Assembly (NCBI GenBank): GCA_943788775.1
Contig: CALSRO010000003.1
Span: forward strand, 248,001-312,000
Direction: 5' to 3'
Origin: an uncultured Flavobacteriales bacterium
GTDB taxonomy: Bacteria > Bacteroidota > Bacteroidia > Flavobacteriales_G > Salibacteraceae
DNA length: 64,000 nt
Below are positions 1 to 64,000 of the stretch, in pieces. A program made the translations under genes and the position numbers. Position 1 is the first letter of the stretch; the number at the start of each line of letters is the position of its first letter. The notes under the pieces were generated by a model. The model was given only the letters and a program-made list of their open reading frames with translations, had not been told where the DNA came from and searched no databases.

Positions 1-37
1 AATGATTAACCGACAAAGGATAGCCTTGAACAATGCC

Positions 38-745
38 TTATCGTTTGACTACTTTCTCGGTATATGAACCGTTTTCCGTAGATACGTACAACATATAAAT
101 GCCCGATGGAAACTCGTTCAGATCGATGGTAAATTTATCGTTCATTATTGCGCCTCTTTTCATGACTTGAGCACCCAATAAGTCGAATAACTCCACACTT
201 TGAATTAAAGAAGCTCTAATGTTCAAGTATTGTTCTGTTGGGTTGGGAAAAACCTCAATATCCTCCGCAATCACAGAGCTCACACTGGTCACTGTATCCG
301 TAGTATCCTCTACCGCGTATGTCTCCACATCCCAGCGAATGGTATCACCAATCGTCACATCCGTTGAATCATAAACGTATATACTCAAAGATCCAACTCT
401 GGCTGTATCGTCCGTTGAAACCAGCAAGGTGAAAAACCCTCGGGTACCAGATTCGAATTGAGCGGTTGTGATCGGCCACATGGTAGCAGAGTCAGGAATT
501 TCAAAAAAGCAATTTGGAAAATCACAAAGTGACATGCTCCATTCTGAACTCAAGGTGTTTTCTACGGTTTTCCATTTAAATGTAATGTCAGATGAATCAA
601 ATGGTAAAAAATGCACACTCATGCTATAGGTTCCGCCAGCCTCCTCGTAAATCGAAAAATGAGTAGTTGTATCGTAATTGAAGTTTTGCGCCTGAGCCAA
701 GGAGAATACAGAAAATAGTATAACAATTAGAGTAAAGTGCTTCAT
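38..745 (-). CDS. Exported T9SS type A cargo protein, function unknown
   Basis: 235-residue exported protein. Residues 1-20 form a signal peptide ending in an AQAQ stretch. The middle part (about 21-150) is acidic, beta-rich and carries two cysteines (C74, C79) that could form a disulfide; no catalytic motif is recognisable. From about residue 165 it has a type A sorting domain: VFPNPT, then an ELFDLLGAQV strand and a PSGIYML turn, ending KVVKR. Such domains direct proteins through the type IX secretion system to the cell surface. The function of the passenger part is unknown. A promoter match lies just upstream on the minus strand. The gene stands alone and is divergent from the DUF1573 gene. 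Confidence 0.85.
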   Translation of the reverse strand: MKHFTLIVILFSVFSLAQAQNFNYDTTTHFSIYEEAGGTYSMSVHFLPFDSSDITFKWKTVENTLSSEWSMSLCDFPNCFFEIPDSATMWPITTAQFESGTRGFFTLLVSTDDTARVGSLSIYVYDSTDVTIGDTIRWDVETYAVEDTTDTVTSVSSVIAEDIEVFPNPTEQYLNIRASLIQSVELFDLLGAQVMKRGAIMNDKFTIDLNEFPSGIYMLYVSTENGSYTEKVVKR

Positions 746-761
746 AGGATGAGATTTGCCT

Positions 762-791
762 TAAAAGTAATGCTTCGAGTCAATATTCCAA
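762..791 (-). promoter_or_regulatory. Bacteroidota-type promoter for the T9SS cargo gene
   Basis: On the minus strand a TTG (789-791) is followed after 19 bases by TACTTTTA (762-769), close to the Bacteroidota -33/-7 consensus TTG-N(17-23)-TAnnTTTG. It ends 16 bases before the start codon at 745, so the leader would be very short. Confidence 0.5.
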
Positions 792-841
792 AAATCCATT
801 GTTACCCACAAGTTAACCGACATGCATTATAGTTGGGGATC

Positions 842-1252
842 ATGCAATTTAGCATAATGCAATTAGGAACTAGAATATTCATTGTCTTGTTAATCACAGG
901 GTTGTCACAAAGAACCGTGATCGCGCAAGACACGATCCAAAACCGAATTGCATTCGATTATTTGCTTCAGACAAAAGACAGCATGGACGTAGGCGAAAAG
1001 GCCATCTTCCACTTTCCCTTCAGCAATGTGGGCGACACGGCATTCTATTTTATGAAGGTCAGGTCGAGTTGCGGTTGTTTAGTTCCAGAATGGCCACGAG
1101 AAGCCATCGAGCCCGGAGAATCAGGTGAAATAAAAGGCATTTATGACTCGCGAAGAATAGGACCGATCAATAAAACAATCTCTGTGGAGCTGAACGGCTC
1201 GGAGGAGATGATAATCCTTAGAATTAAAGGGTCCGTTTGGCCAAAGGAGTAA
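842..1252 (+). CDS. DUF1573 family exported protein
   Basis: About 136 residues from the ATG at 842; a TTG at 833 is in frame, but a -7-like TATAGTTG at 827-834 argues for the inner start. Residues up to about 29 form a signal peptide (hydrophobic IFIVLLITGLS stretch). The rest is a single Ig-like DUF1573 domain with the usual features: a 'FPFSNVGDTAF' strand, then the SSCGCLVPEW motif with paired cysteines, and a PGESGEIKGIYD strand. DUF1573 proteins are common in Bacteroidota envelopes and their role is not established. The 80-bp repeat pair begins immediately after the stop codon. Confidence 0.82.
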   Translation: MQFSIMQLGTRIFIVLLITGLSQRTVIAQDTIQNRIAFDYLLQTKDSMDVGEKAIFHFPFSNVGDTAFYFMKVRSSCGCLVPEWPREAIEPGESGEIKGIYDSRRIGPINKTISVELNGSEEMIILRIKGSVWPKE

Positions 1253-1253
1253 G

Positions 1254-1333
1254 CTCCGGTCGGTGGACCAGTATTTAGCCGTGAATTGGATCAAGCCTGT
1301 AGAGCTCCGCTCTATTTGGGCTTTTTATTATTC
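1254..1333 (+). repeat. 80-bp direct repeat, copy 1
   Basis: First of two nearly identical 80-base copies (the second is 1371-1450) that differ at only a few positions. It begins CTCCGGTCGGTGGACC and ends GGGCTTTTTATTATTC. It contains a short GAGCtccGCTC hairpin followed by a T-rich run, so it may act as a terminator for the DUF1573 gene. It starts one base after that gene's stop codon. Confidence 0.8.
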
Positions 1334-1370
1334 TTAGCGCGACTGAACGTAAACTCTCTGGATTACCTCC

Positions 1371-1450
1371 CTCCGGTCGGTGGACCAGTATTTAGCCGTG
1401 AAATGGATCAAGCCTATAGAGCTCCGCTCTATTTGGGCTTTTTATTATTC
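1371..1450 (+). repeat. 80-bp direct repeat, copy 2
   Basis: Second copy of the 80-base unit, 37 bases after the first. It is followed by an imperfect inverted arm: the GGGCTTTTTATT at its end can pair with AATAAAAAAAGCCC at about 1481-1493, with a GAGCTTGAGCAAGCTC palindrome (1456-1471) inside. The 1253-1525 interval is otherwise without a convincing gene; a 74-codon open frame across both copies is only a by-product of the repeat. Confidence 0.8.
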
Positions 1451-1483
1451 CTTTCGAGCTTGAGCAAGCTCAGCTCGAGGAAT

Positions 1484-1515
1484 AAAAAAAGCCCTATCGC
1501 TTCGCGATAAGGCTT
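1484..1515 (-). terminator. Rho-independent terminator of tRNA-Leu
   Basis: Read on the minus strand, AGCCTTATCGC-gaa-GCGATAGGGCT forms a tight hairpin with one mismatch, followed by seven T. It lies 11 bases downstream of the tRNA-Leu 3' end. Confidence 0.85.
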
Positions 1516-1525
1516 CATCATCAAG

Positions 1526-1608
1526 TGCCCAGAACTGGACTCGAACCAGCATGAACTAAGTTCACACGCCCCTCAAGCGTGCGCGTCTACCAATTTCGCC
1601 ACCTGGGC
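1526..1608 (-). tRNA. tRNA-Leu (anticodon GAG)
   Basis: 83-nt class II tRNA on the minus strand. The acceptor stem is GCCCAGG paired with TCTGGGC, with discriminator A. The anticodon arm is CACGC-TTGAGGG-GCGTG, giving anticodon GAG (reads CUU/CUC). A long variable arm TGAAC-TTA-GTTCA is present, as expected for leucine tRNA, and the T arm is CTGG-TTCGAGT-CCAG. No CCA is encoded. A terminator follows directly. Confidence 0.95.
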
Positions 1609-1684
1609 AGTGGTTCCTATTAAGGAGGCGCGAATTTAGAATTAATGAGGATTAGAACAACCAACCTTTTCAGAGATTTCATTT

Positions 1685-1692
1685 TACATTTG
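1685..1692 (+). promoter_or_regulatory. -7 promoter element before the 1701 gene
   Basis: TACATTTG matches the Bacteroidota -7 consensus TAnnTTTG exactly. It ends 8 bases before the GTG start at 1701, which would give a transcript with almost no leader. Confidence 0.5.
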
Positions 1693-1700
1693 ACACCATT

Positions 1701-2612
1701 GTGCAGCTTCGATTACTACATATTCCATTCATCCTACTGACCGTTTTCTGGGTTCAGATAAGCACGGCACAAAACGACTCCATTGCACCCATTGCGACCG
1801 AGCCCTTGAAACGAGGTATTTACATGAGTCACCAAGATTTTGTTGCCAACACGCCAAGCGATACCCATTCATTTTATCTCCAAGAAAAGGCTCGCAAAAA
1901 AGGCCTTTGGGAAGGCACATTTAATAGAATTCCTAGGTATTCAAAAAATGGTCGAAAATCCAAGCACATTTGGGGTTTCTCAGATGGAGAGAAAGCGCAC
2001 ATATATCATGAAAAGGAATATTTTCCGATTACTGTGGAAGGGCACAAAATGCTCTTTTATGGATATGGCTTATCCGAAGCTTCTGAGTCCGAAAAGGCGA
2101 TGGCTTGGGCGGCTGCTTTCATGGGTGGATTGGCGGGTACACTGATCTATGAACTAAGCAGCAATGCGGTTTCGAAAAGAGAGGCAAAAACTCAACACAA
2201 ACTATTCTATATAGATCAGTTTACAGGAACGGTCATTCCTGATTATCTGCTAATGAAATCGGGCTATGATTTCTTTAACCCAACATGTCAATTTTTCATC
2301 TACCGCTATGAAAAGGAAAGTATCATAACGGATTCCGTGACCTTTATTCTAAATGATCAGCAAGAAATCCCACTTGGACCAAACGGGATTTATGAATCCG
2401 AGATTTCTCTCTCGCACGCGCCACACAAGCTATGCACCGCAGACTCGAATAGTTGTTTTGAGTTTACAAATAAGACCTATGAGCCTACCTACATTTCCGT
2501 TTCCTATGACGCCATATCAAACGGATGGAAAATCGAAGAAGTGGACCAAAGCACGGGCCTGTGGTTTTTAAACAAAACCGATAAAAAGCAAAAAAAGTCG
2601 GATAGAAAATGA
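1701..2612 (+). CDS. Exported protein of unknown function (GIYMSHQDF-type)
   Basis: 303 residues with a GTG start placed just after a perfect -7 element. Residues 1-23 are a signal peptide (hydrophobic core, cut near STAQ). The mature protein begins with a KRGIYMSHQDFVANTPS segment, a pattern seen at the start of a family of unnamed Bacteroidota exported proteins. A glycine/alanine-rich hydrophobic stretch at about 135-155 (AMAWAAAFMGGLAG) may be a membrane hairpin. The C-terminus is lysine-rich. I do not recognise an enzymatic motif. A terminator follows six bases after the stop codon. Confidence 0.75.
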   Translation: MQLRLLHIPFILLTVFWVQISTAQNDSIAPIATEPLKRGIYMSHQDFVANTPSDTHSFYLQEKARKKGLWEGTFNRIPRYSKNGRKSKHIWGFSDGEKAHIYHEKEYFPITVEGHKMLFYGYGLSEASESEKAMAWAAAFMGGLAGTLIYELSSNAVSKREAKTQHKLFYIDQFTGTVIPDYLLMKSGYDFFNPTCQFFIYRYEKESIITDSVTFILNDQQEIPLGPNGIYESEISLSHAPHKLCTADSNSCFEFTNKTYEPTYISVSYDAISNGWKIEEVDQSTGLWFLNKTDKKQKKSDRK

Positions 2613-2617
2613 GGTTT

Positions 2618-2650
2618 AAGTCCGCGCTAGCTGGGACTTCCTATTTTTGA
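2618..2650 (+). terminator. Hairpin terminator after the 1701-2612 gene
   Basis: AAGTCC (2618-2623) pairs with GGACTT (2634-2639) around a GCTAGC-containing loop, followed by CTATTTTT. The loop sequence TCCGCGCTAGC recurs in the two repeats downstream. Confidence 0.55.
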
Positions 2651-2752
2651 CCGCTCGGACAACATGTCCGCGCTAGCGGCCAAGCATAGTTTTTTTTTTG
2701 GAAAACCGTAAAAATAATTCACAAGCCCGAACAGTATGTCCGTGCTAGCGGG
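2651..2752. repeat. CTAG-centred short palindromic repeats
   Basis: Two hairpin-forming units at 2651-2679 (CCGCTCGGAC...GTCCG...AGCGG) and 2726-2752 (CCCG...CGGG) share the core ATGTCCGYGCTAGCGG. A third copy of TCCGCGCTAGC lies in the terminator loop at 2621-2631. The spacing is about 45 and 70 bases. A run of about ten T follows the first unit at about 2690. No gene is apparent in 2613-2809. Confidence 0.6.
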
Positions 2753-2809
2753 TTTTGCAGTGAATCAAATATCCATTCATACTACTGGCTTTTTCCATTC
2801 CTTTGGCCC

Positions 2810-3520
2810 ATGCGGTCATGGCTATGCATCATAATCACCTTATTCGCCTCTACTATCTTGGCTCAAAACCATACCATCTATCTGCTCTCTGGCCAAGGTT
2901 CGGATGAACGCATTTTTCAAGAAATCGAATGGGACAGCACACAATATTCTGCGCAGTACCTGCCCTACCTCATTCCTGAACGCGGTGAAAAAATGATTGC
3001 CTATGCCAAACGCATCGCTGCTAGCATAGACACATCACGCCCCTATTCCATCATTGGCGTTTCGTTGGGTGGAATGCTGGCTTCTGAAATGAAAACGTTT
3101 TTAAACCCAGAGAAGGTCATCATCATTTCAAGCGCTAAATGCCGGAGTGAACTGCCATTGAGGTATCGCTTGCAACGCTATTTACCATTTTATGCTTTGG
3201 TGCCCAAAGCTTGGCTAAAGGCTGGCGCACTCGTGGCTCAACCGCTTTTCGAACCGGATAGAAAAAGCCACAAAGAAACCTTCGTGTCTATGCTGAAAGC
3301 CAAAGACAAACGCTTCACCAAACGGAGTATCCGCATGATTATGAATTGGGAGAAAGAGGAATGCGATTCAGAAATAGCACACATCCACGGGAATAATGAT
3401 CACACCCTGCCTATCCGCAGGATAACCGCTTCACATATTGTTGAGAATGGTTCGCACATGATATGCCTCACTCGAGCTAAGGAAGTCTCCAGGGTGATCC
3501 ACGAGATTCTGTCTCACTAG
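2810..3520 (+). CDS. Exported alpha/beta hydrolase
   Basis: 236 residues with a signal peptide (1-19, cut after ILAQ). The alpha/beta-hydrolase signature is visible: the GVSLGG nucleophile elbow with Ser85, an acid in HGNNDHTLP, and a C-terminal histidine in ENGSHM, giving a full Ser-Asp-His triad. The N-terminal strand IYLLSGQGSDERIF resembles the oxyanion region of small esterases and lipase-like proteins. The substrate cannot be deduced. Its 3' end overlaps the convergent gene at 3517 by 4 bp. Confidence 0.8.
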   Translation: MRSWLCIIITLFASTILAQNHTIYLLSGQGSDERIFQEIEWDSTQYSAQYLPYLIPERGEKMIAYAKRIAASIDTSRPYSIIGVSLGGMLASEMKTFLNPEKVIIISSAKCRSELPLRYRLQRYLPFYALVPKAWLKAGALVAQPLFEPDRKSHKETFVSMLKAKDKRFTKRSIRMIMNWEKEECDSEIAHIHGNNDHTLPIRRITASHIVENGSHMICLTRAKEVSRVIHEILSH

Positions 3521-4056
3521 CGCCCTCTTTTCTTGATCATCTTAATGATGGTCTTGGCATCTTTTTCTGTCAATCGAAGTCCAAAAACCACTTTTTTACC
3601 AATGTAGTCAAAGACAATTTTTTCTCCGCCTACGGTCCAAAAGGCATCTTGATAGGCCTTGGCAAAAGCCTTATCATCCAAGTTCACTAGTTCGATATTC
3701 TTCATGGTTTCTAAATCATAGGAGACCGCGCTGCCATAGCTTCCCCAGCTTCGTTTATAATCCAAGGTCTCTGAACCAATACGCACGTATTCTTTACCGC
3801 TTTGATGCCAAACTATGGAGCGAATGGCGTAATATAAAAAATAGCCCCAAAGCATGATGAACACTATGAAATAAGCCCACTGGTCTCCGCTGCTTTCGCG
3901 CAACATCCCCATGATGCCCAAAAGCCCTGTAACCGACCATACAGCTACCCAAATACGCAGCGCAATGGTTTGCCACGATTTTAATTGTGGATAAATTACG
4001 ATGACTTGTCCTTCATCCGTCTTATCTACGCTAATTTTGGCCTCTGAATCAATCAT
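3517..4056 (-). CDS. Membrane protein of unknown function, two TM segments
   Basis: 179 residues without a signal peptide. Two hydrophobic segments (about 31-50 and 61-80) make a membrane hairpin, and the remaining C-terminal half is a soluble beta-rich region, possibly PH-like in overall plan (short N-terminus, TM hairpin, beta domain). No enzymatic motif is seen. It is convergent with the hydrolase gene, with a 4-bp overlap, and divergent from the TPR gene. Confidence 0.7.
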   Translation of the reverse strand: MIDSEAKISVDKTDEGQVIVIYPQLKSWQTIALRIWVAVWSVTGLLGIMGMLRESSGDQWAYFIVFIMLWGYFLYYAIRSIVWHQSGKEYVRIGSETLDYKRSWGSYGSAVSYDLETMKNIELVNLDDKAFAKAYQDAFWTVGGEKIVFDYIGKKVVFGLRLTEKDAKTIIKMIKKRGR

Positions 4057-4131
4057 GCGTTTGAATTAATTAACGTTCAAAGGTCATATTCTAAACGAAG
4101 TTGACGTTTATTGAGGCAGAAGAAATTATAG

Positions 4132-4905
4132 ATGGAAATGAAAAGAGTCTTATTGGCTAGTGTATTGGTGTTGGTTGCATCGCTGAGTGCGAAGGCACAA
4201 GTAAAGAATAGCGACTTCCAAAAGTTGTTTGACCTCTACACCATGGAGGATTATGCCAAGTGTGCTTACAAGGCAGAGAAGTATTCTCAAAAGGAAAAGT
4301 ACCGCAGAGATCCAGAACCCTATTTATACATGGCGATGTGCTTCTATCAAGCCCATGTACAGCCTGAAAAATTCGATCAAGAATTTGACGATCCATTGAA
4401 AGATGCCCTGAAATATGCTTACAAGTTTCGCAAGAAAGACAAAACGGGAGAGTTATATGATGCCAATCGTGAACTCTTAGATAAGATTCGCGAAGAGGCT
4501 TTATCCAATGCGAAGTTCTATTTTAATGACAGCGATTACCGCAAAGCATCCAGTGAATTCAAGCGCATTCAAAAGGTGATCCCCGATGACATGAATGTGA
4601 TGATGATGACGGGAGTAGCCGACATCATGGCTAAAAACGCTTCGCAAGGAGAGCGGTTGGTAGTAATCGCCCTAGATTCGATGAGAGCTCAGGATGCACG
4701 AAATGTTTGGGAAAAGGACGATGTAACCCATGATATCATGATCAAGGGTTTTGTGGGTTATACCAATTACCTGAGTGAAGTTAACCGATTGGATGAGGCA
4801 CAAGAGGTCATGACATTTGCCCGACAATTGGTGCCAGACGACCCCACTTTGAAGGTGCAGTACAAGAAGATTTACGCCATTGGTCCAAAGGACGAAGAGG
4901 AATAA
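4132..4905 (+). CDS. Exported TPR-like protein
   Basis: 257 residues with a signal peptide (1-22, LSAKAQ cleavage region). The mature part is helical with TPR-like units: an N-terminal '[19 protein letters not shown]' helix pair, a [23 protein letters not shown] unit near 135-155, and a C-terminal [20 protein letters not shown] unit. It is probably a periplasmic or surface scaffold. It lies 11 bp upstream of trmD and is likely cotranscribed with it. An in-frame ATG at 4138 is an equally possible start. Confidence 0.75.
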
Positions 4906-4916
4906 TATTCTCGAAA

Positions 4917-5612
4917 ATGCGCATCGATATCATCACACTTTTACCTGGATTATTAGAAGGTCCGTTTTCAGACTCGATCTTAAAACGTGCCGCTGATAAA
5001 GGACTGGCGGAAGTTCATGTTCACAATCTGCGCGAGTATGGTTTTGGAAAACACCGTCAAGTGGACGATTACCAGTTTGGTGGTGGTGCTGGCATGGTCA
5101 TCATGATCGAACCGGTTGAAAAACTATTGGATGAATTGAAAGCAGAGCGTGATTACGATGAGGTCATTTTTGTAACCCCGGATGGTGATCTGTTTGACCA
5201 GAGCACGGCCAATGCGCTGTCGCTGAAAGAAAACATCATCATACTTTGCGGCCACTACAAGGGCATTGACCAGCGCATCCGAGATCACTACATCACCAAA
5301 GAGATTTCCATTGGCGATTACGTGCTCTCCGGAGGTGAATTAGCGGCCGCAGTTATCAGCGATGCGGTCATTCGTTTACTTCCTGGTGTTTTGAATGATG
5401 AAACATCAGCACTCACAGACTCGTTTCAAGATGATTTGTTGGCACCGCCAGTTTACACTCGACCATCAGAGCATAAAGGCTGGAAAGTGCCTGAAGTGCT
5501 GCTTTCTGGCAACTTCAAGGCCATCGATGAATGGCGCCAAAGCGAGGCTGAAAAGCGCACAAAAGAGAGACGTCCAAATCTTTGGAATAAAAAAACTTCA
5601 TCTGGTGAATAA
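4917..5612 (+). CDS. trmD: tRNA (guanine-37-N1)-methyltransferase
   Basis: 231 residues, the usual length for TrmD, which methylates G37 next to the anticodon of tRNAs reading CNN codons and so prevents +1 frameshifting. Visible signatures are the N-terminal [10 protein letters not shown], the QFGGGAGMV motif at about 57-65, the [10 protein letters not shown] motif, and [11 protein letters not shown] of the trefoil knot that binds S-adenosylmethionine. The C-terminal part carries the [18 protein letters not shown] tRNA-binding segment. It is followed by rplS, the common trmD-rplS order. Confidence 0.97.
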
Positions 5613-5626
5613 TATCATCAAAAAAC

Positions 5627-5634
5627 TATCTTTG
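5627..5634 (+). promoter_or_regulatory. -7 promoter element of rplS
   Basis: TATCTTTG matches TAnnTTTG exactly and sits 20 bases before the rplS start. This gives rplS its own promoter in the 42-bp gap after trmD, with a leader of about 14 bases. Confidence 0.6.
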
Positions 5635-5654
5635 CGCCCTCAATTTTTCGAGCT

Positions 5655-6020
5655 ATGGCTACAGTAGTAATGCAAGACATCATAAACGAAGTGAACCCAA
5701 AGGTTGATTTGCCAACTTTCAATAGTGGAGACACTGTTGCTGTTCACTACAAGATCAAGGAAGGTAACAAGGAGCGTACGCAGGTTTTTCAGGGCGTAGT
5801 ACTTCAAGTTAAAGGACACGGTTCTACTGAGACTTTTACAGTTCGTAAAATGGCAAGTGGTGTTGGTGTGGAAAGAGTATTTCCATCAAACAGCCCGTTC
5901 ATCGAAAAGATTGAATTGCTGAAAAGAGGTAAAGTACGTAGATCAAGAATTTTCTACCTGAGAGATAGAAAAGGAAAGTCTGCTCGTATCAAAGAGCGTT
6001 ACAACAGAAAAGAGAAATAG
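5655..6020 (+). CDS. rplS: 50S ribosomal protein L19
   Basis: 121 residues, full length for bL19, which sits at the 30S-50S interface. Recognisable segments are [18 protein letters not shown], the [15 protein letters not shown] strand, [17 protein letters not shown], and the basic C-terminal [25 protein letters not shown]. It has its own -7 element and a strong terminator, so it can be expressed without trmD. Confidence 0.98.
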
Positions 6021-6045
6021 ATCTACTGTTGATCTTATAAATTTA

Positions 6046-6072
6046 AAAAGCTCCGATATCGGGGCTTTTTTT
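6046..6072 (+). terminator. Rho-independent terminator after rplS
   Basis: AAAAGCTCCG-atat-CGGGGCTTTT forms a 10-bp stem with one G-T pair, running into a T tract, 25 bases after the rplS stop codon. Confidence 0.9.
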
Positions 6073-6090
6073 ATGCTCTATTTTCGCTGA

Positions 6091-6966
6091 ATGCGACATC
6101 TTATATTAGGCTTAATTATCATTCTCTCAGCAAGCTGCAAACGAAGCCTGTATGAATCAGATTATCACACCATGAAACACGATGGTGAAAAGCGCTCATA
6201 TCTATTACACGTTCCACCCTCCTATTCAGACGCAACGGAAACTCCTTTGATCATAGCCCTGCACGGGGGAGTTGGCAGTGCTAAAAACATTGAAGAGCAA
6301 AGTGGATTGGCCGAATTTTCAGATGAAAAAGGCTTTATCCTATGCTCTCCTAATGGAATCAACCGAACATGGAACGCGGGTTGGTGCTGTGGCAAAGCGC
6401 AAGAAAAGGAAATCGATGATGTGGGTTTCATATCGAAACTCATAGATCAACTGAAAACAGAATACAACATCGATGCAAATCGAGTATATATCACAGGAAT
6501 GTCGAATGGCGCCATGATGAGCTATCGCTTGGCTTGTGAATTATCCACTGAAATTGCGGCCATTGCCCCTGTTGCTGGCGGAATGGTTATGGATCAATGT
6601 GAGCCTTCCAGCTCCGTTAGCATCATTCACTTTCACTCCTACGAGGATAGCAACATTCCTCACTTAGGAGGAGTCGGAGACGGCATTTCTGATCACTACA
6701 ACGCACCGTTAGATTCTATCAGAGAGTTCTGGAGTCAGCAACTGGAATGTCCGATTTATACAGGGATTGATCTCAGTACAGAGGTAGATATCAAGATGGC
6801 TAGTGGATGCTTAGATAGTAACGAGGTAGTATATTACTACACCACAGATGGCGGCCACAGTTGGCCTGGTGGCAGAGCGCCCACCCGAAAGGGGGACGCT
6901 CCATCCGAAGCCTTGAATGCCAATGAAGTGATGTGGGAGTTCTTTATGAAACACCCAAAAAGATAA
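6091..6966 (+). CDS. PHB-depolymerase/feruloyl-esterase-like lipoprotein
   Basis: 291 residues. The N-terminus MRHLILGLIIILSASC looks like a lipoprotein signal with the lipidated cysteine at 16. The remainder is a poly(3-hydroxybutyrate) depolymerase/CE1-type esterase: an oxyanion HGGVGS at 58-63, an LCSPNGINRTWNAGWCCG segment with paired cysteines, the nucleophile motif GMSNGA (Ser138), an acid near 185-186 and His256 in GGHSWPGG. Family members hydrolyse polyester or aromatic esters; the substrate here is open. A -7-like TATTTTCG at 6079-6086 supports this start. It is convergent with the prolyl oligopeptidase gene, one base apart. Confidence 0.85.
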   Translation: MRHLILGLIIILSASCKRSLYESDYHTMKHDGEKRSYLLHVPPSYSDATETPLIIALHGGVGSAKNIEEQSGLAEFSDEKGFILCSPNGINRTWNAGWCCGKAQEKEIDDVGFISKLIDQLKTEYNIDANRVYITGMSNGAMMSYRLACELSTEIAAIAPVAGGMVMDQCEPSSSVSIIHFHSYEDSNIPHLGGVGDGISDHYNAPLDSIREFWSQQLECPIYTGIDLSTEVDIKMASGCLDSNEVVYYYTTDGGHSWPGGRAPTRKGDAPSEALNANEVMWEFFMKHPKR

Positions 6967-6967
6967 A

Positions 6968-9139
6968 CTAGTGCGTTTCCTCCGCAGCCGATTCTTCCGT
7001 GGCAGTCTCATCTGAACCATAAGAGATCGTTTCGCCCATGTTGTAGAACATAAACGCCCACTTATCCGCTTGCTCCTGTATGATCATAGAAGTAGGTTTT
7101 CCTGCACCGTGTCCCGCTTTCACATCCACTCGAATTAATACAGGATTAGCACCAACATGAGCATCTTGTAGGGCAGCAGCGAACTTGAATGAGTGGGCAG
7201 GCACTACTCTATCGTCATGATCTGCCGTAGTAACCATAGTAGCAGGGTAATGTGTTCCAGCCTTCGTGTTGTGCACTGGCGAATAACCTAACAAGTACTT
7301 AAACATCTCCTCACTCTCGTCCGAGTTACCATAATCATAGGTCCAACCCGCTCCCGAAGTAAACTTGTGATAACGCAACATATCTAATACCCCAACCGCT
7401 GGAAAAGCAACCCTCATCAAATCTGGACGCTGAGTCATGGTTGCTCCAACTAAAAGACCTCCGTTAGAGCCACCAGCAACAGCCAGTTTTTCAGATGAAG
7501 TGTATTTGTTTGCAATTAGCCATTCAGCAGCGGCAATAAAATCATCAAAAACATTTTGCTTCTGTGTTTTGGTTCCAGCGCTGTGCCATTTCTCGCCATA
7601 TTCTCCACCTCCACGAAGGTTAGCCACAGCAAATACGCCTCCGTTTTCCATCAATACAATATTGGAAGTACTGAAGTTTGGCGTCAAACTAATGTTGAAT
7701 CCACCGTAACCATAGAGCATGGTTGGGTGCGTTCCGTCCAGTTCTAAACCTTTCTTATGAGTAATGATCATAGGCACCTTGGTTCCATCCTTGGATGTGT
7801 AGAACACCTGCTTGCTTTCGAATTGAGTCGGATCAAATTTCACTCCCGATTCTTTATAAACTTCCGATGTTCCAGAAGCGATGTCATACTTGAAAATGGT
7901 TGGTGGATACACGTAAGAAGTAAAGCTATAGTAAAACTCCGTGTCTTCCAGCTCACCTCCAAATCCGCCAGCCGATCCTACACCTGGCAGTTCAATTTCT
8001 CGCTCCACATTTCCTTCGGCATCAATCTGCAATACCATACTTGTGGCATCTTTCAAATAATTCGCGAAGAACTTGCCGCCTGCCGTTCCCACTCGCAATA
8101 CATTTTCGGACTCAGCGATAAAGTCCACCCATGTGTCTGGCATTGGATTCTTAATACTGGTGGACACTACTTTGCCATTAGGCGCATTCATGTTCGTTTT
8201 GATAAAAAGTTTCTCGCCTTCACTGTGAATCACCCAATGATCATTTTCGAAATTGTCGATGATCTGCACGATTTCGCTTCCCTCTTTTCGTAAATCTTGA
8301 ATGTATAGTTCATTTCCGGTGGTGGATGTGGCAGCGCTAATGGTCAAGTAGTTACCGTCTTCCGTAACTCCTCCTCCAATGTATCTTCTAGGCGTGGCAT
8401 CACCACCAAAGACTAATTTGTCCGAAGATTGCGCTGTTCCCAATTGGTGATAAAACAGTTTGTGATATTGTGTCAATCCGCTCAGCTCACTTCCTTCTTT
8501 CGGCTTATCGTAACTGCTGTAATAGAAACCATCATTGCCTTTCCAGCTGATTCCAGAAAACTTAATATCAATCAGTGTATCTTCTAATATTTCTTTGGTT
8601 TCCGCATCCATGACAATCACTTTTCGCCAATCCGATCCTCCTTCTGAAATTTGGAAAGCTAGTTTTGATCCGTCTTTCGTAAAGCTCACACCTGCGAGCG
8701 ATGTTGTACCATCCGAAGAAAACTCATTTGGATTCAGGAATACTTCAGGCTCTCCATCTCCTTGCTGACGATACATCACACTTTGATTTTGCAATCCATC
8801 ATTTTTATAGAAGTAAGTATAGTCTCCTTTAACAGAGGGCGCTGAGAATTTCTCATAATCCCACAACTCTGTCAATCGCTCTTTGATTTGATCCCGAAAT
8901 GGAATTTTATCTAAATAACCAAAGGTCAACTCATTTTGTGCTTTCACCCAAGCCCCCGTTTCCTCGGACAAATCATCTTCTAACCAACGATAAGGGTCGG
9001 CCACTTTAGTTCCGAAATAATCATCCACAACGGTGGTATCCTTTCTTGTTTCAGGGTACATCAATCCTTCTTCCATGGGTTCTTCTGGGCTAGTGCAGGC
9101 TCCTAAAAGAGCGACCGCAAAAAATAAACTTCTTCTCAT
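6968..9139 (-). CDS. Prolyl oligopeptidase (S9A), lipoprotein
   Basis: 723 residues, the usual S9A length plus a lipoprotein signal (LLGAC, Cys15). An N-terminal seven-bladed propeller (about 95-430) covers a C-terminal alpha/beta-hydrolase domain. Catalytic residues visible are Ser558 in GGSNGG, Asp642/643 in DHDDRVVP and His677 in AGHGAGKP. The early motif DPYRWLED (48-55) is typical of the family. It cleaves short peptides after proline and is probably anchored in the periplasm or on the surface to degrade peptides. The tail after about 705 is acidic and low in complexity. Confidence 0.95.
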   Translation of the reverse strand: MRRSLFFAVALLGACTSPEEPMEEGLMYPETRKDTTVVDDYFGTKVADPYRWLEDDLSEETGAWVKAQNELTFGYLDKIPFRDQIKERLTELWDYEKFSAPSVKGDYTYFYKNDGLQNQSVMYRQQGDGEPEVFLNPNEFSSDGTTSLAGVSFTKDGSKLAFQISEGGSDWRKVIVMDAETKEILEDTLIDIKFSGISWKGNDGFYYSSYDKPKEGSELSGLTQYHKLFYHQLGTAQSSDKLVFGGDATPRRYIGGGVTEDGNYLTISAATSTTGNELYIQDLRKEGSEIVQIIDNFENDHWVIHSEGEKLFIKTNMNAPNGKVVSTSIKNPMPDTWVDFIAESENVLRVGTAGGKFFANYLKDATSMVLQIDAEGNVEREIELPGVGSAGGFGGELEDTEFYYSFTSYVYPPTIFKYDIASGTSEVYKESGVKFDPTQFESKQVFYTSKDGTKVPMIITHKKGLELDGTHPTMLYGYGGFNISLTPNFSTSNIVLMENGGVFAVANLRGGGEYGEKWHSAGTKTQKQNVFDDFIAAAEWLIANKYTSSEKLAVAGGSNGGLLVGATMTQRPDLMRVAFPAVGVLDMLRYHKFTSGAGWTYDYGNSDESEEMFKYLLGYSPVHNTKAGTHYPATMVTTADHDDRVVPAHSFKFAAALQDAHVGANPVLIRVDVKAGHGAGKPTSMIIQEQADKWAFMFYNMGETISYGSDETATEESAAEETH

Positions 9140-9238
9140 TTTCTTTTGAATAAGCTACGAATGTAAAACATCACCTTGGCTCAATAACTCAACTTCATTA
9201 ACGATTGCTTCAAATCGTTAATATCGTTATCATTGAAC

Positions 9239-9790
9239 ATGTCAATGTCTAGCGATATCTCCAACGATTTTCTTAAATCCGACACTCAAACTCCCTTTGA
9301 CACTTGCCTTGTCTGCCATAAAAATGTAATCGACTCTGGGGAAGACTATTTCATAGAGCGAATCATGCGCAAAGTGCCTGAGTTTGGTATAAAAGAAACC
9401 CTTTTTGAATATGCCATGTGCATGGATTGTGCTGGAAACATGAAAGGAGAAATGTCTAAGGACTCCATGGAGCGCATAGAGACCTTTTTTAAGGAGCGCG
9501 TAATGTCAATTGATCCATTCGAACGATTAGAAAATCCACTGGAAAAATGCCTGCTTACAGGTAAGGCAATTGACGACAGCCTAGAATTCTCGTACCATGC
9601 CCATTGTCGAGGAAATCAAATGATCGAATCCATATTTCCCTATGCGGTGAGCGATGAAGCCATGGATCAAATCAGTGAATTATTGAGCAAAGAAACCTTG
9701 GATGAATTGGATGATTTCAAAGGAAAATACTTCAATGGTCCGCCCGAAATTGCTGAATTGATCAATCCAAAACGGCTCCTGCCGATTTAA
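9239..9790 (+). CDS. Cysteine-rich cytosolic protein, unknown function
   Basis: About 183 residues from the ATG at 9239; a TTG at 9233 is two codons upstream. No signal peptide. It has a CLVCHK pair near residue 23 and a CMDCAGN pair near residue 61, which together could bind zinc, with charged helical sequence between them. The second half has further single Cys/His residues (ECLLTGK-like and HAHCRGN). I do not recognise the family. It may be a small metal-binding regulator; that is only an inference from the CxxC pairs. Confidence 0.65.
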   Translation: MSMSSDISNDFLKSDTQTPFDTCLVCHKNVIDSGEDYFIERIMRKVPEFGIKETLFEYAMCMDCAGNMKGEMSKDSMERIETFFKERVMSIDPFERLENPLEKCLLTGKAIDDSLEFSYHAHCRGNQMIESIFPYAVSDEAMDQISELLSKETLDELDDFKGKYFNGPPEIAELINPKRLLPI

Positions 9791-9878
9791 GTCCAGTGCC
9801 TACCATCTGCTCATCTTAAATCAACAATCACTAGAAGCAGTAACCATTTTTCGAAAAAGACATTAGCTTTAGCCTTCT

Positions 9879-10562
9879 ATGAAATCACTCTTGTATCTAT
9901 TGCTCTTGGTCAGCATCAATACCGTGGCTCAAGATTCAACCAAGGTTCGATTCTTTGTCAAAGGCGGTGAAAAGTATTTCGTGCGAATCGATGGTGAAAT
10001 ACAACCCCAAACCAACATTTTTCATGTTTCGCAGGGAACACATGAAGTAGAAATATGGTCATTCAAACAACGTACATACAAGGGAACGTTGGAGACTGGT
10101 AACTTAGATTCTACCAATTTCTTCGCTGAGCTTCTTCCTAGTCCAGAATATGTGGCCTATGTTAGAAATACTGACACCTATAAACGGAAGTTATTCTTTG
10201 CTAAAACAGCACCGTTTATTATTACGGGTGTATCCGCTGCAGCTTTGCCCTTCGTAACTGTTAGAAGATTTAACAAGCACGAGGAATTGGTTCAAAACCA
10301 GTTCCTATTTGACAGACAACAAATTACCAGTGAGACGATGGACAACACCAAGTTGCAATACAACGTAGTGAATACTCTTTTTTATGTCAGCGCAATAGGA
10401 ACGGTGGTGGGGTCTGCGAGTTTTTTCCTACTCAGGCCATATGCAAACAAACTGATGCCTCCCACATTTAAGCAGCAAAACCCATTCACGCTTGAGTATA
10501 TGAACCTTACTTTCAATCAGCAAATTCAATCGCCCGAATTTGGTTTAACCTTATCCTTTTGA
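9879..10562 (+). CDS. Exported protein with membrane hairpin, unknown function
   Basis: 227 residues with a signal peptide (1-17, SINTVAQ). A short beta domain (about 20-95) with 'IDGEIQPQTNIFHVSQGTHEVEIW' resembles PEGA-like surface domains by eye. Two hydrophobic segments follow (about 112-130 and 165-188). The C-terminal region ends in phenylalanine. A -7-like TAGCTTTA lies at 9864-9871, eight bases before the start. The following lipoprotein gene is 2 bp downstream, so the two form one unit. Confidence 0.68.
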   Translation: MKSLLYLLLLVSINTVAQDSTKVRFFVKGGEKYFVRIDGEIQPQTNIFHVSQGTHEVEIWSFKQRTYKGTLETGNLDSTNFFAELLPSPEYVAYVRNTDTYKRKLFFAKTAPFIITGVSAAALPFVTVRRFNKHEELVQNQFLFDRQQITSETMDNTKLQYNVVNTLFYVSAIGTVVGSASFFLLRPYANKLMPPTFKQQNPFTLEYMNLTFNQQIQSPEFGLTLSF

Positions 10563-10564
10563 TT

Positions 10565-11206
10565 ATGAAACGATTGAATTATTTAATACTTCTAGGACTA
10601 CTTATCGTATCGTGTAAGCAAAACCCGAAAGCCTGTTTAGAACTTGACGAAAAGTATGAGGTTGGTAGAGAGTATACTTTGACCTCTTGCAGCGAAAACT
10701 ATGAGTTCATAACGTGGGATTTCGGAACTGACCAAAATGGTTTTATTGGCGATGAGGCTCCTCACACATTTCAAGATAAGGGTAGGAAAACCGTAACAAT
10801 TGAAGCCTATTCGCGAGGAGCGTACAACTCTGATGCCGTCAGTCAGAGCATTCGAGTTGCGAATAGAGTCATTGATTATGTTGACATCATTGGTGAGTCA
10901 AATTTCAACCAATTCGAATTGAGTTTTGGAACTCAGGAAATCCCATTCCTTGTGGGGAATATAACTTTTCAGAATAGTGCCCTCGGCACATTCACTGAGG
11001 AAGCCCCTTTTGTCGGGGAAGTAGGGAATGAGATTCGATTGCAACTACCACTAGACAGGGTATCACTCAGCCTTAACGGAAAACGAGGCTCCAACACAAG
11101 TCCGTTGATCTATCAAGAGGTGAAAAACTTTCGTTTCAACACTTCAAACCCAGTGGTGTACAATGGAACCGATTTTACGTTGAAGCTTTACTGGAAATTC
11201 GATTAA
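10565..11206 (+). CDS. PKD-like domain lipoprotein, unknown function
   Basis: 213 residues from the ATG at 10565; an in-frame TTG at 10559 would overlap the previous stop codon but is less likely. The signal LLIVSC marks a lipoprotein (Cys near 17). Residues about 40-100 form a PKD-like fold (YEFITWDFGTD, then HTFQDKGRKTVTIEAYSRG). The C-terminal half is beta-rich without recognisable motifs. It is cotranscribed with the upstream membrane protein and probably acts with it at the envelope. Confidence 0.72.
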   Translation: MKRLNYLILLGLLIVSCKQNPKACLELDEKYEVGREYTLTSCSENYEFITWDFGTDQNGFIGDEAPHTFQDKGRKTVTIEAYSRGAYNSDAVSQSIRVANRVIDYVDIIGESNFNQFELSFGTQEIPFLVGNITFQNSALGTFTEEAPFVGEVGNEIRLQLPLDRVSLSLNGKRGSNTSPLIYQEVKNFRFNTSNPVVYNGTDFTLKLYWKFD

Positions 11207-11208
11207 AC

Positions 11209-11304
11209 AAAAAAGGCAGAAACTCAGCACCATCGAGGGCTTCACTTCTGCCTAAACCTAACTAAACAGCCCGATTTAACGGGATCGAGAAAGAACGACT
11301 AATA
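11209..11304 (-). ncRNA. Candidate small RNA with own promoter and terminator
   Basis: On the minus strand a promoter-like TTG-N23-TACATTCG (11310-11343) is followed by a hairpin CCCG-ttaaat-CGGG (11270-11283), a linker containing TAGGTTTAG, and a terminator hairpin AGGCAGAA...TTCTGCCT (stem arms 11214-11221 and 11246-11253) with six T. The predicted transcript is about 96 nt. No open frame fits. It lies downstream of the Hsp20 terminator, so it is not that gene's 3' end. The same order (hairpin, TAGGTTTAG, terminator) recurs at 55880-55955. The rest of 11207-11475 shows nothing else besides the Hsp20 terminator. Confidence 0.4.
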
Positions 11305-11309
11305 CAATT

Positions 11310-11343
11310 CGAATGTAAGTCGTGACAATTACACAATTTTCAA
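11310..11343 (-). promoter_or_regulatory. Promoter of the candidate small RNA
   Basis: On the minus strand TTG (11341-11343) stands 23 bases before TACATTCG (11310-11317), one mismatch from TAnnTTTG. A second TTG at 11334-11336 gives a 16-base spacing. Confidence 0.4.
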
Positions 11344-11415
11344 ACTTGTGACTAACGGTAAATTGTCGATATGATTGATCTGAAGGTCACATTCATTGTT
11401 CTGTTCCATTAAACA

Positions 11416-11446
11416 ACAAAAAACCCCGCAACTGATGTGACGGGGC
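11416..11446 (-). terminator. Terminator of the Hsp20 gene
   Basis: On the minus strand CCCCG (11441-11445) pairs with CGGGG (11424-11428), followed by six T, about 30 bases after the Hsp20 stop codon. Confidence 0.8.
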
Positions 11447-11475
11447 TTACTCCTCATTACGATACGTTTTCTCGA

Positions 11476-11907
11476 TCAGCTAATCTCTATAACTCTTGCT
11501 GGTTTTGGCTTTACTTCGTCTGCCTTCGGCAAGGTCAACTTCAGAATGCCACTGTCATAGCTTGCGCTAATGCCATCCTCTTTAATGTGATCCTTTGGAA
11601 GATTGAACGAACGTTCAAACGAATGATACTCGAATTCCTTTCGAGTGAACTTGCTGTTGTTCTCCTCGTTTTCAGACTTCTTCTCTACTGAAATTGTGAG
11701 TGTATTGTTTTCGACATTGATTTGAAAATCCTCCTTCGAAAATCCTGGTGCATTCATTTCTACAGTGAATTTATCGGAGTCTTCTGAAATATTGACAGCT
11801 GGCATATAAGTGCGGGTGCTACCCGTATTCCAATCGTTAAACAAATCGTCAAATGTTAATGGAAAATCATTCCATGTGCTTTTTGGTCTTCTTACTAATG
11901 TTTTCAT
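11476..11907 (-). CDS. Hsp20/alpha-crystallin small heat-shock protein
   Basis: 143 residues, normal bacterial Hsp20 length. The alpha-crystallin domain spans about 38-130: VNISEDSDKFTVEMNAPGFSKEDFQI at its start, an EFEYHSFERSFNLP segment, and the closing ASYDSGILKLTLPK motif (usual form A-x-x-x-n-G-v-L). The C-terminus carries the ARVIEIS tail, an I-x-I-type anchor for oligomer assembly. These proteins hold unfolding proteins without ATP. The gene is monocistronic with its own terminator. Confidence 0.95.
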   Translation of the reverse strand: MKTLVRRPKSTWNDFPLTFDDLFNDWNTGSTRTYMPAVNISEDSDKFTVEMNAPGFSKEDFQINVENNTLTISVEKKSENEENNSKFTRKEFEYHSFERSFNLPKDHIKEDGISASYDSGILKLTLPKADEVKPKPARVIEIS

Positions 11908-12098
11908 GATTTAAATGTTTTTCATGCATTAGTCAAGTCTCATTCCAATGATATTATTCTGACAAAAATTCAGTGGATTCTAAATTCAAATGACATTTTA
12001 ACCGATTCATTTACAATTATTTAGAATCTATACGTCAAAACTTCTGATTCAATTAAACTCAGTCGAAAAAACGAAAGGAAAATGCGACTTATCGCTCG

Positions 12099-13061
12099 TT
12101 ATTTGACTAAAGCTGTTTGGACGATTATCTTTTTAGTCAGCGCTCCTAAACGTGGATCAGTGGATTCAACAATGCCGGTTGAAACTGATTTGGTAACCCA
12201 AGTGGAGCTATAATCAAACGTGATCTCATTAACACTTGTAATGTCCATTTTGAAATCACTCATTTGATTTTTAGCCTTATCAGCTGTACTATCAGCAGCT
12301 CCATAAGCAGAAGCCATTTGTTCGACCATTGCCTTCATCATTTCAATAAACTCCGAAATATCCATAACAACCTCCTCTTCTATTATACACGTGGTAGATG
12401 CTTCATCCAACTGTTTTAAGGTATATAAGGTGGTTATATTAATCTCCATCATTGGATTGAATGGGTTTTCGCCCGATTCTACGGCACTTATCTGCTTTCC
12501 AATTTCAAAATCCTTGTTGAACGGAGTAAGCAGGTATCCAATGAATGTCTCCATATAATCCTCCGTTGTTTCCTTGCTTTTAAAAGCCATCTTCAACGGA
12601 GCAAAAACCAACCCCACCATCGATGACATCTCAGGAATTTTTTCATCAAACAAATCCGTAATCGCATCATAGCTATCATTCATAAACAATTGAGCCTCTT
12701 CCCAATTTTGCAATTCAGTTTCTGTGGTGTACTTATCTATCGTAAAAATGAGCTTTAAGTCTTTGTATTCCTCCAGCTCATCGTCCATCTTGTAATACAT
12801 TTCGATGGCTGAAACCAAAGCTTGGTTTTCCATTAATACTTCAACTACATAATAATCTTTGTTTTCTGACAGAACCTCAATTCGAGTGTCATTGTATCGA
12901 GTAGAGTCGGACATAAGAGTTTCATTTTCATACTCGCGTTCATCAATTTGAATGCTGATCGTTTTAACATCCCCAACTTTCCAATTCGGTGTGTATCGAT
13001 ATACCTGAGCGTTAACTTCCAGCGCAGTAAAAAGTAGGGAACAGATCAATAAAGCTTTCAT
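12099..13061 (-). CDS. Exported protein of unknown function
   Basis: 320 residues from the ATG at 13061; the frame extends to 13097, but the signal peptide (MKALLICSLLFTALEVNAQ) begins at this inner Met. The mature part starts with 'YRYTPNWKVGDVKTISI' and is acidic and rich in beta strands and helices, with an alternating threonine/valine pattern like periplasmic lipid-binding or DUF-type proteins. No cysteine pair or catalytic motif is evident. It is divergent from ribBA and stands alone. Confidence 0.72.
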   Translation of the reverse strand: MKALLICSLLFTALEVNAQVYRYTPNWKVGDVKTISIQIDEREYENETLMSDSTRYNDTRIEVLSENKDYYVVEVLMENQALVSAIEMYYKMDDELEEYKDLKLIFTIDKYTTETELQNWEEAQLFMNDSYDAITDLFDEKIPEMSSMVGLVFAPLKMAFKSKETTEDYMETFIGYLLTPFNKDFEIGKQISAVESGENPFNPMMEINITTLYTLKQLDEASTTCIIEEEVVMDISEFIEMMKAMVEQMASAYGAADSTADKAKNQMSDFKMDITSVNEITFDYSSTWVTKSVSTGIVESTDPRLGALTKKIIVQTALVK

Positions 13062-13192
13062 ATAAGATAGATGGGCGTCAAAATGTGAGTTCCTCACTTT
13101 ATAGTAAGGGGAAATTCCGAAAATGATGGATTCAATATTACCTAATTCAGAACTATTTCATGGTCTATTCCGTTACATCTTTAAGGCTTTGA

Positions 13193-13200
13193 TAGCTTTG
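13193..13200 (+). promoter_or_regulatory. -7 promoter element of ribBA
   Basis: TAGCTTTG matches TAnnTTTG exactly, 14 bases before the ribBA start. No FMN riboswitch-like leader fits in this short space. Confidence 0.5.
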
Positions 13201-13214
13201 CAAAAAATAAGAAT

Positions 13215-14420
13215 ATGCTGAATACCATAGAGGAGGCGCTGGAGGACTATAAGCAAGGAAAAGTGGTTATAGTGGTGGATGATGAAAACCGAGAAAATGA
13301 AGGCGATTTCATTTGCTCAGCGGATCATATCACCCCTGAGATTGTGAACTTTATGGCGACCCATGGTCGAGGATTAATCTGTATGGCAATTGTAGAAGAT
13401 CGCTGCGAAGAGCTTGGTTTAGAGCTGATGGTCAGCAACAATACTGCATTGCACGAAACTCCCTTCACGGTTTCCGTTGACCTTATTGGCCGCGGTGTTA
13501 CGACCGGAATCTCTGCCAGTGACAGAGCTGAAACCATCAAGGCATTGGTTGATCCTAATACCAAACTCGAAGAACTTGGAAAACCTGGGCACATATTCCC
13601 GCTTCGCGCAAGGCGCGGTGGAGTTCTAAGAAGAACTGGGCATACAGAGGCTGCTATTGATTTATCAAGATTGTGTGGCTTAAGTGCCGCGGGTGTTTTG
13701 GTTGAAATCATGAATGAAGACGGCACGATGGCTAGGCTTCCTGAATTAGAGGTTATTGCAGAACGTTTTAATCTTAAAATCATTTCTATCGAGGACCTAG
13801 TTGCCTATCGTATGAAAACCGAGCGGTTAGTGCAAAAAGAAGTCGAAGTAAACCTACCTACGGAATGGGGTGATTTTAAAATGCATGCCTACCGACAGAC
13901 AACAACTGGCGAAGAGCATCTTGCCTTGACCAAAGGAGAATGGACCAAGGATGAACCGATTTTGGTTCGCGTACATTCCTCATGTGTAACGGGGGATATT
14001 TTCGGTAGCTACAGGTGTGATTGCGGATTACAATTGCACGAGGCAATGCAAAAAATTGAAGAAGAAGGTAAAGGAGTCTTAGTTTATATGCAACAAGAAG
14101 GTCGTGGAATTGGCTTGATGAACAAGTTAAAGGCATATAAGCTGCAAGAAGAAGGTTTAGATACTGTAGAAGCAAATATTAAACTTGGATTCAAGATGGA
14201 TGAGCGTGACTATGGGGTAGGCGCACAAATATTGAATGATCTTGGAGTGGGAAAGATGAAGCTGATGAGCAACAATCCCAAGAAACGAACAGGATTAATT
14301 GGTTATGGATTGGAGATCACTGATGTAGAATCTATCGAAAGTGAAAGCAATCCACACAATCATAAGTACCTTCAAACAAAGAAGGACAAAATGGGTCACA
14401 ACTTAAAACTCAATCACTAA
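13215..14420 (+). CDS. ribBA: Bifunctional DHBP synthase / GTP cyclohydrolase II
   Basis: 401 residues with both riboflavin-pathway entry activities. Residues 1-200 are RibB, which makes 3,4-dihydroxy-2-butanone 4-phosphate from ribulose 5-phosphate: [11 protein letters not shown] at 22-32 and GHTEAAIDL near 142-150. Residues about 205-401 are RibA, which opens GTP: zinc ligands Cys257, Cys268 and Cys270 in [17 protein letters not shown], and QQEGRGIGL near 293-301. All key residues are present in both halves. A methyltransferase gene follows 5 bp later. Confidence 0.97.
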
Positions 14421-14425
14421 CAAGC

Positions 14426-15019
14426 ATGGCGATTGACACCTTTCTTGACGAGAGCTATTGGGATGAACGTTGGCAAAACGGCCAAACTGGATGGGATATT
14501 GGTCATGCCTCTACCCCACTTACTGCTTACTTTGACCAACTAGAGTACAAGGAAATGCGCATTCTGATTCCTGGTTGCGGAAACGCATATGAAGCTGAGT
14601 ACCTATATGACAACGGGTTTAAAAATGTGTTTGTTGTCGACATGTCGTCAACAGCTTTGACTAAGTTTAGTGATAGGTGTCCCTCTTTCCCTAAAGACCA
14701 CTTAATACAATCGGACTACTTTGATCTTGACGAGGAATTTGACTTAATTGTTGAGCAAACCTTTTTCTGTGCTTTAGAACCCAAGTTCAGAAAAGATTAT
14801 GTAAAAAAAACACATGAATTACTGGCTTCTGACGGAATTTTAATGGGTGTACTATTTGATAAAGATTTTGGAAAACCCACACCCCCCTTTGGCGGCACGA
14901 TGGAAGAATACCTAGGACTCTTTCAAAGTCATTTTCTAATAAACACATTGGAGCCTTGCCGTAATAGTATAAAACCGAGAATGGGTAGCGAGCTGTTTAT
15001 TGAAATGGAGAAATCTTGA
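14426..15019 (+). CDS. TPMT-family SAM-dependent methyltransferase
   Basis: 197 residues. The N-terminal YWDERWQNGQTGWDIGHASTP is the thiopurine S-methyltransferase family signature. The SAM-binding loop is ILIPGCGNAYEAEYL (about 48-62), followed by the acidic VVDMS end of strand 2 and a later EQTFFCAL segment. Bacterial members methylate small thiols, halides, selenium or tellurium compounds; the substrate here is unknown. It is cotranscribed with ribBA (5-bp gap) but has no obvious link to riboflavin synthesis. Confidence 0.88.
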   Translation: MAIDTFLDESYWDERWQNGQTGWDIGHASTPLTAYFDQLEYKEMRILIPGCGNAYEAEYLYDNGFKNVFVVDMSSTALTKFSDRCPSFPKDHLIQSDYFDLDEEFDLIVEQTFFCALEPKFRKDYVKKTHELLASDGILMGVLFDKDFGKPTPPFGGTMEEYLGLFQSHFLINTLEPCRNSIKPRMGSELFIEMEKS

Positions 15020-15026
15020 AACGGCT

Positions 15027-15797
15027 TTAGGCTTCTACTTCTTTCGCGATAGATTTCATCAATATTCTATTTCCTTTTGAATCAAGTATCAAATCGAATT
15101 CTACTGTCATTGTAGTTTCATTCTTCGTAATAACAGACTCTTGAAAAGGTTTCGACTCAGAGTTATAATAATGAGCAAAATGAGACGGTCGCATAAGTCC
15201 GGTTGAATCAGATTCAAAGCTCAATCGCTGTTTGCAATCAGATTCCGACTGGCCATCTAATTGAATAAAGAACTTATTAGCAATACCGCGATAGTCTCCC
15301 GTTTCCATATCAAAAACTTGTTTCCCAAACCCAACTGCATAGGGAGACATGCCATCACCACAATTAAAAAAGATGGACAGCGCGCTTACATCCTTAATGG
15401 AAAAGCTTAGATCAATGACACTATCTTTTATTTCGCCAGTCATCAAGTCTTCCACTGATATGGTATCAAACTGTTTGAGTGACTCAACTAACATGGATGG
15501 ATCCATCTTATTCTCCGAATCGAACTCACCGAGATAATTTACACCATACACCTTGGAATCTCCGCTAAAAGCCAACTTCCAAAGTTGGTCTACAAAATTC
15601 TCAAAGTCTCGCTCGCTCTCGTATGCCAGCACTTTATGGTATTCTTTGTTATCTGCCTCATTGTCTAAGCTAACAGTCAGGTTTAATCGATTTTGATAAT
15701 CTGCCGGACGATGAAGCTCATCATCAGGTATGCTTTCATTAGAGGTAGTACATCCATTGATAATAGAAAAACATATTAAGGCAAAGGCTATTCTCAT
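15027..15797 (-). CDS. Lipoprotein at the end of the propeller/SpoIIE unit
   Basis: 256 residues. The signal ends INGC, a lipobox with Cys at about 16. The mature protein is acidic and beta-rich, with three later cysteines and no recognisable domain. Its start codon overlaps the stop of the large propeller/SpoIIE gene by 4 bp (ATGA), so translation is coupled. It may be the periplasmic or outer-membrane partner of that sensor; this is inferred only from gene position. Confidence 0.72.
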   Translation of the reverse strand: MRIAFALICFSIINGCTTSNESIPDDELHRPADYQNRLNLTVSLDNEADNKEYHKVLAYESERDFENFVDQLWKLAFSGDSKVYGVNYLGEFDSENKMDPSMLVESLKQFDTISVEDLMTGEIKDSVIDLSFSIKDVSALSIFFNCGDGMSPYAVGFGKQVFDMETGDYRGIANKFFIQLDGQSESDCKQRLSFESDSTGLMRPSHFAHYYNSESKPFQESVITKNETTMTVEFDLILDSKGNRILMKSIAKEVEA

Positions 15798-18700
15798 AGT
15801 TCAAATGTTACAAGAGTAATATCATCGGTTAATTCCATAGATCCTCTCCAGTCTTCTATATCCTTGATTAAGCTGGACAACAAATCCTCTGAGGACATTC
15901 GAAACCTATTATGAATTCCATTTAAAAGTTTGCGATTTGAAAATGCCTGCATTCCATCGGCTGAGAGTTGATCTTTTGCTCCATCGCTTGCGAAAAATAA
16001 TCTGCCGGTGAGATTAACATCGAAAAAAGTACCCTCGGAGATTTCATTTCCACCATAAAATTCCACCACTTCAGCCTCCAATAGTTGATATACTACATTT
16101 CGAAATATATTAAGTCTCAAACCATCCGCTGTTTCAATCCATAACACCCAATTGCACCCCTTGTGTTTTTCAAGTTTCTCCAATGTTTGTTGAATTGCCG
16201 TTGCCAACATTCTAAAAACATCATCTACATCTCGAGGTTTTGTGTTGAGACAAGCTTGTAATAGTGTCCCCTTGATTACCTCCATTAAATACATTGCAAT
16301 TTCTCCTGAAACTCCAATATCTACCAATCCTCTTAGCCGCCATTCTCCCACACTAAAATCTAAAATCTGATCGCTACTGACGTTCTCTATTTTCAGCCTA
16401 TGGACTAAAAACCGATCATCTGACTTTAAAGCTTTTGGACTCATCTGCATCATCATTTCGGCATTAAGAATTCCACGCTTTCTCAATGATTCAATTTCAT
16501 GATTTACTTCAATTAGATTCTGTTCTGATTCAAGCAGTTTTTCGGAGATCACATTCTTTTCATCCACTAGAGATAAAACGCGAAATCGGTCCATTAAGAA
16601 AATGGCAATCACGACAAACACAAATAGCACCGTATAAAACCACCATGTTCTATAAAATGGAGGAAGAATAGAAAACTCGAACACAGCAGGATTTGAGCTA
16701 CAAACATCTTGACCATTGCACGTTTTCAATTCGAATCTAAAATCTCCAGGTGGTAATGACGCATACTCAATGGGGCTTAAATCATCCTTGACCCTCCATT
16801 TATCATTCACCCCAATCAGCCTATAGTGAAATCTATTGTCTTCAGGATTTACAAGGGATACGCCCGCAAAATTGAGTTCAAGATTGCTTTCACTAAAATC
16901 TAATCGATAACTATTCTTATATGTTAATTGAAACTCACCGATTCTAGCTCGAGTAATTCTAGATATCGGTTCACTCAGATTTGTTCGCAAATTTGCTGGG
17001 GTGAATCTCAACAAGCCTAATAATGTTCCCATCCATAGATTGTTGTTTTTATCTATCGAAATAGCCCCTGGATTGACTTCGATTCCCATGAATCCATTTG
17101 CCGATGTAAAATTGGTAATTGTTCCATAGGGAATTTTGTACATGTCTAATCCCCAGTTATGCCCGATCCAAACGGCATCATCCTTGTCAATTGCAATGGC
17201 AAATGTGGTATTGGAACTCAGCTCTACATAGTCCGAAAGTCGGTGAAACTTGTCATCCTTTAAATAGATTACGCCTTCATCATAAGTTGCAAACCATGGG
17301 TTTCCGTCAGAATCAAATGCCGCGTCCTGTATGATGTTTGACACCATACCTTCCTGCGCTCCATAAAGTTTAAACCGACCGTCTCGATAAAGGGCACAAC
17401 TTCCACCAAGTGCAGTAATCCAAGTTTCATTTTTTGTTTTTGAATAATAAATACCATTTACCTTGGTTCCTCCCAATCCAATTTCGACCGAGTACTGTTC
17501 TACCGCCTTATTATTTTGAAGTTTAATAATGCCTTTATTGGTTCCCACCCATATTTCACCATTCACATCCTCAAGACACAGCGTTTTTCCAGCAACATCT
17601 TCGATTTGCACGAGATCTCGACCGAAATTCCCAGTCCATAAATTGTGCTTATCCGTTATAACAAATATTTGTTGACTACCCTGTCCAGTGACGATTTTAC
17701 GAGGTTCTTCTCCGTTCAGATCAAAGGTTTTTAAAAGAACGAATTGTCCCTCCTTATTAATATCCATGAGGTGCAATCCAGAAGGTGTAGCTAAAAGTAT
17801 TTGTTCGTGAAATCTGGTGAAATCCCAAATTAAATTATCTATCAGCCCAACCTTCCTATCAAAAAGTAAAAATGAACGCCCCAGATATTGATCTAGTCCA
17901 GCTGATGTTGCAATCCATACTTGCCCCTCCCTGTCATGGAATAGGTACCTAATTTGGTTATAGCTCAAGCCATTGTTTCGTGTAATACTCTCCTTAGATC
18001 CAGTGATCGAATGATATTTAAGAATCCCGCTATTGTTTGTTGCAATCCAGATGAATTCTTCAAAATCTTGAATTATGCTGACAACGGAAGAGAATTCATT
18101 GAGTTCAGCGACCACCTTGGTGTTATTGGTTTTCGAGTTAAAGTCAATGACCTTGTTACCAACGCCAAAAACCCATTGCCCCACCTGTAAATAGTGAGCT
18201 GCAGTTATTTCTTGGGTAGTTTGAAAAATGATCTTCATTCCATTGTTTGACCCGTCACCTTGCCATTTATAAACTGCATTATTGGTAAGCACGAAGAATC
18301 CCGAAGTATCTTTTATTAATTGTTTCACCTGGTGTTCTGGATTCAACTCGGGTAGTAATACCTGTTCTAAACCCTTTGGTGAATAATGTAAAGCTTGACC
18401 ATCATTTGTAATGACATATGCTGAGGTATCGCTGATGGGCGTAATGTTTGAAATCGAATTATAACCTACTTCGGCTTTTATATCGGCAACCACAATTTCG
18501 CGGGTGTATGGATTTAAAATTGTTAAACTGCCCGCCCAATGTCCGATCCAAACTGAACTGTCTCGAACACTGATTGTTGAGATCGCATTTTCTGCCAGAC
18601 CATCTTTTTCGAATATCTGATCAAAGGAATAGCCATTGTAAATTACAAGTCCTGCAAGGGTTCCTATATATAATTCGCCCGTGCTCGCTTGATTCACGCA

Positions 18701-18841
18701 CTCAATGCGAGATGGAAAAGCATTTTTATCTAAACCAAAATTCCTAAAACTGCTTACCTGACTTTGCAAGCTCGTTGCAACGACCAACAGAAAGGTTAAT
18801 ATGCTAATTCGCTTAATCAAAAAGCTTTCTCGCCTCCTCAT
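15794..18841 (-). CDS. Propeller/Y_Y_Y sensor with SpoIIE-type phosphatase domain
   Basis: About 1015 residues from the ATG at 18841, where a signal peptide begins; the frame runs open to 18916 inside the upstream gene. Order: signal peptide, two-component-regulator propeller repeats (about 30-620; recurring VWIGT/LWMGTLLGL blades), Y_Y_Y domain (about 640-725), one TM segment (about 732-749), a coiled coil (760-790), and a SpoIIE/PP2C-like domain (about 805-1015). Metal-binding aspartates appear as Asp841, Asp953 and Asp1007, but the usual GHG after the first is GVSG. There is no kinase or receiver domain. It probably senses an outside signal and dephosphorylates an unknown cytosolic partner. 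Confidence 0.85.
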   Translation of the reverse strand: MRRRESFLIKRISILTFLLVVATSLQSQVSSFRNFGLDKNAFPSRIECVNQASTGELYIGTLAGLVIYNGYSFDQIFEKDGLAENAISTISVRDSSVWIGHWAGSLTILNPYTREIVVADIKAEVGYNSISNITPISDTSAYVITNDGQALHYSPKGLEQVLLPELNPEHQVKQLIKDTSGFFVLTNNAVYKWQGDGSNNGMKIIFQTTQEITAAHYLQVGQWVFGVGNKVIDFNSKTNNTKVVAELNEFSSVVSIIQDFEEFIWIATNNSGILKYHSITGSKESITRNNGLSYNQIRYLFHDREGQVWIATSAGLDQYLGRSFLLFDRKVGLIDNLIWDFTRFHEQILLATPSGLHLMDINKEGQFVLLKTFDLNGEEPRKIVTGQGSQQIFVITDKHNLWTGNFGRDLVQIEDVAGKTLCLEDVNGEIWVGTNKGIIKLQNNKAVEQYSVEIGLGGTKVNGIYYSKTKNETWITALGGSCALYRDGRFKLYGAQEGMVSNIIQDAAFDSDGNPWFATYDEGVIYLKDDKFHRLSDYVELSSNTTFAIAIDKDDAVWIGHNWGLDMYKIPYGTITNFTSANGFMGIEVNPGAISIDKNNNLWMGTLLGLLRFTPANLRTNLSEPISRITRARIGEFQLTYKNSYRLDFSESNLELNFAGVSLVNPEDNRFHYRLIGVNDKWRVKDDLSPIEYASLPPGDFRFELKTCNGQDVCSSNPAVFEFSILPPFYRTWWFYTVLFVFVVIAIFLMDRFRVLSLVDEKNVISEKLLESEQNLIEVNHEIESLRKRGILNAEMMMQMSPKALKSDDRFLVHRLKIENVSSDQILDFSVGEWRLRGLVDIGVSGEIAMYLMEVIKGTLLQACLNTKPRDVDDVFRMLATAIQQTLEKLEKHKGCNWVLWIETADGLRLNIFRNVVYQLLEAEVVEFYGGNEISEGTFFDVNLTGRLFFASDGAKDQLSADGMQAFSNRKLLNGIHNRFRMSSEDLLSSLIKDIEDWRGSMELTDDITLVTFEL

Positions 18842-19958
18842 ATTCAACCTTTGTAATTTCACTTTCCTCCCGATAATAATAATCAACTTGAAACAAAAGC
18901 CAGTCATAGTTGACATGCTTGTACGTCCCCATTTTACTTCCTTCTCTTACTTTTAAAACCTCTTCGGAAATAATAAATCCTTGATCCATAATTATTTCTT
19001 GTGCCTTTTTAGAAGAACTTACAGTGTTGGCAGACACCTCCTTTGATTGTGCTAATAAGTCCTCATCAATCTGTTGTTGCTTCTGAACCTTAGAATCAAT
19101 CAAATCTTGAGATCTTGACATTTCCAATTCATACTTATCTCGCCTTGCTTCTTTATCAATGTAAATAAACTCCTGTTTGTTGCCACTTGCCTCAATATTG
19201 GAATACTGTTTTTTAATCAATTGATTTCTCAATAATTCTTTCTCCTCTATTTCCCCAGCCTCTTGTTGCTTATAGCGTGTATCTGCGGCTTCTATGATTT
19301 CCTTTGCAGGGTCATCTGTACTTATTTCGGTTGGGGATAATTCTGATGTCCTTAAGTTCTGGTCAATAGTTTCAGGAATCCTGTTTGATTTCTTGTCAAT
19401 AGAGCTCTCAACTTCAACTAAAGATTCAATTTCATTATCCGAGGTTAATATTGCCTTGGCCCCTATTGATTCGAGCCGCTTTGATTCTGAGTTAACCAAT
19501 TTAACTGCTTCAATATTCTTTTGATTTGGATAGAAGGCGTATGGTATATCTGGGTTTCCTGTCTTTTGAATTATTCCGATTGGTTTTTGATACGCCCTAG
19601 TATCCAATTGCTCGAACCGCTTAAATAGTTCCATATTTACTGGAACCTCAACCAATAATTTTTCGGACGACTCATGGGGTAATTCAGTATCCATTTCAAT
19701 ACTCACTGGTATCATGTAAGGGCATCTAAACACCAATAAATACTTGTGGTTAAATGGGAAATCAATGTGATATTTCCCGCGTTTGTTTGCTGCAATGGTT
19801 TTATTCAATTTGCCATTTTCAAACACTTGGATAGTCACATTATCTTGGTTATCACCGTTGTGACTCACTTCACCTTCTAGTTGCACTTGTGCATCTGCAA
19901 AAAAGCAAACAAGCAGCAATGCTATGATTGAAAGCGGCTTTGATAATCGGAGAACCAT
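18813..19958 (-). CDS. Exported charged protein, first gene of the propeller unit
   Basis: 381 residues with a signal peptide (IIALLLVCFFADAQ). The N-terminal part (about 25-105) looks like a carboxypeptidase-regulatory beta sandwich ('VTIQVFENGKLNKTI', 'GKYHIDFPFNHKYLLVF'). From about 165 it becomes very rich in Glu, Lys and Gln with predicted long helices (RYKQQEAGEIEEKELLRNQL), probably coiled coil. The last segment has YKHVNYDWLLFQVDYYYREE. Its 3' end overlaps the next gene's start by 29 bp, so it heads a three-gene operon. Function unknown. Confidence 0.75.
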   Translation of the reverse strand: MVLRLSKPLSIIALLLVCFFADAQVQLEGEVSHNGDNQDNVTIQVFENGKLNKTIAANKRGKYHIDFPFNHKYLLVFRCPYMIPVSIEMDTELPHESSEKLLVEVPVNMELFKRFEQLDTRAYQKPIGIIQKTGNPDIPYAFYPNQKNIEAVKLVNSESKRLESIGAKAILTSDNEIESLVEVESSIDKKSNRIPETIDQNLRTSELSPTEISTDDPAKEIIEAADTRYKQQEAGEIEEKELLRNQLIKKQYSNIEASGNKQEFIYIDKEARRDKYELEMSRSQDLIDSKVQKQQQIDEDLLAQSKEVSANTVSSSKKAQEIIMDQGFIISEEVLKVREGSKMGTYKHVNYDWLLFQVDYYYREESEITKVEYEEARKLFD

Positions 19959-20007
19959 GTGCTAAATGTAATAAAGTGACTTTGTATTATGCCTTAAAAT
20001 TGATTTC

Positions 20008-20015
20008 TACATTTG
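20008..20015 (+). promoter_or_regulatory. -7 promoter element of pyrR
   Basis: TACATTTG matches TAnnTTTG exactly, 7 bases before the start codon. A TTG at 19982-19984 gives a 23-base spacing. Confidence 0.55.
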
Positions 20016-20022
20016 ACAAAGA

Positions 20023-20493
20023 ATGAAGGATCAAACAATAGTTTTAGACTCAGAGCGAATCGCCAGAATTATTAAACGTATCGCTTATCAGGTGATTGAA
20101 ACCTTCGGAAATCAGGGTGAGCTAATCATTCTGGGGATTCCGCCAAGGGGAATTTGGGTTGCAGATCAAGTATTTGAGCATCTAAAAAAAATGTCCACTC
20201 TTCAAATTCAACTTGAAGAATACTCTGGAAAAAACATCATAGGAAATTCATTTTGGACAAACAAGCAAGTTTTGCTAGTGGATGACATTGTTAACAGCGG
20301 TACAACCATGATGAAAGCTGCTGGTGAATTGGCCTTGGCGGAAGCAAACACAGTCCGAACGGCATGCTTAGTAGATAGACTCCATCGAAAATTTCCAATA
20401 CAAAGTGATTTTACTGGATTAAGTCTAGCCACCACTATTCAAGAGCATCTTTCATTGAATATTTCGCCTTCGCCAAATATTACCTTACACTAA
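20023..20493 (+). CDS. pyrR: PyrR-like phosphoribosyltransferase
   Basis: 156 residues, slightly short for PyrR (about 180). The PRPP-binding motif VLLVDDIVNSGTTM is at about 86-99, and the N-terminal LILGIPPRGIWVADQ corresponds to the PyrR G-I-x-x-RG loop. PyrR proteins are uracil phosphoribosyltransferases that in some bacteria also bind pyr mRNA. No pyr genes or attenuator-like leader are nearby, so a regulatory role is unproven here. It is convergent with aroK with a 14-bp overlap of coding ends. Confidence 0.82.
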   Translation: MKDQTIVLDSERIARIIKRIAYQVIETFGNQGELIILGIPPRGIWVADQVFEHLKKMSTLQIQLEEYSGKNIIGNSFWTNKQVLLVDDIVNSGTTMMKAAGELALAEANTVRTACLVDRLHRKFPIQSDFTGLSLATTIQEHLSLNISPSPNITLH

Positions 20494-21040
20494 GCTGCTT
20501 AACCGCTTGCGCTAAATTGGAAACATTAAGGTCCATAGCCTGAACCCTCCAGTTTGCTTCACTGTAAAACGGGTTTCTAAACTCAATCAATTCTGACAAT
20601 CGCACAATTAGCGATGTTTCAGTTTTGCATCCACTCAATAATGGTCGAGTTTCAATCCCCTTACTCAACCTGCTTGCGAGAAATTTAGGTTCAGCTTCTA
20701 GCCAAATACAAAGACCTGCATTTAGCATGATACTAGCCAAATTCCTATCACATGGCATTCCTCCTCCAGTGGCTACAACGACATGTTGAAGCCTTACCGC
20801 ATCTAATAACACCTCCTCTTCAAGCTGTCTGAAGTAAGCTTCTCCGTTTTCAGAAAAAATTTGAGCCACGTTACGTTCTGTTTGTTTTTCGATTAGAGCA
20901 TCCGTATCGACAAACTTCCAACCTAGCTTTTGAGCCAATCTCTTGCCAGTTTTTGATTTACCAACCCCCATCATTCCCCACAAAAAAACAATAGTCACCG
21001 GGGATTTATGATCTTGTATTTTAATGATAGAAATATCCAT
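20480..21040 (-). CDS. aroK: Shikimate kinase
   Basis: 186 residues. It phosphorylates shikimate in the fifth step after DAHP on the way to chorismate. The P-loop GMMGVGKS is at 22-29, the DTDALIE shikimate/Mg site near 46-52, FRQLEEEVL near 73-81, and the GGGMPCDR glycine motif near 93-100. An N-terminal extension of about 14 residues precedes the first strand. It is divergent from the GNAT-like gene, whose start at 21071 leaves a 30-bp promoter gap. Confidence 0.93.
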   Translation of the reverse strand: MDISIIKIQDHKSPVTIVFLWGMMGVGKSKTGKRLAQKLGWKFVDTDALIEKQTERNVAQIFSENGEAYFRQLEEEVLLDAVRLQHVVVATGGGMPCDRNLASIMLNAGLCIWLEAEPKFLASRLSKGIETRPLLSGCKTETSLIVRLSELIEFRNPFYSEANWRVQAMDLNVSNLAQAVKQLSVR

Positions 21041-21070
21041 TTACTTTGGCAATTGTATTTCAAGAACACA

Positions 21071-22258
21071 ATGCACATCATCGAAGTTATAGACAAAAAA
21101 CAAATAGAAGCTTTTCGGAGCTTGCCTTTTGATATCTATGCCAATGATCCTCATTGGATTCCGCATCTTAGGCAGGATGTTGAGACTATTTTCGATAAAT
21201 CAGAAAATAAATTTTGGAGACATGGTGAAGCCATTCGTTGGATTCTCTGCGACAACAATGGCAAGTGTATTGGAAGAGTGGCAGCATTTATCAACCGAAA
21301 AACCAGTCAAACATTCAAACAACCCACGGGTGGCATGGGCTTTTTTGAGTGCATCAACGATCAAAATGCTGCTAATATGCTTTTCGACTCATGCCAGAAA
21401 TGGCTCGAAGAGCATGGCATGAAAGCAATGGACGGACCAATTAACTTTGGAGAAAAGGATAAATTTTGGGGTCTAATCACGGAAAATTTTGACTCTCCAC
21501 CCTATTACGGGCAAAATTATAATCCAGCATACTATGTCGATCTTTTTACCAACTATGGATTTCAAGTTTATTATAATCAGCACATTTTTTATAGAAAAGT
21601 TGACGACCCATTGCAGGATAAATTCAATGAAAGAGCGCAACGCTTGATGCATGATAGCCAGTATAAGTGTGTTCACATAAGTAAATCCAATTTAGCTAAG
21701 TATGCCGAGGACTTTAGGCTTGTCTATAACCGCGCTTGGGTTACTCATGATAATTTTAAAGGAATGCACAAGGAACAGGCAATGAGCATTATGAAAAGGC
21801 TCAAGCCCGTTTTGGATGAAAAGCTGATTTGGTTCGCCTATCATGGTGACAAACCCGTTGGCTTCTATATCTCGCTGCCCGAACTGAATGAAGTCTTCAA
21901 ACCAATGGGGGATAATTTGAATTGGTTTGGAAAGATTAAGTTTTTGTGGTTGAAGTATACTCAGAAAAGAAAGAATTCATTTGGAGTCGCATTTGGAATT
22001 GATCCTGACTATCAAGGTAAAGGCTTAGAAGGTTTTATTTTCAAGCATATGGAGCAAACCATACAACGAAAAAAGCTCTATGAAGGGATTATTATCACCT
22101 GGATTGGCGATTTCAATCCCAAAATGATCGCTATTATAGAGGCCTTGGGAGGAAAAGAAATTCGAAAAATGGCTACACTGCGTAAGATTTTTGATCCTTC
22201 CATTCCGTTTGAACGATCGCCAATAATTTCTCGTGAGCAGCACAAGTCGAATAACTAA
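21071..22258 (+). CDS. GNAT-like protein of unknown function
   Basis: 395 residues from the ATG at 21071 (MHIIEVIDKK); the frame also runs upstream into aroK and that start is not credible. The protein matches a Bacteroidota family of GNAT-fold proteins: N-terminal acceptor part with YANDPHWIPHL and a repeated GFFECINDQNAANMLFDSC segment, then a second GNAT-like half with DYQGKGLEGFIFKHM as a coenzyme-A-binding-like loop. The substrate is unknown. A glycosyltransferase gene follows 24 bp downstream. Confidence 0.78.
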   Translation: MHIIEVIDKKQIEAFRSLPFDIYANDPHWIPHLRQDVETIFDKSENKFWRHGEAIRWILCDNNGKCIGRVAAFINRKTSQTFKQPTGGMGFFECINDQNAANMLFDSCQKWLEEHGMKAMDGPINFGEKDKFWGLITENFDSPPYYGQNYNPAYYVDLFTNYGFQVYYNQHIFYRKVDDPLQDKFNERAQRLMHDSQYKCVHISKSNLAKYAEDFRLVYNRAWVTHDNFKGMHKEQAMSIMKRLKPVLDEKLIWFAYHGDKPVGFYISLPELNEVFKPMGDNLNWFGKIKFLWLKYTQKRKNSFGVAFGIDPDYQGKGLEGFIFKHMEQTIQRKKLYEGIIITWIGDFNPKMIAIIEALGGKEIRKMATLRKIFDPSIPFERSPIISREQHKSNN

Positions 22259-22282
22259 CATTGCAGCCCAAGGGAAAGAACA

Positions 22283-23338
22283 TTGGCAAACTCAAACAAC
22301 AAAGTAAAACTGGCTGTAGCACTTTTGTGTTACAATAACCGCGATCTGCTTGAGCAGTTCCTTCCTGGTGTTCTATCCACAACCGAACAGAATCCAGATG
22401 TCAAAGTTTTTGTGATTGACAATGCTTCAACCGACACTACCCAAGATTATCTTCAATCATTTAGAAATAAGATTGAAATCATAAAAATTGAGGAAAACAA
22501 GGGATTCACCAATGGCTATAAACTCGGTTTAAGCCAAATCGATGCGGAGTTCTATTGTCTTCTGAGTTCGGATGTGCAGGTCAGCGATAAGTGGGTCGAA
22601 CCGGTTATTGATTTATTTGACAAGGAAACAAATCTTGGAGTCGTTCAACCCAAAATAAAATCATGGCATCGAAAAGACGAATTTGAATATGCCGGTGCAT
22701 CTGGAGGATTCATGGACTATCAATGTTATCCATTTTGTCGAGGTAGAATCTTTTATGAAGTAGAAAAGGACCAAGGACAATACGATTCGAATGAAGAAGT
22801 TTTTTGGGCTTCCGGTGCATGCTTCTTTATTAAGGCTGATCTTTACCATTCCAGCGGAGGATTGGATGATGATTTCTATGCTCACATGGAAGAAATTGAT
22901 TTATGTTGGCGTATAAAAAACTTAGGCCATTCAGTAATGGTTTGTCCCGCTTCGGTCGTCTATCATGTTGGTGGTGCTGTGATATCCTATGGAAGTCCAC
23001 AAAAAGTGTTTCGAAACCATAGAAACAATCTGATCATGATGACCAAAAACCTGCCAAGTTCTCAAGTATTTGGATTAATTCTTTTGAGACTATTTATGGA
23101 TGGATTGGCCTTTGCAAACATGCTCTTTAGAGGGGAAGCAAAATCCTCTTTTTCCATCATTTCAGCGCACTGGAGTTACTTTTATTCTTTGCCTCGCTGG
23201 ATGTCGAAACGAAGGTCGATACAATCAAAAATCACCCATCATAGTATTACCGGTGTATATCCAAAGTCGATTGTTTTAGATTACTTTCTTCGTGGAAAGA
23301 AGAGATTTTCGCAATTAGACCAAAATTGGCTTAAGTGA
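22283..23338 (+). CDS. Family 2 glycosyltransferase
   Basis: 351 residues with a TTG start; no in-frame ATG precedes the conserved strand VALLCYNNRDLLEQFLPGV. The GT2 Rossmann-like fold shows the VFVIDNASTDTTQDYL acidic motif (about 40-55), SSDVQVSDKW as the D-x-D equivalent near 97, and the catalytic-side MEEIDLCWR near 200. No membrane-spanning region is clear beyond the hydrophobic segment near 255-275. It probably adds a sugar to a polysaccharide or lipid carrier; the acceptor is unknown. Confidence 0.9.
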   Translation: MANSNNKVKLAVALLCYNNRDLLEQFLPGVLSTTEQNPDVKVFVIDNASTDTTQDYLQSFRNKIEIIKIEENKGFTNGYKLGLSQIDAEFYCLLSSDVQVSDKWVEPVIDLFDKETNLGVVQPKIKSWHRKDEFEYAGASGGFMDYQCYPFCRGRIFYEVEKDQGQYDSNEEVFWASGACFFIKADLYHSSGGLDDDFYAHMEEIDLCWRIKNLGHSVMVCPASVVYHVGGAVISYGSPQKVFRNHRNNLIMMTKNLPSSQVFGLILLRLFMDGLAFANMLFRGEAKSSFSIISAHWSYFYSLPRWMSKRRSIQSKITHHSITGVYPKSIVLDYFLRGKKRFSQLDQNWLK

Positions 23339-23369
23339 TTTGAAGTGGCTCCAATGAGTCGACCCTGAT

Positions 23370-23660
23370 CTACATGGAATCTTGCAGTTGAGTGCAATCA
23401 ATTCGATCCAATTGAACACAAAATTCATCTTGGCGTTCCATTACTTGTTCAAGATGAGGAATCATTCCTTTCGGCATCAACCCTACCATTTGAGCTTCAT
23501 TTCTAATGGTAACGAAAATTGCAATCCCATCATCTTTGATCCACCGCAGGTCCAACAACATTCCAGAAAACATTAATGTAGATGCCAGGTTGCAGTCAAT
23601 AATTCTAATCACTGGAAATAAATAATCCAGTTTTTTGTTCGATGTGCTGATGCGATTCAC
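23370..23660 (-). CDS. Small hypothetical protein
   Basis: 96 residues without signal peptide or membrane segment. A 'KLDYLFPVIRIIDCNLASTLMFSGMLLDLRWIKDDGIA' core has the alternating hydrophobic pattern of a real folded domain, and codon use looks like neighbouring genes. No homologue family is recognisable. It sits between two unrelated genes with no clear promoter. It could be a genuine small gene or a chance frame. Confidence 0.45.
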   Translation of the reverse strand: MNRISTSNKKLDYLFPVIRIIDCNLASTLMFSGMLLDLRWIKDDGIAIFVTIRNEAQMVGLMPKGMIPHLEQVMERQDEFCVQLDRIDCTQLQDSM

Positions 23661-23764
23661 GATTAATTCAAGTCGGTTAACCCTTAAACGATACTTATCA
23701 CAATTAAGTTGGCTCTAAATCGAAATAATATTTTAATCGCTGCTAAAAACGAGGAGTTCTCTGA

Positions 23765-24295
23765 TTAAAAGTTTTTCTTGTATAGCGCATTAGCCTCTTT
23801 TATGGCAGTATTCATCAATTTGAAATCCGGCATACCGTTTTGCTCAATTAAATGCTTGCACAACACTATTGCTCTCCGAATTTTAATATCAGAGTTCTTG
23901 ACATTATCCGCCCAATAAATTAGAGCGCGCTTTCGACCCGAGGTAAGTTCATTAAAATATGCCTCAGCCAAAGGAAACTGTGAAAGTGTTTCTAAAAACT
24001 CCGAGCTCGCGTCCATGCCAAATTCAGAGTTATCCTTTTCAATTGTGACCTCAATTTGTAGAGGATTCTGTTTCAAAAGTTCTTGACGTCTTTTTTTGTT
24101 TATCAGAATCATGTAACCACCATTGTTTGGTATAAGTCCGCATTTGAATGGTTGCAAACCCTGAATGTGACATACTATTCTTCTATCCACAGTTTTCGTG
24201 AATTCATCACTAATCTCTTTTGGAACAAACAAAACATACCCCCACAAATTCGATTCGATTTCGTCAAGCTTTGATATGAAATTCTTGCGGTCCAC
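23765..24295 (-). CDS. YdeI/DUF1905-like protein
   Basis: 176 residues with a GTG start; an ATG four bases upstream is out of frame. The N-terminal half is a DUF1905-type domain (VDRRIVCHIQGLQPFKCGLIPNNGGYMILINK). The C-terminal half is the YdeI/OmpD-associated part with 'SGRKRALIYWADNVKNSDIKIRRAIVLCKHL'. Family members are linked to bacteriocin tolerance in the literature but their role is not firmly known. It lies 12 bp downstream of rlmI and is probably cotranscribed. Confidence 0.8.
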   Translation of the reverse strand: MDRKNFISKLDEIESNLWGYVLFVPKEISDEFTKTVDRRIVCHIQGLQPFKCGLIPNNGGYMILINKKRRQELLKQNPLQIEVTIEKDNSEFGMDASSEFLETLSQFPLAEAYFNELTSGRKRALIYWADNVKNSDIKIRRAIVLCKHLIEQNGMPDFKLMNTAIKEANALYKKNF

Positions 24296-24307
24296 TCATT
24301 AGTTGAA

Positions 24308-25456
24308 TTAGTCGATACTCAGCACTAATCCTTTTAAATACTCACCTTCTGGGTGAAAGAGACTCACCGGATGATCGGCTGGCTGTCTCAGTTGATGTAA
24401 AACACGAACTTCTCTTTTTGCATTGATCGCGGCACTCGCAACCGTATCGTAAAACATTTGCTGAGTGACTACCTGAGAACAACTAAAGGTGAACAGAAGG
24501 CCACCCTTATTTATTGCCCCAATTGCGGCTTCATTGATTCTTCGATAAGCTTGAATTGCGCTATGCCTGGCACTTTTATGTTTTGCAAAAGCAGGCGGGT
24601 CCAATACAATTATATCAAACTTATCGGCCATCTTTTGCAGATAGGGTAATGCATCTGCCTTGATAAATGTATGCTTATTATCAACCTTATTCAAACGAGC
24701 ATTCTGATCAGCAATATCCAAGGCGGACTGCGCACTATCTAAACTCCAAACTGTCTTCGCCCCTCCCTTCAATGCTGATATGCTGAATCCACCAGTATAG
24801 CTAAATACGTTAAGCACATTTTTACCACCCGAATATTGGGCAAGTAACGCGCGGTTATCTCGTTGATCCAGAAAAAACCCTGTTTTCTGACCTTTGATAA
24901 CGTCAACCAGAAACAGAGATTCATTTTCCAAAACCTCAACCAACCCATTTACTTCACCGGCCAAAATGGATGGTTTTGACTTATCAATGGGTTTGTGGAC
25001 TATTCTTTCAAATCCCAGCTTTAGCAGTGCCGCAGTAATCTCCGGCAAACAAATTTCCATGCCAACGCTGTGCGGTTGAACTACCGCAACGCCTGCATAC
25101 ACGTCAATGATGAGTCCTGCGAGACCATCTCCCTCGGCATGTGCAAGACGAAACGAATTAGTTCGCATACTTGGCAATCCAATGTCCTTTCTTCTTTCAA
25201 GAGCGTTTTCTAAAAGATTATCGAACCAAGCTTGATCAATTATTTCATCCTTGAAGGAGAGAATTTTAACAGCCAGAGAGCCTTCGAAACAATGGCCAAG
25301 GGCCAAAAAACCTGAGTTCGTATCAATTAACCGCACTATTTCGCCTTCTTGCAGCTCTCTTTCTGCCCCATCTATTGATCCTGAAAATACCCAAGGGTGA
25401 AATCGTTCAATTGACTTTTCTCTTCCACTTTTTATTCGAACCCATGGGTAACTCAT
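24308..25456 (-). CDS. rlmI: 23S rRNA (cytosine-C5) methyltransferase RlmI-like
   Basis: 382 residues. An N-terminal PUA domain (about 1-80; SIERFHPWVFSGSI) binds RNA, and the C-terminal Rossmann fold has VLNVFSYTGGFSISAL (SAM loop) and the catalytic-side motif FDIIVLDPPAFAKHK. The conserved FTFSCSQVV near the end holds the second motif cysteine. It methylates cytosine in 23S rRNA. Its start overlaps the upstream T9SS-type gene by 4 bp and a YdeI-like gene follows, making a three-gene unit. Confidence 0.9.
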   Translation of the reverse strand: MSYPWVRIKSGREKSIERFHPWVFSGSIDGAERELQEGEIVRLIDTNSGFLALGHCFEGSLAVKILSFKDEIIDQAWFDNLLENALERRKDIGLPSMRTNSFRLAHAEGDGLAGLIIDVYAGVAVVQPHSVGMEICLPEITAALLKLGFERIVHKPIDKSKPSILAGEVNGLVEVLENESLFLVDVIKGQKTGFFLDQRDNRALLAQYSGGKNVLNVFSYTGGFSISALKGGAKTVWSLDSAQSALDIADQNARLNKVDNKHTFIKADALPYLQKMADKFDIIVLDPPAFAKHKSARHSAIQAYRRINEAAIGAINKGGLLFTFSCSQVVTQQMFYDTVASAAINAKREVRVLHQLRQPADHPVSLFHPEGEYLKGLVLSID

Positions 25457-26367
25457 CCTCGTATCATAAATTTATTTAGTGTCTTAATTCCTGGCCCCTC
25501 AATTTTCAAGCTATACACTCCCCACTCAAGTTTCTTGGTGGGAATAATAAAGTTGTGATGCCCGCGTCCAAGATAAACTGACTTTTCATATACCACCTTT
25601 GAGCTTAGATCAAGTATTTCAATAGTACATTCTCCCACATTATAATTGGCTAATTCAATTTCAATCTGTCTTCCTTGCCGAACAATTTCAGGTACCTCAT
25701 TCATCAAACCCAAATTCTGACGATATGCGGCAATTTGTAGGGAATCATTTAAACTTAGTGTCAGTGAGTCTACCCAATCAATTTCTTGCATCACCCTAAA
25801 CTGATCAAAGCTATTATCATCTGCATAGGATGAATAATTAATCCAAGCCCCACTTGTAGATAATGCATTTATTACCGCACTTACACTCGAGTCCTTGTTT
25901 GCATTCACAATTCCAATAAAGTACTCCTTTTCAAAAGTCAACTTTTCCAAAACCGAGTCGTATACAGGGTTAATTAAAATGGAACTGTTTGAATTCAAAT
26001 GAGTCGGATCCAAATTCCAGCAACTCTCACCATAAATAATCATAGTAGTGGACTTAATACTATCGCTAAGCCACAACCCTTTATTGAATCCTTCATTAAT
26101 CAAAGCACCAATATCCTCGGTTTTTGAGGTTACAATCTCCAATCGAGCATTATAAGCCAAGGCGATTGGTTTATAATCTGCCAGCAATTGTTCTTTTGAT
26201 TCGCCATCCGATCCTAAAACGACAAATAGTTTTTGGGGTTCACCCGAGGCTTGAAACTCAAGATATTCAAGCCACCCGGTCTTGCCGTTGAAGCGTTTTC
26301 CCTCTTGCGATTTCAACGTCAAAGTTGACACAACGACAAGCATTATTAATAAAAAAGAGTTCTTCAT
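25453..26367 (-). CDS. Exported protein, likely T9SS type A cargo
   Basis: 304 residues from the ATG at 26367, chosen because the signal peptide (MKNSFLLIMLVVVSTLTLKSQ) begins there and a -7 element lies just upstream. The region 65-150 has an esterase-like strand order (KLFVVLGSDGESKEQ, IIYGESCWNLDPTHLNS) with a GESCWN nucleophile-like turn, but a complete triad is not visible. The last 65 residues (ECTIEILDLSSKVVYEKS ... LEWGVYSLKIEG, ending FMIRG) fit a type A sorting domain. It overlaps rlmI by 4 bp. Confidence 0.75.
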   Translation of the reverse strand: MKNSFLLIMLVVVSTLTLKSQEGKRFNGKTGWLEYLEFQASGEPQKLFVVLGSDGESKEQLLADYKPIALAYNARLEIVTSKTEDIGALINEGFNKGLWLSDSIKSTTMIIYGESCWNLDPTHLNSNSSILINPVYDSVLEKLTFEKEYFIGIVNANKDSSVSAVINALSTSGAWINYSSYADDNSFDQFRVMQEIDWVDSLTLSLNDSLQIAAYRQNLGLMNEVPEIVRQGRQIEIELANYNVGECTIEILDLSSKVVYEKSVYLGRGHHNFIIPTKKLEWGVYSLKIEGPGIKTLNKFMIRG

Positions 26368-26376
26368 TCGGGGCCG

Positions 26377-26384
26377 CAAATTTA
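26377..26384 (-). promoter_or_regulatory. -7 element of the 26367 gene unit
   Basis: On the minus strand TAAATTTG matches the consensus exactly and is followed by GCGGCCC. It ends 9 bases before the start codon at 26367. Confidence 0.55.
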
Positions 26385-26420
26385 GTATCCTATAAACCGC
26401 TAAAACAATTCGCGTATTTA

Positions 26421-26428
26421 TACTTTCG
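26421..26428 (+). promoter_or_regulatory. -7 element of ndk
   Basis: TACTTTCG, one mismatch from TAnnTTTG, followed by CGGCCC, 23 bases before the ndk start. It is divergent from the 26377-26384 element; both have GCGGCCC just downstream. Confidence 0.45.
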
Positions 26429-26451
26429 CGGCCCAATAGAATTAAATAGAA

Positions 26452-26871
26452 ATGGCAGGAAATAGAACATTTACGATGATAAAGCCTGAGGCTGTTGAAA
26501 ACGGCAATACAGGTGCAATTTTGGCGAAAATCCAGGAGGCGGGATTCAAATTAATTGCCCTGAAAAAAACGAGATTAAGTTCAGAGCGAGCAGGTGAATT
26601 TTACGAAGTGCATAAGGAGAGACCCTTCTATGGAGAACTCGTTGACTACATGTCTTCAGGCCCAATAATTGCCGCGATCTTAGAAAAAGACAATGCTGTG
26701 CTAGACTTTCGAACATTAATTGGATCGACTGATCCTGCTGAAGCTGCCGAAGGAACAATTAGAAAGGCATTTGCTGAATCGAAGGCGAAAAATGCAGTAC
26801 ATGGCAGTGACAGTGATGACAATGCCCAAATTGAAGGTGATTTCTTTTTCACCGCAGACGAGCGATTCTAA
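26452..26871 (+). CDS. ndk: Nucleoside diphosphate kinase
   Basis: 139 residues, standard NDK length. It transfers phosphate between nucleoside tri- and diphosphates through a histidine. The N-terminal [11 protein letters not shown] and the [22 protein letters not shown] segment are clear. The active-site histidine is in [12 protein letters not shown] near residue 122, flanked by the usual GS-D pattern. The stop codon shares its last base with the start of the next gene. Confidence 0.97.
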
Positions 26872-27326
26872 TGGAGGTTTGGAATAAAACCAAATTTCTT
26901 TCTATTCCCAGCGCGCTGAGAACCATTGATCCTAGTGCAAAACCAACGTGGGGAATTATGTCCCCACAACACATGGTTGAGCATTTGGTTGGAACATGGA
27001 GGATTTCAAATGGAAGAGCCCAGGCGCCAGTTTTGATGAAAGGCGAAGAGCTGGAAAAAAGACGGGCTTTTATTTTTGGCGATGCACCTTACGATAAAAA
27101 CATCACCAATCCTGTGTTTGGAGATGGGTTGGCCAAGCTTAGAAAAAGTGATTATGAATCTGCTATAGACCAACTGGAAGATGAAATGAAAGAATTCTTC
27201 GATTATCATCGTCAAAACCCTGAGGCAATTGAATCACACCCCGTATTTGGTGACCTGAATTTTAGTGAGTGGCTTTTATTCCAAACAAAACATATGGCTC
27301 ACCATTTAGCACAATTTGGCCTTTAG
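26871..27326 (+). CDS. DinB-like / DUF1569 protein
   Basis: 151 residues. Two histidine-containing helices (SPQHMVEHLVGTWR near 30 and TKHMAHHLAQFGL at the end) resemble the metal-binding site of DinB/YfiT four-helix proteins, and the overall pattern fits DUF1569. Such proteins often act as metal-dependent thiol transferases, but the role here is open. It overlaps ndk by 1 bp, and prfC follows by 3 bp, so all three are probably cotranscribed. Confidence 0.75.
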   Translation: MEVWNKTKFLSIPSALRTIDPSAKPTWGIMSPQHMVEHLVGTWRISNGRAQAPVLMKGEELEKRRAFIFGDAPYDKNITNPVFGDGLAKLRKSDYESAIDQLEDEMKEFFDYHRQNPEAIESHPVFGDLNFSEWLLFQTKHMAHHLAQFGL

Positions 27327-27329
27327 GAT

Positions 27330-28925
27330 TTGAAGTATAAAGACGAAATAGAAAAGAGAAAAACCTTCGGGATCATTTCTCACCCTGATGCTGGTAAAAC
27401 CACGTTAACGGAAAAGCTATTATTATTCGGAGGTGCTATTACAACCGCAGGAGCCGTTAAATCAAACAAAATCAAGAAAACAGCTGTGTCCGATTTCATG
27501 GAAATAGAACGACAACGAGGTATCTCGGTGGCCACTTCGGTTATGTCATTTGAGTACCGTGATTTATTGATTAACCTGTTGGACACACCGGGACACAAAG
27601 ACTTTGCAGAAGATACGTATCGCACATTGACAGCCGTGGATAGTGTTATCTTAGTTATAGATAGCGTTAATGGTGTTGAGGAGCAGACCAAGCGACTTAC
27701 GGAAGTGTGCCGAATGCGTGATACACCCATCATCATATTCATCAATAAATTAGATTTGGAGGGCCGCGACCCATTTGATCTGCTCGATGAATTGGAAAGC
27801 CATCTGAACATAAAAGTTCGACCACTGAGCTGGCCAATTAACCGAGGTAAATCATTTAAAGGTGTATACAATTTACACAACCTTCAGCTTAATCTATTTG
27901 AGGCTAGCAAAACCAAAAAGAGCGATCAAATATTGACCTTCAAGGACTTGAATGATAAGGAACTTGACACCATTCTTGGCAGTGATGCAGATCAGCTTAG
28001 AGAGGACGTGGAGTTGGTTGATGGAGTGTATGAAGAATTGAATAGGGAGGAATACATGGCCGGTAAAATTGCTCCTGTTTTTTTTGGAAGCGCTGTCAAT
28101 AATTTTGGTGTTCAAGAAATGCTAGACACATTTGTTGAAATAGCCCCTACTCCTTTGCCAAGAGCTAGCAATGTAGGACGCATTGATCCATATCAAGACA
28201 AATTTAGCGGGTTCATCTTTAAAATTCATGCGAATCTGGATCCAAATCATAGAGACAGAATTGCTTTTTTAAGAATCTGCTCCGGAAAATTTGAGAGAAA
28301 CAAATTCTATCATCATTCGCGACTCAATAAGGACTTGAGATTCAACAATCCATACTCCTTCTTGGCAAGGGATAAGAATTTAATCGAAGAGGCTTTTCCA
28401 GGCGATGTAATAGGACTATACGATACGGGTAATTTTAAGATTGGAGACACCATGACCGAAGGTGCAACCTTCGAATTCCAAGGAATACCAAGTTTCTCTC
28501 CTGAAATATTTAGAGAAGTTGTTAATACGGACCCCATGAAATCCAAGCAATTAGAAAAGGGAGTTCGACAATTAACGGATGAAGGTGTCGCACAATTATT
28601 CATTCAGCAACCTGGCAGCAAGAAGATAATTGGAACAGTCGGTGAACTCCAATTTGAGGTAATAAAATATAGACTCAACAATGAGTATGGCGCATCGTGT
28701 AACTTAGTGCCACGTAATTTCCACAAAGCCTGCTGGATAACGACAACAAACGACAAGCAGTTGCAAGAATTTGTTCGTTTAAAAGCTTCGGAAGTTGCTT
28801 ACGATAAAGATGACAATCCAGTATTCTTAGCTCCATCAGCATGGATGTTGCAAATGGCGCAAGAAAACTACCCAGATTTAAAGTTTCACTTTACTTCTGA
28901 ATTTAAAACCGCAAAGGAAATTTAA
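27330..28925 (+). CDS. prfC: Peptide chain release factor 3
   Basis: 531 residues, full length. RF3 is a GTPase that removes RF1/RF2 from the ribosome after termination. GTP motifs are [12 protein letters not shown] (P-loop, about 17-28), the [12 protein letters not shown] switch, [14 protein letters not shown] and [11 protein letters not shown]. The C-terminal part (about 290-531) is the beta-barrel and ribosome-binding region. It starts with TTG, four bases after the upstream stop codon, in a region without an in-frame ATG. Confidence 0.95.
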
Positions 28926-29032
28926 CCGTTTACCAATTTCGCTTATCTTGGTCGCAGTTAATGAATCTCTAATTTAATGGAATCGCCCATAAACAAAGGG
29001 ATTCAAGAAAATAATTATATACGAAATATTTC

Positions 29033-29040
29033 TATTTTTG
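29033..29040 (+). promoter_or_regulatory. -7 element of the 29077 lipoprotein gene
   Basis: TATTTTTG matches TAnnTTTG. It gives a leader of about 30 bases before the start at 29077. The same bases hold a TTG that could be mistaken for an upstream start. Confidence 0.5.
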
Positions 29041-29076
29041 TCACATTCCATCATAAGTGTTATTATCGCTCACGAA

Positions 29077-29979
29077 ATGAAAAAACCCTATTTAAAATAT
29101 CTAGCCTCAGGAGTCACCATTATAATGCTGGCTTCGTGCGGAAATGATTCAACCGAAACTAAAGATACCCCAACTATAGATTCTACAATAGTTGAAGAAA
29201 GTACAGAAGTTTGGGGATTCGATGCAGCCGGTGGCAACTCTTACCAAGTGCCAAGTCCAAATGAATTATTTGCGATCATTAAAGAAAGCAAAATGCCTTA
29301 TTTGGAAGGATTGATTGAAACCACTCCTACTAATTACACATCTACGAAGGATCAAGCCTTGAATTTTGGGCGATTGACTGCAGACATTGCTTACACAGCA
29401 TCCTATGAAAAATTCCAGGAGTCAATTACAAATTTTGATAATCTCAGAAAAGTAGGAGATGACTTGGGAATATCATACGTTTTTGATGAGCTCATGGTAG
29501 ATCGAGTTAAAAGCAATATGGATAATGCAGATTCCTTAGAGGTGATTTCATCCAGTTCATATCAAAAGATAATCAGTCAATTGGAGGAAGGCGAGAAAGG
29601 ATCTACTTTGGCAATTATTGCTACTGGTGGCTTCGTGGAAAGCATGTACATACTGACTAGCATGGTTGGTGAGTATGACTCAGAAAATCAAATGATTCAA
29701 AGAATTGCAGATCAGAAAATAGTCATGGAAAACATTACTGATTACTTAAATGTATTTTCTGATGAACCGAGAATTCAAGAAGTTCAAAATGAAATACAAG
29801 CTCTTGCAGATGTCTTCATGAATCTAGACGAAGAAACAATTTCTGAACAAGTATCAAAGGATGGAGCGAGAACACTATTGGGTGGAAATCGAATCATAAT
29901 AACAGCGGATGAGTTTAACGAACTTAAAACTGCTACTGCGAACTACAGAAATTCATTTACAAACCCAAAACAAGGATAA
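29077..29979 (+). CDS. Lipoprotein of unknown function
   Basis: 300 residues from the ATG at 29077; an upstream TTG lies inside the promoter. The signal MKKPYLKYLASGV... ends LASC, so Cys about 21 is lipidated. After an acidic Thr/Ser-rich linker the protein is helical, with a repeated 'NLRKVGDDLGISYVFDELMVDRVKSNMDNADS' and 'GEKGSTLAIIATGGFVESMYILTSMVGEYD' pattern. I do not recognise the family. The next gene is 10 bp downstream and is probably cotranscribed. Confidence 0.75.
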   Translation: MKKPYLKYLASGVTIIMLASCGNDSTETKDTPTIDSTIVEESTEVWGFDAAGGNSYQVPSPNELFAIIKESKMPYLEGLIETTPTNYTSTKDQALNFGRLTADIAYTASYEKFQESITNFDNLRKVGDDLGISYVFDELMVDRVKSNMDNADSLEVISSSSYQKIISQLEEGEKGSTLAIIATGGFVESMYILTSMVGEYDSENQMIQRIADQKIVMENITDYLNVFSDEPRIQEVQNEIQALADVFMNLDEETISEQVSKDGARTLLGGNRIIITADEFNELKTATANYRNSFTNPKQG

Positions 29980-29989
29980 TTAGGTAGGA

Positions 29990-30526
29990 ATGAAAAATCT
30001 ATTTAGCACCCTCATCATTTTATGCTCCCTAATTGCGAATACGGCCTATACGCAAGAGTGTAACAACTTCCATAAAAAGAAGTGCTATGGTTCAGATAAT
30101 CCATACATGAGATATAACACTCAATCAAAAAGTGGAATGTTTGTTCTTGGACACACAAGCGACTTAGTATTTGTTGCTCACGCAGGACAAGATTATAGAA
30201 TAAGCTTATGTCAGGACAAGGACGTTGAAGAACCAATCAAGTTTAAAGTGTTGGATGGTAGATCGAAAGATGTCTTATTCGACAATGAAACGGCAGCACT
30301 TGATGTTCCAGTAGATGAAGAGTCTGGTGAAGAAGGTGGAATGCCAATGTTCTTTGAGTTCAGTAGTGAGGTTACAAAAAAGATTATAGTAAGAATTACT
30401 GCTCCTGGCCCACCTCCTGAGGAAGGTGAATCAAAAGGTAAGCGAAATGCTGAACCAGATCCTGAAAGCCTTTTTTGTGTGGGTGTTTTACTTGAAAACA
30501 TGCCTACCCCGAAACTTGGATTCTAA
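29990..30526 (+). CDS. Exported protein of unknown function
   Basis: 178 residues with a signal peptide (IILCSLIANTAYTQ). The mature region has three cysteines near its start (QECNNFHKKKC) and one in DYRISLCQDKD, and an Ig-like strand order. An acidic, glycine-rich stretch (VDEESGEEGGMPM) lies in the middle and a proline/lysine-rich stretch near 145. A terminator follows. It forms a pair with the upstream lipoprotein. Confidence 0.75.
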   Translation: MKNLFSTLIILCSLIANTAYTQECNNFHKKKCYGSDNPYMRYNTQSKSGMFVLGHTSDLVFVAHAGQDYRISLCQDKDVEEPIKFKVLDGRSKDVLFDNETAALDVPVDEESGEEGGMPMFFEFSSEVTKKIIVRITAPGPPPEEGESKGKRNAEPDPESLFCVGVLLENMPTPKLGF

Positions 30527-30546
30527 TTTCCCAATTAGACATTTTT

Positions 30547-30572
30547 AAAGGCTCCTTTTTGGAGCCTTTTTT
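30547..30572. terminator. Bidirectional terminator between convergent genes
   Basis: AAAGGCTCC-ttttt-GGAGCCTTT with A and T runs on both flanks, between the 29990 gene and the Kelch gene that converges on it from the other side. Confidence 0.85.
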
Positions 30573-31758
30573 ATTTCTGAATTACGATCCGAGCAGTTTT
30601 GTCTTTATTAGAACACGATAACTCCAACGTATAAATTCCATCCTCCTGATCACTAAAATCGAATTGATTATTGTTGTGTGGCACCTGTATTATTGTGCCA
30701 GTACAATCATAAATTAGCAAACTACAATCTTGCAGATCTGTTTGGTCATAATAGTATGACACCAATTCTCTAGATGGATTCGGCCAAACATGTAACCAGT
30801 TATCAAATTGAAATGTAAGTGGATTTTGAATCTTAAAAACAGAATCAATTCGTGTATAGTTTTCTGTAAGCCCTCCAACAAAGTAGGATGTTTGATCAAT
30901 CGTGAACCCTTTGCTTCCTCGCAAAGAAATGGATGGTGAATCTGAGACCAATGACCAATCCATATTTGCGGTATTTAGCAAATACACTTCGTTTGTCAAT
31001 TTTGTATTCTCATCCTGACCACCAAAAAAAATCACTCCAAAATTCGTCTCTGAAACTGCAATATAGCTGCGTGATTGACCTGGAAAGTCACCTATGGCTT
31101 TCCAGTTTCCACTTGCAGGATCATATGACCAAATGTTTTTTAAATGTGAGTTTGTATCCTGACCCAAGCCCATCCAGCCTATTCCATTTGACTGAAAACC
31201 AACCATATCAAACCTAGGTTCAAATGGCAAATCATCCATTTTCTCCCATGTTAAACTATGCATATCGAACTTCCAAAAATCAGAGTGAACTAGAGAATCA
31301 CTTACCCCACCCCCGCAATAGAAATTATGCCCGATACGGAATCCAGCCATCTTCGCCCTAGCTTCAAATGGAGCTTGAAAAACCTCCCATGTATTTGAGC
31401 TTGGATCGTATACCAGCAGTTCGTTGGTAAAGTCTCCGACATCTAAAATCCCCCCCAATACGAAACCATGATCAGAAGAATTGAAACCTAATGAATATTG
31501 GCGAGCGTTGGTTGGTATAGAGGCGACCTCAGTCCAATTCTTAGTCATTGGATCAAAACACCACATATCTTTTCGAACCTGGAAATAGAGATCATTTCCA
31601 AGACCATAGTAGCCCTTGTCGTTAATTGTGAATGCGGAACCATCGTCCCGTGGCCCTCCAGAAAAAGAGCCGACATGGTCCAATCTAAGCATCGCTTCTT
31701 GTGACGATGCAGCGTAGCTAATTAGAATTAAAAGTAGTATAGCGGCAAATCCTTTCAA
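30571..31758 (-). CDS. Kelch-repeat T9SS type A protein
   Basis: 395 residues with a TTG start; no in-frame ATG precedes the signal peptide (GFAAILLLILISYAASSQ). A six-bladed Kelch propeller fills about 20-320: recurring GYYGLG.., FVLGG.., FYCGGGV.., GWMGLGQ.., IFFGGQDEN.. and YFVGG.. blades, each with a following W. The C-terminal 75 residues form a type A sorting domain (VWPNPSRE, LLIYDCTG, QEDGIYTLEL, ending RIVIQK). It lies 29 bp after the ATP-grasp gene with no terminator between, so read-through from that operon is likely. Confidence 0.85.
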   Translation of the reverse strand: MKGFAAILLLILISYAASSQEAMLRLDHVGSFSGGPRDDGSAFTINDKGYYGLGNDLYFQVRKDMWCFDPMTKNWTEVASIPTNARQYSLGFNSSDHGFVLGGILDVGDFTNELLVYDPSSNTWEVFQAPFEARAKMAGFRIGHNFYCGGGVSDSLVHSDFWKFDMHSLTWEKMDDLPFEPRFDMVGFQSNGIGWMGLGQDTNSHLKNIWSYDPASGNWKAIGDFPGQSRSYIAVSETNFGVIFFGGQDENTKLTNEVYLLNTANMDWSLVSDSPSISLRGSKGFTIDQTSYFVGGLTENYTRIDSVFKIQNPLTFQFDNWLHVWPNPSRELVSYYYDQTDLQDCSLLIYDCTGTIIQVPHNNNQFDFSDQEDGIYTLELSCSNKDKTARIVIQK

Positions 31759-31787
31759 TGATGTTATTGGATCGATCCGCGCTATGA

Positions 31788-33278
31788 TTACATCATTTTA
31801 AAACCACCAATCTCTGCAACCTTATCTTCAATTTGTGGAACATTCAGTGGTTCAACTGATTGGAATTCTCCTCTAATGGCATCGATCCATGTTCTAGATC
31901 GGTCTAATAGCTGAAAATCATCTGACATCAAGCGCCCCCTTACTACAAGAATTCCCATATCCGCACCTTCATATATGTAATCCCCCGCCTTTAATATTCG
32001 TAGAAAAAATGCTTCTTGCTCAGTTTCTACAGCTCTTCGGTGAGTATCCATCCGGTTAAAATGAATTTTGCCCTTTTCATCGATTCTATATATACCTGAA
32101 CGCGGAGCGGTGGTTATCTGTCGTACAGAATCTTCTGTGTGTTTTATTACCATTTGCCCCCAATCATCGATATTTTCAGGTAGATGCCACCTTTGATTGA
32201 TTGCATTGATACTTAATTCATAATCGCGATCCATATACTCCATAATATGGAACAGGAACAAAGGCGCATCTGCAAGAGCAAATACTGCATGATTTGTAAT
32301 GGAACTAGCTCCTGTTATTCGTGGGTTTAACTCTCCCAAATAGATTTCATGAGTATCTGTATCAATCAAGAAATCTAATTCGAAATAACCTTTATAACCT
32401 TCTTTACGCAGTTGATTTCCAAAAAGCTCAGCATATTTCTTGGCCTTCTTTCGAATTTTCGGGGTGAAACAATCGGCATAGATTTCATTTCCACACCAAC
32501 CTCCTTTGTATGGTGTAAGCTCTTTGAATCCAACCAATTCAGTCATCAAAGGAGCTACAATCGTTCCGTGTCGGGTCACACATGCCTCCATTGCCGCACC
32601 ACGACAATTGATGCGTTTCATCACTTTTACTTCCGCCTCAGCTTCAATTTCCTCAGCATACTTTTGATAGTCTTCTTCAGTATTGATAAAGAACGTTGTA
32701 TGTCCGCTGTCTCCAAAAGGAGTCTGAACCACCAGCTCGTCCCCGAGATGTTTAGAAACTTTGCGAAGTGTAACGAATGAGTCGACTTTAGTCAAGACAT
32801 TTGGTACTGTCGGAACACCTGCTTTTTCAGCAACTCGATTAGTAACTACCTTATTGTCTAAGTGAGTTCTTAAGCTTGCGGCCGGAAATGCCTGTTCCAA
32901 TCCAAGTTGTTTGGCCAGTTTTTCGGTCTTTTCGTCAAACATCAGAAATAGAGCTTTACCCCCATCTCCTCTTGATTTTATAAAATCTACAACTTCTTTA
33001 TGCTCAAGTAGGTAGTTTACTATGTCTTCAATGCTTTCAAAATCAGCATGAGGAAGCTCCTCCTTTGGCGTAAAAACATTCGGGTGTTGACCATCAAAAC
33101 AGTTGATGTAGGTAATGAACTTAAACCCCTTTATCCACTCATCTGCACCGAGCAAATTAAAGTTTGTTGCCGATATAAAATAAATGGGAGTTTCATTCTT
33201 ATAAAAGAATCTTCTTAGGTCATGTACGCCCCGTAAAACTTTAGGTTTTTCAGTCTTTTTCTTTTTAGTCTTGGCCAT
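31788..33278 (-). CDS. ATP-grasp ligase (biotin-carboxylase-like fold)
   Basis: 496 residues from the ATG at 33278, 2 bp after the upstream stop codon; the frame runs open further upstream but only inside the decarboxylase gene. An N-terminal pre-ATP-grasp domain covers about 25-140. The ATP-grasp core spans about 140-350: ELVVQTPFGDSGHTTFFI as the nucleotide loop, GYFELDFLIDTD, and the metal-binding GELNPRITGA with Glu316 and Asn318. There is no biotinyl domain or partner, so acetyl-CoA carboxylase is unlikely. It probably joins a carboxylate to an amine or similar group; the substrates are unknown. Confidence 0.85.
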   Translation of the reverse strand: MAKTKKKKTEKPKVLRGVHDLRRFFYKNETPIYFISATNFNLLGADEWIKGFKFITYINCFDGQHPNVFTPKEELPHADFESIEDIVNYLLEHKEVVDFIKSRGDGGKALFLMFDEKTEKLAKQLGLEQAFPAASLRTHLDNKVVTNRVAEKAGVPTVPNVLTKVDSFVTLRKVSKHLGDELVVQTPFGDSGHTTFFINTEEDYQKYAEEIEAEAEVKVMKRINCRGAAMEACVTRHGTIVAPLMTELVGFKELTPYKGGWCGNEIYADCFTPKIRKKAKKYAELFGNQLRKEGYKGYFELDFLIDTDTHEIYLGELNPRITGASSITNHAVFALADAPLFLFHIMEYMDRDYELSINAINQRWHLPENIDDWGQMVIKHTEDSVRQITTAPRSGIYRIDEKGKIHFNRMDTHRRAVETEQEAFFLRILKAGDYIYEGADMGILVVRGRLMSDDFQLLDRSRTWIDAIRGEFQSVEPLNVPQIEDKVAEIGGFKMM

Positions 33279-33280
33279 GG

Positions 33281-35983
33281 TTAGGAGTTTAGTGTTAAAG
33301 CCTCTTCTGTAAAAACTCTGAGACCTAAATCTGCATTGTATGAATGTATTTCGGTTACGTCTAGCGCCTGCATGAATTCCAGTATTCCCTTGGTCATTAC
33401 CTGACCAGGAACCAATATTGGAAATCCAGGAGGATATGGAATTACAAAAGATGCCGAGACAATTTCTCGACCCTTTTTCATTAATATAGCGCACTTTTCA
33501 ATGGGTAAGTTCTCGCATTTAGCCTCATTATAGGCCAAAAAGAAGGCATCACGAATGTTTCCCTCATCAGTTCTGGCGCTCTTAAACCTAGAGTGGAAAA
33601 ACGAAAAGTTCGGCAATGCCGGTAAGCGTTCGGTCAGGTTTATAACATGATCATCATGCAGCGCGGCTTCTTGTTTAGAAAATGAAGCCACACGTTCATC
33701 TAATTGCTGAGCAATTTTGATCAATACACCAATTAGCTTCGCTACCGAGCTTCTAGTTGTTCCGATGTTTGTCATAAACAAAACTGTGTTTCGTGATGTC
33801 TTATTGACTTGAATCCCGAATTGGTCCATAAGATACTTCTTCTTAAAGGTATCTCCATCAATTCCCGTGCGACCGATATATAAATTGATTTTTGTTGGGT
33901 CTAGAACAAATTCATCTTTTCTCCATTCCTGAGAGATATTCCCCCACCCCTTGTCCTTACTGTAGTATCGCTCAAAGCCTGATTTTCTATGCTCAAGCGG
34001 TATAAGGTTGGTAACGGTAAGAATGTCAAAATACTTGCGCAAGAGAGGAGTATTGGCAATTTTCATTCGAAGCATCATTGCCCGTTCCACACTTCTTTCA
34101 ACCAGTTCATTTCCTTCTAGCTCTGCTTGTCTTCTGCCCATATCAAGCGAAGCCAATATTTGATAGGAGGGTGAAGTAGAGGTATGGGTCATGTATGCTT
34201 CAATAAATGAGTCCTCGACTTTTTGAGCGAATTGTTCATCATAAATATGGATCATAGATCCTTGTCTCAAGCTGGTAAGTGTTTTGTGCGTTGATTGGGT
34301 CGCATAAACTCGAACTTTCACCATATCTGGATCTGGTAATCCATTTAAACTTTTCCCCGCTGATTTTAATGCATGATACTGCTCTCGATACTCTTCACTG
34401 CGGTACTTTTTAAGCAGTTTTTCTGCCGAGGCCATGGCCGTTCTTTTTCGGAACAAGGCTGAGAATCGTGCGTATCCAAACCATGCTTCATCCCATAAGA
34501 AGATCATATCTGGTTTAATGGCCAAAACCTCCTCCATAAATTGCTCTGCGTTGTAAACAATCCCATCGAATGTGCAATTGGTCAGCAACAGCATTTTTAC
34601 TTCATGAAGTCTTCCTGCTCTTTTGAACTCATTCAGTTTTTCCTTTATAAGTTTCAACGGAATACCACCATACATGGAATATTGCTCCAAATGATAAGAA
34701 TCCAAGTAAACCGGTTTCGCTCCGCTTAACACCAAGCCATAATGATGAGATTTATGACAATCTCTATCAATTAAAATCACGTCACCCGGCTGCACCAAAG
34801 CCTGCACTACAATTTTGTTGGCAGTACTAGTTCCATTCGTGACGAAGAAGCTTTGGCGGCTTCCAAACGCCCTCGATGCCATTTCCTGAGCCTTTTTTAA
34901 TGGTCCGGTTGGCTGTAATAACGAATCCAATCCCCCAGTCGTTGCACTTGTTTCCGCTAGGAAAATATTACGACCATAGAAGTCACCCATCTCTTTGATC
35001 CAGTTGCTCTTAAATATGCTATTTCCTCTCGAAATTGGCATGGCATGGAACACTCCAGTTGGCCGCTTACTATAACTAACAAGTGCATTATAGAATGGAG
35101 TTTCAAACCTTTCGTCAATACCTTTCAGAATATTTAAATGCAAATCAGTAAGGTCTTCTTGTCGATAGAAGATATTCCTGAAGTTATCTAAGGCCTCATT
35201 TGGTAGCTTTTCTACACTTAAGTCTGTAACAAGAAAGAGATCTAACTCTGGGCGTAGCTCCTTCACCTTCTTTCCAAGATAATTTCCAATCTCCGAAGAT
35301 CTTTTCGCAGCGGCCGTTTCAGAAAGCCAAGATGAGACGAATGGGCGGATGTTCTTTATCGAACCCTCAGCTTGAAAAGGAAAGTTGTATTTAATAATAC
35401 AACTTTGAATATTGTGGTTAAAGTTCAATGCGATCAAAGCGTCTTGAAAGGTTCGCACATGAACAACATCATAGTAAAATTCATCTTGGCGCGAATGCAG
35501 CGCTTTTAACTGATTTCGAAGGTCCTCTTGCTCTTCAAAATCAACATCATTTACAAAAAGGACTTCGAAATAATGCCCCTTTCTTTCCTTAGTTGATGTG
35601 AACTGAGCATTTGGATCCTCATTAATGTCAAGCGTCTCCGGAGATTCATAATAATAAGCTCGACTCACAAGCAATCGAACCAGTTCTTCTACGCTATTTG
35701 AGAAGGCAAAAAACTCTTTTCTTGTCAAGCAATCTTTCAGTAACGAAAGCTTTGACAGGCCAGGAAACGCCCAATATTTCTCAATTGAGGCAAGTTCATC
35801 GATGGTATTGAAGAGTGACTTTATCTGGTCCGCGTGATCGCTGTTTACATCTGCAGTAAGCTTTATTGCTGCGTCTTTTATCGTGTTCCAAAGCTCGGAT
35901 CTGTATTCTGAAACATTGTAATACTTTCTGTACGTAATGCTTGCGTTGGCTTTCGCCTTTACAGTCTGAATTTTGTCAGTCAT
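33281..35983 (-). CDS. Orn/Lys/Arg decarboxylase-like PLP enzyme
   Basis: 900 residues, longer than ordinary Orn/Lys/Arg decarboxylases (about 710-760). Residues 1-300 are an N-terminal extension without an obvious match except a receiver-like wing near 130-260. From about 305 comes the fold-type I PLP domain: TSATTGGLDSLLQPTGPLK, the FVTNGTSTANKI phosphate loop, LWDEAWFGYARF with Asp498, and STHKTLTSLRQGSMIH with PLP-binding Lys567. The C-terminal domain (about 780-900) has the family PYPPGFPILVPGQ segment. The substrate (Arg, Lys or Orn) is not decidable by eye. It overlaps the amidohydrolase gene by 4 bp. Confidence 0.9.
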   Translation of the reverse strand: MTDKIQTVKAKANASITYRKYYNVSEYRSELWNTIKDAAIKLTADVNSDHADQIKSLFNTIDELASIEKYWAFPGLSKLSLLKDCLTRKEFFAFSNSVEELVRLLVSRAYYYESPETLDINEDPNAQFTSTKERKGHYFEVLFVNDVDFEEQEDLRNQLKALHSRQDEFYYDVVHVRTFQDALIALNFNHNIQSCIIKYNFPFQAEGSIKNIRPFVSSWLSETAAAKRSSEIGNYLGKKVKELRPELDLFLVTDLSVEKLPNEALDNFRNIFYRQEDLTDLHLNILKGIDERFETPFYNALVSYSKRPTGVFHAMPISRGNSIFKSNWIKEMGDFYGRNIFLAETSATTGGLDSLLQPTGPLKKAQEMASRAFGSRQSFFVTNGTSTANKIVVQALVQPGDVILIDRDCHKSHHYGLVLSGAKPVYLDSYHLEQYSMYGGIPLKLIKEKLNEFKRAGRLHEVKMLLLTNCTFDGIVYNAEQFMEEVLAIKPDMIFLWDEAWFGYARFSALFRKRTAMASAEKLLKKYRSEEYREQYHALKSAGKSLNGLPDPDMVKVRVYATQSTHKTLTSLRQGSMIHIYDEQFAQKVEDSFIEAYMTHTSTSPSYQILASLDMGRRQAELEGNELVERSVERAMMLRMKIANTPLLRKYFDILTVTNLIPLEHRKSGFERYYSKDKGWGNISQEWRKDEFVLDPTKINLYIGRTGIDGDTFKKKYLMDQFGIQVNKTSRNTVLFMTNIGTTRSSVAKLIGVLIKIAQQLDERVASFSKQEAALHDDHVINLTERLPALPNFSFFHSRFKSARTDEGNIRDAFFLAYNEAKCENLPIEKCAILMKKGREIVSASFVIPYPPGFPILVPGQVMTKGILEFMQALDVTEIHSYNADLGLRVFTEEALTLNS

Positions 35984-36906
35984 TTGAATGCTTTTGAAAC
36001 AATTCCAGGATTAATGCCGTTGAATGGAGCTTCTATTTTATATGCAGCTTCGAGTGCATCACTTCTTGTTGGTTTTTCGATTGGTCCTAGCTGGTCAAGA
36101 TAAGGAAATTGCCGTCCATTTTGATAGATCTCAAAATTGACTTTTCTATCTCGCCAACTTTTTAGAGTTTGACCCAGCCTTAATGTTCCTTTTTCTCGAC
36201 TTCGTTGTACCCGTTCAAGATCTATTTCAAGTGGGATTATTTCATCACTTGTGTGTGCTTGATATAAGACTCTTCCATCGGGTCCACAAACAATAGATTG
36301 ACCATTGCCTCCAGCTTCCAGCCCGTTAATGTCGAAAACATAACATTGGTTTATTGCCGCTGTTGAACGAGCGATGCTTAGTTCAATTTCACGATCAATA
36401 GTATTGGTCAGTGTAGGATGAAGTATTACCTCAGCGCCCATTGTTGCTAATGTTCTAGATGTTTCTGGGAACCACATATCATAACAGATAGAAACTCCAA
36501 AACGACCTACGTTTGGCACGTCAAAAGTTAAGAATTGATCTCCACAATCCACACCTTCTTCATAAGGATAAAATGGAAACATTTTCCTATACCTTCCTAC
36601 CACCTCTCCATCTGGACTATATACTGAAGCTGTGTTGTAAATTTTACCATCCGTCTTTTCGAAAACAGAACCTGGAAGTAACCAAACTCTATGTTTTCGG
36701 GCCATTTCCCCAAAAACTTGATCAAATTCTTCTAATGGAGCAGCAAAGGCGGTCAAAGGTCCTCGAGCACATAATTCAGAAAACATCACCATTTGAACCC
36801 AAGGATAAATCCCCATCAGTAGGTCCAATTTGTATTTCATCATTGGCACATTACTATGCGCCCCACTCACATGCATTTGTACTCCAGCGATCGAAAAATT
36901 CTTCAT
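35980..36906 (-). CDS. Nitrilase-superfamily amidohydrolase
   Basis: 308 residues. The Glu-Lys-Cys triad of the carbon-nitrogen hydrolase family is complete: Glu44 in FSELC, Lys108 in YRKMFPF and Cys141 in SICYDMWFP. The C-terminal extension (about 255-308) is longer than in a minimal nitrilase. Relatives hydrolyse N-carbamoylputrescine, formamide, aliphatic amides or omega-amides. In this operon an amine-derived amide is a likely substrate, which is inference. Its stop codon overlaps the decarboxylase start (ATGA). Confidence 0.9.
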   Translation of the reverse strand: MKNFSIAGVQMHVSGAHSNVPMMKYKLDLLMGIYPWVQMVMFSELCARGPLTAFAAPLEEFDQVFGEMARKHRVWLLPGSVFEKTDGKIYNTASVYSPDGEVVGRYRKMFPFYPYEEGVDCGDQFLTFDVPNVGRFGVSICYDMWFPETSRTLATMGAEVILHPTLTNTIDREIELSIARSTAAINQCYVFDINGLEAGGNGQSIVCGPDGRVLYQAHTSDEIIPLEIDLERVQRSREKGTLRLGQTLKSWRDRKVNFEIYQNGRQFPYLDQLGPIEKPTRSDALEAAYKIEAPFNGINPGIVSKAFK

Positions 36907-36936
36907 CTATTTCAAATATAGTTTTATTGAACTCGC

Positions 36937-38262
36937 TTAAGCTCTATTCGTCAATTTCAGCAATTCTTGTTCAATTATATCAAGTCCTCTGTGCAATTGC
37001 TCATCTGTAATAACCAATGGACTAAGGACGCGAATTACATTTTTATGTGTTCCAGCACTTAATAAGATTAAACCTTGATCCGCACATGCTAGCATAAGAT
37101 CACGGCATAATTCGGAATCCGGCTGCCAAGGATCTCCATCCTTTACAAGTGGAAAGGCGACCATTGCGCCTAACCCTCTGACTTCGCCAATTTCAGGGCA
37201 CTTTTCACGAAGTGCTTCAAATCGAGATCGACAAATTTCACCAACTTTTCTTCCAAGTTCGTTGATGTTGATTTCCTTCATATACCTAATATTTGCCAGT
37301 GCTGCTGCTGCACACACAGGGTTGCCAGGATATGTACCTCCGATAGTGCCCGGGCTCACCGAGTCCATGATTTCGGCTTTCCCAATAACACAACCAATTG
37401 GCATGCCACCTCCCATGGATTTCGCCCAAGTTGTAATATCTGGAGTAACATCATAATGATGATAAGCCGCCCAATCTCCCGTTCTACCGAATCCGCTTTG
37501 AACTTCATCCAGAATTAATAGAATTCCAAATTCATCACACAACTTTCTCAATTCAGTCATATATGCTTTTGGCATGGGTACAAAACCGCCTTCACCCTGC
37601 ACTGGTTCTACGATAACCGCTGCGCAATTGTAAGGATCTACAGTAGCTAGTAGTGATTCCCTTAAGAGCATTATCTCGCGTTTCACGAAATCATCATAAG
37701 TTAGACCTCGACCATATCTGAAATGATTTGGAAACCGGAATCGATAAATTTCAGGAGCAAACGGCCCACAGTTAAGTTTATAAGCTGGTTTGGCCGTTAA
37801 GCTCATGGCCATCATTGTTCTCCCGTGAAAGGCATCACTGAAACAAATAACACCCTGTCTTTTTGTGGCCTGACGAGCAATTTTAATCGCATTCTCCACG
37901 CTCTCAGCTCCAGTGCATGTGAGCATTACTTTGGTCTTTTCTCCATGCGGGAAAAGTGATATTAACTCTTCTGCTAATTCCATATATACGTCATACGTTG
38001 CCACATTGAAACAAGTATGTATCAACTTCGCACTTTGTTCTTGTATGGCTTTGACCACTGGTTCTGGACAATGACCAGAATTAAGGACACCAATGCCACC
38101 ACCAAAGTCAATCAATTCGCGGCCATCGGCATCCGTAATGATCGCACCTTTTGCACTAACAGCTGTGGAAGGATTGAACACTCCAACACCGTTTGTAACC
38201 ACCTCTTTTCTCCTTTCAAAGAGTGCTTCGCTGTTTATTTTATCGACCACTATTTCAGCCAT
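36937..38262 (-). CDS. Class III aminotransferase (GabT-like)
   Basis: 441 residues, first gene of the operon. Fold-type I, class III PLP aminotransferase: the GAESVENAIKIAR phosphate-binding segment at 118-130, DAFHGRT near 143-149, EPVQGEGGF near 219-227, DEVQSGFGRTG (Asp252, Gln255) and the PLP lysine Lys281 in TWAKSMGGGMPIG. The closest known enzymes act on 4-aminobutyrate, ornithine or diamines. The next gene starts 30 bp downstream. The gene is divergent from recR, with an A/T-rich promoter gap. Confidence 0.93.
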   Translation of the reverse strand: MAEIVVDKINSEALFERRKEVVTNGVGVFNPSTAVSAKGAIITDADGRELIDFGGGIGVLNSGHCPEPVVKAIQEQSAKLIHTCFNVATYDVYMELAEELISLFPHGEKTKVMLTCTGAESVENAIKIARQATKRQGVICFSDAFHGRTMMAMSLTAKPAYKLNCGPFAPEIYRFRFPNHFRYGRGLTYDDFVKREIMLLRESLLATVDPYNCAAVIVEPVQGEGGFVPMPKAYMTELRKLCDEFGILLILDEVQSGFGRTGDWAAYHHYDVTPDITTWAKSMGGGMPIGCVIGKAEIMDSVSPGTIGGTYPGNPVCAAAALANIRYMKEININELGRKVGEICRSRFEALREKCPEIGEVRGLGAMVAFPLVKDGDPWQPDSELCRDLMLACADQGLILLSAGTHKNVIRVLSPLVITDEQLHRGLDIIEQELLKLTNRA

Positions 38263-38397
38263 GATTTGTATGTATATAAAATTTAGCGCGAAATTAGAAA
38301 TAGCGCAATCTTCAGGAGATTTATGAGCATTTATTTTTTCCAGGATTCCATATCGATTTAGTCCATTGGTTTATTGGAAGAAATTACCTTCGCCAAC

Positions 38398-39018
38398 ATG
38401 GATTTACCCTCTAAACTTCTGGAGAAAACAGTGGAGCATTTTGAATCTTTGCCCGGTGTTGGACGAAGAACGGCAATGCGTTATGCATTGCAACTACTCA
38501 AGCTACCACCTAAAGTAGGTGAAGACTTTGGAGAATCAATTAAGAAATTGGTGACCGAACTTGGATTTTGTAGTATTTGCCACAACATTGCGGATAATGA
38601 TTTATGCCAAGTCTGTTCGCATCCAAAAAGAGATCAAAGCACAATTTGTGTAGTTGAAGATTTGCGGGATTTATTGGCCATTGAATCTACTTCACAATAT
38701 TTCGGAGTTTATCATGTGCTTGGCGGAGTTATTAGTCCTATGGATGGAATTTCTCCATCTGATTTACATATTGAATCACTTGTAATACGAACAAATCAAC
38801 CTACAATAAATGAGGTGATTTTTGCACTTCCATCCACCATGGAAGGTGATACTACATGTTTTTACCTCTATAAAAAATTAGCGGCCTCTGTCGTAAAAAT
38901 AACTTCGCTTTCAAGAGGTGTTGCTGTTGGAAATGATCTTCAGTATACGGATGAAGTTACTTTGGGACGTTCCATTCTATCTCGATTGCCTTATGAATCA
39001 TCATTTAAAACTATATAG
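38398..39018 (+). CDS. recR: Recombination protein RecR
   Basis: 206 residues from the ATG at 38398, the usual RecR length; an in-frame TTG at 38374 would add eight residues. RecR works with RecFO to load RecA at gaps. It has an HhH motif near 15-28 (ESLPGVGRRTAMRYA), a zinc finger with Cys58, Cys61, Cys70 and Cys73, and a Toprim domain from about 80 (TICVVEDLRDLLAIE, then GVYHVLGGVISPMDGI). A -7-like TACCTTCG at 38386-38393 supports the inner start. Confidence 0.95.
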   Translation: MDLPSKLLEKTVEHFESLPGVGRRTAMRYALQLLKLPPKVGEDFGESIKKLVTELGFCSICHNIADNDLCQVCSHPKRDQSTICVVEDLRDLLAIESTSQYFGVYHVLGGVISPMDGISPSDLHIESLVIRTNQPTINEVIFALPSTMEGDTTCFYLYKKLAASVVKITSLSRGVAVGNDLQYTDEVTLGRSILSRLPYESSFKTI

Positions 39019-39065
39019 AGTTTATTCCTCAATTCTATTCATATGAATTGCAGTAGTTCACATTT

Positions 39066-41003
39066 ATGAAATTAAGCATCATCATAGTTAACTTCAACGT
39101 AAAGTATTTCTTAGCAAACTGCCTGACATCTGCTTTAAAGGCTATTGAAGGACTGAATGCTGAAATCATTGTGGTTGACAACGCTTCCAAGGATGGAAGT
39201 GACGTGATGATGCAAAATGCTTTTCCACAAATTCAATACATATATCTGATAGAGAACGTGGGTTTTTCACGTGCCAATAATGTCGGAATTTTGAGGGCAA
39301 AAGGAGAATTTATTTTACTACTAAATCCTGATACTGTAGTTCAAGAAAATTCATTCGTATCGTGTGTTGAATTTCTTGAGGACAATCCTAATGTGGGTGG
39401 TCTTGGGGTAAAAATGATTGATGGAATGGGCAACTTTCTGCCCGAAAGCAAAAGAGGTCTACCAACCCCATTGGTGGCATTTTACAAAATCTTCGGCTTA
39501 GCCAGTTTATTCCCCAATTCTGAAAAATTTGGGAAATATCACCTTGGATTCCTAAATAAGAACTCTAATCACAAGGTTGAAGTGTTGAGCGGAGCATACA
39601 TGATGATGCCAAAAAGGGTATTGGATCAAATCGGATACCTCGATGAAGACTACTTTATGTATGGAGAAGACATAGATCTAAGTTTCAGAATTTTAAAAGC
39701 TGGCTTCAAAAACCAATATTTCGCAGGAACAACCATCATTCACTATAAAGGAGAGAGCACCAAAAAAGACAGTATCAATTATGTCTTTGTGTTCTATCGA
39801 GCAATGATCATTTTCGCTCGGAAACATTTTGAAAAGGGAAGTGCATCCACATTCAGTGCTATCATCAGCATAGCGATATACTTCAGAGCTTTTATCGCAC
39901 TTGTGAGGCGCTTGCTCGGTCGAAGGTGGCAAATGATGCTTGATGCCCTTGTCATCTATACGGCATTTATTTTCAGCACTCACTTTTATGAGCAGGTGGC
40001 TAACAAAGACTTCTCCGAGTCTTTTATTATGACGTTGATACCCATATACTCTATCGTGTTTTCAATTGTGTTAGGACTGACAGGTAGTCATGACCAGCCC
40101 TTTCGTTGGATCAAGCTGCTTAGTGGATGGTTTGCAGGTATAATGACACTACTTGCCTTCTACGCCTTGCTCCCAGAGGTGTTGAGATTTTCACGAGCCG
40201 TTATACTTATTGGTTCATTATCTGGGCTTGTACTTGCCATACTATGGCGAATTATTGCAAGTAAAATTTCTAGTGGTGGGCTTAAAATAGGGAATCCTTT
40301 TCCAAATCGAAGGTTAGTTTTAGGTAATTCGAAATCTTTAGCTACGGTTCAGAAACTATTGACCCAGACAAAAATTGAAAATCAGTTTTTGGCAGGTTTA
40401 TCTCATAACACGAATAAACCCGATCGTTTTATTGGGGGCATACATGATTTACAAAAGGCGATACTTGAATTCAAAGTAGAAGAAATAATCATTGACAATT
40501 CGACAATAGACTTTAAAACTACTATTGGACTAATTGAAGAGTCATGTGAAAACCAATTTGAAATCAAAATCTTAAATGGATCTTGGTTTATTGGACCTCA
40601 ATTGGTAGTTAAATCACACGTTTATTCAAGAGGGAATGAGTTGTATTTGGTCAATGAAAAATCAATTAAACGTCAAAAAACGATTTCCGATTTCTTGCTG
40701 ACACTTGTAAGTGTTTTATTCTTTCCAATCATTATATGGTTTGTTGACAATAAATCAAAGTACTTCAAAAACATTTTCAAGATACTCAATGGATCTATGA
40801 CTTGGATTGGTTTGGATTCTCGCGGCAGTGATGCTGATCTTCCAAAAATTAAATCTGGGGTTTTACACCCATCCATGGATATTATTTGGAAAAAAAACGA
40901 ATCGGAGCAAGCGTTTAATGCCAATGTAACATATGTTACTTCGCCTATTATCATTAACGATATTCAACTCTACTTCAGTAATTTGCACCACCTTGGTAAC
41001 TGA
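39066..41003 (+). CDS. GT2 glycosyltransferase fused to degenerate sugar-phosphate transferase
   Basis: 645 residues. Residues 1-250 are a family 2 glycosyltransferase (SIIIVNFNVKYFLANCL, EIIVVDNASKDGS, LLNPDTVV, and MYGEDIDLSFRI). About 260-400 hold several membrane segments, then an NAD-binding-like part (RRLVLGNSKSLATVQKLL near 418). The end resembles a polyisoprenyl-phosphate hexose-1-phosphate transferase: membrane helix about 541-559 after KRQKTISDF, then NGSMTWIGLDS (575-585) in the place of the family's G-x-MS-x-VGPRP. The catalytic part between these two is missing. It is probably active only as a glycosyltransferase. Confidence 0.85.
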   Translation: MKLSIIIVNFNVKYFLANCLTSALKAIEGLNAEIIVVDNASKDGSDVMMQNAFPQIQYIYLIENVGFSRANNVGILRAKGEFILLLNPDTVVQENSFVSCVEFLEDNPNVGGLGVKMIDGMGNFLPESKRGLPTPLVAFYKIFGLASLFPNSEKFGKYHLGFLNKNSNHKVEVLSGAYMMMPKRVLDQIGYLDEDYFMYGEDIDLSFRILKAGFKNQYFAGTTIIHYKGESTKKDSINYVFVFYRAMIIFARKHFEKGSASTFSAIISIAIYFRAFIALVRRLLGRRWQMMLDALVIYTAFIFSTHFYEQVANKDFSESFIMTLIPIYSIVFSIVLGLTGSHDQPFRWIKLLSGWFAGIMTLLAFYALLPEVLRFSRAVILIGSLSGLVLAILWRIIASKISSGGLKIGNPFPNRRLVLGNSKSLATVQKLLTQTKIENQFLAGLSHNTNKPDRFIGGIHDLQKAILEFKVEEIIIDNSTIDFKTTIGLIEESCENQFEIKILNGSWFIGPQLVVKSHVYSRGNELYLVNEKSIKRQKTISDFLLTLVSVLFFPIIIWFVDNKSKYFKNIFKILNGSMTWIGLDSRGSDADLPKIKSGVLHPSMDIIWKKNESEQAFNANVTYVTSPIIINDIQLYFSNLHHLGN

Positions 41004-41032
41004 TGGTCTGGCTTTTGCTTACAAATGATATA

Positions 41033-41040
41033 TAAATTTG
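41033..41040 (+). promoter_or_regulatory. -7 element of the small lipoprotein gene
   Basis: TAAATTTG matches the consensus exactly, 5 bases before the ATG at 41046. Confidence 0.5.
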
Positions 41041-41045
41041 TAGTT

Positions 41046-41273
41046 ATGACTCAATTCATTCGTAGGTTCTTCACAGTGATATTAGTTAGTTCCTTTTTAT
41101 TTCCTTCATGCATGGTGCTGGATGGAGGAAATGGCTACCGCAAGAAAAATAAATGTTGTGGTATTATTAAATGTGATATACACAGAAATTCACAAAAACG
41201 TAAGCACAAACATGCGGTGACAGCGCACAAAAGCCTCAAGAAAAAAGAGAAGCGAATTAAGCGTGGTTACTAG
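41046..41273 (+). CDS. Small basic lipoprotein
   Basis: 75 residues from the ATG at 41046; an in-frame ATG at 41025 lies upstream of a perfect -7 element. The signal FFTVILVSSFLFPSC gives a lipobox with Cys near 22. The mature part has a CCGIIKC cysteine cluster followed by a strongly basic tail (KRKHKHAVTAHKSLKKKEKRIKR). Small basic lipoproteins of this kind are widespread and of unknown function. It is convergent with mltG, 3 bp apart. Confidence 0.7.
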   Translation: MTQFIRRFFTVILVSSFLFPSCMVLDGGNGYRKKNKCCGIIKCDIHRNSQKRKHKHAVTAHKSLKKKEKRIKRGY

Positions 41274-41276
41274 ATC

Positions 41277-42311
41277 TTACCTGTAAATCTTTCTCGCGTT
41301 TAGCGCCTTTTGATATCGCTTCGCATTGTTAACATGATCTCTATAGGTAACTGCAAAATTATGGTATCCTGAAAAATCATCCTTGGCACACATGAATATG
41401 TAGTTGTGTTGATCTGCGTTGAGCACGGCATCTATTGAAGTTGTTTCTGGAAGCAGTATTGGCCCTGGAGGCAAACCAGCATTTTTGTATGTATTATAAG
41501 GACTATCTACTTGCTTATGCACGTTTAGCACTCGTTTTATCGTATAGTCACCAATGGCGTGAATAAGAGTTGGATCAGATTCTAATCGCATCCCCATCCG
41601 AATCCTGTTTAGATACAACCCAGCCACCACTGACCTTTCATCAACATGAGCCGCTTGTTCGGACTGTACTATTGACGCCAGCGTTGAAATTTCAGATTGT
41701 GACAGCCCAATCACACCAGCTTTTTGCTTTCTTTCTTCGGTCCAAAACCTCTTATACTCCCTAGCCATGCGTTCTACAAATTCCTCGGCAGAAGTATTCC
41801 AATAAAACTCGTAGGTATTAGGAATAAACATCGTAAAAATGGTTGTGGTGTTGAAACCATATCTCATGCAAAAGCCTGGATCATTTAATAGGATTATCAG
41901 TTCTAGACTATCCGATTCAATGCTGTTTGAAACATTCGACACCAACTCAGATTTGGTGCGCACTGATCTAATAACTACCGACAAAGGTTTGTTCTCACTT
42001 CTCAAAACATTAACCAATTGGTTGTTATTCATTCCATCTGTAATCACATACCTCCCTGGTTTGATATGGGCATCATACTTTTTATAGTGTGAAACCCACC
42101 TAAAAGTGTTGGAATCTTCAATTACCTCATTAACAGCCAAATATTTGATGAGATCGTCAAATTCCCAATCCGATTGAATAAATAGCGATTTTGAAGACTC
42201 TGTGATTGTAACATTTGGTTTAAAGAATCTCTGATAATAATCCCAGGTGAGCCAAGATCCTGTTAATATCAATGCCAAGAATAAGCCACTAATAAACTTC
42301 CAAGTTTTCAC
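41277..42311 (-). CDS. mltG: Endolytic murein transglycosylase MltG
   Basis: 344 residues with one N-terminal membrane segment (about 5-24). It cuts nascent peptidoglycan to end glycan strands. The YceG/MltG signature is STLASIVQSEQAAHVDERSVVAGLYLNR, where the conserved glutamate follows Gln-Ser (family form VxKE), then the MGMRLESDPTLIHAIG and NTYKNAGLPPGPI segments. It is the last gene of a three-gene chain with dapF and a GNAT gene, each overlapping by 4 bp. Confidence 0.93.
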   Translation of the reverse strand: MKTWKFISGLFLALILTGSWLTWDYYQRFFKPNVTITESSKSLFIQSDWEFDDLIKYLAVNEVIEDSNTFRWVSHYKKYDAHIKPGRYVITDGMNNNQLVNVLRSENKPLSVVIRSVRTKSELVSNVSNSIESDSLELIILLNDPGFCMRYGFNTTTIFTMFIPNTYEFYWNTSAEEFVERMAREYKRFWTEERKQKAGVIGLSQSEISTLASIVQSEQAAHVDERSVVAGLYLNRIRMGMRLESDPTLIHAIGDYTIKRVLNVHKQVDSPYNTYKNAGLPPGPILLPETTSIDAVLNADQHNYIFMCAKDDFSGYHNFAVTYRDHVNNAKRYQKALNARKIYR

Positions 42312-42823
42312 CCTCTTAGTTTTTGGTAAAACAGTTGATTTTGAAATGATTCACCATCCCAAAGCCAATCCTTTTTGACACCACTTAATTGAAATCCACA
42401 AGACATAAAAATCCTTTGACTTCCTTTATTTGATTCAGGTACTTCAGCATAAATCGTCTGCACATCCAACGACACAAATGCAAAATCAGAGCTTAATTTT
42501 ATTGCCTCCTTTCCATATCCCATTCCACGATGGTTTTCATCGATTAAAATTCCTAATCCAAGCCTCTTATTTTTAGGATTAAAATCAAATAAGTCAACGC
42601 AACCTACGGCCACATTATCCGAGTTTTCGATAATTAAACGTGTCTGTCCAGAATTGAATATATCATTTGTGTTTACAAGAAAATATTGAATTTCTTCGAA
42701 CGTGTATGGGGCAATCGTATCACTTACAAACCAGTGAGACACATCATTCTCCCACTCGAAGATTGCCTCTGTATCTTTTAACTCAGCTATCCTAAGATTT
42801 ATTTTATCTCCTTGAATATTCAA
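42308..42823 (-). CDS. GNAT N-acetyltransferase
   Basis: About 171 residues from a TTG at 42823, chosen because its TTGA overlaps the dapF stop codon (coupled start), and because family members begin near 'INLRIAELKDTEAIFEWEND'. The frame is open to 42871, but that start lies inside dapF. The coenzyme-A loop is RGMGYGKEAI, and YAEVPESNKGSQRIFMSCGF follows. The pattern fits RimJ/RimL-like acetyltransferases. The substrate is unknown. Confidence 0.85.
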   Translation of the reverse strand: MNIQGDKINLRIAELKDTEAIFEWENDVSHWFVSDTIAPYTFEEIQYFLVNTNDIFNSGQTRLIIENSDNVAVGCVDLFDFNPKNKRLGLGILIDENHRGMGYGKEAIKLSSDFAFVSLDVQTIYAEVPESNKGSQRIFMSCGFQLSGVKKDWLWDGESFQNQLFYQKLRG

Positions 42824-43599
42824 ATCTCTATTATGCCTTTGAAAACGAATGCTGTAGGACCAGTTTTCCAAATATTTATATATCCCTTCGTAGATTTATC
42901 AAATCTGATTGACAGCTCACCACCTAAGGATAAAACTTTTACCTCTTTGTCAACGAGGCCGATTGAATTTAGAGCAATGGCGGCTGCAGTTACCCCAGTT
43001 CCACAAGCCAAGGTTTCATTTTCTACCCCGCGCTCATAAGTCCTTATTTTAATATGGTCACTCTCTATTTTAACAAAGTTCACATTGACTCCTGCCGATT
43101 CAAATCGTGGTGAATATCTAACGTCCCTTGCCAATTTGATTAAATCTAAATTGTCTAGATCCTCCACGATTTTTATGTAATGCGGTGATCCTGTATCGAG
43201 CAACATTGCACCCCCATCTTCATTCAAAATTTCGCTTACATCACCCATTTGAAGCGAGACTTGATTGTTAGTTAAAACCTTAGCCCTATGTAATCCATCA
43301 ATAGCTTGAAATTCAATTTCATCTTGTCCTAGCAATCCCAAGGAATGCGCAAATGAAACAATACATCTCCCACCATTTCCGCACATGCTGCTATCTCTTC
43401 CATCCGAATTGTAATAGATCATTTCAAAATCCAATCCAGCATGGTTCTGTAAAAGCATAAGTCCATCTGCACCAATTCCAAAATGTCTATCGCAGATGAA
43501 TGCAATTTGATCTGGGTTTAATTTCAATTTCTCGTTTCGATTGTCAATTATGACAAAGTCGTTGCCAGCCCCATGATATTTATTGAATTCAATCTTCAT
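42820..43599 (-). CDS. dapF: Diaminopimelate epimerase
   Basis: 259 residues from the ATG at 43599; the frame extends six codons upstream, but MKIEFNKYHGAGNDF is the normal N-terminus. It makes meso-diaminopimelate for peptidoglycan and lysine. Both catalytic cysteines are visible: MCGNGGRC near 70 and ACGTGVTAAAIA near 205-215. It is the first gene of the dapF-GNAT-mltG chain, so wall precursor synthesis and glycan-strand cutting share a transcript. Confidence 0.96.
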   Translation of the reverse strand: MKIEFNKYHGAGNDFVIIDNRNEKLKLNPDQIAFICDRHFGIGADGLMLLQNHAGLDFEMIYYNSDGRDSSMCGNGGRCIVSFAHSLGLLGQDEIEFQAIDGLHRAKVLTNNQVSLQMGDVSEILNEDGGAMLLDTGSPHYIKIVEDLDNLDLIKLARDVRYSPRFESAGVNVNFVKIESDHIKIRTYERGVENETLACGTGVTAAAIALNSIGLVDKEVKVLSLGGELSIRFDKSTKGYINIWKTGPTAFVFKGIIEI

Positions 43600-43736
43600 G
43601 ATCCTATTTAACTTCAAACGTCCGAATTAACTGATTAATAAAACACTTTTAGGTCTAACATATATTAACAGCGTATAGAAAACGAAAAATATCGTTTGTG
43701 AGTTACTTTGATAAACAATTAAAAATCGATTTGAAA

Positions 43737-45206
43737 ATGAAGAATAAGATGGGATATGTAGGGGCCTCATTTTTAGGTAGTGCTATTGCTATACTAAGTA
43801 TGCTGGCAATCGATAACAAAAAAGAAAAGAACCAATATGAAATAGAGCGATTGAGAGCTCAACATCAACAGCAAAATCAACAAGTAAATTTTGCGCTTCC
43901 AGCTCAAACAGTTGATTTTACTGAAGCAGCGCAGCGAACCGTAGATGCAGTTGTGCATGTTAAAACCACCTACGAATTAGATGGAGGTTATTACACTTTT
44001 GATCCAATTCGACACTTCTTTTTCGGGGATGGAGTTTATCAAAAGGCGCCTCGAATTGGTGCCGGAGCAGGATCTGGAGTAATCATTTCAGACGATGGTT
44101 ACATTGTAACAAACAATCACGTCATCGATGGAGCATCAAAGGTGGAGGTTGCAATGAACAACAACAAGGTTTACACAGCCGAAATCATAGGCCAAGATCC
44201 CAGTTCAGATTTAGCCCTTTTAAAAATCCAAGAAGCAAATCTTCCTAAAATATCATACGGAAATAGCGATGCGGTGCGCGTTGGGGAGTGGGTTTTAGCC
44301 GTTGGCAATCCTTTTAATTTGGAATCGACCGTAACTGCAGGAATCGTAAGTGCCAAAGGACGTGATATTAATATCCTCGCAAATGGTCCTAATGGAATTA
44401 ATGCCGTAGAGTCATTTATTCAGACTGATGCCGCAGTGAATCCAGGAAACAGTGGCGGAGCACTTGTAAATACCAACGGAGAACTCATCGGAATAAATGC
44501 CGCAATTAAATCTAACACTGGATCTTACACCGGATACAGCTTTGCGATTCCCGTAAATATTGTAACCAAAGTTGTCGAGGATTTAATTGAATTTGGAACT
44601 GTTCAGCGAGGTTATCTAGGCGTGAGCATTCGAAATATTGATCAAAAGCTGGCTGATGAAAAAGGCTTCAGCAACCTATCTGGCATATATGTAGCCGAAA
44701 CGGTAGAAAGGGGAGCTGCGAGAAATGCGGGTGTATTACCAGGAGATATTATAATCAAAGTGGCCGAACAAAAGGTATCAACAGTAACAGAATTGCAAGA
44801 ACAGGTGAGCCGCTTCAGACCTGGTGATCAAGTATTAATTGCAGTAAAACGTGATGATAAAATCATTGATATCCCAGTTGTTCTTCGAAATCAATTTGGC
44901 GAAACCGAAGTTGCCTATAAGGAAGAACTTGAATTACAAGATAAACTAGGGGGTTTGTTAGAAAACATAGACGATGAAACAAAATCTCAATTGAATATTG
45001 AAAATGGAGTCCGAGTGGCTGAGCTGAAAGCAGGAAAATTAAGATCTGCGGGTGTGGCAAAAGGATTTATCATCACGGCAATAGATGAAGTACCAATAAC
45101 CAGTAAGGATCAGTTCTTAGAAATACTAGAAGGAAAATCAGGTGGTGTATTGCTCGAAGGCGTCTATCCTAATGGTAAGAAAGCCTATTATGGATTTGGT
45201 CTGTAA
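43737..45206 (+). CDS. degP: Do-like (DegP/HtrA) serine protease
   Basis: 489 residues from the ATG at 43737; an upstream GTG at 43698 lies near a -7-like element. An N-terminal membrane anchor (about 7-24) and a short coiled coil precede the trypsin-like domain with His128 (TNNHVID), Asp158 (SSDLALLKI) and Ser239 (NPGNSGGAL). Two PDZ domains follow (about 290-385 and 410-489; the first has RGYLGVSIRN). It degrades or refolds misfolded envelope proteins. Confidence 0.95.
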   Translation: MKNKMGYVGASFLGSAIAILSMLAIDNKKEKNQYEIERLRAQHQQQNQQVNFALPAQTVDFTEAAQRTVDAVVHVKTTYELDGGYYTFDPIRHFFFGDGVYQKAPRIGAGAGSGVIISDDGYIVTNNHVIDGASKVEVAMNNNKVYTAEIIGQDPSSDLALLKIQEANLPKISYGNSDAVRVGEWVLAVGNPFNLESTVTAGIVSAKGRDINILANGPNGINAVESFIQTDAAVNPGNSGGALVNTNGELIGINAAIKSNTGSYTGYSFAIPVNIVTKVVEDLIEFGTVQRGYLGVSIRNIDQKLADEKGFSNLSGIYVAETVERGAARNAGVLPGDIIIKVAEQKVSTVTELQEQVSRFRPGDQVLIAVKRDDKIIDIPVVLRNQFGETEVAYKEELELQDKLGGLLENIDDETKSQLNIENGVRVAELKAGKLRSAGVAKGFIITAIDEVPITSKDQFLEILEGKSGGVLLEGVYPNGKKAYYGFGL

Positions 45207-45295
45207 CGAAACATTATCACTCGCTTTACGTTTAACCAATATCAACGTCTTTATATAAGAACATCAAGTTATGTTCATCGAGAGGTAAAAACATT

Positions 45296-45319
45296 TACCT
45301 TTGCAAGCCCGTTTCTGGG
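45296..45319 (+). promoter_or_regulatory. Promoter and 5' hairpin of the sigma factor gene
   Basis: TACCTTTG (45296-45303) matches TAnnTTTG exactly. The predicted mRNA begins within or just before AGCCC-gtttct-GGGCT (45305-45319), so the transcript would carry a stem-loop at its 5' end, followed by AGAGGAAAT about 12 bases before the start codon. Confidence 0.55.
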
Positions 45320-45348
45320 CTAACCAATACAGAGAGGAAATATAAGAA

Positions 45349-46215
45349 ATGAGGCAATTAAAAATTACCAAGTCGATCACTAATAGAGATAGTCAGTCTC
45401 TAGACAAGTACTTGACAGAAATCAGCCGCGAAGACATGATCAACGCGGAACAAGAAGTTGAACTAGCAAAGCGCATCAAAAAAGGTGACCAACGTGCCTT
45501 GGAGAAGTTGGTTAGAGCCAATCTGCGATTTGTTGTTTCTGTTTCTAAACAATATCAAAATCAAGGACTTACACTTCCTGATTTAATCAACGAAGGAAAT
45601 CTCGGTTTGATAAAAGCTGCTCAGCGATTTGATGAAACCAGGGGTTTCAAATTCATATCCTATGCAGTTTGGTGGATTCGACAATCTATTCTTCAGGCGA
45701 TAGCGGAACAGTCTAGAATTGTTAGGCTTCCATTGAATCAAGTTGGTTCATTAAATAAGATTAATAAGGCTTACGCACAGCTAGAACAAAGATATGAGCG
45801 CCCACCGGTTGCTGATGAACTAGCATCTGCGTTAGAGATCCCCGAAGAGAAAGTTAAAGACACTATGAGCGTTTCTGGACGGCACGTGTCTGTTGATGCT
45901 CCTTTGAAAGAAGATGAAGATTTCAGTTTACTTGATCTGATCAGTAACAACGAATCTCCAAGCGCTGATGGCGACTTAATGCGAGAGTCTCTGCAAACGG
46001 AGATTGAGCGCTCTTTGGAAACGTTAACTGAAAGAGAAAGAGATGTGATTCGTCTATTCTTCGGTATCGGAATGAACCACGGATTAACTTTAGAGGAAAT
46101 CGGTGATAAGTTTGATTTAACGCGCGAGCGTGTTCGTCAAATTAAAGAAAAAGCAATCAGAAGGCTTCGACAAAATTCGAGAAGTCGACTCTTGAAAATG
46201 TATTTAGGAGAATAA
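45349..46215 (+). CDS. rpoD: Primary sigma factor (short RpoD/SigA type)
   Basis: 288 residues, the usual short Bacteroidota primary sigma without region 1.1. Region 1.2/2 starts at [27 protein letters not shown], region 2.3/2.4 is [20 protein letters not shown], region 3 has [13 protein letters not shown], and region 4.2 is [29 protein letters not shown]. It recognises the TTG/TAnnTTTG promoters seen throughout the window. It has its own promoter and a strong terminator. Confidence 0.97.
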
Positions 46216-46220
46216 TTTTA

Positions 46221-46244
46221 AGGCCGCATTTGCGGCCTTTTTTC
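46221..46244 (+). terminator. Terminator after the sigma factor gene
   Basis: AGGCCGCA-tt-TGCGGCCT hairpin with a T tract, 6 bases after the stop codon. Confidence 0.92.
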
Positions 46245-46287
46245 GTTTAAAATCAACAATTTATCAATTAAGTAAAACCATTTTTTA

Positions 46288-47760
46288 ATGAGTACAACCG
46301 CTATTGAAAATCTGGTCGAGGACAATTACCAAAACCATTTCAACGAATACCTTGGACAAGAAAAGGATGCCGTAAAGCTTCAACATTGTGTGGGACAACT
46401 TCTCTACAACAAGGGCATTGAATTAGTCTTGTTTAGAAACGCGCTGACTGATGTTAGCATTTCTGAATTGCTTCAACTTCACGAGTATGCTAACTCTGTA
46501 GTTAGAAAACCAATTACGGTAAAAAACTCTGCGGCACTTGCTGAAACACTTTTAGAAATGAATGTCGCTCCTTCCAAGTTAGATATTGGTCGTTTGAGCG
46601 CAGAATGGCAAGTGGAAGGTGAAAATCACGAGTCAATGACTTCGTTTTTATCTGACAAATTATCGGACTTCACCACTTCTGATAATCAATCACTCAAACC
46701 AAAGGATGTCGTCCTTTTTGGATTTGGTCGTATTGGTAGACTTGCTGCACGAGAATTAATTAAGCAAGCTGGAAAAGGTCAGCAACTTAGGTTGCGCGCT
46801 ATTGTTGTACGAAAAATGGATGCTTCTCAATTAAAGAAACGAGCCAGTTTACTTAGAAACGATTCTGTTCACGGACCCTTTTCAGGTTCTATCGAAGAGG
46901 ATTTTGACAACATGGCGCTAATCATAAACGGTCAAACAGTATCGTTCATTTCAGTCAATAATCCTGAGGATATTGATTATACCGCTTACGGCATAAATAA
47001 TGCATTAATCATCGATAATACTGGCGTTTTCACAAACCGAGAAGCACTTAGTCGACATTTAAAAGCAAAAGGTGCCAGCAAAGTATTGTTGACCGCTCCT
47101 GGTAAGGAAATTCCGAACATCGTATATGCAGTGAATAGCAAAGAACTTGACTTTGACAAAGAAGATATCTATTCAGCCGCCTCATGTACTACAAATGCTA
47201 TAGTTCCTGTATTAAAGGTAATTCATGATAACCTGGGAGTTGAAAAAGGTCATATCGAAACTGTCCATGCATATACCAACGATCAAAACTTGTTGGATAA
47301 TTTCCATAAAAAAGAACGAAGAGGTCGATCTGCAGCGATTAATATGGTAATCACAGAAACCGGAGCTGGTAAAGCAGTGACCAAGGTTATTCCAGCATTA
47401 GAGAATAAATTAACTGCCAACGCAGTGCGTGTTCCTGTACCGAATGGATCATTGGCAATTCTTAGCCTTACTGTCGGAAAAGAAACAAGCTTGGAAGAAG
47501 TTGATGGTCTGCTAAAAGATGCAGCCTTAAACGGTGATCTTGTCAATCAGATCAACTATAACACGAACGAGGAATGTGTTTCTTCGGATATCGTGGGTAA
47601 CACCTGTTGTTCGGTATATGACAGTAATGCGACAATTGTGCACCCAGACAAAAAGAACATTGTTCTCTATGTTTGGTACGACAACGAATTCGGATATACA
47701 AAACAGGTTATCCGATTAGCCAAATCAATTTCTAAGGTTCGAAGAAGAATTTATTATTAG
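46288..47760 (+). CDS. gap: Glyceraldehyde-3-phosphate dehydrogenase, long form
   Basis: 490 residues, about 150 longer than ordinary GAPDH. Residues 1-135 form an extra helical N-terminal domain without recognisable motif. The NAD-binding loop is LFGFGRIGRLAARE from about 143, and the catalytic cysteine is Cys300 in SAASCTTNAI, with the VHAYTNDQ segment carrying the conserved histidine region. Such long forms are known in Bacteroidota alongside a normal GAPDH; which direction (glycolysis or gluconeogenesis) it serves cannot be told here. A terminator follows. Confidence 0.94.
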   Translation: MSTTAIENLVEDNYQNHFNEYLGQEKDAVKLQHCVGQLLYNKGIELVLFRNALTDVSISELLQLHEYANSVVRKPITVKNSAALAETLLEMNVAPSKLDIGRLSAEWQVEGENHESMTSFLSDKLSDFTTSDNQSLKPKDVVLFGFGRIGRLAARELIKQAGKGQQLRLRAIVVRKMDASQLKKRASLLRNDSVHGPFSGSIEEDFDNMALIINGQTVSFISVNNPEDIDYTAYGINNALIIDNTGVFTNREALSRHLKAKGASKVLLTAPGKEIPNIVYAVNSKELDFDKEDIYSAASCTTNAIVPVLKVIHDNLGVEKGHIETVHAYTNDQNLLDNFHKKERRGRSAAINMVITETGAGKAVTKVIPALENKLTANAVRVPVPNGSLAILSLTVGKETSLEEVDGLLKDAALNGDLVNQINYNTNEECVSSDIVGNTCCSVYDSNATIVHPDKKNIVLYVWYDNEFGYTKQVIRLAKSISKVRRRIYY

Positions 47761-47774
47761 AATTTAGCAAATTC

Positions 47775-47808
47775 AGAAAAGGCTGTTCATAAATGAGCAG
47801 CCTTTTCT
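47775..47808 (+). terminator. Terminator after gap
   Basis: AGAAAAGGCTG (47775-47785) pairs perfectly with CAGCCTTTTCT (47798-47808), with a short extension TCAT/ATGA inside the loop. Confidence 0.85.
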
Positions 47809-47848
47809 ATTTAACCTCGTTAGTTATCACAATCTTCGCCTTGTGTTA

Positions 47849-48154
47849 ATGGAATTTTGGAATAAACTGCCTTGGTATCTAAAGAATAGATATGTGATAA
47901 CCACCATGTTATTTGTGGTATGGCTGGCATTTTTTGATCAACACAATTTCATTAATCAGGTCGAATTCAAGACGGAACTATATCGCCTCAATCAGGATAA
48001 AATTTACTATCAGTCAGAAATCATTGAGATTGAAGAGGATTTACAAGAATTATTATCTGACAATCGGAAATTAGAAAAATTCGCTCGAGAACGATACTAC
48101 ATGAAAAAGGACAACGAAGAAATTTTTGTCTTTGTTTCTGAAGACAAGGATTGA
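47849..48154 (+). CDS. FtsB/DivIC-like septum formation protein
   Basis: 101 residues from the ATG at 47849; a GTG two codons upstream is in frame. Short cytosolic N-terminus (MEFWNKLPWYLKNR), one membrane segment (about 17-34), then a coiled coil (about 45-80; KTELYRLNQDKIYYQSEIIEIEEDLQELL) and the FtsB/DivIC-type ending REFARERYYMKKDNEE-like sequence. It is expected to work with FtsL and FtsQ in the division complex. Confidence 0.85.
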   Translation: MEFWNKLPWYLKNRYVITTMLFVVWLAFFDQHNFINQVEFKTELYRLNQDKIYYQSEIIEIEEDLQELLSDNRKLEKFARERYYMKKDNEEIFVFVSEDKD

Positions 48155-48191
48155 CAAACACAATTCGCTATGTTGACATATATTCGCCCAT

Positions 48192-49397
48192 ATGTCAAAT
48201 TCACTGCAACTATCAGACTTCGCTCCAGATACCACGCTCCAGTGGAGACAGCGAGTTGAAAAAGAACTAAAGGGAAAATCATTTGAGGATTTTTTAGTTT
48301 GGAAAAGCATCGATGGATTTCAAATTGAAGCATGGAGCAATCAGCTCCCAGGTCAACTTTGTCAACTCCGTCCTCTTGAATCACCTTGGAAGTTACTTGA
48401 GTTAGTTAATAATCAGGACGCACAACTTGCAAATAAATCAGCCCTTCATGCTTTGATGAATGGGGCTGAAGCTGTCTGGTTCACCAAATCATTTCATGGA
48501 GCTGCCAAAGAGGTTGCCACAAATGGAATTGATGAGAAAATTGCCCCAGTTTTCATATCAGGAAACACTATTTGCGATCCATATCACTCCCTATTAAAGC
48601 ATGGCGCACAAGACGAAATAAAGGCAAGCACAACACAAGTAATAAACGGTCATAGATTGCGTGAGCGAGGTTGTAGTGTCATTCAAGAAATTGCATTTAT
48701 GCTTGCTCAGGCTATTGAGTTGTGTGATACCATTGGTTTCGATTCAAGTCTTTATTTTAAGACTGGGGTTGGCTCGGGCTACTTGACAGAAACTTCAAAA
48801 ATCCGTGCGATCCGATGGCTGTGGGCTTCAGCATTAAGCTTGAAAAACGAAGGGGCGACAAATCCAAGTGTAATTGCGCAAAACCTCTGTATTGGATATT
48901 CCAAGAATGATGAGCACACTAACATCCTTCGAGCTACAACCTCAGCACTAGCTGGTATCTCTGGTGGCGTCCAGTTTGTTGGAATTACACCTTGGGACCT
49001 AGGATGGAATGATTCAAATGAATTTAGCTCGCGTATAACTCGAAACATTCAAAACTTGCTAAAAGATGAGGCTAGACTATCTGCCAATCTCAACCCAGCT
49101 GATGGTTCTTTTTTTATTGAAAATTTGACTACTGCTTTAGCTAAAAAATCATGGGAGCTGGTTCAAACCATCATAGACTATGGTGGTTTTTCAAAATATG
49201 CACTTGACGGAAAACTTGCTGAATCGATTGAAACCGAGCGCCAAAGGCTTGTCGATGCATATAAAAGCCAAGAAAGAATTTTATTGAATGTAAATAAGTA
49301 TGGATCAACGAAGATTGAACCAGAAAATCGACCCAATTATTCGAGTTATAAATTGCTTCCTGATTATTTGTTTCTTCCCACTGAAATCGAATCTTAA
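48192..49397 (+). CDS. mutA: Methylmalonyl-CoA mutase small subunit, short form
   Basis: 401 residues, far shorter than the usual small subunit (about 620). Only the TIM-barrel-like part is present: '[29 protein letters not shown]', [20 protein letters not shown] and the [12 protein letters not shown] segment. The C-terminal cobalamin-like domain is absent. It pairs with the catalytic large subunit, whose start overlaps its stop codon by 1 bp (TAATG). It is not itself expected to bind B12. A -7-like TATATTCG lies at 48179-48186. Confidence 0.9.
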
Positions 49398-51523
49398 TGA
49401 GTTCATTTAAAAACATATTATTTGAGGAACTTGTATCTCACAGTATCGAGATCAAAACTCACATCCAAAAGTGGACAAGCCCAGAAGGCATAGAAGTGCA
49501 ATCCTTTGAATCCGCTGACAGTGCCACAAATCTTGATCATGTTGTATTTGGAGCTGGTTCTCCTCCATTCCTTCGTGGTCCGTATGCCAGCATGTACACC
49601 ATTCGACCTTGGACGATTCGACAATATGCAGGATTTAGCACAGCTGAAGAATCTAATGCATTTTATAGAAGGAATTTGGCTGCTGGACAAAAAGGTCTTT
49701 CCGTAGCTTTTGACTTAGCAACACATAGAGGATACGACAGCGATCACGAGCGAGTGAAGGGCGATGTCGGCAAGGCAGGTGTCGCCATCGACTCAATTGA
49801 GGATATGAAGATGCTATTTGATCAAATTCCCTTGGATCAAATGTCAGTGTCCATGACAATGAATGGAGCTGTAATTCCAATCATGGCTTTTTATATAGCA
49901 GCAGCGCACGAACAAGGAGTTTCAAGCGAAAAGTTGAGTGGAACCATACAAAATGATATCCTGAAGGAATTCATGGTGCGAAACACCTATATATATCCCC
50001 CACAACCTTCTATGCGTATTGTAGGCGACATATTTGAATACACTTCCAAGAATATGCCGAAATTTAATAGCATCAGCATTTCGGGTTATCATATGCACGA
50101 AGCTGGAGCAACGGCAGATATTGAATTGGCCTACACCTTAGCCGATGGACTTGAATACGTACGAACTGGCATCGCTGCAGGTTTAGATATCGATGACTTC
50201 GCCCCTCGCCTTTCATTTTTCTGGGGAATCGGTATGAATCATTTCATGGAAATCGCAAAAATGCGAGCAGGACGCGTATTGTGGGCAAAAATCATTAAGA
50301 AATTCAATCCAAAAAAGGATAAGTCAATGGCTCTGCGTACTCATTGCCAAACCTCTGGCTGGAGCTTAACGGAACAAGATCCATATAACAATGTTGCTAG
50401 AACAAGTATTGAAGCGCTATCCGCAATTATGGGTGGCACTCAATCTTTGCACACTAATTCTTTAGATGAAGCCATCGCCCTACCCACGGATTTTTCTGCA
50501 CGAATCGCGCGAAACACTCAATTATTTTGGCAATTAGAAAGTGACGTTTGTCGAGCGATTGACCCTTGGGGAGGATCCTATTATGTGGAAAACCTAACCG
50601 CTTCATTGATTGAAAAAGCGTGGAAGCTTATTGAAGAGGTTGAAGAAATGGGTGGTATGACTAAGGCAATTGAAGCTGGTTTGCCAAAGATGAGAATTGA
50701 AGAATCTGCTGCCAAAAAACAAGCCAGGATAGACAGCGGTCAGGAAATCATAGTTGGCGTGAACAGATACGAAACGGACGAAGAATCTAATATTGAAATT
50801 CTAGATGTTGACAATTCGAAAGTTCGTGCAGAGCAAATCGCTAGACTTAATGAGATTAAAAATTCCAGAGACAATAACGAAGTTGAGGAAGTGCTCTCCA
50901 AAATCGAAGCATGCTCAAAAACCGGAAACGGAAACCTACTAGAACTAGCTGTTGATGCGGCAAAAAAGCGAGCAACTCTAGGGGAAATAAGTCTAGCGAT
51001 GGAAAATGTTTTTGGCCGACACAAGGCCGAAACCAAAAGTATAAGCGGTGTTTATTCCAATGAAATGAAGTACAATGAGACATACATTAAGGCAAGAAAT
51101 CTTGCTGATAAATTCTTTGAAAAAGAAGGACGTAGACCTCGAATTCTAGTTGCTAAAATGGGACAAGACGGACATGACCGAGGTGCGAAGGTTATTGCAA
51201 CTTCATTCGCGGATATCGGATTTGATGTTGACATAGGCCCATTATTCTCAACACCATCCGAAGTTGCACAAATGGCAATGGAAAATGACGTTCACATTGT
51301 TGGTGTGAGTTCACTTGCTGCTAGTCACAAAACCCTGATTCCAGATTTAATCGATGAATTGAAAAAGGTAGGTCGAGGAGATGCAATCGTTGTTGCTGGC
51401 GGAGTAATCCCCAAGCAGGATTATGACTTTTTGTACAAATCTGGGGTAACCGCTGTTTTTGGACCTGGCACGGTAATTAGCGATGCCGCTATCCAGCTAT
51501 TAGATAGGTTATTAGCTTCATAA
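49397..51523 (+). CDS. mutB: Methylmalonyl-CoA mutase large subunit
   Basis: 708 residues, full length. It interconverts succinyl-CoA and (R)-methylmalonyl-CoA with adenosylcobalamin. The barrel holds '[20 protein letters not shown]', the CoA/substrate segment [12 protein letters not shown], and [15 protein letters not shown]. The C-terminal cobalamin-binding domain (about 575-708) has GQDGHDRG (D-x-H-x-x-G), then [14 protein letters not shown] and [14 protein letters not shown]. No epimerase or MeaB chaperone gene is adjacent. Its 3' end overlaps the convergent dgkA-like gene by 35 bp. Confidence 0.97.
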
Positions 51524-51875
51524 AAGGAATATAAAAAATCCATATACCGACAAGCATAGCATAAACGGCAGCGACCACAACTGCCGCAGCAGCCATGTCC
51601 TTTGCCTTACCCGCTGAGTAGCTCTTTTCTGGACTTACCATATCTACAAGAACCTCTATTGCTGAATTGAATATTTCTGCGGATATAACCATGGCTATGG
51701 CTGAAAACAACCAAAGCCAATCGTAACTGGAAATTCTAAAGGCGAAACCAAAAGCTAATGCAATAATTGCCGCAACCCCGTGCACTCTAGCATGCACCTC
51801 TGAACCGAAAAAAAAACGAAATCCTTGAAATGCATATTTAAAGCTTAACGCTCGCGCTTTTATCCATTTTATCAT
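51489..51875 (-). CDS. dgkA: Diacylglycerol kinase / undecaprenol kinase
   Basis: 128 residues with three membrane segments, typical for the small integral-membrane kinase. The active-site motif [16 protein letters not shown] is at about 65-80, with ARVHGVAA and the [14 protein letters not shown] segment following. Gram-positive and Bacteroidota members often prefer undecaprenol, recycling the cell-wall lipid carrier. It is in a minus-strand pair with the zinc-ribbon gene (13-bp gap). Confidence 0.93.
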
Positions 51876-51888
51876 GACTAGTGACTTA

Positions 51889-52263
51889 TTAATTTGACTC
51901 TCTTCGAACTATTAATAACTCTTCGTCCCCCAAAATCAGATATCCCATTTCATAACAAAAGTGATACACCGATCCGTTCTTTGTTTCATAGAGGTGTGTG
52001 AAATAGCTAAAAGAGAATCCTTTTTGTATCAACTTCTCCTTTGTCACCTTAGTCTTTTCACCAATACATAAATTATCTAGAATTCTTCTATTCCTCCTTA
52101 GCGAATTATTTATGTTTCGAACCAAATTATTCGCATCACTATTTTGCTTGTTATTATAGGCATTCCGACATTGATCAGAGCAAAATTTCTGATCCGCTCT
52201 ACCTAAAAGCTTATCGCCACATTCCTTGCACTTACGTGATTCAACTGTATCCATATCCGTCAA
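51889..52263 (-). CDS. Zinc-ribbon protein of unknown function
   Basis: 124 residues. The N-terminus has CKECG-x(7-9)-QKFCSDQCRNAYNNK (cysteines near 12, 15, 29 and 33), a treble-clef/zinc-ribbon knuckle like that of DUF2116-type proteins. The rest is helical and basic (NSLRRNRRILDNLCIGEKTKVTKEKLI), followed by a beta end. It is probably a small nucleic-acid or protein-binding factor. It lies 13 bp upstream of the dgkA-like gene. Confidence 0.8.
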   Translation of the reverse strand: MTDMDTVESRKCKECGDKLLGRADQKFCSDQCRNAYNNKQNSDANNLVRNINNSLRRNRRILDNLCIGEKTKVTKEKLIQKGFSFSYFTHLYETKNGSVYHFCYEMGYLILGDEELLIVRRESN

Positions 52264-52337
52264 CTTGCTGGCAAGATAAGAAGAGATGCTTTTTCATCTT
52301 ACAATTTCCATAGAAAGTCTACTACATTAGCGGCTCG

Positions 52338-54125
52338 ATGGACGCAATCATAACTGGACTGATAATTATCGCTGCACTCTTTCTGTTTATTACAGAAAAA
52401 CTAAGCATTGATCTAATTGCGCTTATGATAATCGCTGTCCTAGTTGGGACCGGGGTTATTTCTGCTCAGGATGGTATCGCTGGATTCAGCAACGAAGCAA
52501 CGTTGACAGTTGCCTTCATGTTTGTGATTTCCGCTGCAATCTTAAAAACTGGATCCCTTCAATTTGTAGCTGGAATGCTCACTAGAACATTTCGAAACCA
52601 CTATCAACGCGGAGTAATTCTATTAATGGCCGTGGTGAGTGCAGTTTCGGCTTTTATCAATAATACACCCGTGGTAGCAGTTATGATTCCTGTGACAACG
52701 CAGATTGCCAAAAATTCAGGGCGTGCATCTTCCAAGTTACTGATACCTGTAAGTTATGCTTCCATCTTTGGTGGAACATGCACACTTATTGGCACTTCAA
52801 CCAACATTCTAGTTAATGGAATAGCGGTGCAAAATGGCTTAGAACCATTTGGAATGTTCGATTTCACGCCAATTGGTCTTTGCTTTGTTTTGGTGGGATC
52901 TTTATTCATGATTTTCATCGGCCAACGCTTACTTCCAACCAGGCAAGAAAATAACGAGGATGCCTTAGAAGATTCTCTTATTGACTATTTAGCGGAGGTT
53001 GAAATACTTCCAAAATCAGTCCTTGCCAATGTGACGATTTTATCTTCTGCCCTAGTGAAGGAGTTAGAAATGGAGATTCTGGAATTACGCAGGGACGAAA
53101 CAAGGCTCAATTTGCCACAAGGAGACACCCTAATGTTGGCTGGGGACATACTTAAGGTAAGTTGCAATCTCGGCAAATTGAAGCAAATGAAGGATCAGCT
53201 TGGCGTTAAGCTAATGCCCTTTGTGGATGATGAAGATTCTGATGGTGCTGACGATCAATCGTCATTTGTCGAATTGGTGATTCCAACAAATTCTGAACTA
53301 GATGGAAAAACGCTACGAGAGTTTGACTTTAGGAGAAGATTCAGAGCAGCTCCTTTGGCCATACGTCAACGTGAAGAGGTGTTGCATGACCAACTACAAG
53401 AGGTAAAGCTCAGAGCTGGTGATGTCATTTTAGCTGAAATGAAGACCCACTATTTGGATCAATGGCGAACTTCTTCCAAGGATCAAAACCTACCCTTTAT
53501 TATACTTAGCGAAGAGGGTATCCAAAATTATAACCCAAAGCAATTCTGGCTTGTCGCAGCAATTATTGTCGGAGTCATTTTCACTGCTGCCACTGGACTT
53601 CTGCCAATCGTGATCAGCACACTTATTGGAGTTTGCCTTTTAGTAGTGACCAAAACAATGACCATGAAAGAAGTCTACAGGGCGATCCAATGGCCAATCG
53701 TATTTCTTTTGGCAGGAGCTTTAAGTCTTGGTTTGGCTATGAATAGCTCAGGGCTTGCACTTTCAATTGCAAATCTTATTACTAATACATTCGATGGATT
53801 TGGACCTATTGTGATTCTATCAGGAATTTATCTCATGACCAGTTTATTGACTGAAATGATGAGTAATAATGCCACCGCTGCTCTGGTTGCACCCATCTCC
53901 ATAGCCATAGCATTGAAACTTGGTGTGTCTCCTACTCCATTCTTAATGGCAACCATATTCGCAGCATCTGCCAGTTTTATGACGCCTATTGGTTATCAAA
54001 CCAACACAATGATCTATTCTGCTGGCGGTTATCGTTTTAGAGACTTTTTTAAGGTCGGTGTTTGGCTCAATTTAATTTTTTGGCTAATGAGTACATTCCT
54101 CATTCCTATCTTCTTTCCGTTTTAA
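52338..54125 (+). CDS. SLC13/DASS-family transporter with RCK_C domains
   Basis: 595 residues. Ten or more membrane segments in two blocks (about 1-200 and 395-595) enclose two cytosolic TrkA-C/RCK_C domains (about 210-300 and 305-385; for example LRAGDVILAEM). Inverted-repeat motifs with the Na+/anion-binding SNT-type signature appear as INNTPVVAVMIPV (first half) and MSNNATAALVAPISIAIA (second half). Family members carry di- or tricarboxylates, sulfate or similar anions; this subtype is often annotated as sulfate or potassium-coupled. The substrate is not decidable. Confidence 0.9.
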   Translation: MDAIITGLIIIAALFLFITEKLSIDLIALMIIAVLVGTGVISAQDGIAGFSNEATLTVAFMFVISAAILKTGSLQFVAGMLTRTFRNHYQRGVILLMAVVSAVSAFINNTPVVAVMIPVTTQIAKNSGRASSKLLIPVSYASIFGGTCTLIGTSTNILVNGIAVQNGLEPFGMFDFTPIGLCFVLVGSLFMIFIGQRLLPTRQENNEDALEDSLIDYLAEVEILPKSVLANVTILSSALVKELEMEILELRRDETRLNLPQGDTLMLAGDILKVSCNLGKLKQMKDQLGVKLMPFVDDEDSDGADDQSSFVELVIPTNSELDGKTLREFDFRRRFRAAPLAIRQREEVLHDQLQEVKLRAGDVILAEMKTHYLDQWRTSSKDQNLPFIILSEEGIQNYNPKQFWLVAAIIVGVIFTAATGLLPIVISTLIGVCLLVVTKTMTMKEVYRAIQWPIVFLLAGALSLGLAMNSSGLALSIANLITNTFDGFGPIVILSGIYLMTSLLTEMMSNNATAALVAPISIAIALKLGVSPTPFLMATIFAASASFMTPIGYQTNTMIYSAGGYRFRDFFKVGVWLNLIFWLMSTFLIPIFFPF

Positions 54126-54197
54126 GCTTCGAGAAGAAACTAACAACCGATATTCAACCACTTAAAAAGTTGTGAGCGCATGCTGGCGTGTGAGTTG

Positions 54198-54205
54198 TAG
54201 CTTTG
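54198..54205 (+). promoter_or_regulatory. -7 element of the GWxTD gene
   Basis: TAGCTTTG matches TAnnTTTG exactly, 5 bases before the ATG at 54211. A TTG at 54170-54172 gives a 25-base spacing. This rules out the GTG at 54172 as start. Confidence 0.55.
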
Positions 54206-54210
54206 CTTTC

Positions 54211-55677
54211 ATGAAAAATTGGCTTTTCACTGGTCTAATATTACTGGTCGCATCAGTATCCTTTTCGGTCACAGTTAGCTTTCATCATGGGGTTTTTATG
54301 ACTCCAGACCATGAAACCTATATCGAAACATATCTTTTGTTTGATGGATCACAAGTGCGATACGCGACTGTTGGAGATTCTCAATATCAATCTAGCGTGG
54401 AACTCACCTACATATTTGAGCAGCGGGGTATCCTATCGGGATTTAGTAAAAACATCATTAACGGCCCTATTTCCAGCGATACTTTCCAAAACATATCAGA
54501 TTTTATTGATCAACAGCGTTTTATCCTAAAACCTGGAAAGTATGATCTGCTAATAATGATTAAGGATTTAAATAATCCGAAAGATTCTGTACGTAGCATT
54601 CAACAAATTAGTGTCGCAATTGACCCCGCCAAAATCTTCTTTAGTGATGTCTATTTGGTCGATCGAGTTGAAGATGCGACTAAGCTATCTGTATATACAA
54701 GAAATGGTAAGAATTATTACCCGAAAATTTCACCATTTTACTCGCCACAATTAAACGAGCTATCCTTTTATTCTGAATTGTACAATACTTCCACTGAACT
54801 TGGCGAGGCAGTTCCATATGTTTTATCTGTGGAAATCACAGATCCTGGTACGGACGAAGTAGTTGATCAATTTCGTTTTATACAACGCAAGAAAGCCACT
54901 GAAATCGAGCCTGTAGTAAAGAAGATAAATATCCAAACATTACCCACTGGATCCTATGTTCTGCTACTTCAGGCAATTGACAGAAACGGAGACGTTTTAG
55001 CCGCGCGTTCATTACCATTCAAACGTTTTAATGAAAATCAAAAGGATATTGATTTGAGACGCAATCCTGAAAACACCTTTGTTTCGAAAATTTCCGAGGA
55101 TTCCTTACGAACGCTTTGCTATTGCATGATTTACCAAGGAACTGATGCGGAAATAACATACATAGAAAACAATTGGAAAGAGGCCGAGGACGAAGAATTA
55201 AGAAGGTTCTTTTATTCCTTTTGGCAAGACAGAAACCCACTTGATCCAAGGTTGGAATTTGCTCGATACAACCAAATGGTAAAACATGTGCAAGAAGAAT
55301 ATGGAAACAATACACAACACGGCTGTGGCACAGACCGTGGACGTATTTATTTAAAGTATGGTGAGCCAAATTCTATGTCCATCGTTCGAAATGAGTCTCG
55401 GGCATACCCTTATGAAATCTGGCATTATTACAAAATTCCTGGAAAGTCAAACGCAAAGTTTTTCTTTTTGGATGCTAAGCGTATCAATGAGTTTACTCTG
55501 GCGCATTCAAATGTCCTTGGCGAGCCATATGACAACTTGTGGTACACCCGATTGCTCAGGGAAACTCAAGGTGGCAGCCAATCTACGCAAGAACATCAAC
55601 AGGAGGCTATGGGGCTTGAAAATGATCCATATTCTCATGGAAGCCGCGCACTAGATTATTGGAATAATCCACGTTAA
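54211..55677 (+). CDS. GWxTD domain exported protein
   Basis: 488 residues from the ATG at 54211, where a signal peptide begins. The middle part is beta-rich and matches the pre-GWxTD beta domains. The C-terminal GWxTD domain (about 345-470) has FWQDRNPLDPRLEFARYNQMV, then GRGRIYLKYGEPNSM-like and EIWHYYKIPG segments. These proteins are common in Bacteroidota and related phyla and their role is unknown. The gene stands alone before tRNA-Lys. Confidence 0.85.
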   Translation: MKNWLFTGLILLVASVSFSVTVSFHHGVFMTPDHETYIETYLLFDGSQVRYATVGDSQYQSSVELTYIFEQRGILSGFSKNIINGPISSDTFQNISDFIDQQRFILKPGKYDLLIMIKDLNNPKDSVRSIQQISVAIDPAKIFFSDVYLVDRVEDATKLSVYTRNGKNYYPKISPFYSPQLNELSFYSELYNTSTELGEAVPYVLSVEITDPGTDEVVDQFRFIQRKKATEIEPVVKKINIQTLPTGSYVLLLQAIDRNGDVLAARSLPFKRFNENQKDIDLRRNPENTFVSKISEDSLRTLCYCMIYQGTDAEITYIENNWKEAEDEELRRFFYSFWQDRNPLDPRLEFARYNQMVKHVQEEYGNNTQHGCGTDRGRIYLKYGEPNSMSIVRNESRAYPYEIWHYYKIPGKSNAKFFFLDAKRINEFTLAHSNVLGEPYDNLWYTRLLRETQGGSQSTQEHQQEAMGLENDPYSHGSRALDYWNNPR

Positions 55678-55709
55678 AAATCTTTTTGCGCTACTTTTTA
55701 TTCAATAAT

Positions 55710-55739
55710 TTGAATAAGCTAAAAAGGAATTTATATTTG
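55710..55739 (+). promoter_or_regulatory. Promoter of tRNA-Lys
   Basis: TTG (55710-55712), a 19-base spacer, then TATATTTG (55732-55739), an exact match to TTG-N19-TAnnTTTG, 22 bases before the tRNA. It is the clearest full promoter in the window. Confidence 0.75.
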
Positions 55740-55761
55740 CAGCCCCTTAAGAAAAGGGAAT

Positions 55762-55834
55762 GACTCGGTAGCTCAGTTGGTAGAGCAATACACTTTTAAT
55801 GTATGGGTCCTGGGTTCGAGCCCCAGCCGGGTCA
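55762..55834 (+). tRNA. tRNA-Lys (anticodon TTT)
   Basis: 73 nt. The acceptor stem is GACTCGG/CCGGGTC with discriminator A, the D arm GCTC-AGTTGGTA-GAGC, the anticodon arm ATACA-CTTTTAA-TGTAT (anticodon TTT, reads AAA/AAG), and the T arm CTGGG-TTCGAGC-CCCAG. No CCA is encoded. It has a strong promoter and a terminator of its own. Confidence 0.96.
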
Positions 55835-55841
55835 CTTATAG

Positions 55842-55872
55842 AAAAGCCTCAACAAATCTTGGGGCTTTTTTT
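55842..55872 (+). terminator. Terminator of tRNA-Lys
   Basis: AAAAGCCTC (55842-55850) pairs with GGGGCTTTT (55861-55869), with one T-G pair, followed by T residues. Confidence 0.85.
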
Positions 55873-55878
55873 ATGCAT

Positions 55879-55907
55879 AAAAAAGCCCCGTGTTCTCACA
55901 CGAGGCT
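55879..55907 (-). terminator. Terminator of the giant T9SS type B gene
   Basis: On the minus strand AGCCTCGTGT-gaga-ACACGGGGCT with six T, about 70 bases after the stop codon. The 3' region between also has a TGGTT-atg-AACCA hairpin and the linker TAGGTTTAG (55914-55922), the same order as in the candidate small RNA at 11209-11304. Confidence 0.82.
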
Positions 55908-55979
55908 GATTTACTAAACCTACCCTAATTGGTTCATAACCAAATACTAGACGCATACATCTGGCAAATGGTTGGCTCA

Positions 55980-58900
55980 TTAGCGCATTAATTCAATAAA
56001 GCCTTCTTTAAACGCTTCTTCATCATCGTATCGTTTCACTTTTACGATGTAAGCATATGTATCTATGCCTTGGTCTTTGCCTCTATATGTACCATCCCAA
56101 CCCACGTGAATTGAATTGGTAGAGAACACTTCTTGTCCCCATCGATTATAAATTCTAAATTCTAACAATTCTTTAACTCCCCAACCTCGAGCGTATATCA
56201 CGTCATTTACGCCATCGCCATTAGGAGAAAATGCGTCCGGCACATCCAATGAATAGCGTTCATCTACATTTATTCTAAAGTCAAATTTCTTTTCAAAACA
56301 TCCGTATATATCTCTTGCGATCAAATAAAAATCTTGATTCGCCTCCGCTTTGTACGTTGGATATGCACAATCATCACAAGAAAGTAATCCGGGCGGTATC
56401 CATTCATAATATAGTTCATCATCTGTTTTTGGTTCAAGAATCACAACCTCACCTATGATTACCGTGGTATCGGAAAACAGATCTACTCTAGGTGTATCTT
56501 GAACAGTAATCAAAACACTATCAACCCCAATGCATTGATTTGTATCCATGCCATAAACCCGCAGGTATTTGGTTGTGTCGGGTGCTGCTTTTGTGCTCTT
56601 TGCTGAATCGGAGGATACAAAACGAGCCGGTTGCCAATACCAACTTAGGGAGTCTATGCTAGATTCACCTAACACATCGACCGAATCGCCAAGACAAATC
56701 AGTGTATCAGCGCTGGCCAGTACATCAGGAATTGGATGGACGACAAAAAGCTTCGTAATCGAATCTATGCATCCAATATCCTTATTCTCCACGTAAAGTT
56801 CTACTTCGTATTCTCCAGGTTTTGGGAAATACTTCTTTGGATTCTTTGCAGTAGAAACATCTCCATTTGAGAGTTCCCATCGATAAAAATCGGCTCCTAG
56901 TCCTCTGTTGAGCATTTGAACATTTAATCGCCCGCATCCCACAGAATCAGGAGTAAACGAAAAATCACTTTTTACTTCGTGGATATATATGCTATCGAAG
57001 AAGGGTATTTGACAGATTTCAAGGCTATCGTAATACACCACAATAGGCGTGCGATTACCAACTCGATCAAAGGCGTGGTAAACCGTATCAACATTGCCAG
57101 CTACAGTTGTGTCATAACCATCACCATAAACCCAGGTATACTTCGCCATCCTGAGTCGTTCAGTCACAAAAAAGCTCACTGGATCATTGACACATGTAGA
57201 GTCTGGCGCAATTCCAAATTCAGCGTATGGCCCGCTCACTTGTATGAATCCAGCTTTCTTTTTAGATGATTTACATCCATAAATGTTTTCTACTGTAAGA
57301 GTCACATCAAAGCTCCCAGCAGTATTATAGGTGTGATTTGCCAAGTTGGTATCCAAGGTAACGGAACCCGTTCCATCTCCAAAATCCCATTTCCAAGTAG
57401 ATAGATCATCTCCAATGGTCTCATCTATAAAAGTCACAAACAAGGGAAGGCACGGTGTACTCGCGGTATCTGAAGTGAAATTTACATCAGGTTTCGGTTT
57501 TACGGTAAGTGTTTGAAAAGCGGTGTCTTGGCATCCCAAATCATCTTCAATTGCTAAGTAAACAGTGTATTGCCCTGGGTTTACGTAGAGAACTGGGCCC
57601 GGATTTTCGATGGTATTTGTAACGTTATTGCCAAAATTCCAATAATAAGTAAGGCTGTCGCCCAAACTCTGGTTAAGCACGTTTAGATTCGAGAATTCAC
57701 ATATAACGCTGTCCATTGTGAATGCCACAAAAGGATTTTTCACAAGGACGAGCTTTGTCTTTGTATCAGTGCATCCGATTTCGTCTTCAATTAATAATGT
57801 GACCGGATATGTACCGACACTTCCATAATAATGGCTTGGGTTTATAATGGAAGTATCGCTGCTGCCATCCCCATAATACCATAACCAATCATTCACAGTT
57901 GTATCTGATGTAGATTGATCATTAAAACTAACCCCAACTGGATCACACCCGCCAGAATAATTAAAACTGAAATTTGCTTGAGGGTCAGATAGAAAGACTG
58001 AATGGCTAGCCGTATCACGACACAAATTCGCGTCATACGTTGCGAGTATTATCTCATACCAACCGGGTTGTGTGAAATAATATGAGGTATCTGTTTCTGT
58101 GGAGCTCAACGTGTCCCCATTGACCCACCACCAATACTTTGGCAGTTCATCCATTGAAGTAACCGCATTAAATTGCATGGAAGATGGAACGCACGCGGTC
58201 GAGTCAACTGGAAGTTGACCAAAATTGGAGATCGTAAAAGCAGCCGACAAATTCCTAACCTCATAGGTAGCAACATATTCATCGCTGCAACCATAATTCG
58301 AGTTTTCAGTAGTCAATGTTATATTGTATGTACCGCTTGTTGTATAAAGGTGTAAGGGGTTTTCATTTACACTATCCAATGGCGATCCATCGGCAAAATC
58401 CCAATAGAAGTCAGTAACCCCATTAAATACATAAGGATTAAACCATCTTACCATTGGGGTGTCACAGTCAAAATCAGCACTAAATTTGACTATGGGTCCC
58501 TTGATATAAATGACGCTGTCGTAATCTACTGTGTCGTAGCAGCCGTAATGACCAACAACGTATTGTAGATCAATCCAACCTGTATCAACAAACTTCACAT
58601 GAACTGAATCACCACCATAATAGGTGCCATCACTGAAATTCCAAAACCATTCATTCGCGAATGTTGAAACTGGTACATTGTAAAACCATGCAGAATCACT
58701 TCCACAAATCGAATCTTCTGTAAACGCAGCCTGTGCAACCGGTTGATTTCCTAAGCAGATTCCTAGGGGTGGCACTTTGATTAGACTATCTCGACATCCG
58801 AAGGAGTTCTCAACTATCAGTTTGGATTCATAGCAACCGGTATCTTGGAAATAAATTCCCGATGGATTCTGCAAGGTTGAGGTAGTTCCGTTACCCAATT

Positions 58901-60377
58901 CGTAGAACCAACTAGTTATTGGATATGAAGCTGTGGGAACAGTCAGATCCGTAAAATCGACCGAATCTGGAGCGCAACCTCTGTTTGGTGAAATAGAGAA
59001 CAGCACCTCAAAATCCTCTAAAAGAACATTGTTTGACACCGTTGTCATTGCGGTGCAACCGATATCAGAAATTACAATCAAAGTGTCATCAAAGTAGCCC
59101 ATATACAACTCATTACGATCGATAGAATCGACTTGATTCGAATCAACCAACGAGGTTATTGTTGGATCCTCGTGTTCAATTCCCCAGCGCCATATATGGG
59201 ATGCGATGCTTCCAATATTTACCGTGCTTGTATTGGTGTAGTTAGTAATGTAAGGAGCTTCACATATATAATTTGGAGAGCTTGTAAAACTTGGCGTGAT
59301 CTCTTGAATCTGAACAGTTTCAGTATGTGAGTCAGTGCAGTTACCCGAAGTCGCTGTCATGGTGATGGTATAAGTTCCTCCGGCCGCATAACTCTTCGAA
59401 GGGCTTGCGCCACCTCCATTTGTATTATCTCCCCATGCCCAAGAATATTGACTTCCCCCAACCGAATTGTTATCTATATCAATCGGTTCTCCCATACATG
59501 CTGGACTCTCCACATCGAAATCTGCCTCCACAGCAGTAATAACAACATAGTCGTCTGAAACCAAAGTATCCTTACAACCCGCGTTGTCCGTAACAATTAA
59601 TTGAATATCATAAAATCCACTGCTACTATACGTAGCGCTGGGGTTTTGATTTGTAGATGTACTAACATCTAGATCCCAATTGTAAGAATAGGGTGTTACA
59701 CCCCCTGTAGTTGTAGATGAAAAATTAACAGTTAATGGTGGAGCGCAAGCCTGATTGTTGGATGAGCTAAATGAGGCGTTGGGTCCACCAGAAACCACAA
59801 CATTACTTGACATATTCACTGTTTTGTGACAACCAAAGGAATTAGTGATTTTAAGCGATGGATTATATGTACCACCGGAAGTATATGTATGTGAAGGGGA
59901 TGATCCCGAACCAGTGCTTCCATCACCAAAATCCCAGAAATAGGATGAAATGGTGCCCGAACCTGCCTCAGATCCACTGCTACTGAACTGCACGGCCAAT
60001 GGCGAACAACCTGAGCTTGGACTAGCAGATAAACTCACTGTTGGTTTATTGTGTACGGTGATGGTCAGTATTTCAGTATCAAATACGGATGAATTGTTAG
60101 CATTATATGCAGTGAGTGTAATTACGTACGTACCTGGTTGCGAATAACCCAACACCGGATTTTGAAGTGTTGAATAATTTGTGCCATCATCCCATATGTA
60201 TGCGAGTGTAATTCCCCCTGTCGCAGTGCTTTGATTTGTGTAATTTACAATCAAAGGTGGACACCCAGAAGTTGAGCTTGCAGAAAAATTCGCAGATACC
60301 TGAGCCAACATAGTCGACTGAACGAGCGTCAGTAGTATCGTTATAAGGTTTCTTATCATGCGAATATTGAAAGGCAT
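55980..60377 (-). CDS. Giant PKD-repeat T9SS type B surface protein
   Basis: 1465 residues. A signal peptide (ends STMLAQ; an inner Met at residue 7, 60359, is an equally good start) is followed by about 14 PKD-like domains, visible as repeated F-x-x-S...GC-x-P-x-x-V-x-F openings and WDFGDG-type turns with two to three cysteines each. The last 95 residues are the gliding-motility-associated type B sorting domain: VPDAFSPNGDGVNDV, FRIYNRWGQEVF, GWDGTYRG and TYAYIVKVKR. It is probably an adhesin displayed through T9SS. The divergent PorP/SprF-like gene is its likely partner. Confidence 0.95.
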   Translation of the reverse strand: MPFNIRMIRNLITILLTLVQSTMLAQVSANFSASSTSGCPPLIVNYTNQSTATGGITLAYIWDDGTNYSTLQNPVLGYSQPGTYVITLTAYNANNSSVFDTEILTITVHNKPTVSLSASPSSGCSPLAVQFSSSGSEAGSGTISSYFWDFGDGSTGSGSSPSHTYTSGGTYNPSLKITNSFGCHKTVNMSSNVVVSGGPNASFSSSNNQACAPPLTVNFSSTTTGGVTPYSYNWDLDVSTSTNQNPSATYSSSGFYDIQLIVTDNAGCKDTLVSDDYVVITAVEADFDVESPACMGEPIDIDNNSVGGSQYSWAWGDNTNGGGASPSKSYAAGGTYTITMTATSGNCTDSHTETVQIQEITPSFTSSPNYICEAPYITNYTNTSTVNIGSIASHIWRWGIEHEDPTITSLVDSNQVDSIDRNELYMGYFDDTLIVISDIGCTAMTTVSNNVLLEDFEVLFSISPNRGCAPDSVDFTDLTVPTASYPITSWFYELGNGTTSTLQNPSGIYFQDTGCYESKLIVENSFGCRDSLIKVPPLGICLGNQPVAQAAFTEDSICGSDSAWFYNVPVSTFANEWFWNFSDGTYYGGDSVHVKFVDTGWIDLQYVVGHYGCYDTVDYDSVIYIKGPIVKFSADFDCDTPMVRWFNPYVFNGVTDFYWDFADGSPLDSVNENPLHLYTTSGTYNITLTTENSNYGCSDEYVATYEVRNLSAAFTISNFGQLPVDSTACVPSSMQFNAVTSMDELPKYWWWVNGDTLSSTETDTSYYFTQPGWYEIILATYDANLCRDTASHSVFLSDPQANFSFNYSGGCDPVGVSFNDQSTSDTTVNDWLWYYGDGSSDTSIINPSHYYGSVGTYPVTLLIEDEIGCTDTKTKLVLVKNPFVAFTMDSVICEFSNLNVLNQSLGDSLTYYWNFGNNVTNTIENPGPVLYVNPGQYTVYLAIEDDLGCQDTAFQTLTVKPKPDVNFTSDTASTPCLPLFVTFIDETIGDDLSTWKWDFGDGTGSVTLDTNLANHTYNTAGSFDVTLTVENIYGCKSSKKKAGFIQVSGPYAEFGIAPDSTCVNDPVSFFVTERLRMAKYTWVYGDGYDTTVAGNVDTVYHAFDRVGNRTPIVVYYDSLEICQIPFFDSIYIHEVKSDFSFTPDSVGCGRLNVQMLNRGLGADFYRWELSNGDVSTAKNPKKYFPKPGEYEVELYVENKDIGCIDSITKLFVVHPIPDVLASADTLICLGDSVDVLGESSIDSLSWYWQPARFVSSDSAKSTKAAPDTTKYLRVYGMDTNQCIGVDSVLITVQDTPRVDLFSDTTVIIGEVVILEPKTDDELYYEWIPPGLLSCDDCAYPTYKAEANQDFYLIARDIYGCFEKKFDFRINVDERYSLDVPDAFSPNGDGVNDVIYARGWGVKELLEFRIYNRWGQEVFSTNSIHVGWDGTYRGKDQGIDTYAYIVKVKRYDDEEAFKEGFIELMR

Positions 60378-60419
60378 ATCTTAGATGCTAAATTACTTAA
60401 ACCAGCGCCTATACCTTAC

Positions 60420-61445
60420 ATGTACTTAAAGACGAGGCTTTTTTACTTCTGTTTGGTATGGTTATGCCTAGCTATAACTATACCTGCTCATGCGCAAGAT
60501 CTACATTTTAGCCAATTTGAGCATGCCTCGGTATTATTGAGTCCAACTGAAACAGGGAACTATTTTGGCGATTGGCGATTCATAAACAACTATCGCAATC
60601 AATGGGCTAAAATTGGAAAACCCATGACCACAATGGCTCTGGCTTTTGATAAACAGATTTATATATATAATCAAAAATTGAGCATTGGCGGTCAGTATGT
60701 TTATGATGAAAGCGGCAACTACCTACTAATCCATCAGAAATTCTTATTGGCAGCTGCTTATCATCAAACCATTGGTAAGCAAACGTTTCGATTTGGATTA
60801 CAAGGAGGATTGGTTCAAAAGCGAGCGAATACTGGAGGCTATTCCTATCCCGATCAATGGGATCAAAGCAGCGGATTCTTTAATCCTGCCTTAAATACCA
60901 ACGAGGGTTACATACAACGGATCATCTATTATCCGGATTTCAACCTGGGAGCTGCCTATTCCACAACAATTTGGAATTTAAAACCGCAGTTCACCTTTGC
61001 CTTGTTTCACATAAACAGGCCTAATGAATCGTTTCTTTTCCAAGAAAACAAACTCCGAATTCGCAAAATGCTTTATTTAAAGATGCCAATCGCCCTAAAG
61101 AACAAATGGTCCTTAGACCCACAGTTTCTTTACATGTGGCAAAACAAAAGCATTGACTTCGTGATAGGTTCCTACGTTAACTATCAATTGACTCAAAACA
61201 CATTTAGGGCCAAATATGCATTTGCAGGTGTTTCACTCCGGAACTCTCTGATTCGCAATTGGGATGCATTTATTTTCACCGGAGGGCTTCAATTTAAAAG
61301 GTTAAGAGCAGCGGTTAGTTATGATGTAACAGTGAGTAAACTGCGACTTGCTAATTCATATTCGGGAGCAATAGAATTTGCAATCATTTACACTGGATTA
61401 AGCAGCGTGCTAGAAAAACGTGCGATTCCATGCAATCGATTGTAA
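60420..61445 (+). CDS. PorP/SprF-like T9SS outer-membrane protein
   Basis: 341 residues with a signal peptide (LCLAITIPAHAQ). The PorP/SprF family opening DLHFSQFEHASVLLSPTETG is present, followed by a beta-barrel pattern of alternating strands to the C-terminus. SprF-type proteins are needed for export and surface attachment of type B-sorted partners such as SprB in Flavobacterium. It is divergent from the giant PKD gene and 6 bp upstream of the OmpA/PD40 gene. Confidence 0.93.
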   Translation: MYLKTRLFYFCLVWLCLAITIPAHAQDLHFSQFEHASVLLSPTETGNYFGDWRFINNYRNQWAKIGKPMTTMALAFDKQIYIYNQKLSIGGQYVYDESGNYLLIHQKFLLAAAYHQTIGKQTFRFGLQGGLVQKRANTGGYSYPDQWDQSSGFFNPALNTNEGYIQRIIYYPDFNLGAAYSTTIWNLKPQFTFALFHINRPNESFLFQENKLRIRKMLYLKMPIALKNKWSLDPQFLYMWQNKSIDFVIGSYVNYQLTQNTFRAKYAFAGVSLRNSLIRNWDAFIFTGGLQFKRLRAAVSYDVTVSKLRLANSYSGAIEFAIIYTGLSSVLEKRAIPCNRL

Positions 61446-61451
61446 ATTGAT

Positions 61452-63500
61452 ATGAGATTTCTATTACTAATACTGCTGTTTGCGTTGACTAAGGTTGGTT
61501 ATTCTCAAAAGCTAATTGGTGATAGTCTCAACCATAAATCTGCCTACAAAATCAAGCGAATGGCTAAGCAAAGCCTTCGATATAATGACACCTATTCCGC
61601 TATTGAACTCTATGAATTGTATTTGACTAAAAAGCCAAAACGTAGTGATATCAAATACGAATTAGCTCAATTGCGTCAGCAAGTTCGAGATTATAATGTG
61701 GCCTTAGACTTATATAAAGAAGTCACCCAAAGTGATACCTCAAATTTCCCAAAAGCCTGGTTTTATAGAGGGCAATGCGAAAAGCATTTAAAGCAATATG
61801 ATGCAGCCTCTGTATCCTTTGAAATATTTGAAGACAACTATAGAGGTTTAAAAGATCGATCTACCTTCAGAAGGTTAGCAATGGCTGAAAAGAGCGGGAT
61901 TGCTTTGGCAGATTCAATGTGGAACAATCCAGCACCTGCCTTGGTAAAGCCAATCGCAACCATCAATAAAAAGCACACGGAGTCTTCCCCATTATTTCTC
62001 TCAGATTCTCTGATGTTATTTGTTTCGATGTCGGAGGATATTATTCCAATAATTGACTTTGAAAACACCCTATCAAGTATCCCAAAAATGAAGTTGTTCC
62101 AGTCTACGTTAGAGAATGGAAACTGGTCTGCTCCTTCCCTACTTGAAAGTGAAATAAACGATCCTGAGATGCACATTACTAATCCGGTTGTTGGCCACAA
62201 CGGTAGATACCTATATTACAACGTTTGTTTTGAAAATTGGCAAGGAAAAACAATTTGTAAAATATACCAAAGTCGTCTTGTAAATGGCAAGTGGAAAAGG
62301 CCAGAGGAAATGAAATTCGGAATAAATGAATTAGGCTACACCTCTACACAACCCGCGGTTGGGATAGAACCTTCCAAAAACCGAACTATTCTTTACTTTA
62401 TTAGTGATCGTCCCGGTGGTAAGGGTGGATTGGATTTGTACTACACAAGATATAATGTAAGAAATGAGGAATGGAGTAAACCTAGAAATGTTGGGCGCAA
62501 GATAAATACAGCTGGAAATGAAGAAACTCCATGGTATGACATGCAAAATGGCACACTTTATTTCAGCTCAAACGGACACCCGGGTATTGGCGGTATGGAC
62601 ATCTACTCCTCCACCGGTGAAATGAGTAAATGGTCTGAACCTGAGTTGTTAAAAGTGCCGATTAATAGTGCAGCAGACGATCTTTACTTTAGAAAACAAC
62701 CTCGTGATCGTTATCAAATATTAGTGAGCAACAGGGAGGGTAGCCAATCACTTTGGAATTCCACCTGTTGCGATGATATTTTTGAAGTCTTCTACCCCTC
62801 GAGTGTTGAAATGATGCTTCGCATAACTGCGAATGAAATTTCGAAATCTGATGATCCAAATCTTGAGCCGCTGCTAGCAACAAAGGCTGTTACTAAAGTA
62901 TATCTCTTCGATCCTAAATCAGGTGAAAAGTATTTTATCAAATCCAATTCAATGATCAATGGCACCAGCGACTTAACCCTTGAACCAGGTAAGATTTATT
63001 TAGTCGAAGTAGAAAAACCTGGTTTCTTTACAACTTCTGAGCTAGTTGATACACGAAAAAATCAAATTAATGATACGATTGAAACTGAACTTTCAATCAC
63101 TCCTTGGGACGATCAGCCCATCACGCTTCCTAATATTTATTTCGAGTTTGGAAGTTCTGAGATGACCGCTGAATCTAAATCTGCCGTTGATACTACAATA
63201 CTTCAATTACTCAAAGAAAATCCAAGAATCATGGTTGAAATTGGGGCCCACACAGATAGCAAAGGAGCTGATGAGTTGAACATGAAATTGAGTGAGAAAA
63301 GAGCAAAAAGCATTGCCAAATACCTACAATCTAAAGGCATTGAGGAGGGTCGTCTGGCTGGTGTTGGATATGGAGAAACAATGCCGATCGCACCAAACTC
63401 GAACCCAGATGGCACGGACAACCCTGAAGGGAGGGCAAAAAACAGGCGGGTTGATTTCAAAGTAACAGGTACTCAAATGGAAATCCAAACTATTGAATAA
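61452..63500 (+). CDS. OmpA-family protein with TPR and PD40 repeats
   Basis: 682 residues. A signal peptide (FALTKVGYSQ) is followed by TPR-like helices (about 25-135; KRSDIKYELAQL, PKAWFYRGQCEKH), then WD40-like PD40 repeats (about 165-420; LYYNVCFENW, ILYFISDRPGGKGGLDLYY, TLYFSSNGHPGIGGMDIY), a carboxypeptidase-like region, and a C-terminal OmpA domain (about 555-670; NIYFEFGSSEM, GAHTDSKGADELNMKLSEKR) that binds peptidoglycan. The layout matches PorE-like T9SS accessory proteins. It is cotranscribed with the PorP/SprF-like gene. Confidence 0.95.
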   Translation: MRFLLLILLFALTKVGYSQKLIGDSLNHKSAYKIKRMAKQSLRYNDTYSAIELYELYLTKKPKRSDIKYELAQLRQQVRDYNVALDLYKEVTQSDTSNFPKAWFYRGQCEKHLKQYDAASVSFEIFEDNYRGLKDRSTFRRLAMAEKSGIALADSMWNNPAPALVKPIATINKKHTESSPLFLSDSLMLFVSMSEDIIPIIDFENTLSSIPKMKLFQSTLENGNWSAPSLLESEINDPEMHITNPVVGHNGRYLYYNVCFENWQGKTICKIYQSRLVNGKWKRPEEMKFGINELGYTSTQPAVGIEPSKNRTILYFISDRPGGKGGLDLYYTRYNVRNEEWSKPRNVGRKINTAGNEETPWYDMQNGTLYFSSNGHPGIGGMDIYSSTGEMSKWSEPELLKVPINSAADDLYFRKQPRDRYQILVSNREGSQSLWNSTCCDDIFEVFYPSSVEMMLRITANEISKSDDPNLEPLLATKAVTKVYLFDPKSGEKYFIKSNSMINGTSDLTLEPGKIYLVEVEKPGFFTTSELVDTRKNQINDTIETELSITPWDDQPITLPNIYFEFGSSEMTAESKSAVDTTILQLLKENPRIMVEIGAHTDSKGADELNMKLSEKRAKSIAKYLQSKGIEEGRLAGVGYGETMPIAPNSNPDGTDNPEGRAKNRRVDFKVTGTQMEIQTIE

Positions 63501-63526
63501 GCCTCGAGTAATATTTGTCACCTTTG
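63493..63526 (+). promoter_or_regulatory. Promoter of smpB
   Basis: TTG (63493-63495), 23-base spacer, then CACCTTTG (63519-63526), one mismatch from TAnnTTTG. It ends 4 bases before the smpB start, giving an essentially leaderless transcript. Confidence 0.5.
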
Positions 63527-63530
63527 CGAT

Positions 63531-63986
63531 ATGGGATTCAATGATGTCCATATCAAAAATCGAAAAGCAGGCTTTGAGTATGAAATTCTCGATAAGCTAA
63601 CTGTTGGCATCCAATTAAGGGGTACCGAAATAAAGAGTATCCGGAATGGAAATGCTAGTATCAATGAAGCCTTTTGTCAAATAAAGAATGATGAGCTTTT
63701 TGTCGTGAATATGCATATAGCAGAATATGAATTAGGTACTTATGCTAATCACGAACCAAAGCGTGAAAGAAAACTACTCCTCCACAAGTCTGAATTGCTG
63801 AAGTGGAAAAAGAAAGTGCAGGAAAAAGGGCAAACGATTATTCCTACGTTAGTATTCATGGGAGATAATGGAAAAGCTAAAATGAATATTGCTTTGGCAC
63901 AAGGGCGGAAGCTTCACGACAAGCGTCACAACCTGAAAGAGAAGGATTCAAAACGAGAAATCGATCGCCTGAAGAAGTCTTTTTAA
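63531..63986 (+). CDS. smpB: SsrA-binding protein SmpB
   Basis: 151 residues, full length. SmpB binds tmRNA and brings it to stalled ribosomes. The OB-fold shows IKNRKAGFEYEILDKLTVGIQL, GTEIKSIRNGNASINEAFCQIKN and HEPKRERKLLLHKSELLKW, and the basic C-terminal tail KLHDKRHNLKEKDSKREIDR that mimics the missing codon-anticodon part. The tmRNA gene itself is not in the window. Confidence 0.97.
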   Translation: MGFNDVHIKNRKAGFEYEILDKLTVGIQLRGTEIKSIRNGNASINEAFCQIKNDELFVVNMHIAEYELGTYANHEPKRERKLLLHKSELLKWKKKVQEKGQTIIPTLVFMGDNGKAKMNIALAQGRKLHDKRHNLKEKDSKREIDRLKKSF

Positions 63987-64000
63987 TTCTTCTTCATTTT

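What the first reader, a model, noticed from the sequence alone, without database searches (positions are those of the whole stretch)
31788..38262. Coupled four-enzyme amine operon with no known pathway
Seen: on the minus strand a class III aminotransferase, a nitrilase-family amidohydrolase, a 900-residue Orn/Lys/Arg-decarboxylase-like enzyme and an ATP-grasp ligase follow with gaps of 30 bp, -4 bp and 2 bp, and all catalytic residues are present (Lys281; Glu44/Lys108/Cys141; Lys567; Glu316/Asn318). Known: PLP decarboxylases make diamines or agmatine, class III aminotransferases turn terminal amines into aldehydes, nitrilases cleave amides, ATP-grasp enzymes form amides or peptides. Inference: the set could work as a protect-convert-deprotect route, in the manner of gamma-glutamyl putrescine use, or build a conjugated amine. 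No agmatine deiminase, biotin carrier or polyketide gene is present to suggest a standard route.
Basis: partly seen in the sequence, partly recalled or inferred. Interest (0 to 1): 0.72.

Follow-up and report, generated by a model that had tools for sequence, protein, structure and literature searches.

The report
Uncharacterised operon feeding the GABA shunt
Four neighbouring genes belong to a widely shared set of enzymes, undescribed in the papers searched, that probably breaks down a basic amino acid through an amide-protected amine into GABA; the substrate is not yet known.

Summary
The four genes are real, with the stated coordinates, gaps and catalytic residues. They are part of a larger module. 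In 44 of 50 mapped loci (Bacteroidota, Pseudomonadota; chosen for holding DC or GRASP) the decarboxylase (DC) and ATP-grasp ligase (GRASP) lie together; 35 of these 44 also hold a C45 Ntn amidohydrolase that the window operon lacks, and 7 of 7 distant Bacteroidota loci add a succinate-semialdehyde dehydrogenase. Orthologues of both lie elsewhere in the window's genome. In 60 relatives intact C45 is in 13 of 14 DC+ genomes and 2 of 46 others. One congener lost the operon by an internal deletion. GRASP is labelled 'biotin carboxylase' but lacks the carboxylase domains and QVEH motif. DC is a relative of M. tuberculosis Rv2531c, solved but of unknown substrate. The aminotransferase keeps five GabT active-site residues. 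Neighbours elsewhere include a PuuR-like regulator with GabT, agmatinase, an arginine-to-GABA operon and ectoine catabolism. Best reading: a Puu-like decarboxylate-conjugate-convert-release route into the GABA shunt, with non-homologous ligase and hydrolase. Substrate, conjugated acid and oxidation step are inferred. An N-carbamoylputrescine route is excluded: no agmatine deiminase in the genome.

The parts
36937..38262 (-). AT: class III aminotransferase of the GABA aminotransferase kind
   Evidence: PF00202; 456 of 506.65 bits to TIGR00700; I57, R148, E224, K281, R411 match GabT I50, R141, E211, K268, R398
35980..36906 (-). CNH: nitrilase-superfamily amidohydrolase, substrate unknown
   Evidence: PF00795; E44, K108, C141 invariant in 14
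33281..35983 (-). DC: Orn/Lys/Arg-type PLP decarboxylase of the Rv2531c family
   Evidence: PF01276 278 bits; 780 bits to PDB 9n0n over residues 23-897; K567 invariant in 15
31788..33278 (-). GRASP: ATP-grasp enzyme, probably a carboxylate-amine ligase, labelled biotin carboxylase
   Evidence: NF005096 777 bits; D302, E316, N318 invariant, QVEH motif replaced in 17 of 17
30571..31758 (-). Kelch-like secreted protein (named by eye, not scanned), 29 bp behind GRASP; may be co-transcribed
   Evidence: Gap; a homologue sits behind GRASP in L018-L022
30547..30569 (.). Hairpin behind the kelch-like gene; reported as a terminator for the + strand only (no T-run on the minus strand)

Best explanation
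A catabolic operon that feeds the GABA shunt. DC decarboxylates a basic amino acid (arginine, ornithine or lysine; not determined) to an amine. GRASP spends ATP to join that amine to a carboxylic acid (glutamate is likeliest, by analogy with the Puu route), which protects it. After the free end has been oxidised, the C45 Ntn hydrolase and/or CNH cleaves the amide and frees an omega-amino acid, most likely GABA. AT turns GABA into succinate semialdehyde, and an SSADH (encoded elsewhere in this genome) makes succinate. SHOWN: gene content, conservation, co-occurrence, catalytic residues, the GABA-type aminotransferase and the SSADH partner. INFERRED: substrate, conjugated acid, order of steps, and which enzyme oxidises the amine.
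For: Distant Bacteroidota have one operon AT-CNH-DC-GRASP-(C45)-SSADH: SSADH in 7 of 7 loci (L025, L053-L058), C45 in 5 of 7. C45 tracks DC in 60 relatives: 13 of 14 against 2 of 46, Fisher p 3e-10, relatedness not corrected. Ligase and amidohydrolases in one set are the mark of protect-convert-deprotect routes (PuuA/PuuD; recalled). AT keeps five GabT residues. Near roseobacter-type copies stand a PuuR-like regulator (two scanned: 135.6 and 142.5 bits, below the cut-off of 211) and GabT (two scanned, both over TIGR00700's cut-off). Agmatinase-family genes stand near it in L083 and L085 and in the arginine-to-GABA operons L033 and L037. Two gene orders exist (CNH-DC-GRASP-C45 and CNH-GRASP-C45-DC), so the genes stayed together through rearrangement. 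In L034 an annotated FAD oxidase (solA) and an amine ABC transporter lie downstream of DC. A separate arginine decarboxylase-like gene and an agmatinase-family gene lie 0.5 kb apart in the genome, so DC need not serve polyamine synthesis.
Against: No amine oxidase or diamine aminotransferase was recognised beside the core itself (most neighbours were not scanned), and a GabT-type active site does not suit a conjugated diamine. Two amidohydrolases are one more than a Puu-like route needs. In L033/L037 GRASP and C45 stand in an arginine racemase/dehydrogenase/AruI operon in which a diamine conjugate has no obvious place; in L073/L074 the set sits in an ectoine cluster. The likeness of GRASP to the tyramine-glutamate ligase model MfnD is 16.6 bits (E 0.004), weaker than to carboxylases (28.7 bits). 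G042 has DC and GRASP but no C45 match; G006 and G011 have C45 without DC. On plasmids DC relatives covering at least 80% are in 48 records, GRASP in 24, so DC also occurs without GRASP. The PuuR likeness is below its cut-off.
Confidence: 0.42

Rival explanations
1. Ebony/Tan-like cycle: GRASP joins an omega-amino acid (GABA or beta-alanine) to the amine made by DC, giving a stored, osmotic or signalling amide; C45 (the family of Drosophila Tan, recalled) or CNH cleaves it again, and AT with SSADH burns the surplus GABA.
For: Ligase and C45 hydrolase lie side by side in most loci with C45; GABA-type AT and SSADH partners; L033/L037 make GABA in the same operon; in L073/L074 the set sits with solute catabolism.
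Against: A ligase and a hydrolase for the same bond in one operon would be futile without regulation; Lrp, PuuR-like and transporter neighbours look catabolic; no exporter recognised.
Confidence: 0.15
2. Arginine/guanidino route: DC makes agmatine; GRASP, C45 and CNH act on agmatine or 4-guanidinobutyrate derivatives on the way to GABA, together with a ureohydrolase.
For: Agmatinase-family gene near CNH in L083 and L085; L033/L037 carry a complete-looking arginine-to-GABA set with GRASP and C45; this genome has two ureohydrolase-family genes.
Against: No ureohydrolase was recognised in the Bacteroidota loci mapped; a ureohydrolase already does the job without a ligase; nearest relative Rv2531c was not needed for growth on arginine (PMC4569260, passage).
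Confidence: 0.15
3. Amide-tethered decarboxylation: GRASP makes a gamma-glutamyl amide, DC decarboxylates its glutamyl part, and C45 or CNH releases GABA, so no amine oxidation is needed.
For: Explains the lack of a recognised oxidase, the GabT-type AT, the constant DC-GRASP pairing (44 of 50 loci) and the gamma-glutamyltransferase near L072.
Against: Gives back the amine and costs ATP for a net glutamate-to-GABA step; DC relatives occur without GRASP; known enzymes of this fold act on free basic amino acids (recalled).
Confidence: 0.12
4. Polyamine biosynthesis or the N-carbamoylputrescine route: DC makes agmatine and CNH is N-carbamoylputrescine amidohydrolase.
For: Best NCBIfam model for CNH is TIGR03381 (76.9 bits).
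Against: Cut-off is 410 bits; agmatine deiminase family absent from the genome, and over 290 bits in only 1 of 14 DC+ relatives; separate decarboxylase-like and agmatinase-family pair; does not explain GRASP, AT or SSADH.
Confidence: 0.03
5. GRASP is a true biotin carboxylase, as annotated.
For: NF005096 name; remote matches to carboxylases.
Against: No carboxylase N- or C-terminal domain and no biotinyl domain at E 0.1; QVEH replaced in 17 of 17.
Confidence: 0.02

Closest known systems
E. coli Puu (gamma-glutamylputrescine) pathway (enzyme classes recalled)
   Same: Ligase plus amidohydrolase around an amine, GABA aminotransferase and succinate-semialdehyde dehydrogenase at the end, PuuR-like regulator near roseobacter-type copies
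   Different: ATP-grasp instead of the glutamine-synthetase-type PuuA, C45 Ntn and nitrilase-type hydrolases instead of the class I amidotransferase-type PuuD, own decarboxylase, no PuuB-like oxidase recognised beside the core
Mycobacterium tuberculosis Rv2531c (PDB 9n0n, 9n0o, 9n0p)
   Same: Full-length relative of DC, 780 bits
   Different: Activity not clarified (PMC12910592, passages); partner genes were not searched in that genome
Arginine racemase/dehydrogenase/AruI route to GABA (plasmid loci L033, L037)
   Same: Contains GRASP and C45 orthologues with a CNH relative nearby; by its enzymes ends at GABA
   Different: Has a TPP-dependent 2-keto-acid decarboxylase in the operon instead of DC
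Ectoine/hydroxyectoine catabolism (EutDE-AsnC-Ssd-Atf)
   Same: In L073/L074 the quartet sits between AsnC and Ssd-Atf
   Different: The passages that I read of PMC8739950 and PMC5320631 do not name these four enzymes; Atf is another aminotransferase subfamily (PRK07482)
Methanogen MfnA/MfnD: tyrosine decarboxylase and tyramine-glutamate ligase (roles recalled)
   Same: Decarboxylation product joined to glutamate by an ATP-grasp enzyme
   Different: Only 16.6 bits between GRASP and the MfnD model; biosynthetic

Membership tests
GABA aminotransferase (GabT) | Class III fold with GabT active-site residues I50, R141, E211, K268, R398 | tested here: met
   5 of 5 in the alignment to 1SF2, letters checked; roles of the residues recalled
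GABA aminotransferase (GabT) | Score over the curated cut-off of TIGR00700 or NF005376 | tested here: not met
   456 of 506.65 and 484 of 676 bits: close relative, not filed as GabT
Orn/Lys/Arg decarboxylase (AAT fold, extended form) | OKR_DC_1 domain with PLP lysine | tested here: met
   PF01276 278 bits; Lys567 in STHK invariant in 15
Orn/Lys/Arg decarboxylase (AAT fold, extended form) | N-terminal OKR_DC_1_N domain | tested here: inconclusive
   PF03709 16.2 bits, cut-off 29.3
Orn/Lys/Arg decarboxylase (AAT fold, extended form) | Activity on Orn, Lys or Arg | not testable with these tools
   Far below the specific NCBIfam cut-offs (best LdcC 239 of 968)
Biotin carboxylase | N- and C-terminal carboxylase domains (PF00289, PF02785; accessions recalled) and a biotinyl domain | tested here: not met
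   Not among the 3 Pfam families reported at E 0.1
Biotin carboxylase | QVEH motif after E-x-N-P-R (role recalled) | tested here: not met
   3tw6 NPRIQVEH against NPRITGAS; replaced in 17 of 17
ATP-grasp carboxylate-amine ligase | ATP/Mg residues (D/E, E, N) | tested here: met
   D302, E316, N318, R320 invariant in 17
ATP-grasp carboxylate-amine ligase | Forms an amide from an acid and an amine | not testable with these tools
   Structure prediction failed (mean pLDDT 38.4)
N-carbamoylputrescine amidohydrolase (AguB) | Over TIGR03381's cut-off; agmatine deiminase in the genome | tested here: not met
   76.9 of 410 bits; PF04371 absent from G000
C45 Ntn hydrolase (partner outside the window) | NF040521/PF03417 match, invariant Gly-Cys cleavage site and R-N-Y-D | tested here: met
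   L026 167 and L031 190 bits to NF040521, cut-off 85; own copy over PF03417's cut-off, 105.9 bits; G89-C90 and R104-D107 invariant in 15
Puu pathway | GS-type PuuA, FAD oxidase PuuB, class I GAT PuuD | tested here: inconclusive
   Not recognised among the neighbours that carried annotation or were scanned, apart from an annotated FAD oxidase (solA) in L034; most neighbours were not scanned. 'Works like' is the claim, not membership

The most novel reading that the evidence does not exclude
The set is an amide-tethered decarboxylation route: an ATP-grasp enzyme makes a gamma-glutamyl amide, a decarboxylase of the Rv2531c family removes the carboxylate of its glutamyl part, and an Ntn or nitrilase-type amidase releases GABA, so GABA is reached without any amine oxidation. 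That would give the Rv2531c family a class of substrate not known (to my recall) for this fold.
Probability: 0.12. Interest if true: 0.8.

Novelty: new variant of a known kind. Interest (0 to 1): 0.55.

Why it matters
The module recurs in two phyla, on chromosomes and on plasmids including rhizobial ones, and no description of it was found in the papers searched. It puts an orphan decarboxylase family with a solved but unexplained member (Rv2531c), and an ATP-grasp family that carries a doubtful 'biotin carboxylase' label, into one testable context ending at GABA. If right, it is another, independently assembled way to turn a basic amino acid or its amine into GABA and succinate, relevant to nitrogen use in aquatic and plant-associated bacteria.

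Tried and rejected
Structure prediction of GRASP from a 5-row alignment gave mean pLDDT 38.4 and no usable model, so no fold search was run. N-carbamoylputrescine route: rejected for lack of agmatine deiminase. Polyamine biosynthesis: disfavoured because an arginine decarboxylase-like gene and an agmatinase-family gene lie 0.5 kb apart on C11; the former reaches only 121.6 bits of a 624-bit cut-off, as no genome of the 60 passes it, so its name is tentative. Biotin carboxylase: rejected. Profile search of C45 against the PDB gave 3 weak choloylglycine hydrolases (E 0.005-0.02), no substrate hint. Promoter-like sites show no excess over shuffles (23 against 20.8, sd 5.2; terminator-like sites 11 against 6.2, sd 2.8). 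Literature, listings seen only: searches (20 of 37 papers listed; 0; 2 of 2; 1 of 1; 0; 8 of 73): none described this set by title or abstract start. One search listed 3 papers; two were read in passages. led to PMC8503589 (passages), which gave no specificity rule. The cryo-EM paper on Rv2531c is not held. Decarboxylase specificity from pocket residues was not attempted: no coordinates on hand.
Full report
OBSERVATION. The four genes are as described: AT 36937-38262, CNH 35980-36906, DC 33281-35983, GRASP 31788-33278, all minus strand, gaps 30, -4 and 2 bp. A fifth ORF (30571-31758, kelch-like by eye, not scanned) follows after 29 bp; a hairpin lies behind it at 30547-30569, reported as a terminator for the + strand only. 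The named catalytic residues are present, and those of CNH, DC and GRASP are invariant in 14, 15 and 17 sequences.

FAMILIES. AT is a class III aminotransferase nearest to GABA aminotransferase: 456 bits to TIGR00700 (cut-off 506.65), 484 to NF005376 (cut-off 676). Aligned to E. coli GabT (1SF2) it keeps I50, R141, E211, K268 and R398 as I57, R148, E224, K281 and R411 (roles of these residues recalled). DC is an Orn/Lys/Arg-type decarboxylase far from the characterised specificities (best NCBIfam 239 bits, cut-off 968) but a full-length relative of PDB 9n0n/9n0o, M. tuberculosis Rv2531c (780 bits). A 2026 review says the activity of that enzyme is not clarified (PMC12910592, passages), and a 2015 paper says its gene is not crucial for growth on arginine (PMC4569260, one passage). 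GRASP belongs to NF005096 'biotin carboxylase' (777 bits, cut-off 684), but Pfam reports neither the N- nor C-terminal carboxylase domain nor a biotinyl domain, and the QVEH motif of carboxylases is replaced in 17 of 17 homologues while the ATP/Mg residues stay. CNH is a nitrilase-superfamily enzyme; none of its 12 NCBIfam matches reaches a cut-off.

THE WIDER MODULE. I mapped 50 loci from 49 genomes or records, all chosen because they hold DC or GRASP. DC and GRASP stand together in 44. Of the other six, L033 and L037 have GRASP without DC nearby, L034 has DC without GRASP (same plasmid as L033), L088 has GRASP only, L089 has DC near a contig end, and L090 has a GRASP fragment with C45. 35 of the 44 have a C45 gene in the locus (truncated in L035, divergent in L078). 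Of the nine without, seven (L018-L024) are near relatives of the window with C45 elsewhere in the genome, L025's genome has no C45 match, and L058's genome was not searched. In distant Bacteroidota the operon reads AT-CNH-DC-GRASP-C45-SSADH: SSADH in 7 of 7 (L025, L053-L058), C45 in 5 of 7. In Pseudomonadota two orders exist, CNH-DC-GRASP-C45 and CNH-GRASP-C45-DC (L073, L074, L077). A DC tree of 40 rows puts the 17 Bacteroidota on one side of a branch supported at 97/97. Pairwise distances of the four proteins rise together (Spearman 0.80-0.93 within Pseudomonadota, 0.33-0.65 within Bacteroidota), which relatedness alone would also give.

THE WINDOW'S OWN GENOME. A C45 orthologue is at G000:C3:405715-406668 (57% to that of L026), about 94 kb past the window's end, and an SSADH relative at G000:C5:141815-143167 (56% to that of L053 over 451 residues). 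So all six functions are encoded. The agmatine deiminase family is absent. An arginine decarboxylase-like gene (121.6 bits, cut-off 624) and an arginase-family gene lie 0.5 kb apart on C11, a likely polyamine-synthesis pair separate from the operon.

CO-OCCURRENCE AND LOSS. Among 60 relatives (35 of one family) DC is in 14, not counting a 19-bit partial match in G045. GRASP is in the same 14, unbroken in 13 and with stops in G032. Intact C45 is in 13 of the 14 and in 2 of the 46 others (G006, G011); G012 has a C45 with six stops, and G018 and G020 have partial matches, none of them counted. Fisher p is 3e-10 without correction for relatedness. As a contrast, the agmatine deiminase family shows no such link (4 of 14 against 15 of 46, p 1). 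In G011 the operon's place holds AT residues 10-100 followed directly by the last 81 residues of GRASP, with the flanking genes, among them the kelch-like one, still there: one internal deletion removed the pathway. This suggests that the genes are useful only together, although C45 stayed in G011 and G006.

NEIGHBOURS. PuuR-like regulator genes are near the set in six loci, L015, L031, L040, L075, L076 and L086; the two scanned score 135.6 and 142.5 bits to PuuR (cut-off 211), and the GabT genes beside these two are over TIGR00700's cut-off (542.8 and 570). Agmatinase-family genes lie one ORF upstream of CNH in L083 and L085 (L083 scanned: 193.6 bits, cut-off 174.3) and in the L033/L037 operons, which also hold a 2-ketoarginine decarboxylase (L033: 733 bits, cut-off 500), an aldehyde dehydrogenase, a D-amino acid dehydrogenase, a racemase-arginase fusion (L033 scanned) and RidA. 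L074 holds the quartet inside an ectoine/hydroxyectoine cluster (EutD, EutE and EutB models over cut-off), and L073 has the same genes at 80-89% identity. L072 has a gamma-glutamyltransferase in the divergent neighbourhood (645 bits, cut-off 358). In L034 DC is followed, several genes on, by an amine ABC transporter and an annotated FAD oxidase, solA. ABC transporters follow in L031, L032 and L036 and a DctM-type TRAP gene precedes CNH in L071 (scanned) and, by 75-81% identity, in L015, L040, L075, L076, L087 and L089. Most other neighbours were not scanned.

MECHANISM. The end of the route is the best supported part. GABA-type or Atf-type aminotransferases and SSADHs of different subfamilies accompany the same core in different lineages, and PuuR-like, GabT and agmatinase neighbours point the same way. 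The core of decarboxylase, ATP-dependent enzyme and amidohydrolases fits decarboxylation, protection, conversion and release. What does not fit: no oxidase recognised beside the core, one hydrolase too many, and the arginine and ectoine contexts. I therefore give the Puu-like reading 0.42 and list five rivals.

RHIZOBIAL COPIES. On plasmids of rhizobia DC-GRASP-C45 occurs next to ABC transporters, once beside nifHDK (L036). CNH survives there as a short C-terminal remnant in L036 and L039 and gave no match in L032 and L035. L035 has a split DC and a truncated C45 beside a transposase gene. These copies look partly decayed.

LIMITS. GRASP is carried by 7 of 395 Bacteroidota (the window's own genome included), 11 of 398 genomes of the phylum of G453 and 11 of 385 of its class (two genomes, G453 and G536, are in both of the last two), so the module is scattered. 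On plasmids DC relatives of at least 80% coverage are in 48 records and GRASP in 24, so DC also lives without GRASP. No activity is shown for any member. The rest of the 64-kb window was not studied.

Noticed in passing
L094 (G011) 12173-12684, minus strand: Deletion scar at the operon's place: AT residues 10-100 run straight into the last 81 residues of GRASP, with flanking genes kept; C45 kept elsewhere in that genome.
   Followed up: yes
window 30571-31758: Kelch-like secreted ORF (by eye) 29 bp behind GRASP, same strand; a homologue is at that place in L018-L022 (36% in L018, 29% in L094). A metabolic operon ending in a surface-type protein is odd.
   Followed up: partly
L026 11585-15623; ORFs of like size in L028, L029, L030: A 944-aa protein without Pfam or NCBIfam match and a glycosyltransferase family 9 gene stand between DC and GRASP.
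   Followed up: partly
L025 13288-13998: A 236-aa orphan without Pfam match stands where C45 stands in sister operons, in a genome (G042) without a C45 match: possibly a replacement hydrolase.
   Followed up: partly
L036 7756-7848 and L039 11814-11987: C-terminal remnants of CNH between DC and GRASP on rhizobial plasmids; L036 lies next to nifHDK; L035 has a split DC and a truncated C45 beside a transposase gene.
   Followed up: partly
L033 12801-14588: A fusion of an alanine-racemase N-terminal domain with an arginase-family domain in an arginine-to-GABA operon (annotated 'alanine racemase').
   Followed up: no
L074 5133-18864 and L073 489-14444: Ectoine/hydroxyectoine catabolic clusters with CNH-GRASP-C45-DC inserted between asnC and ssd-atf.
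   Followed up: partly
L019 around 7262-8197: The aminotransferase of G010 appears as two ORFs (frame break or assembly error).
   Followed up: no
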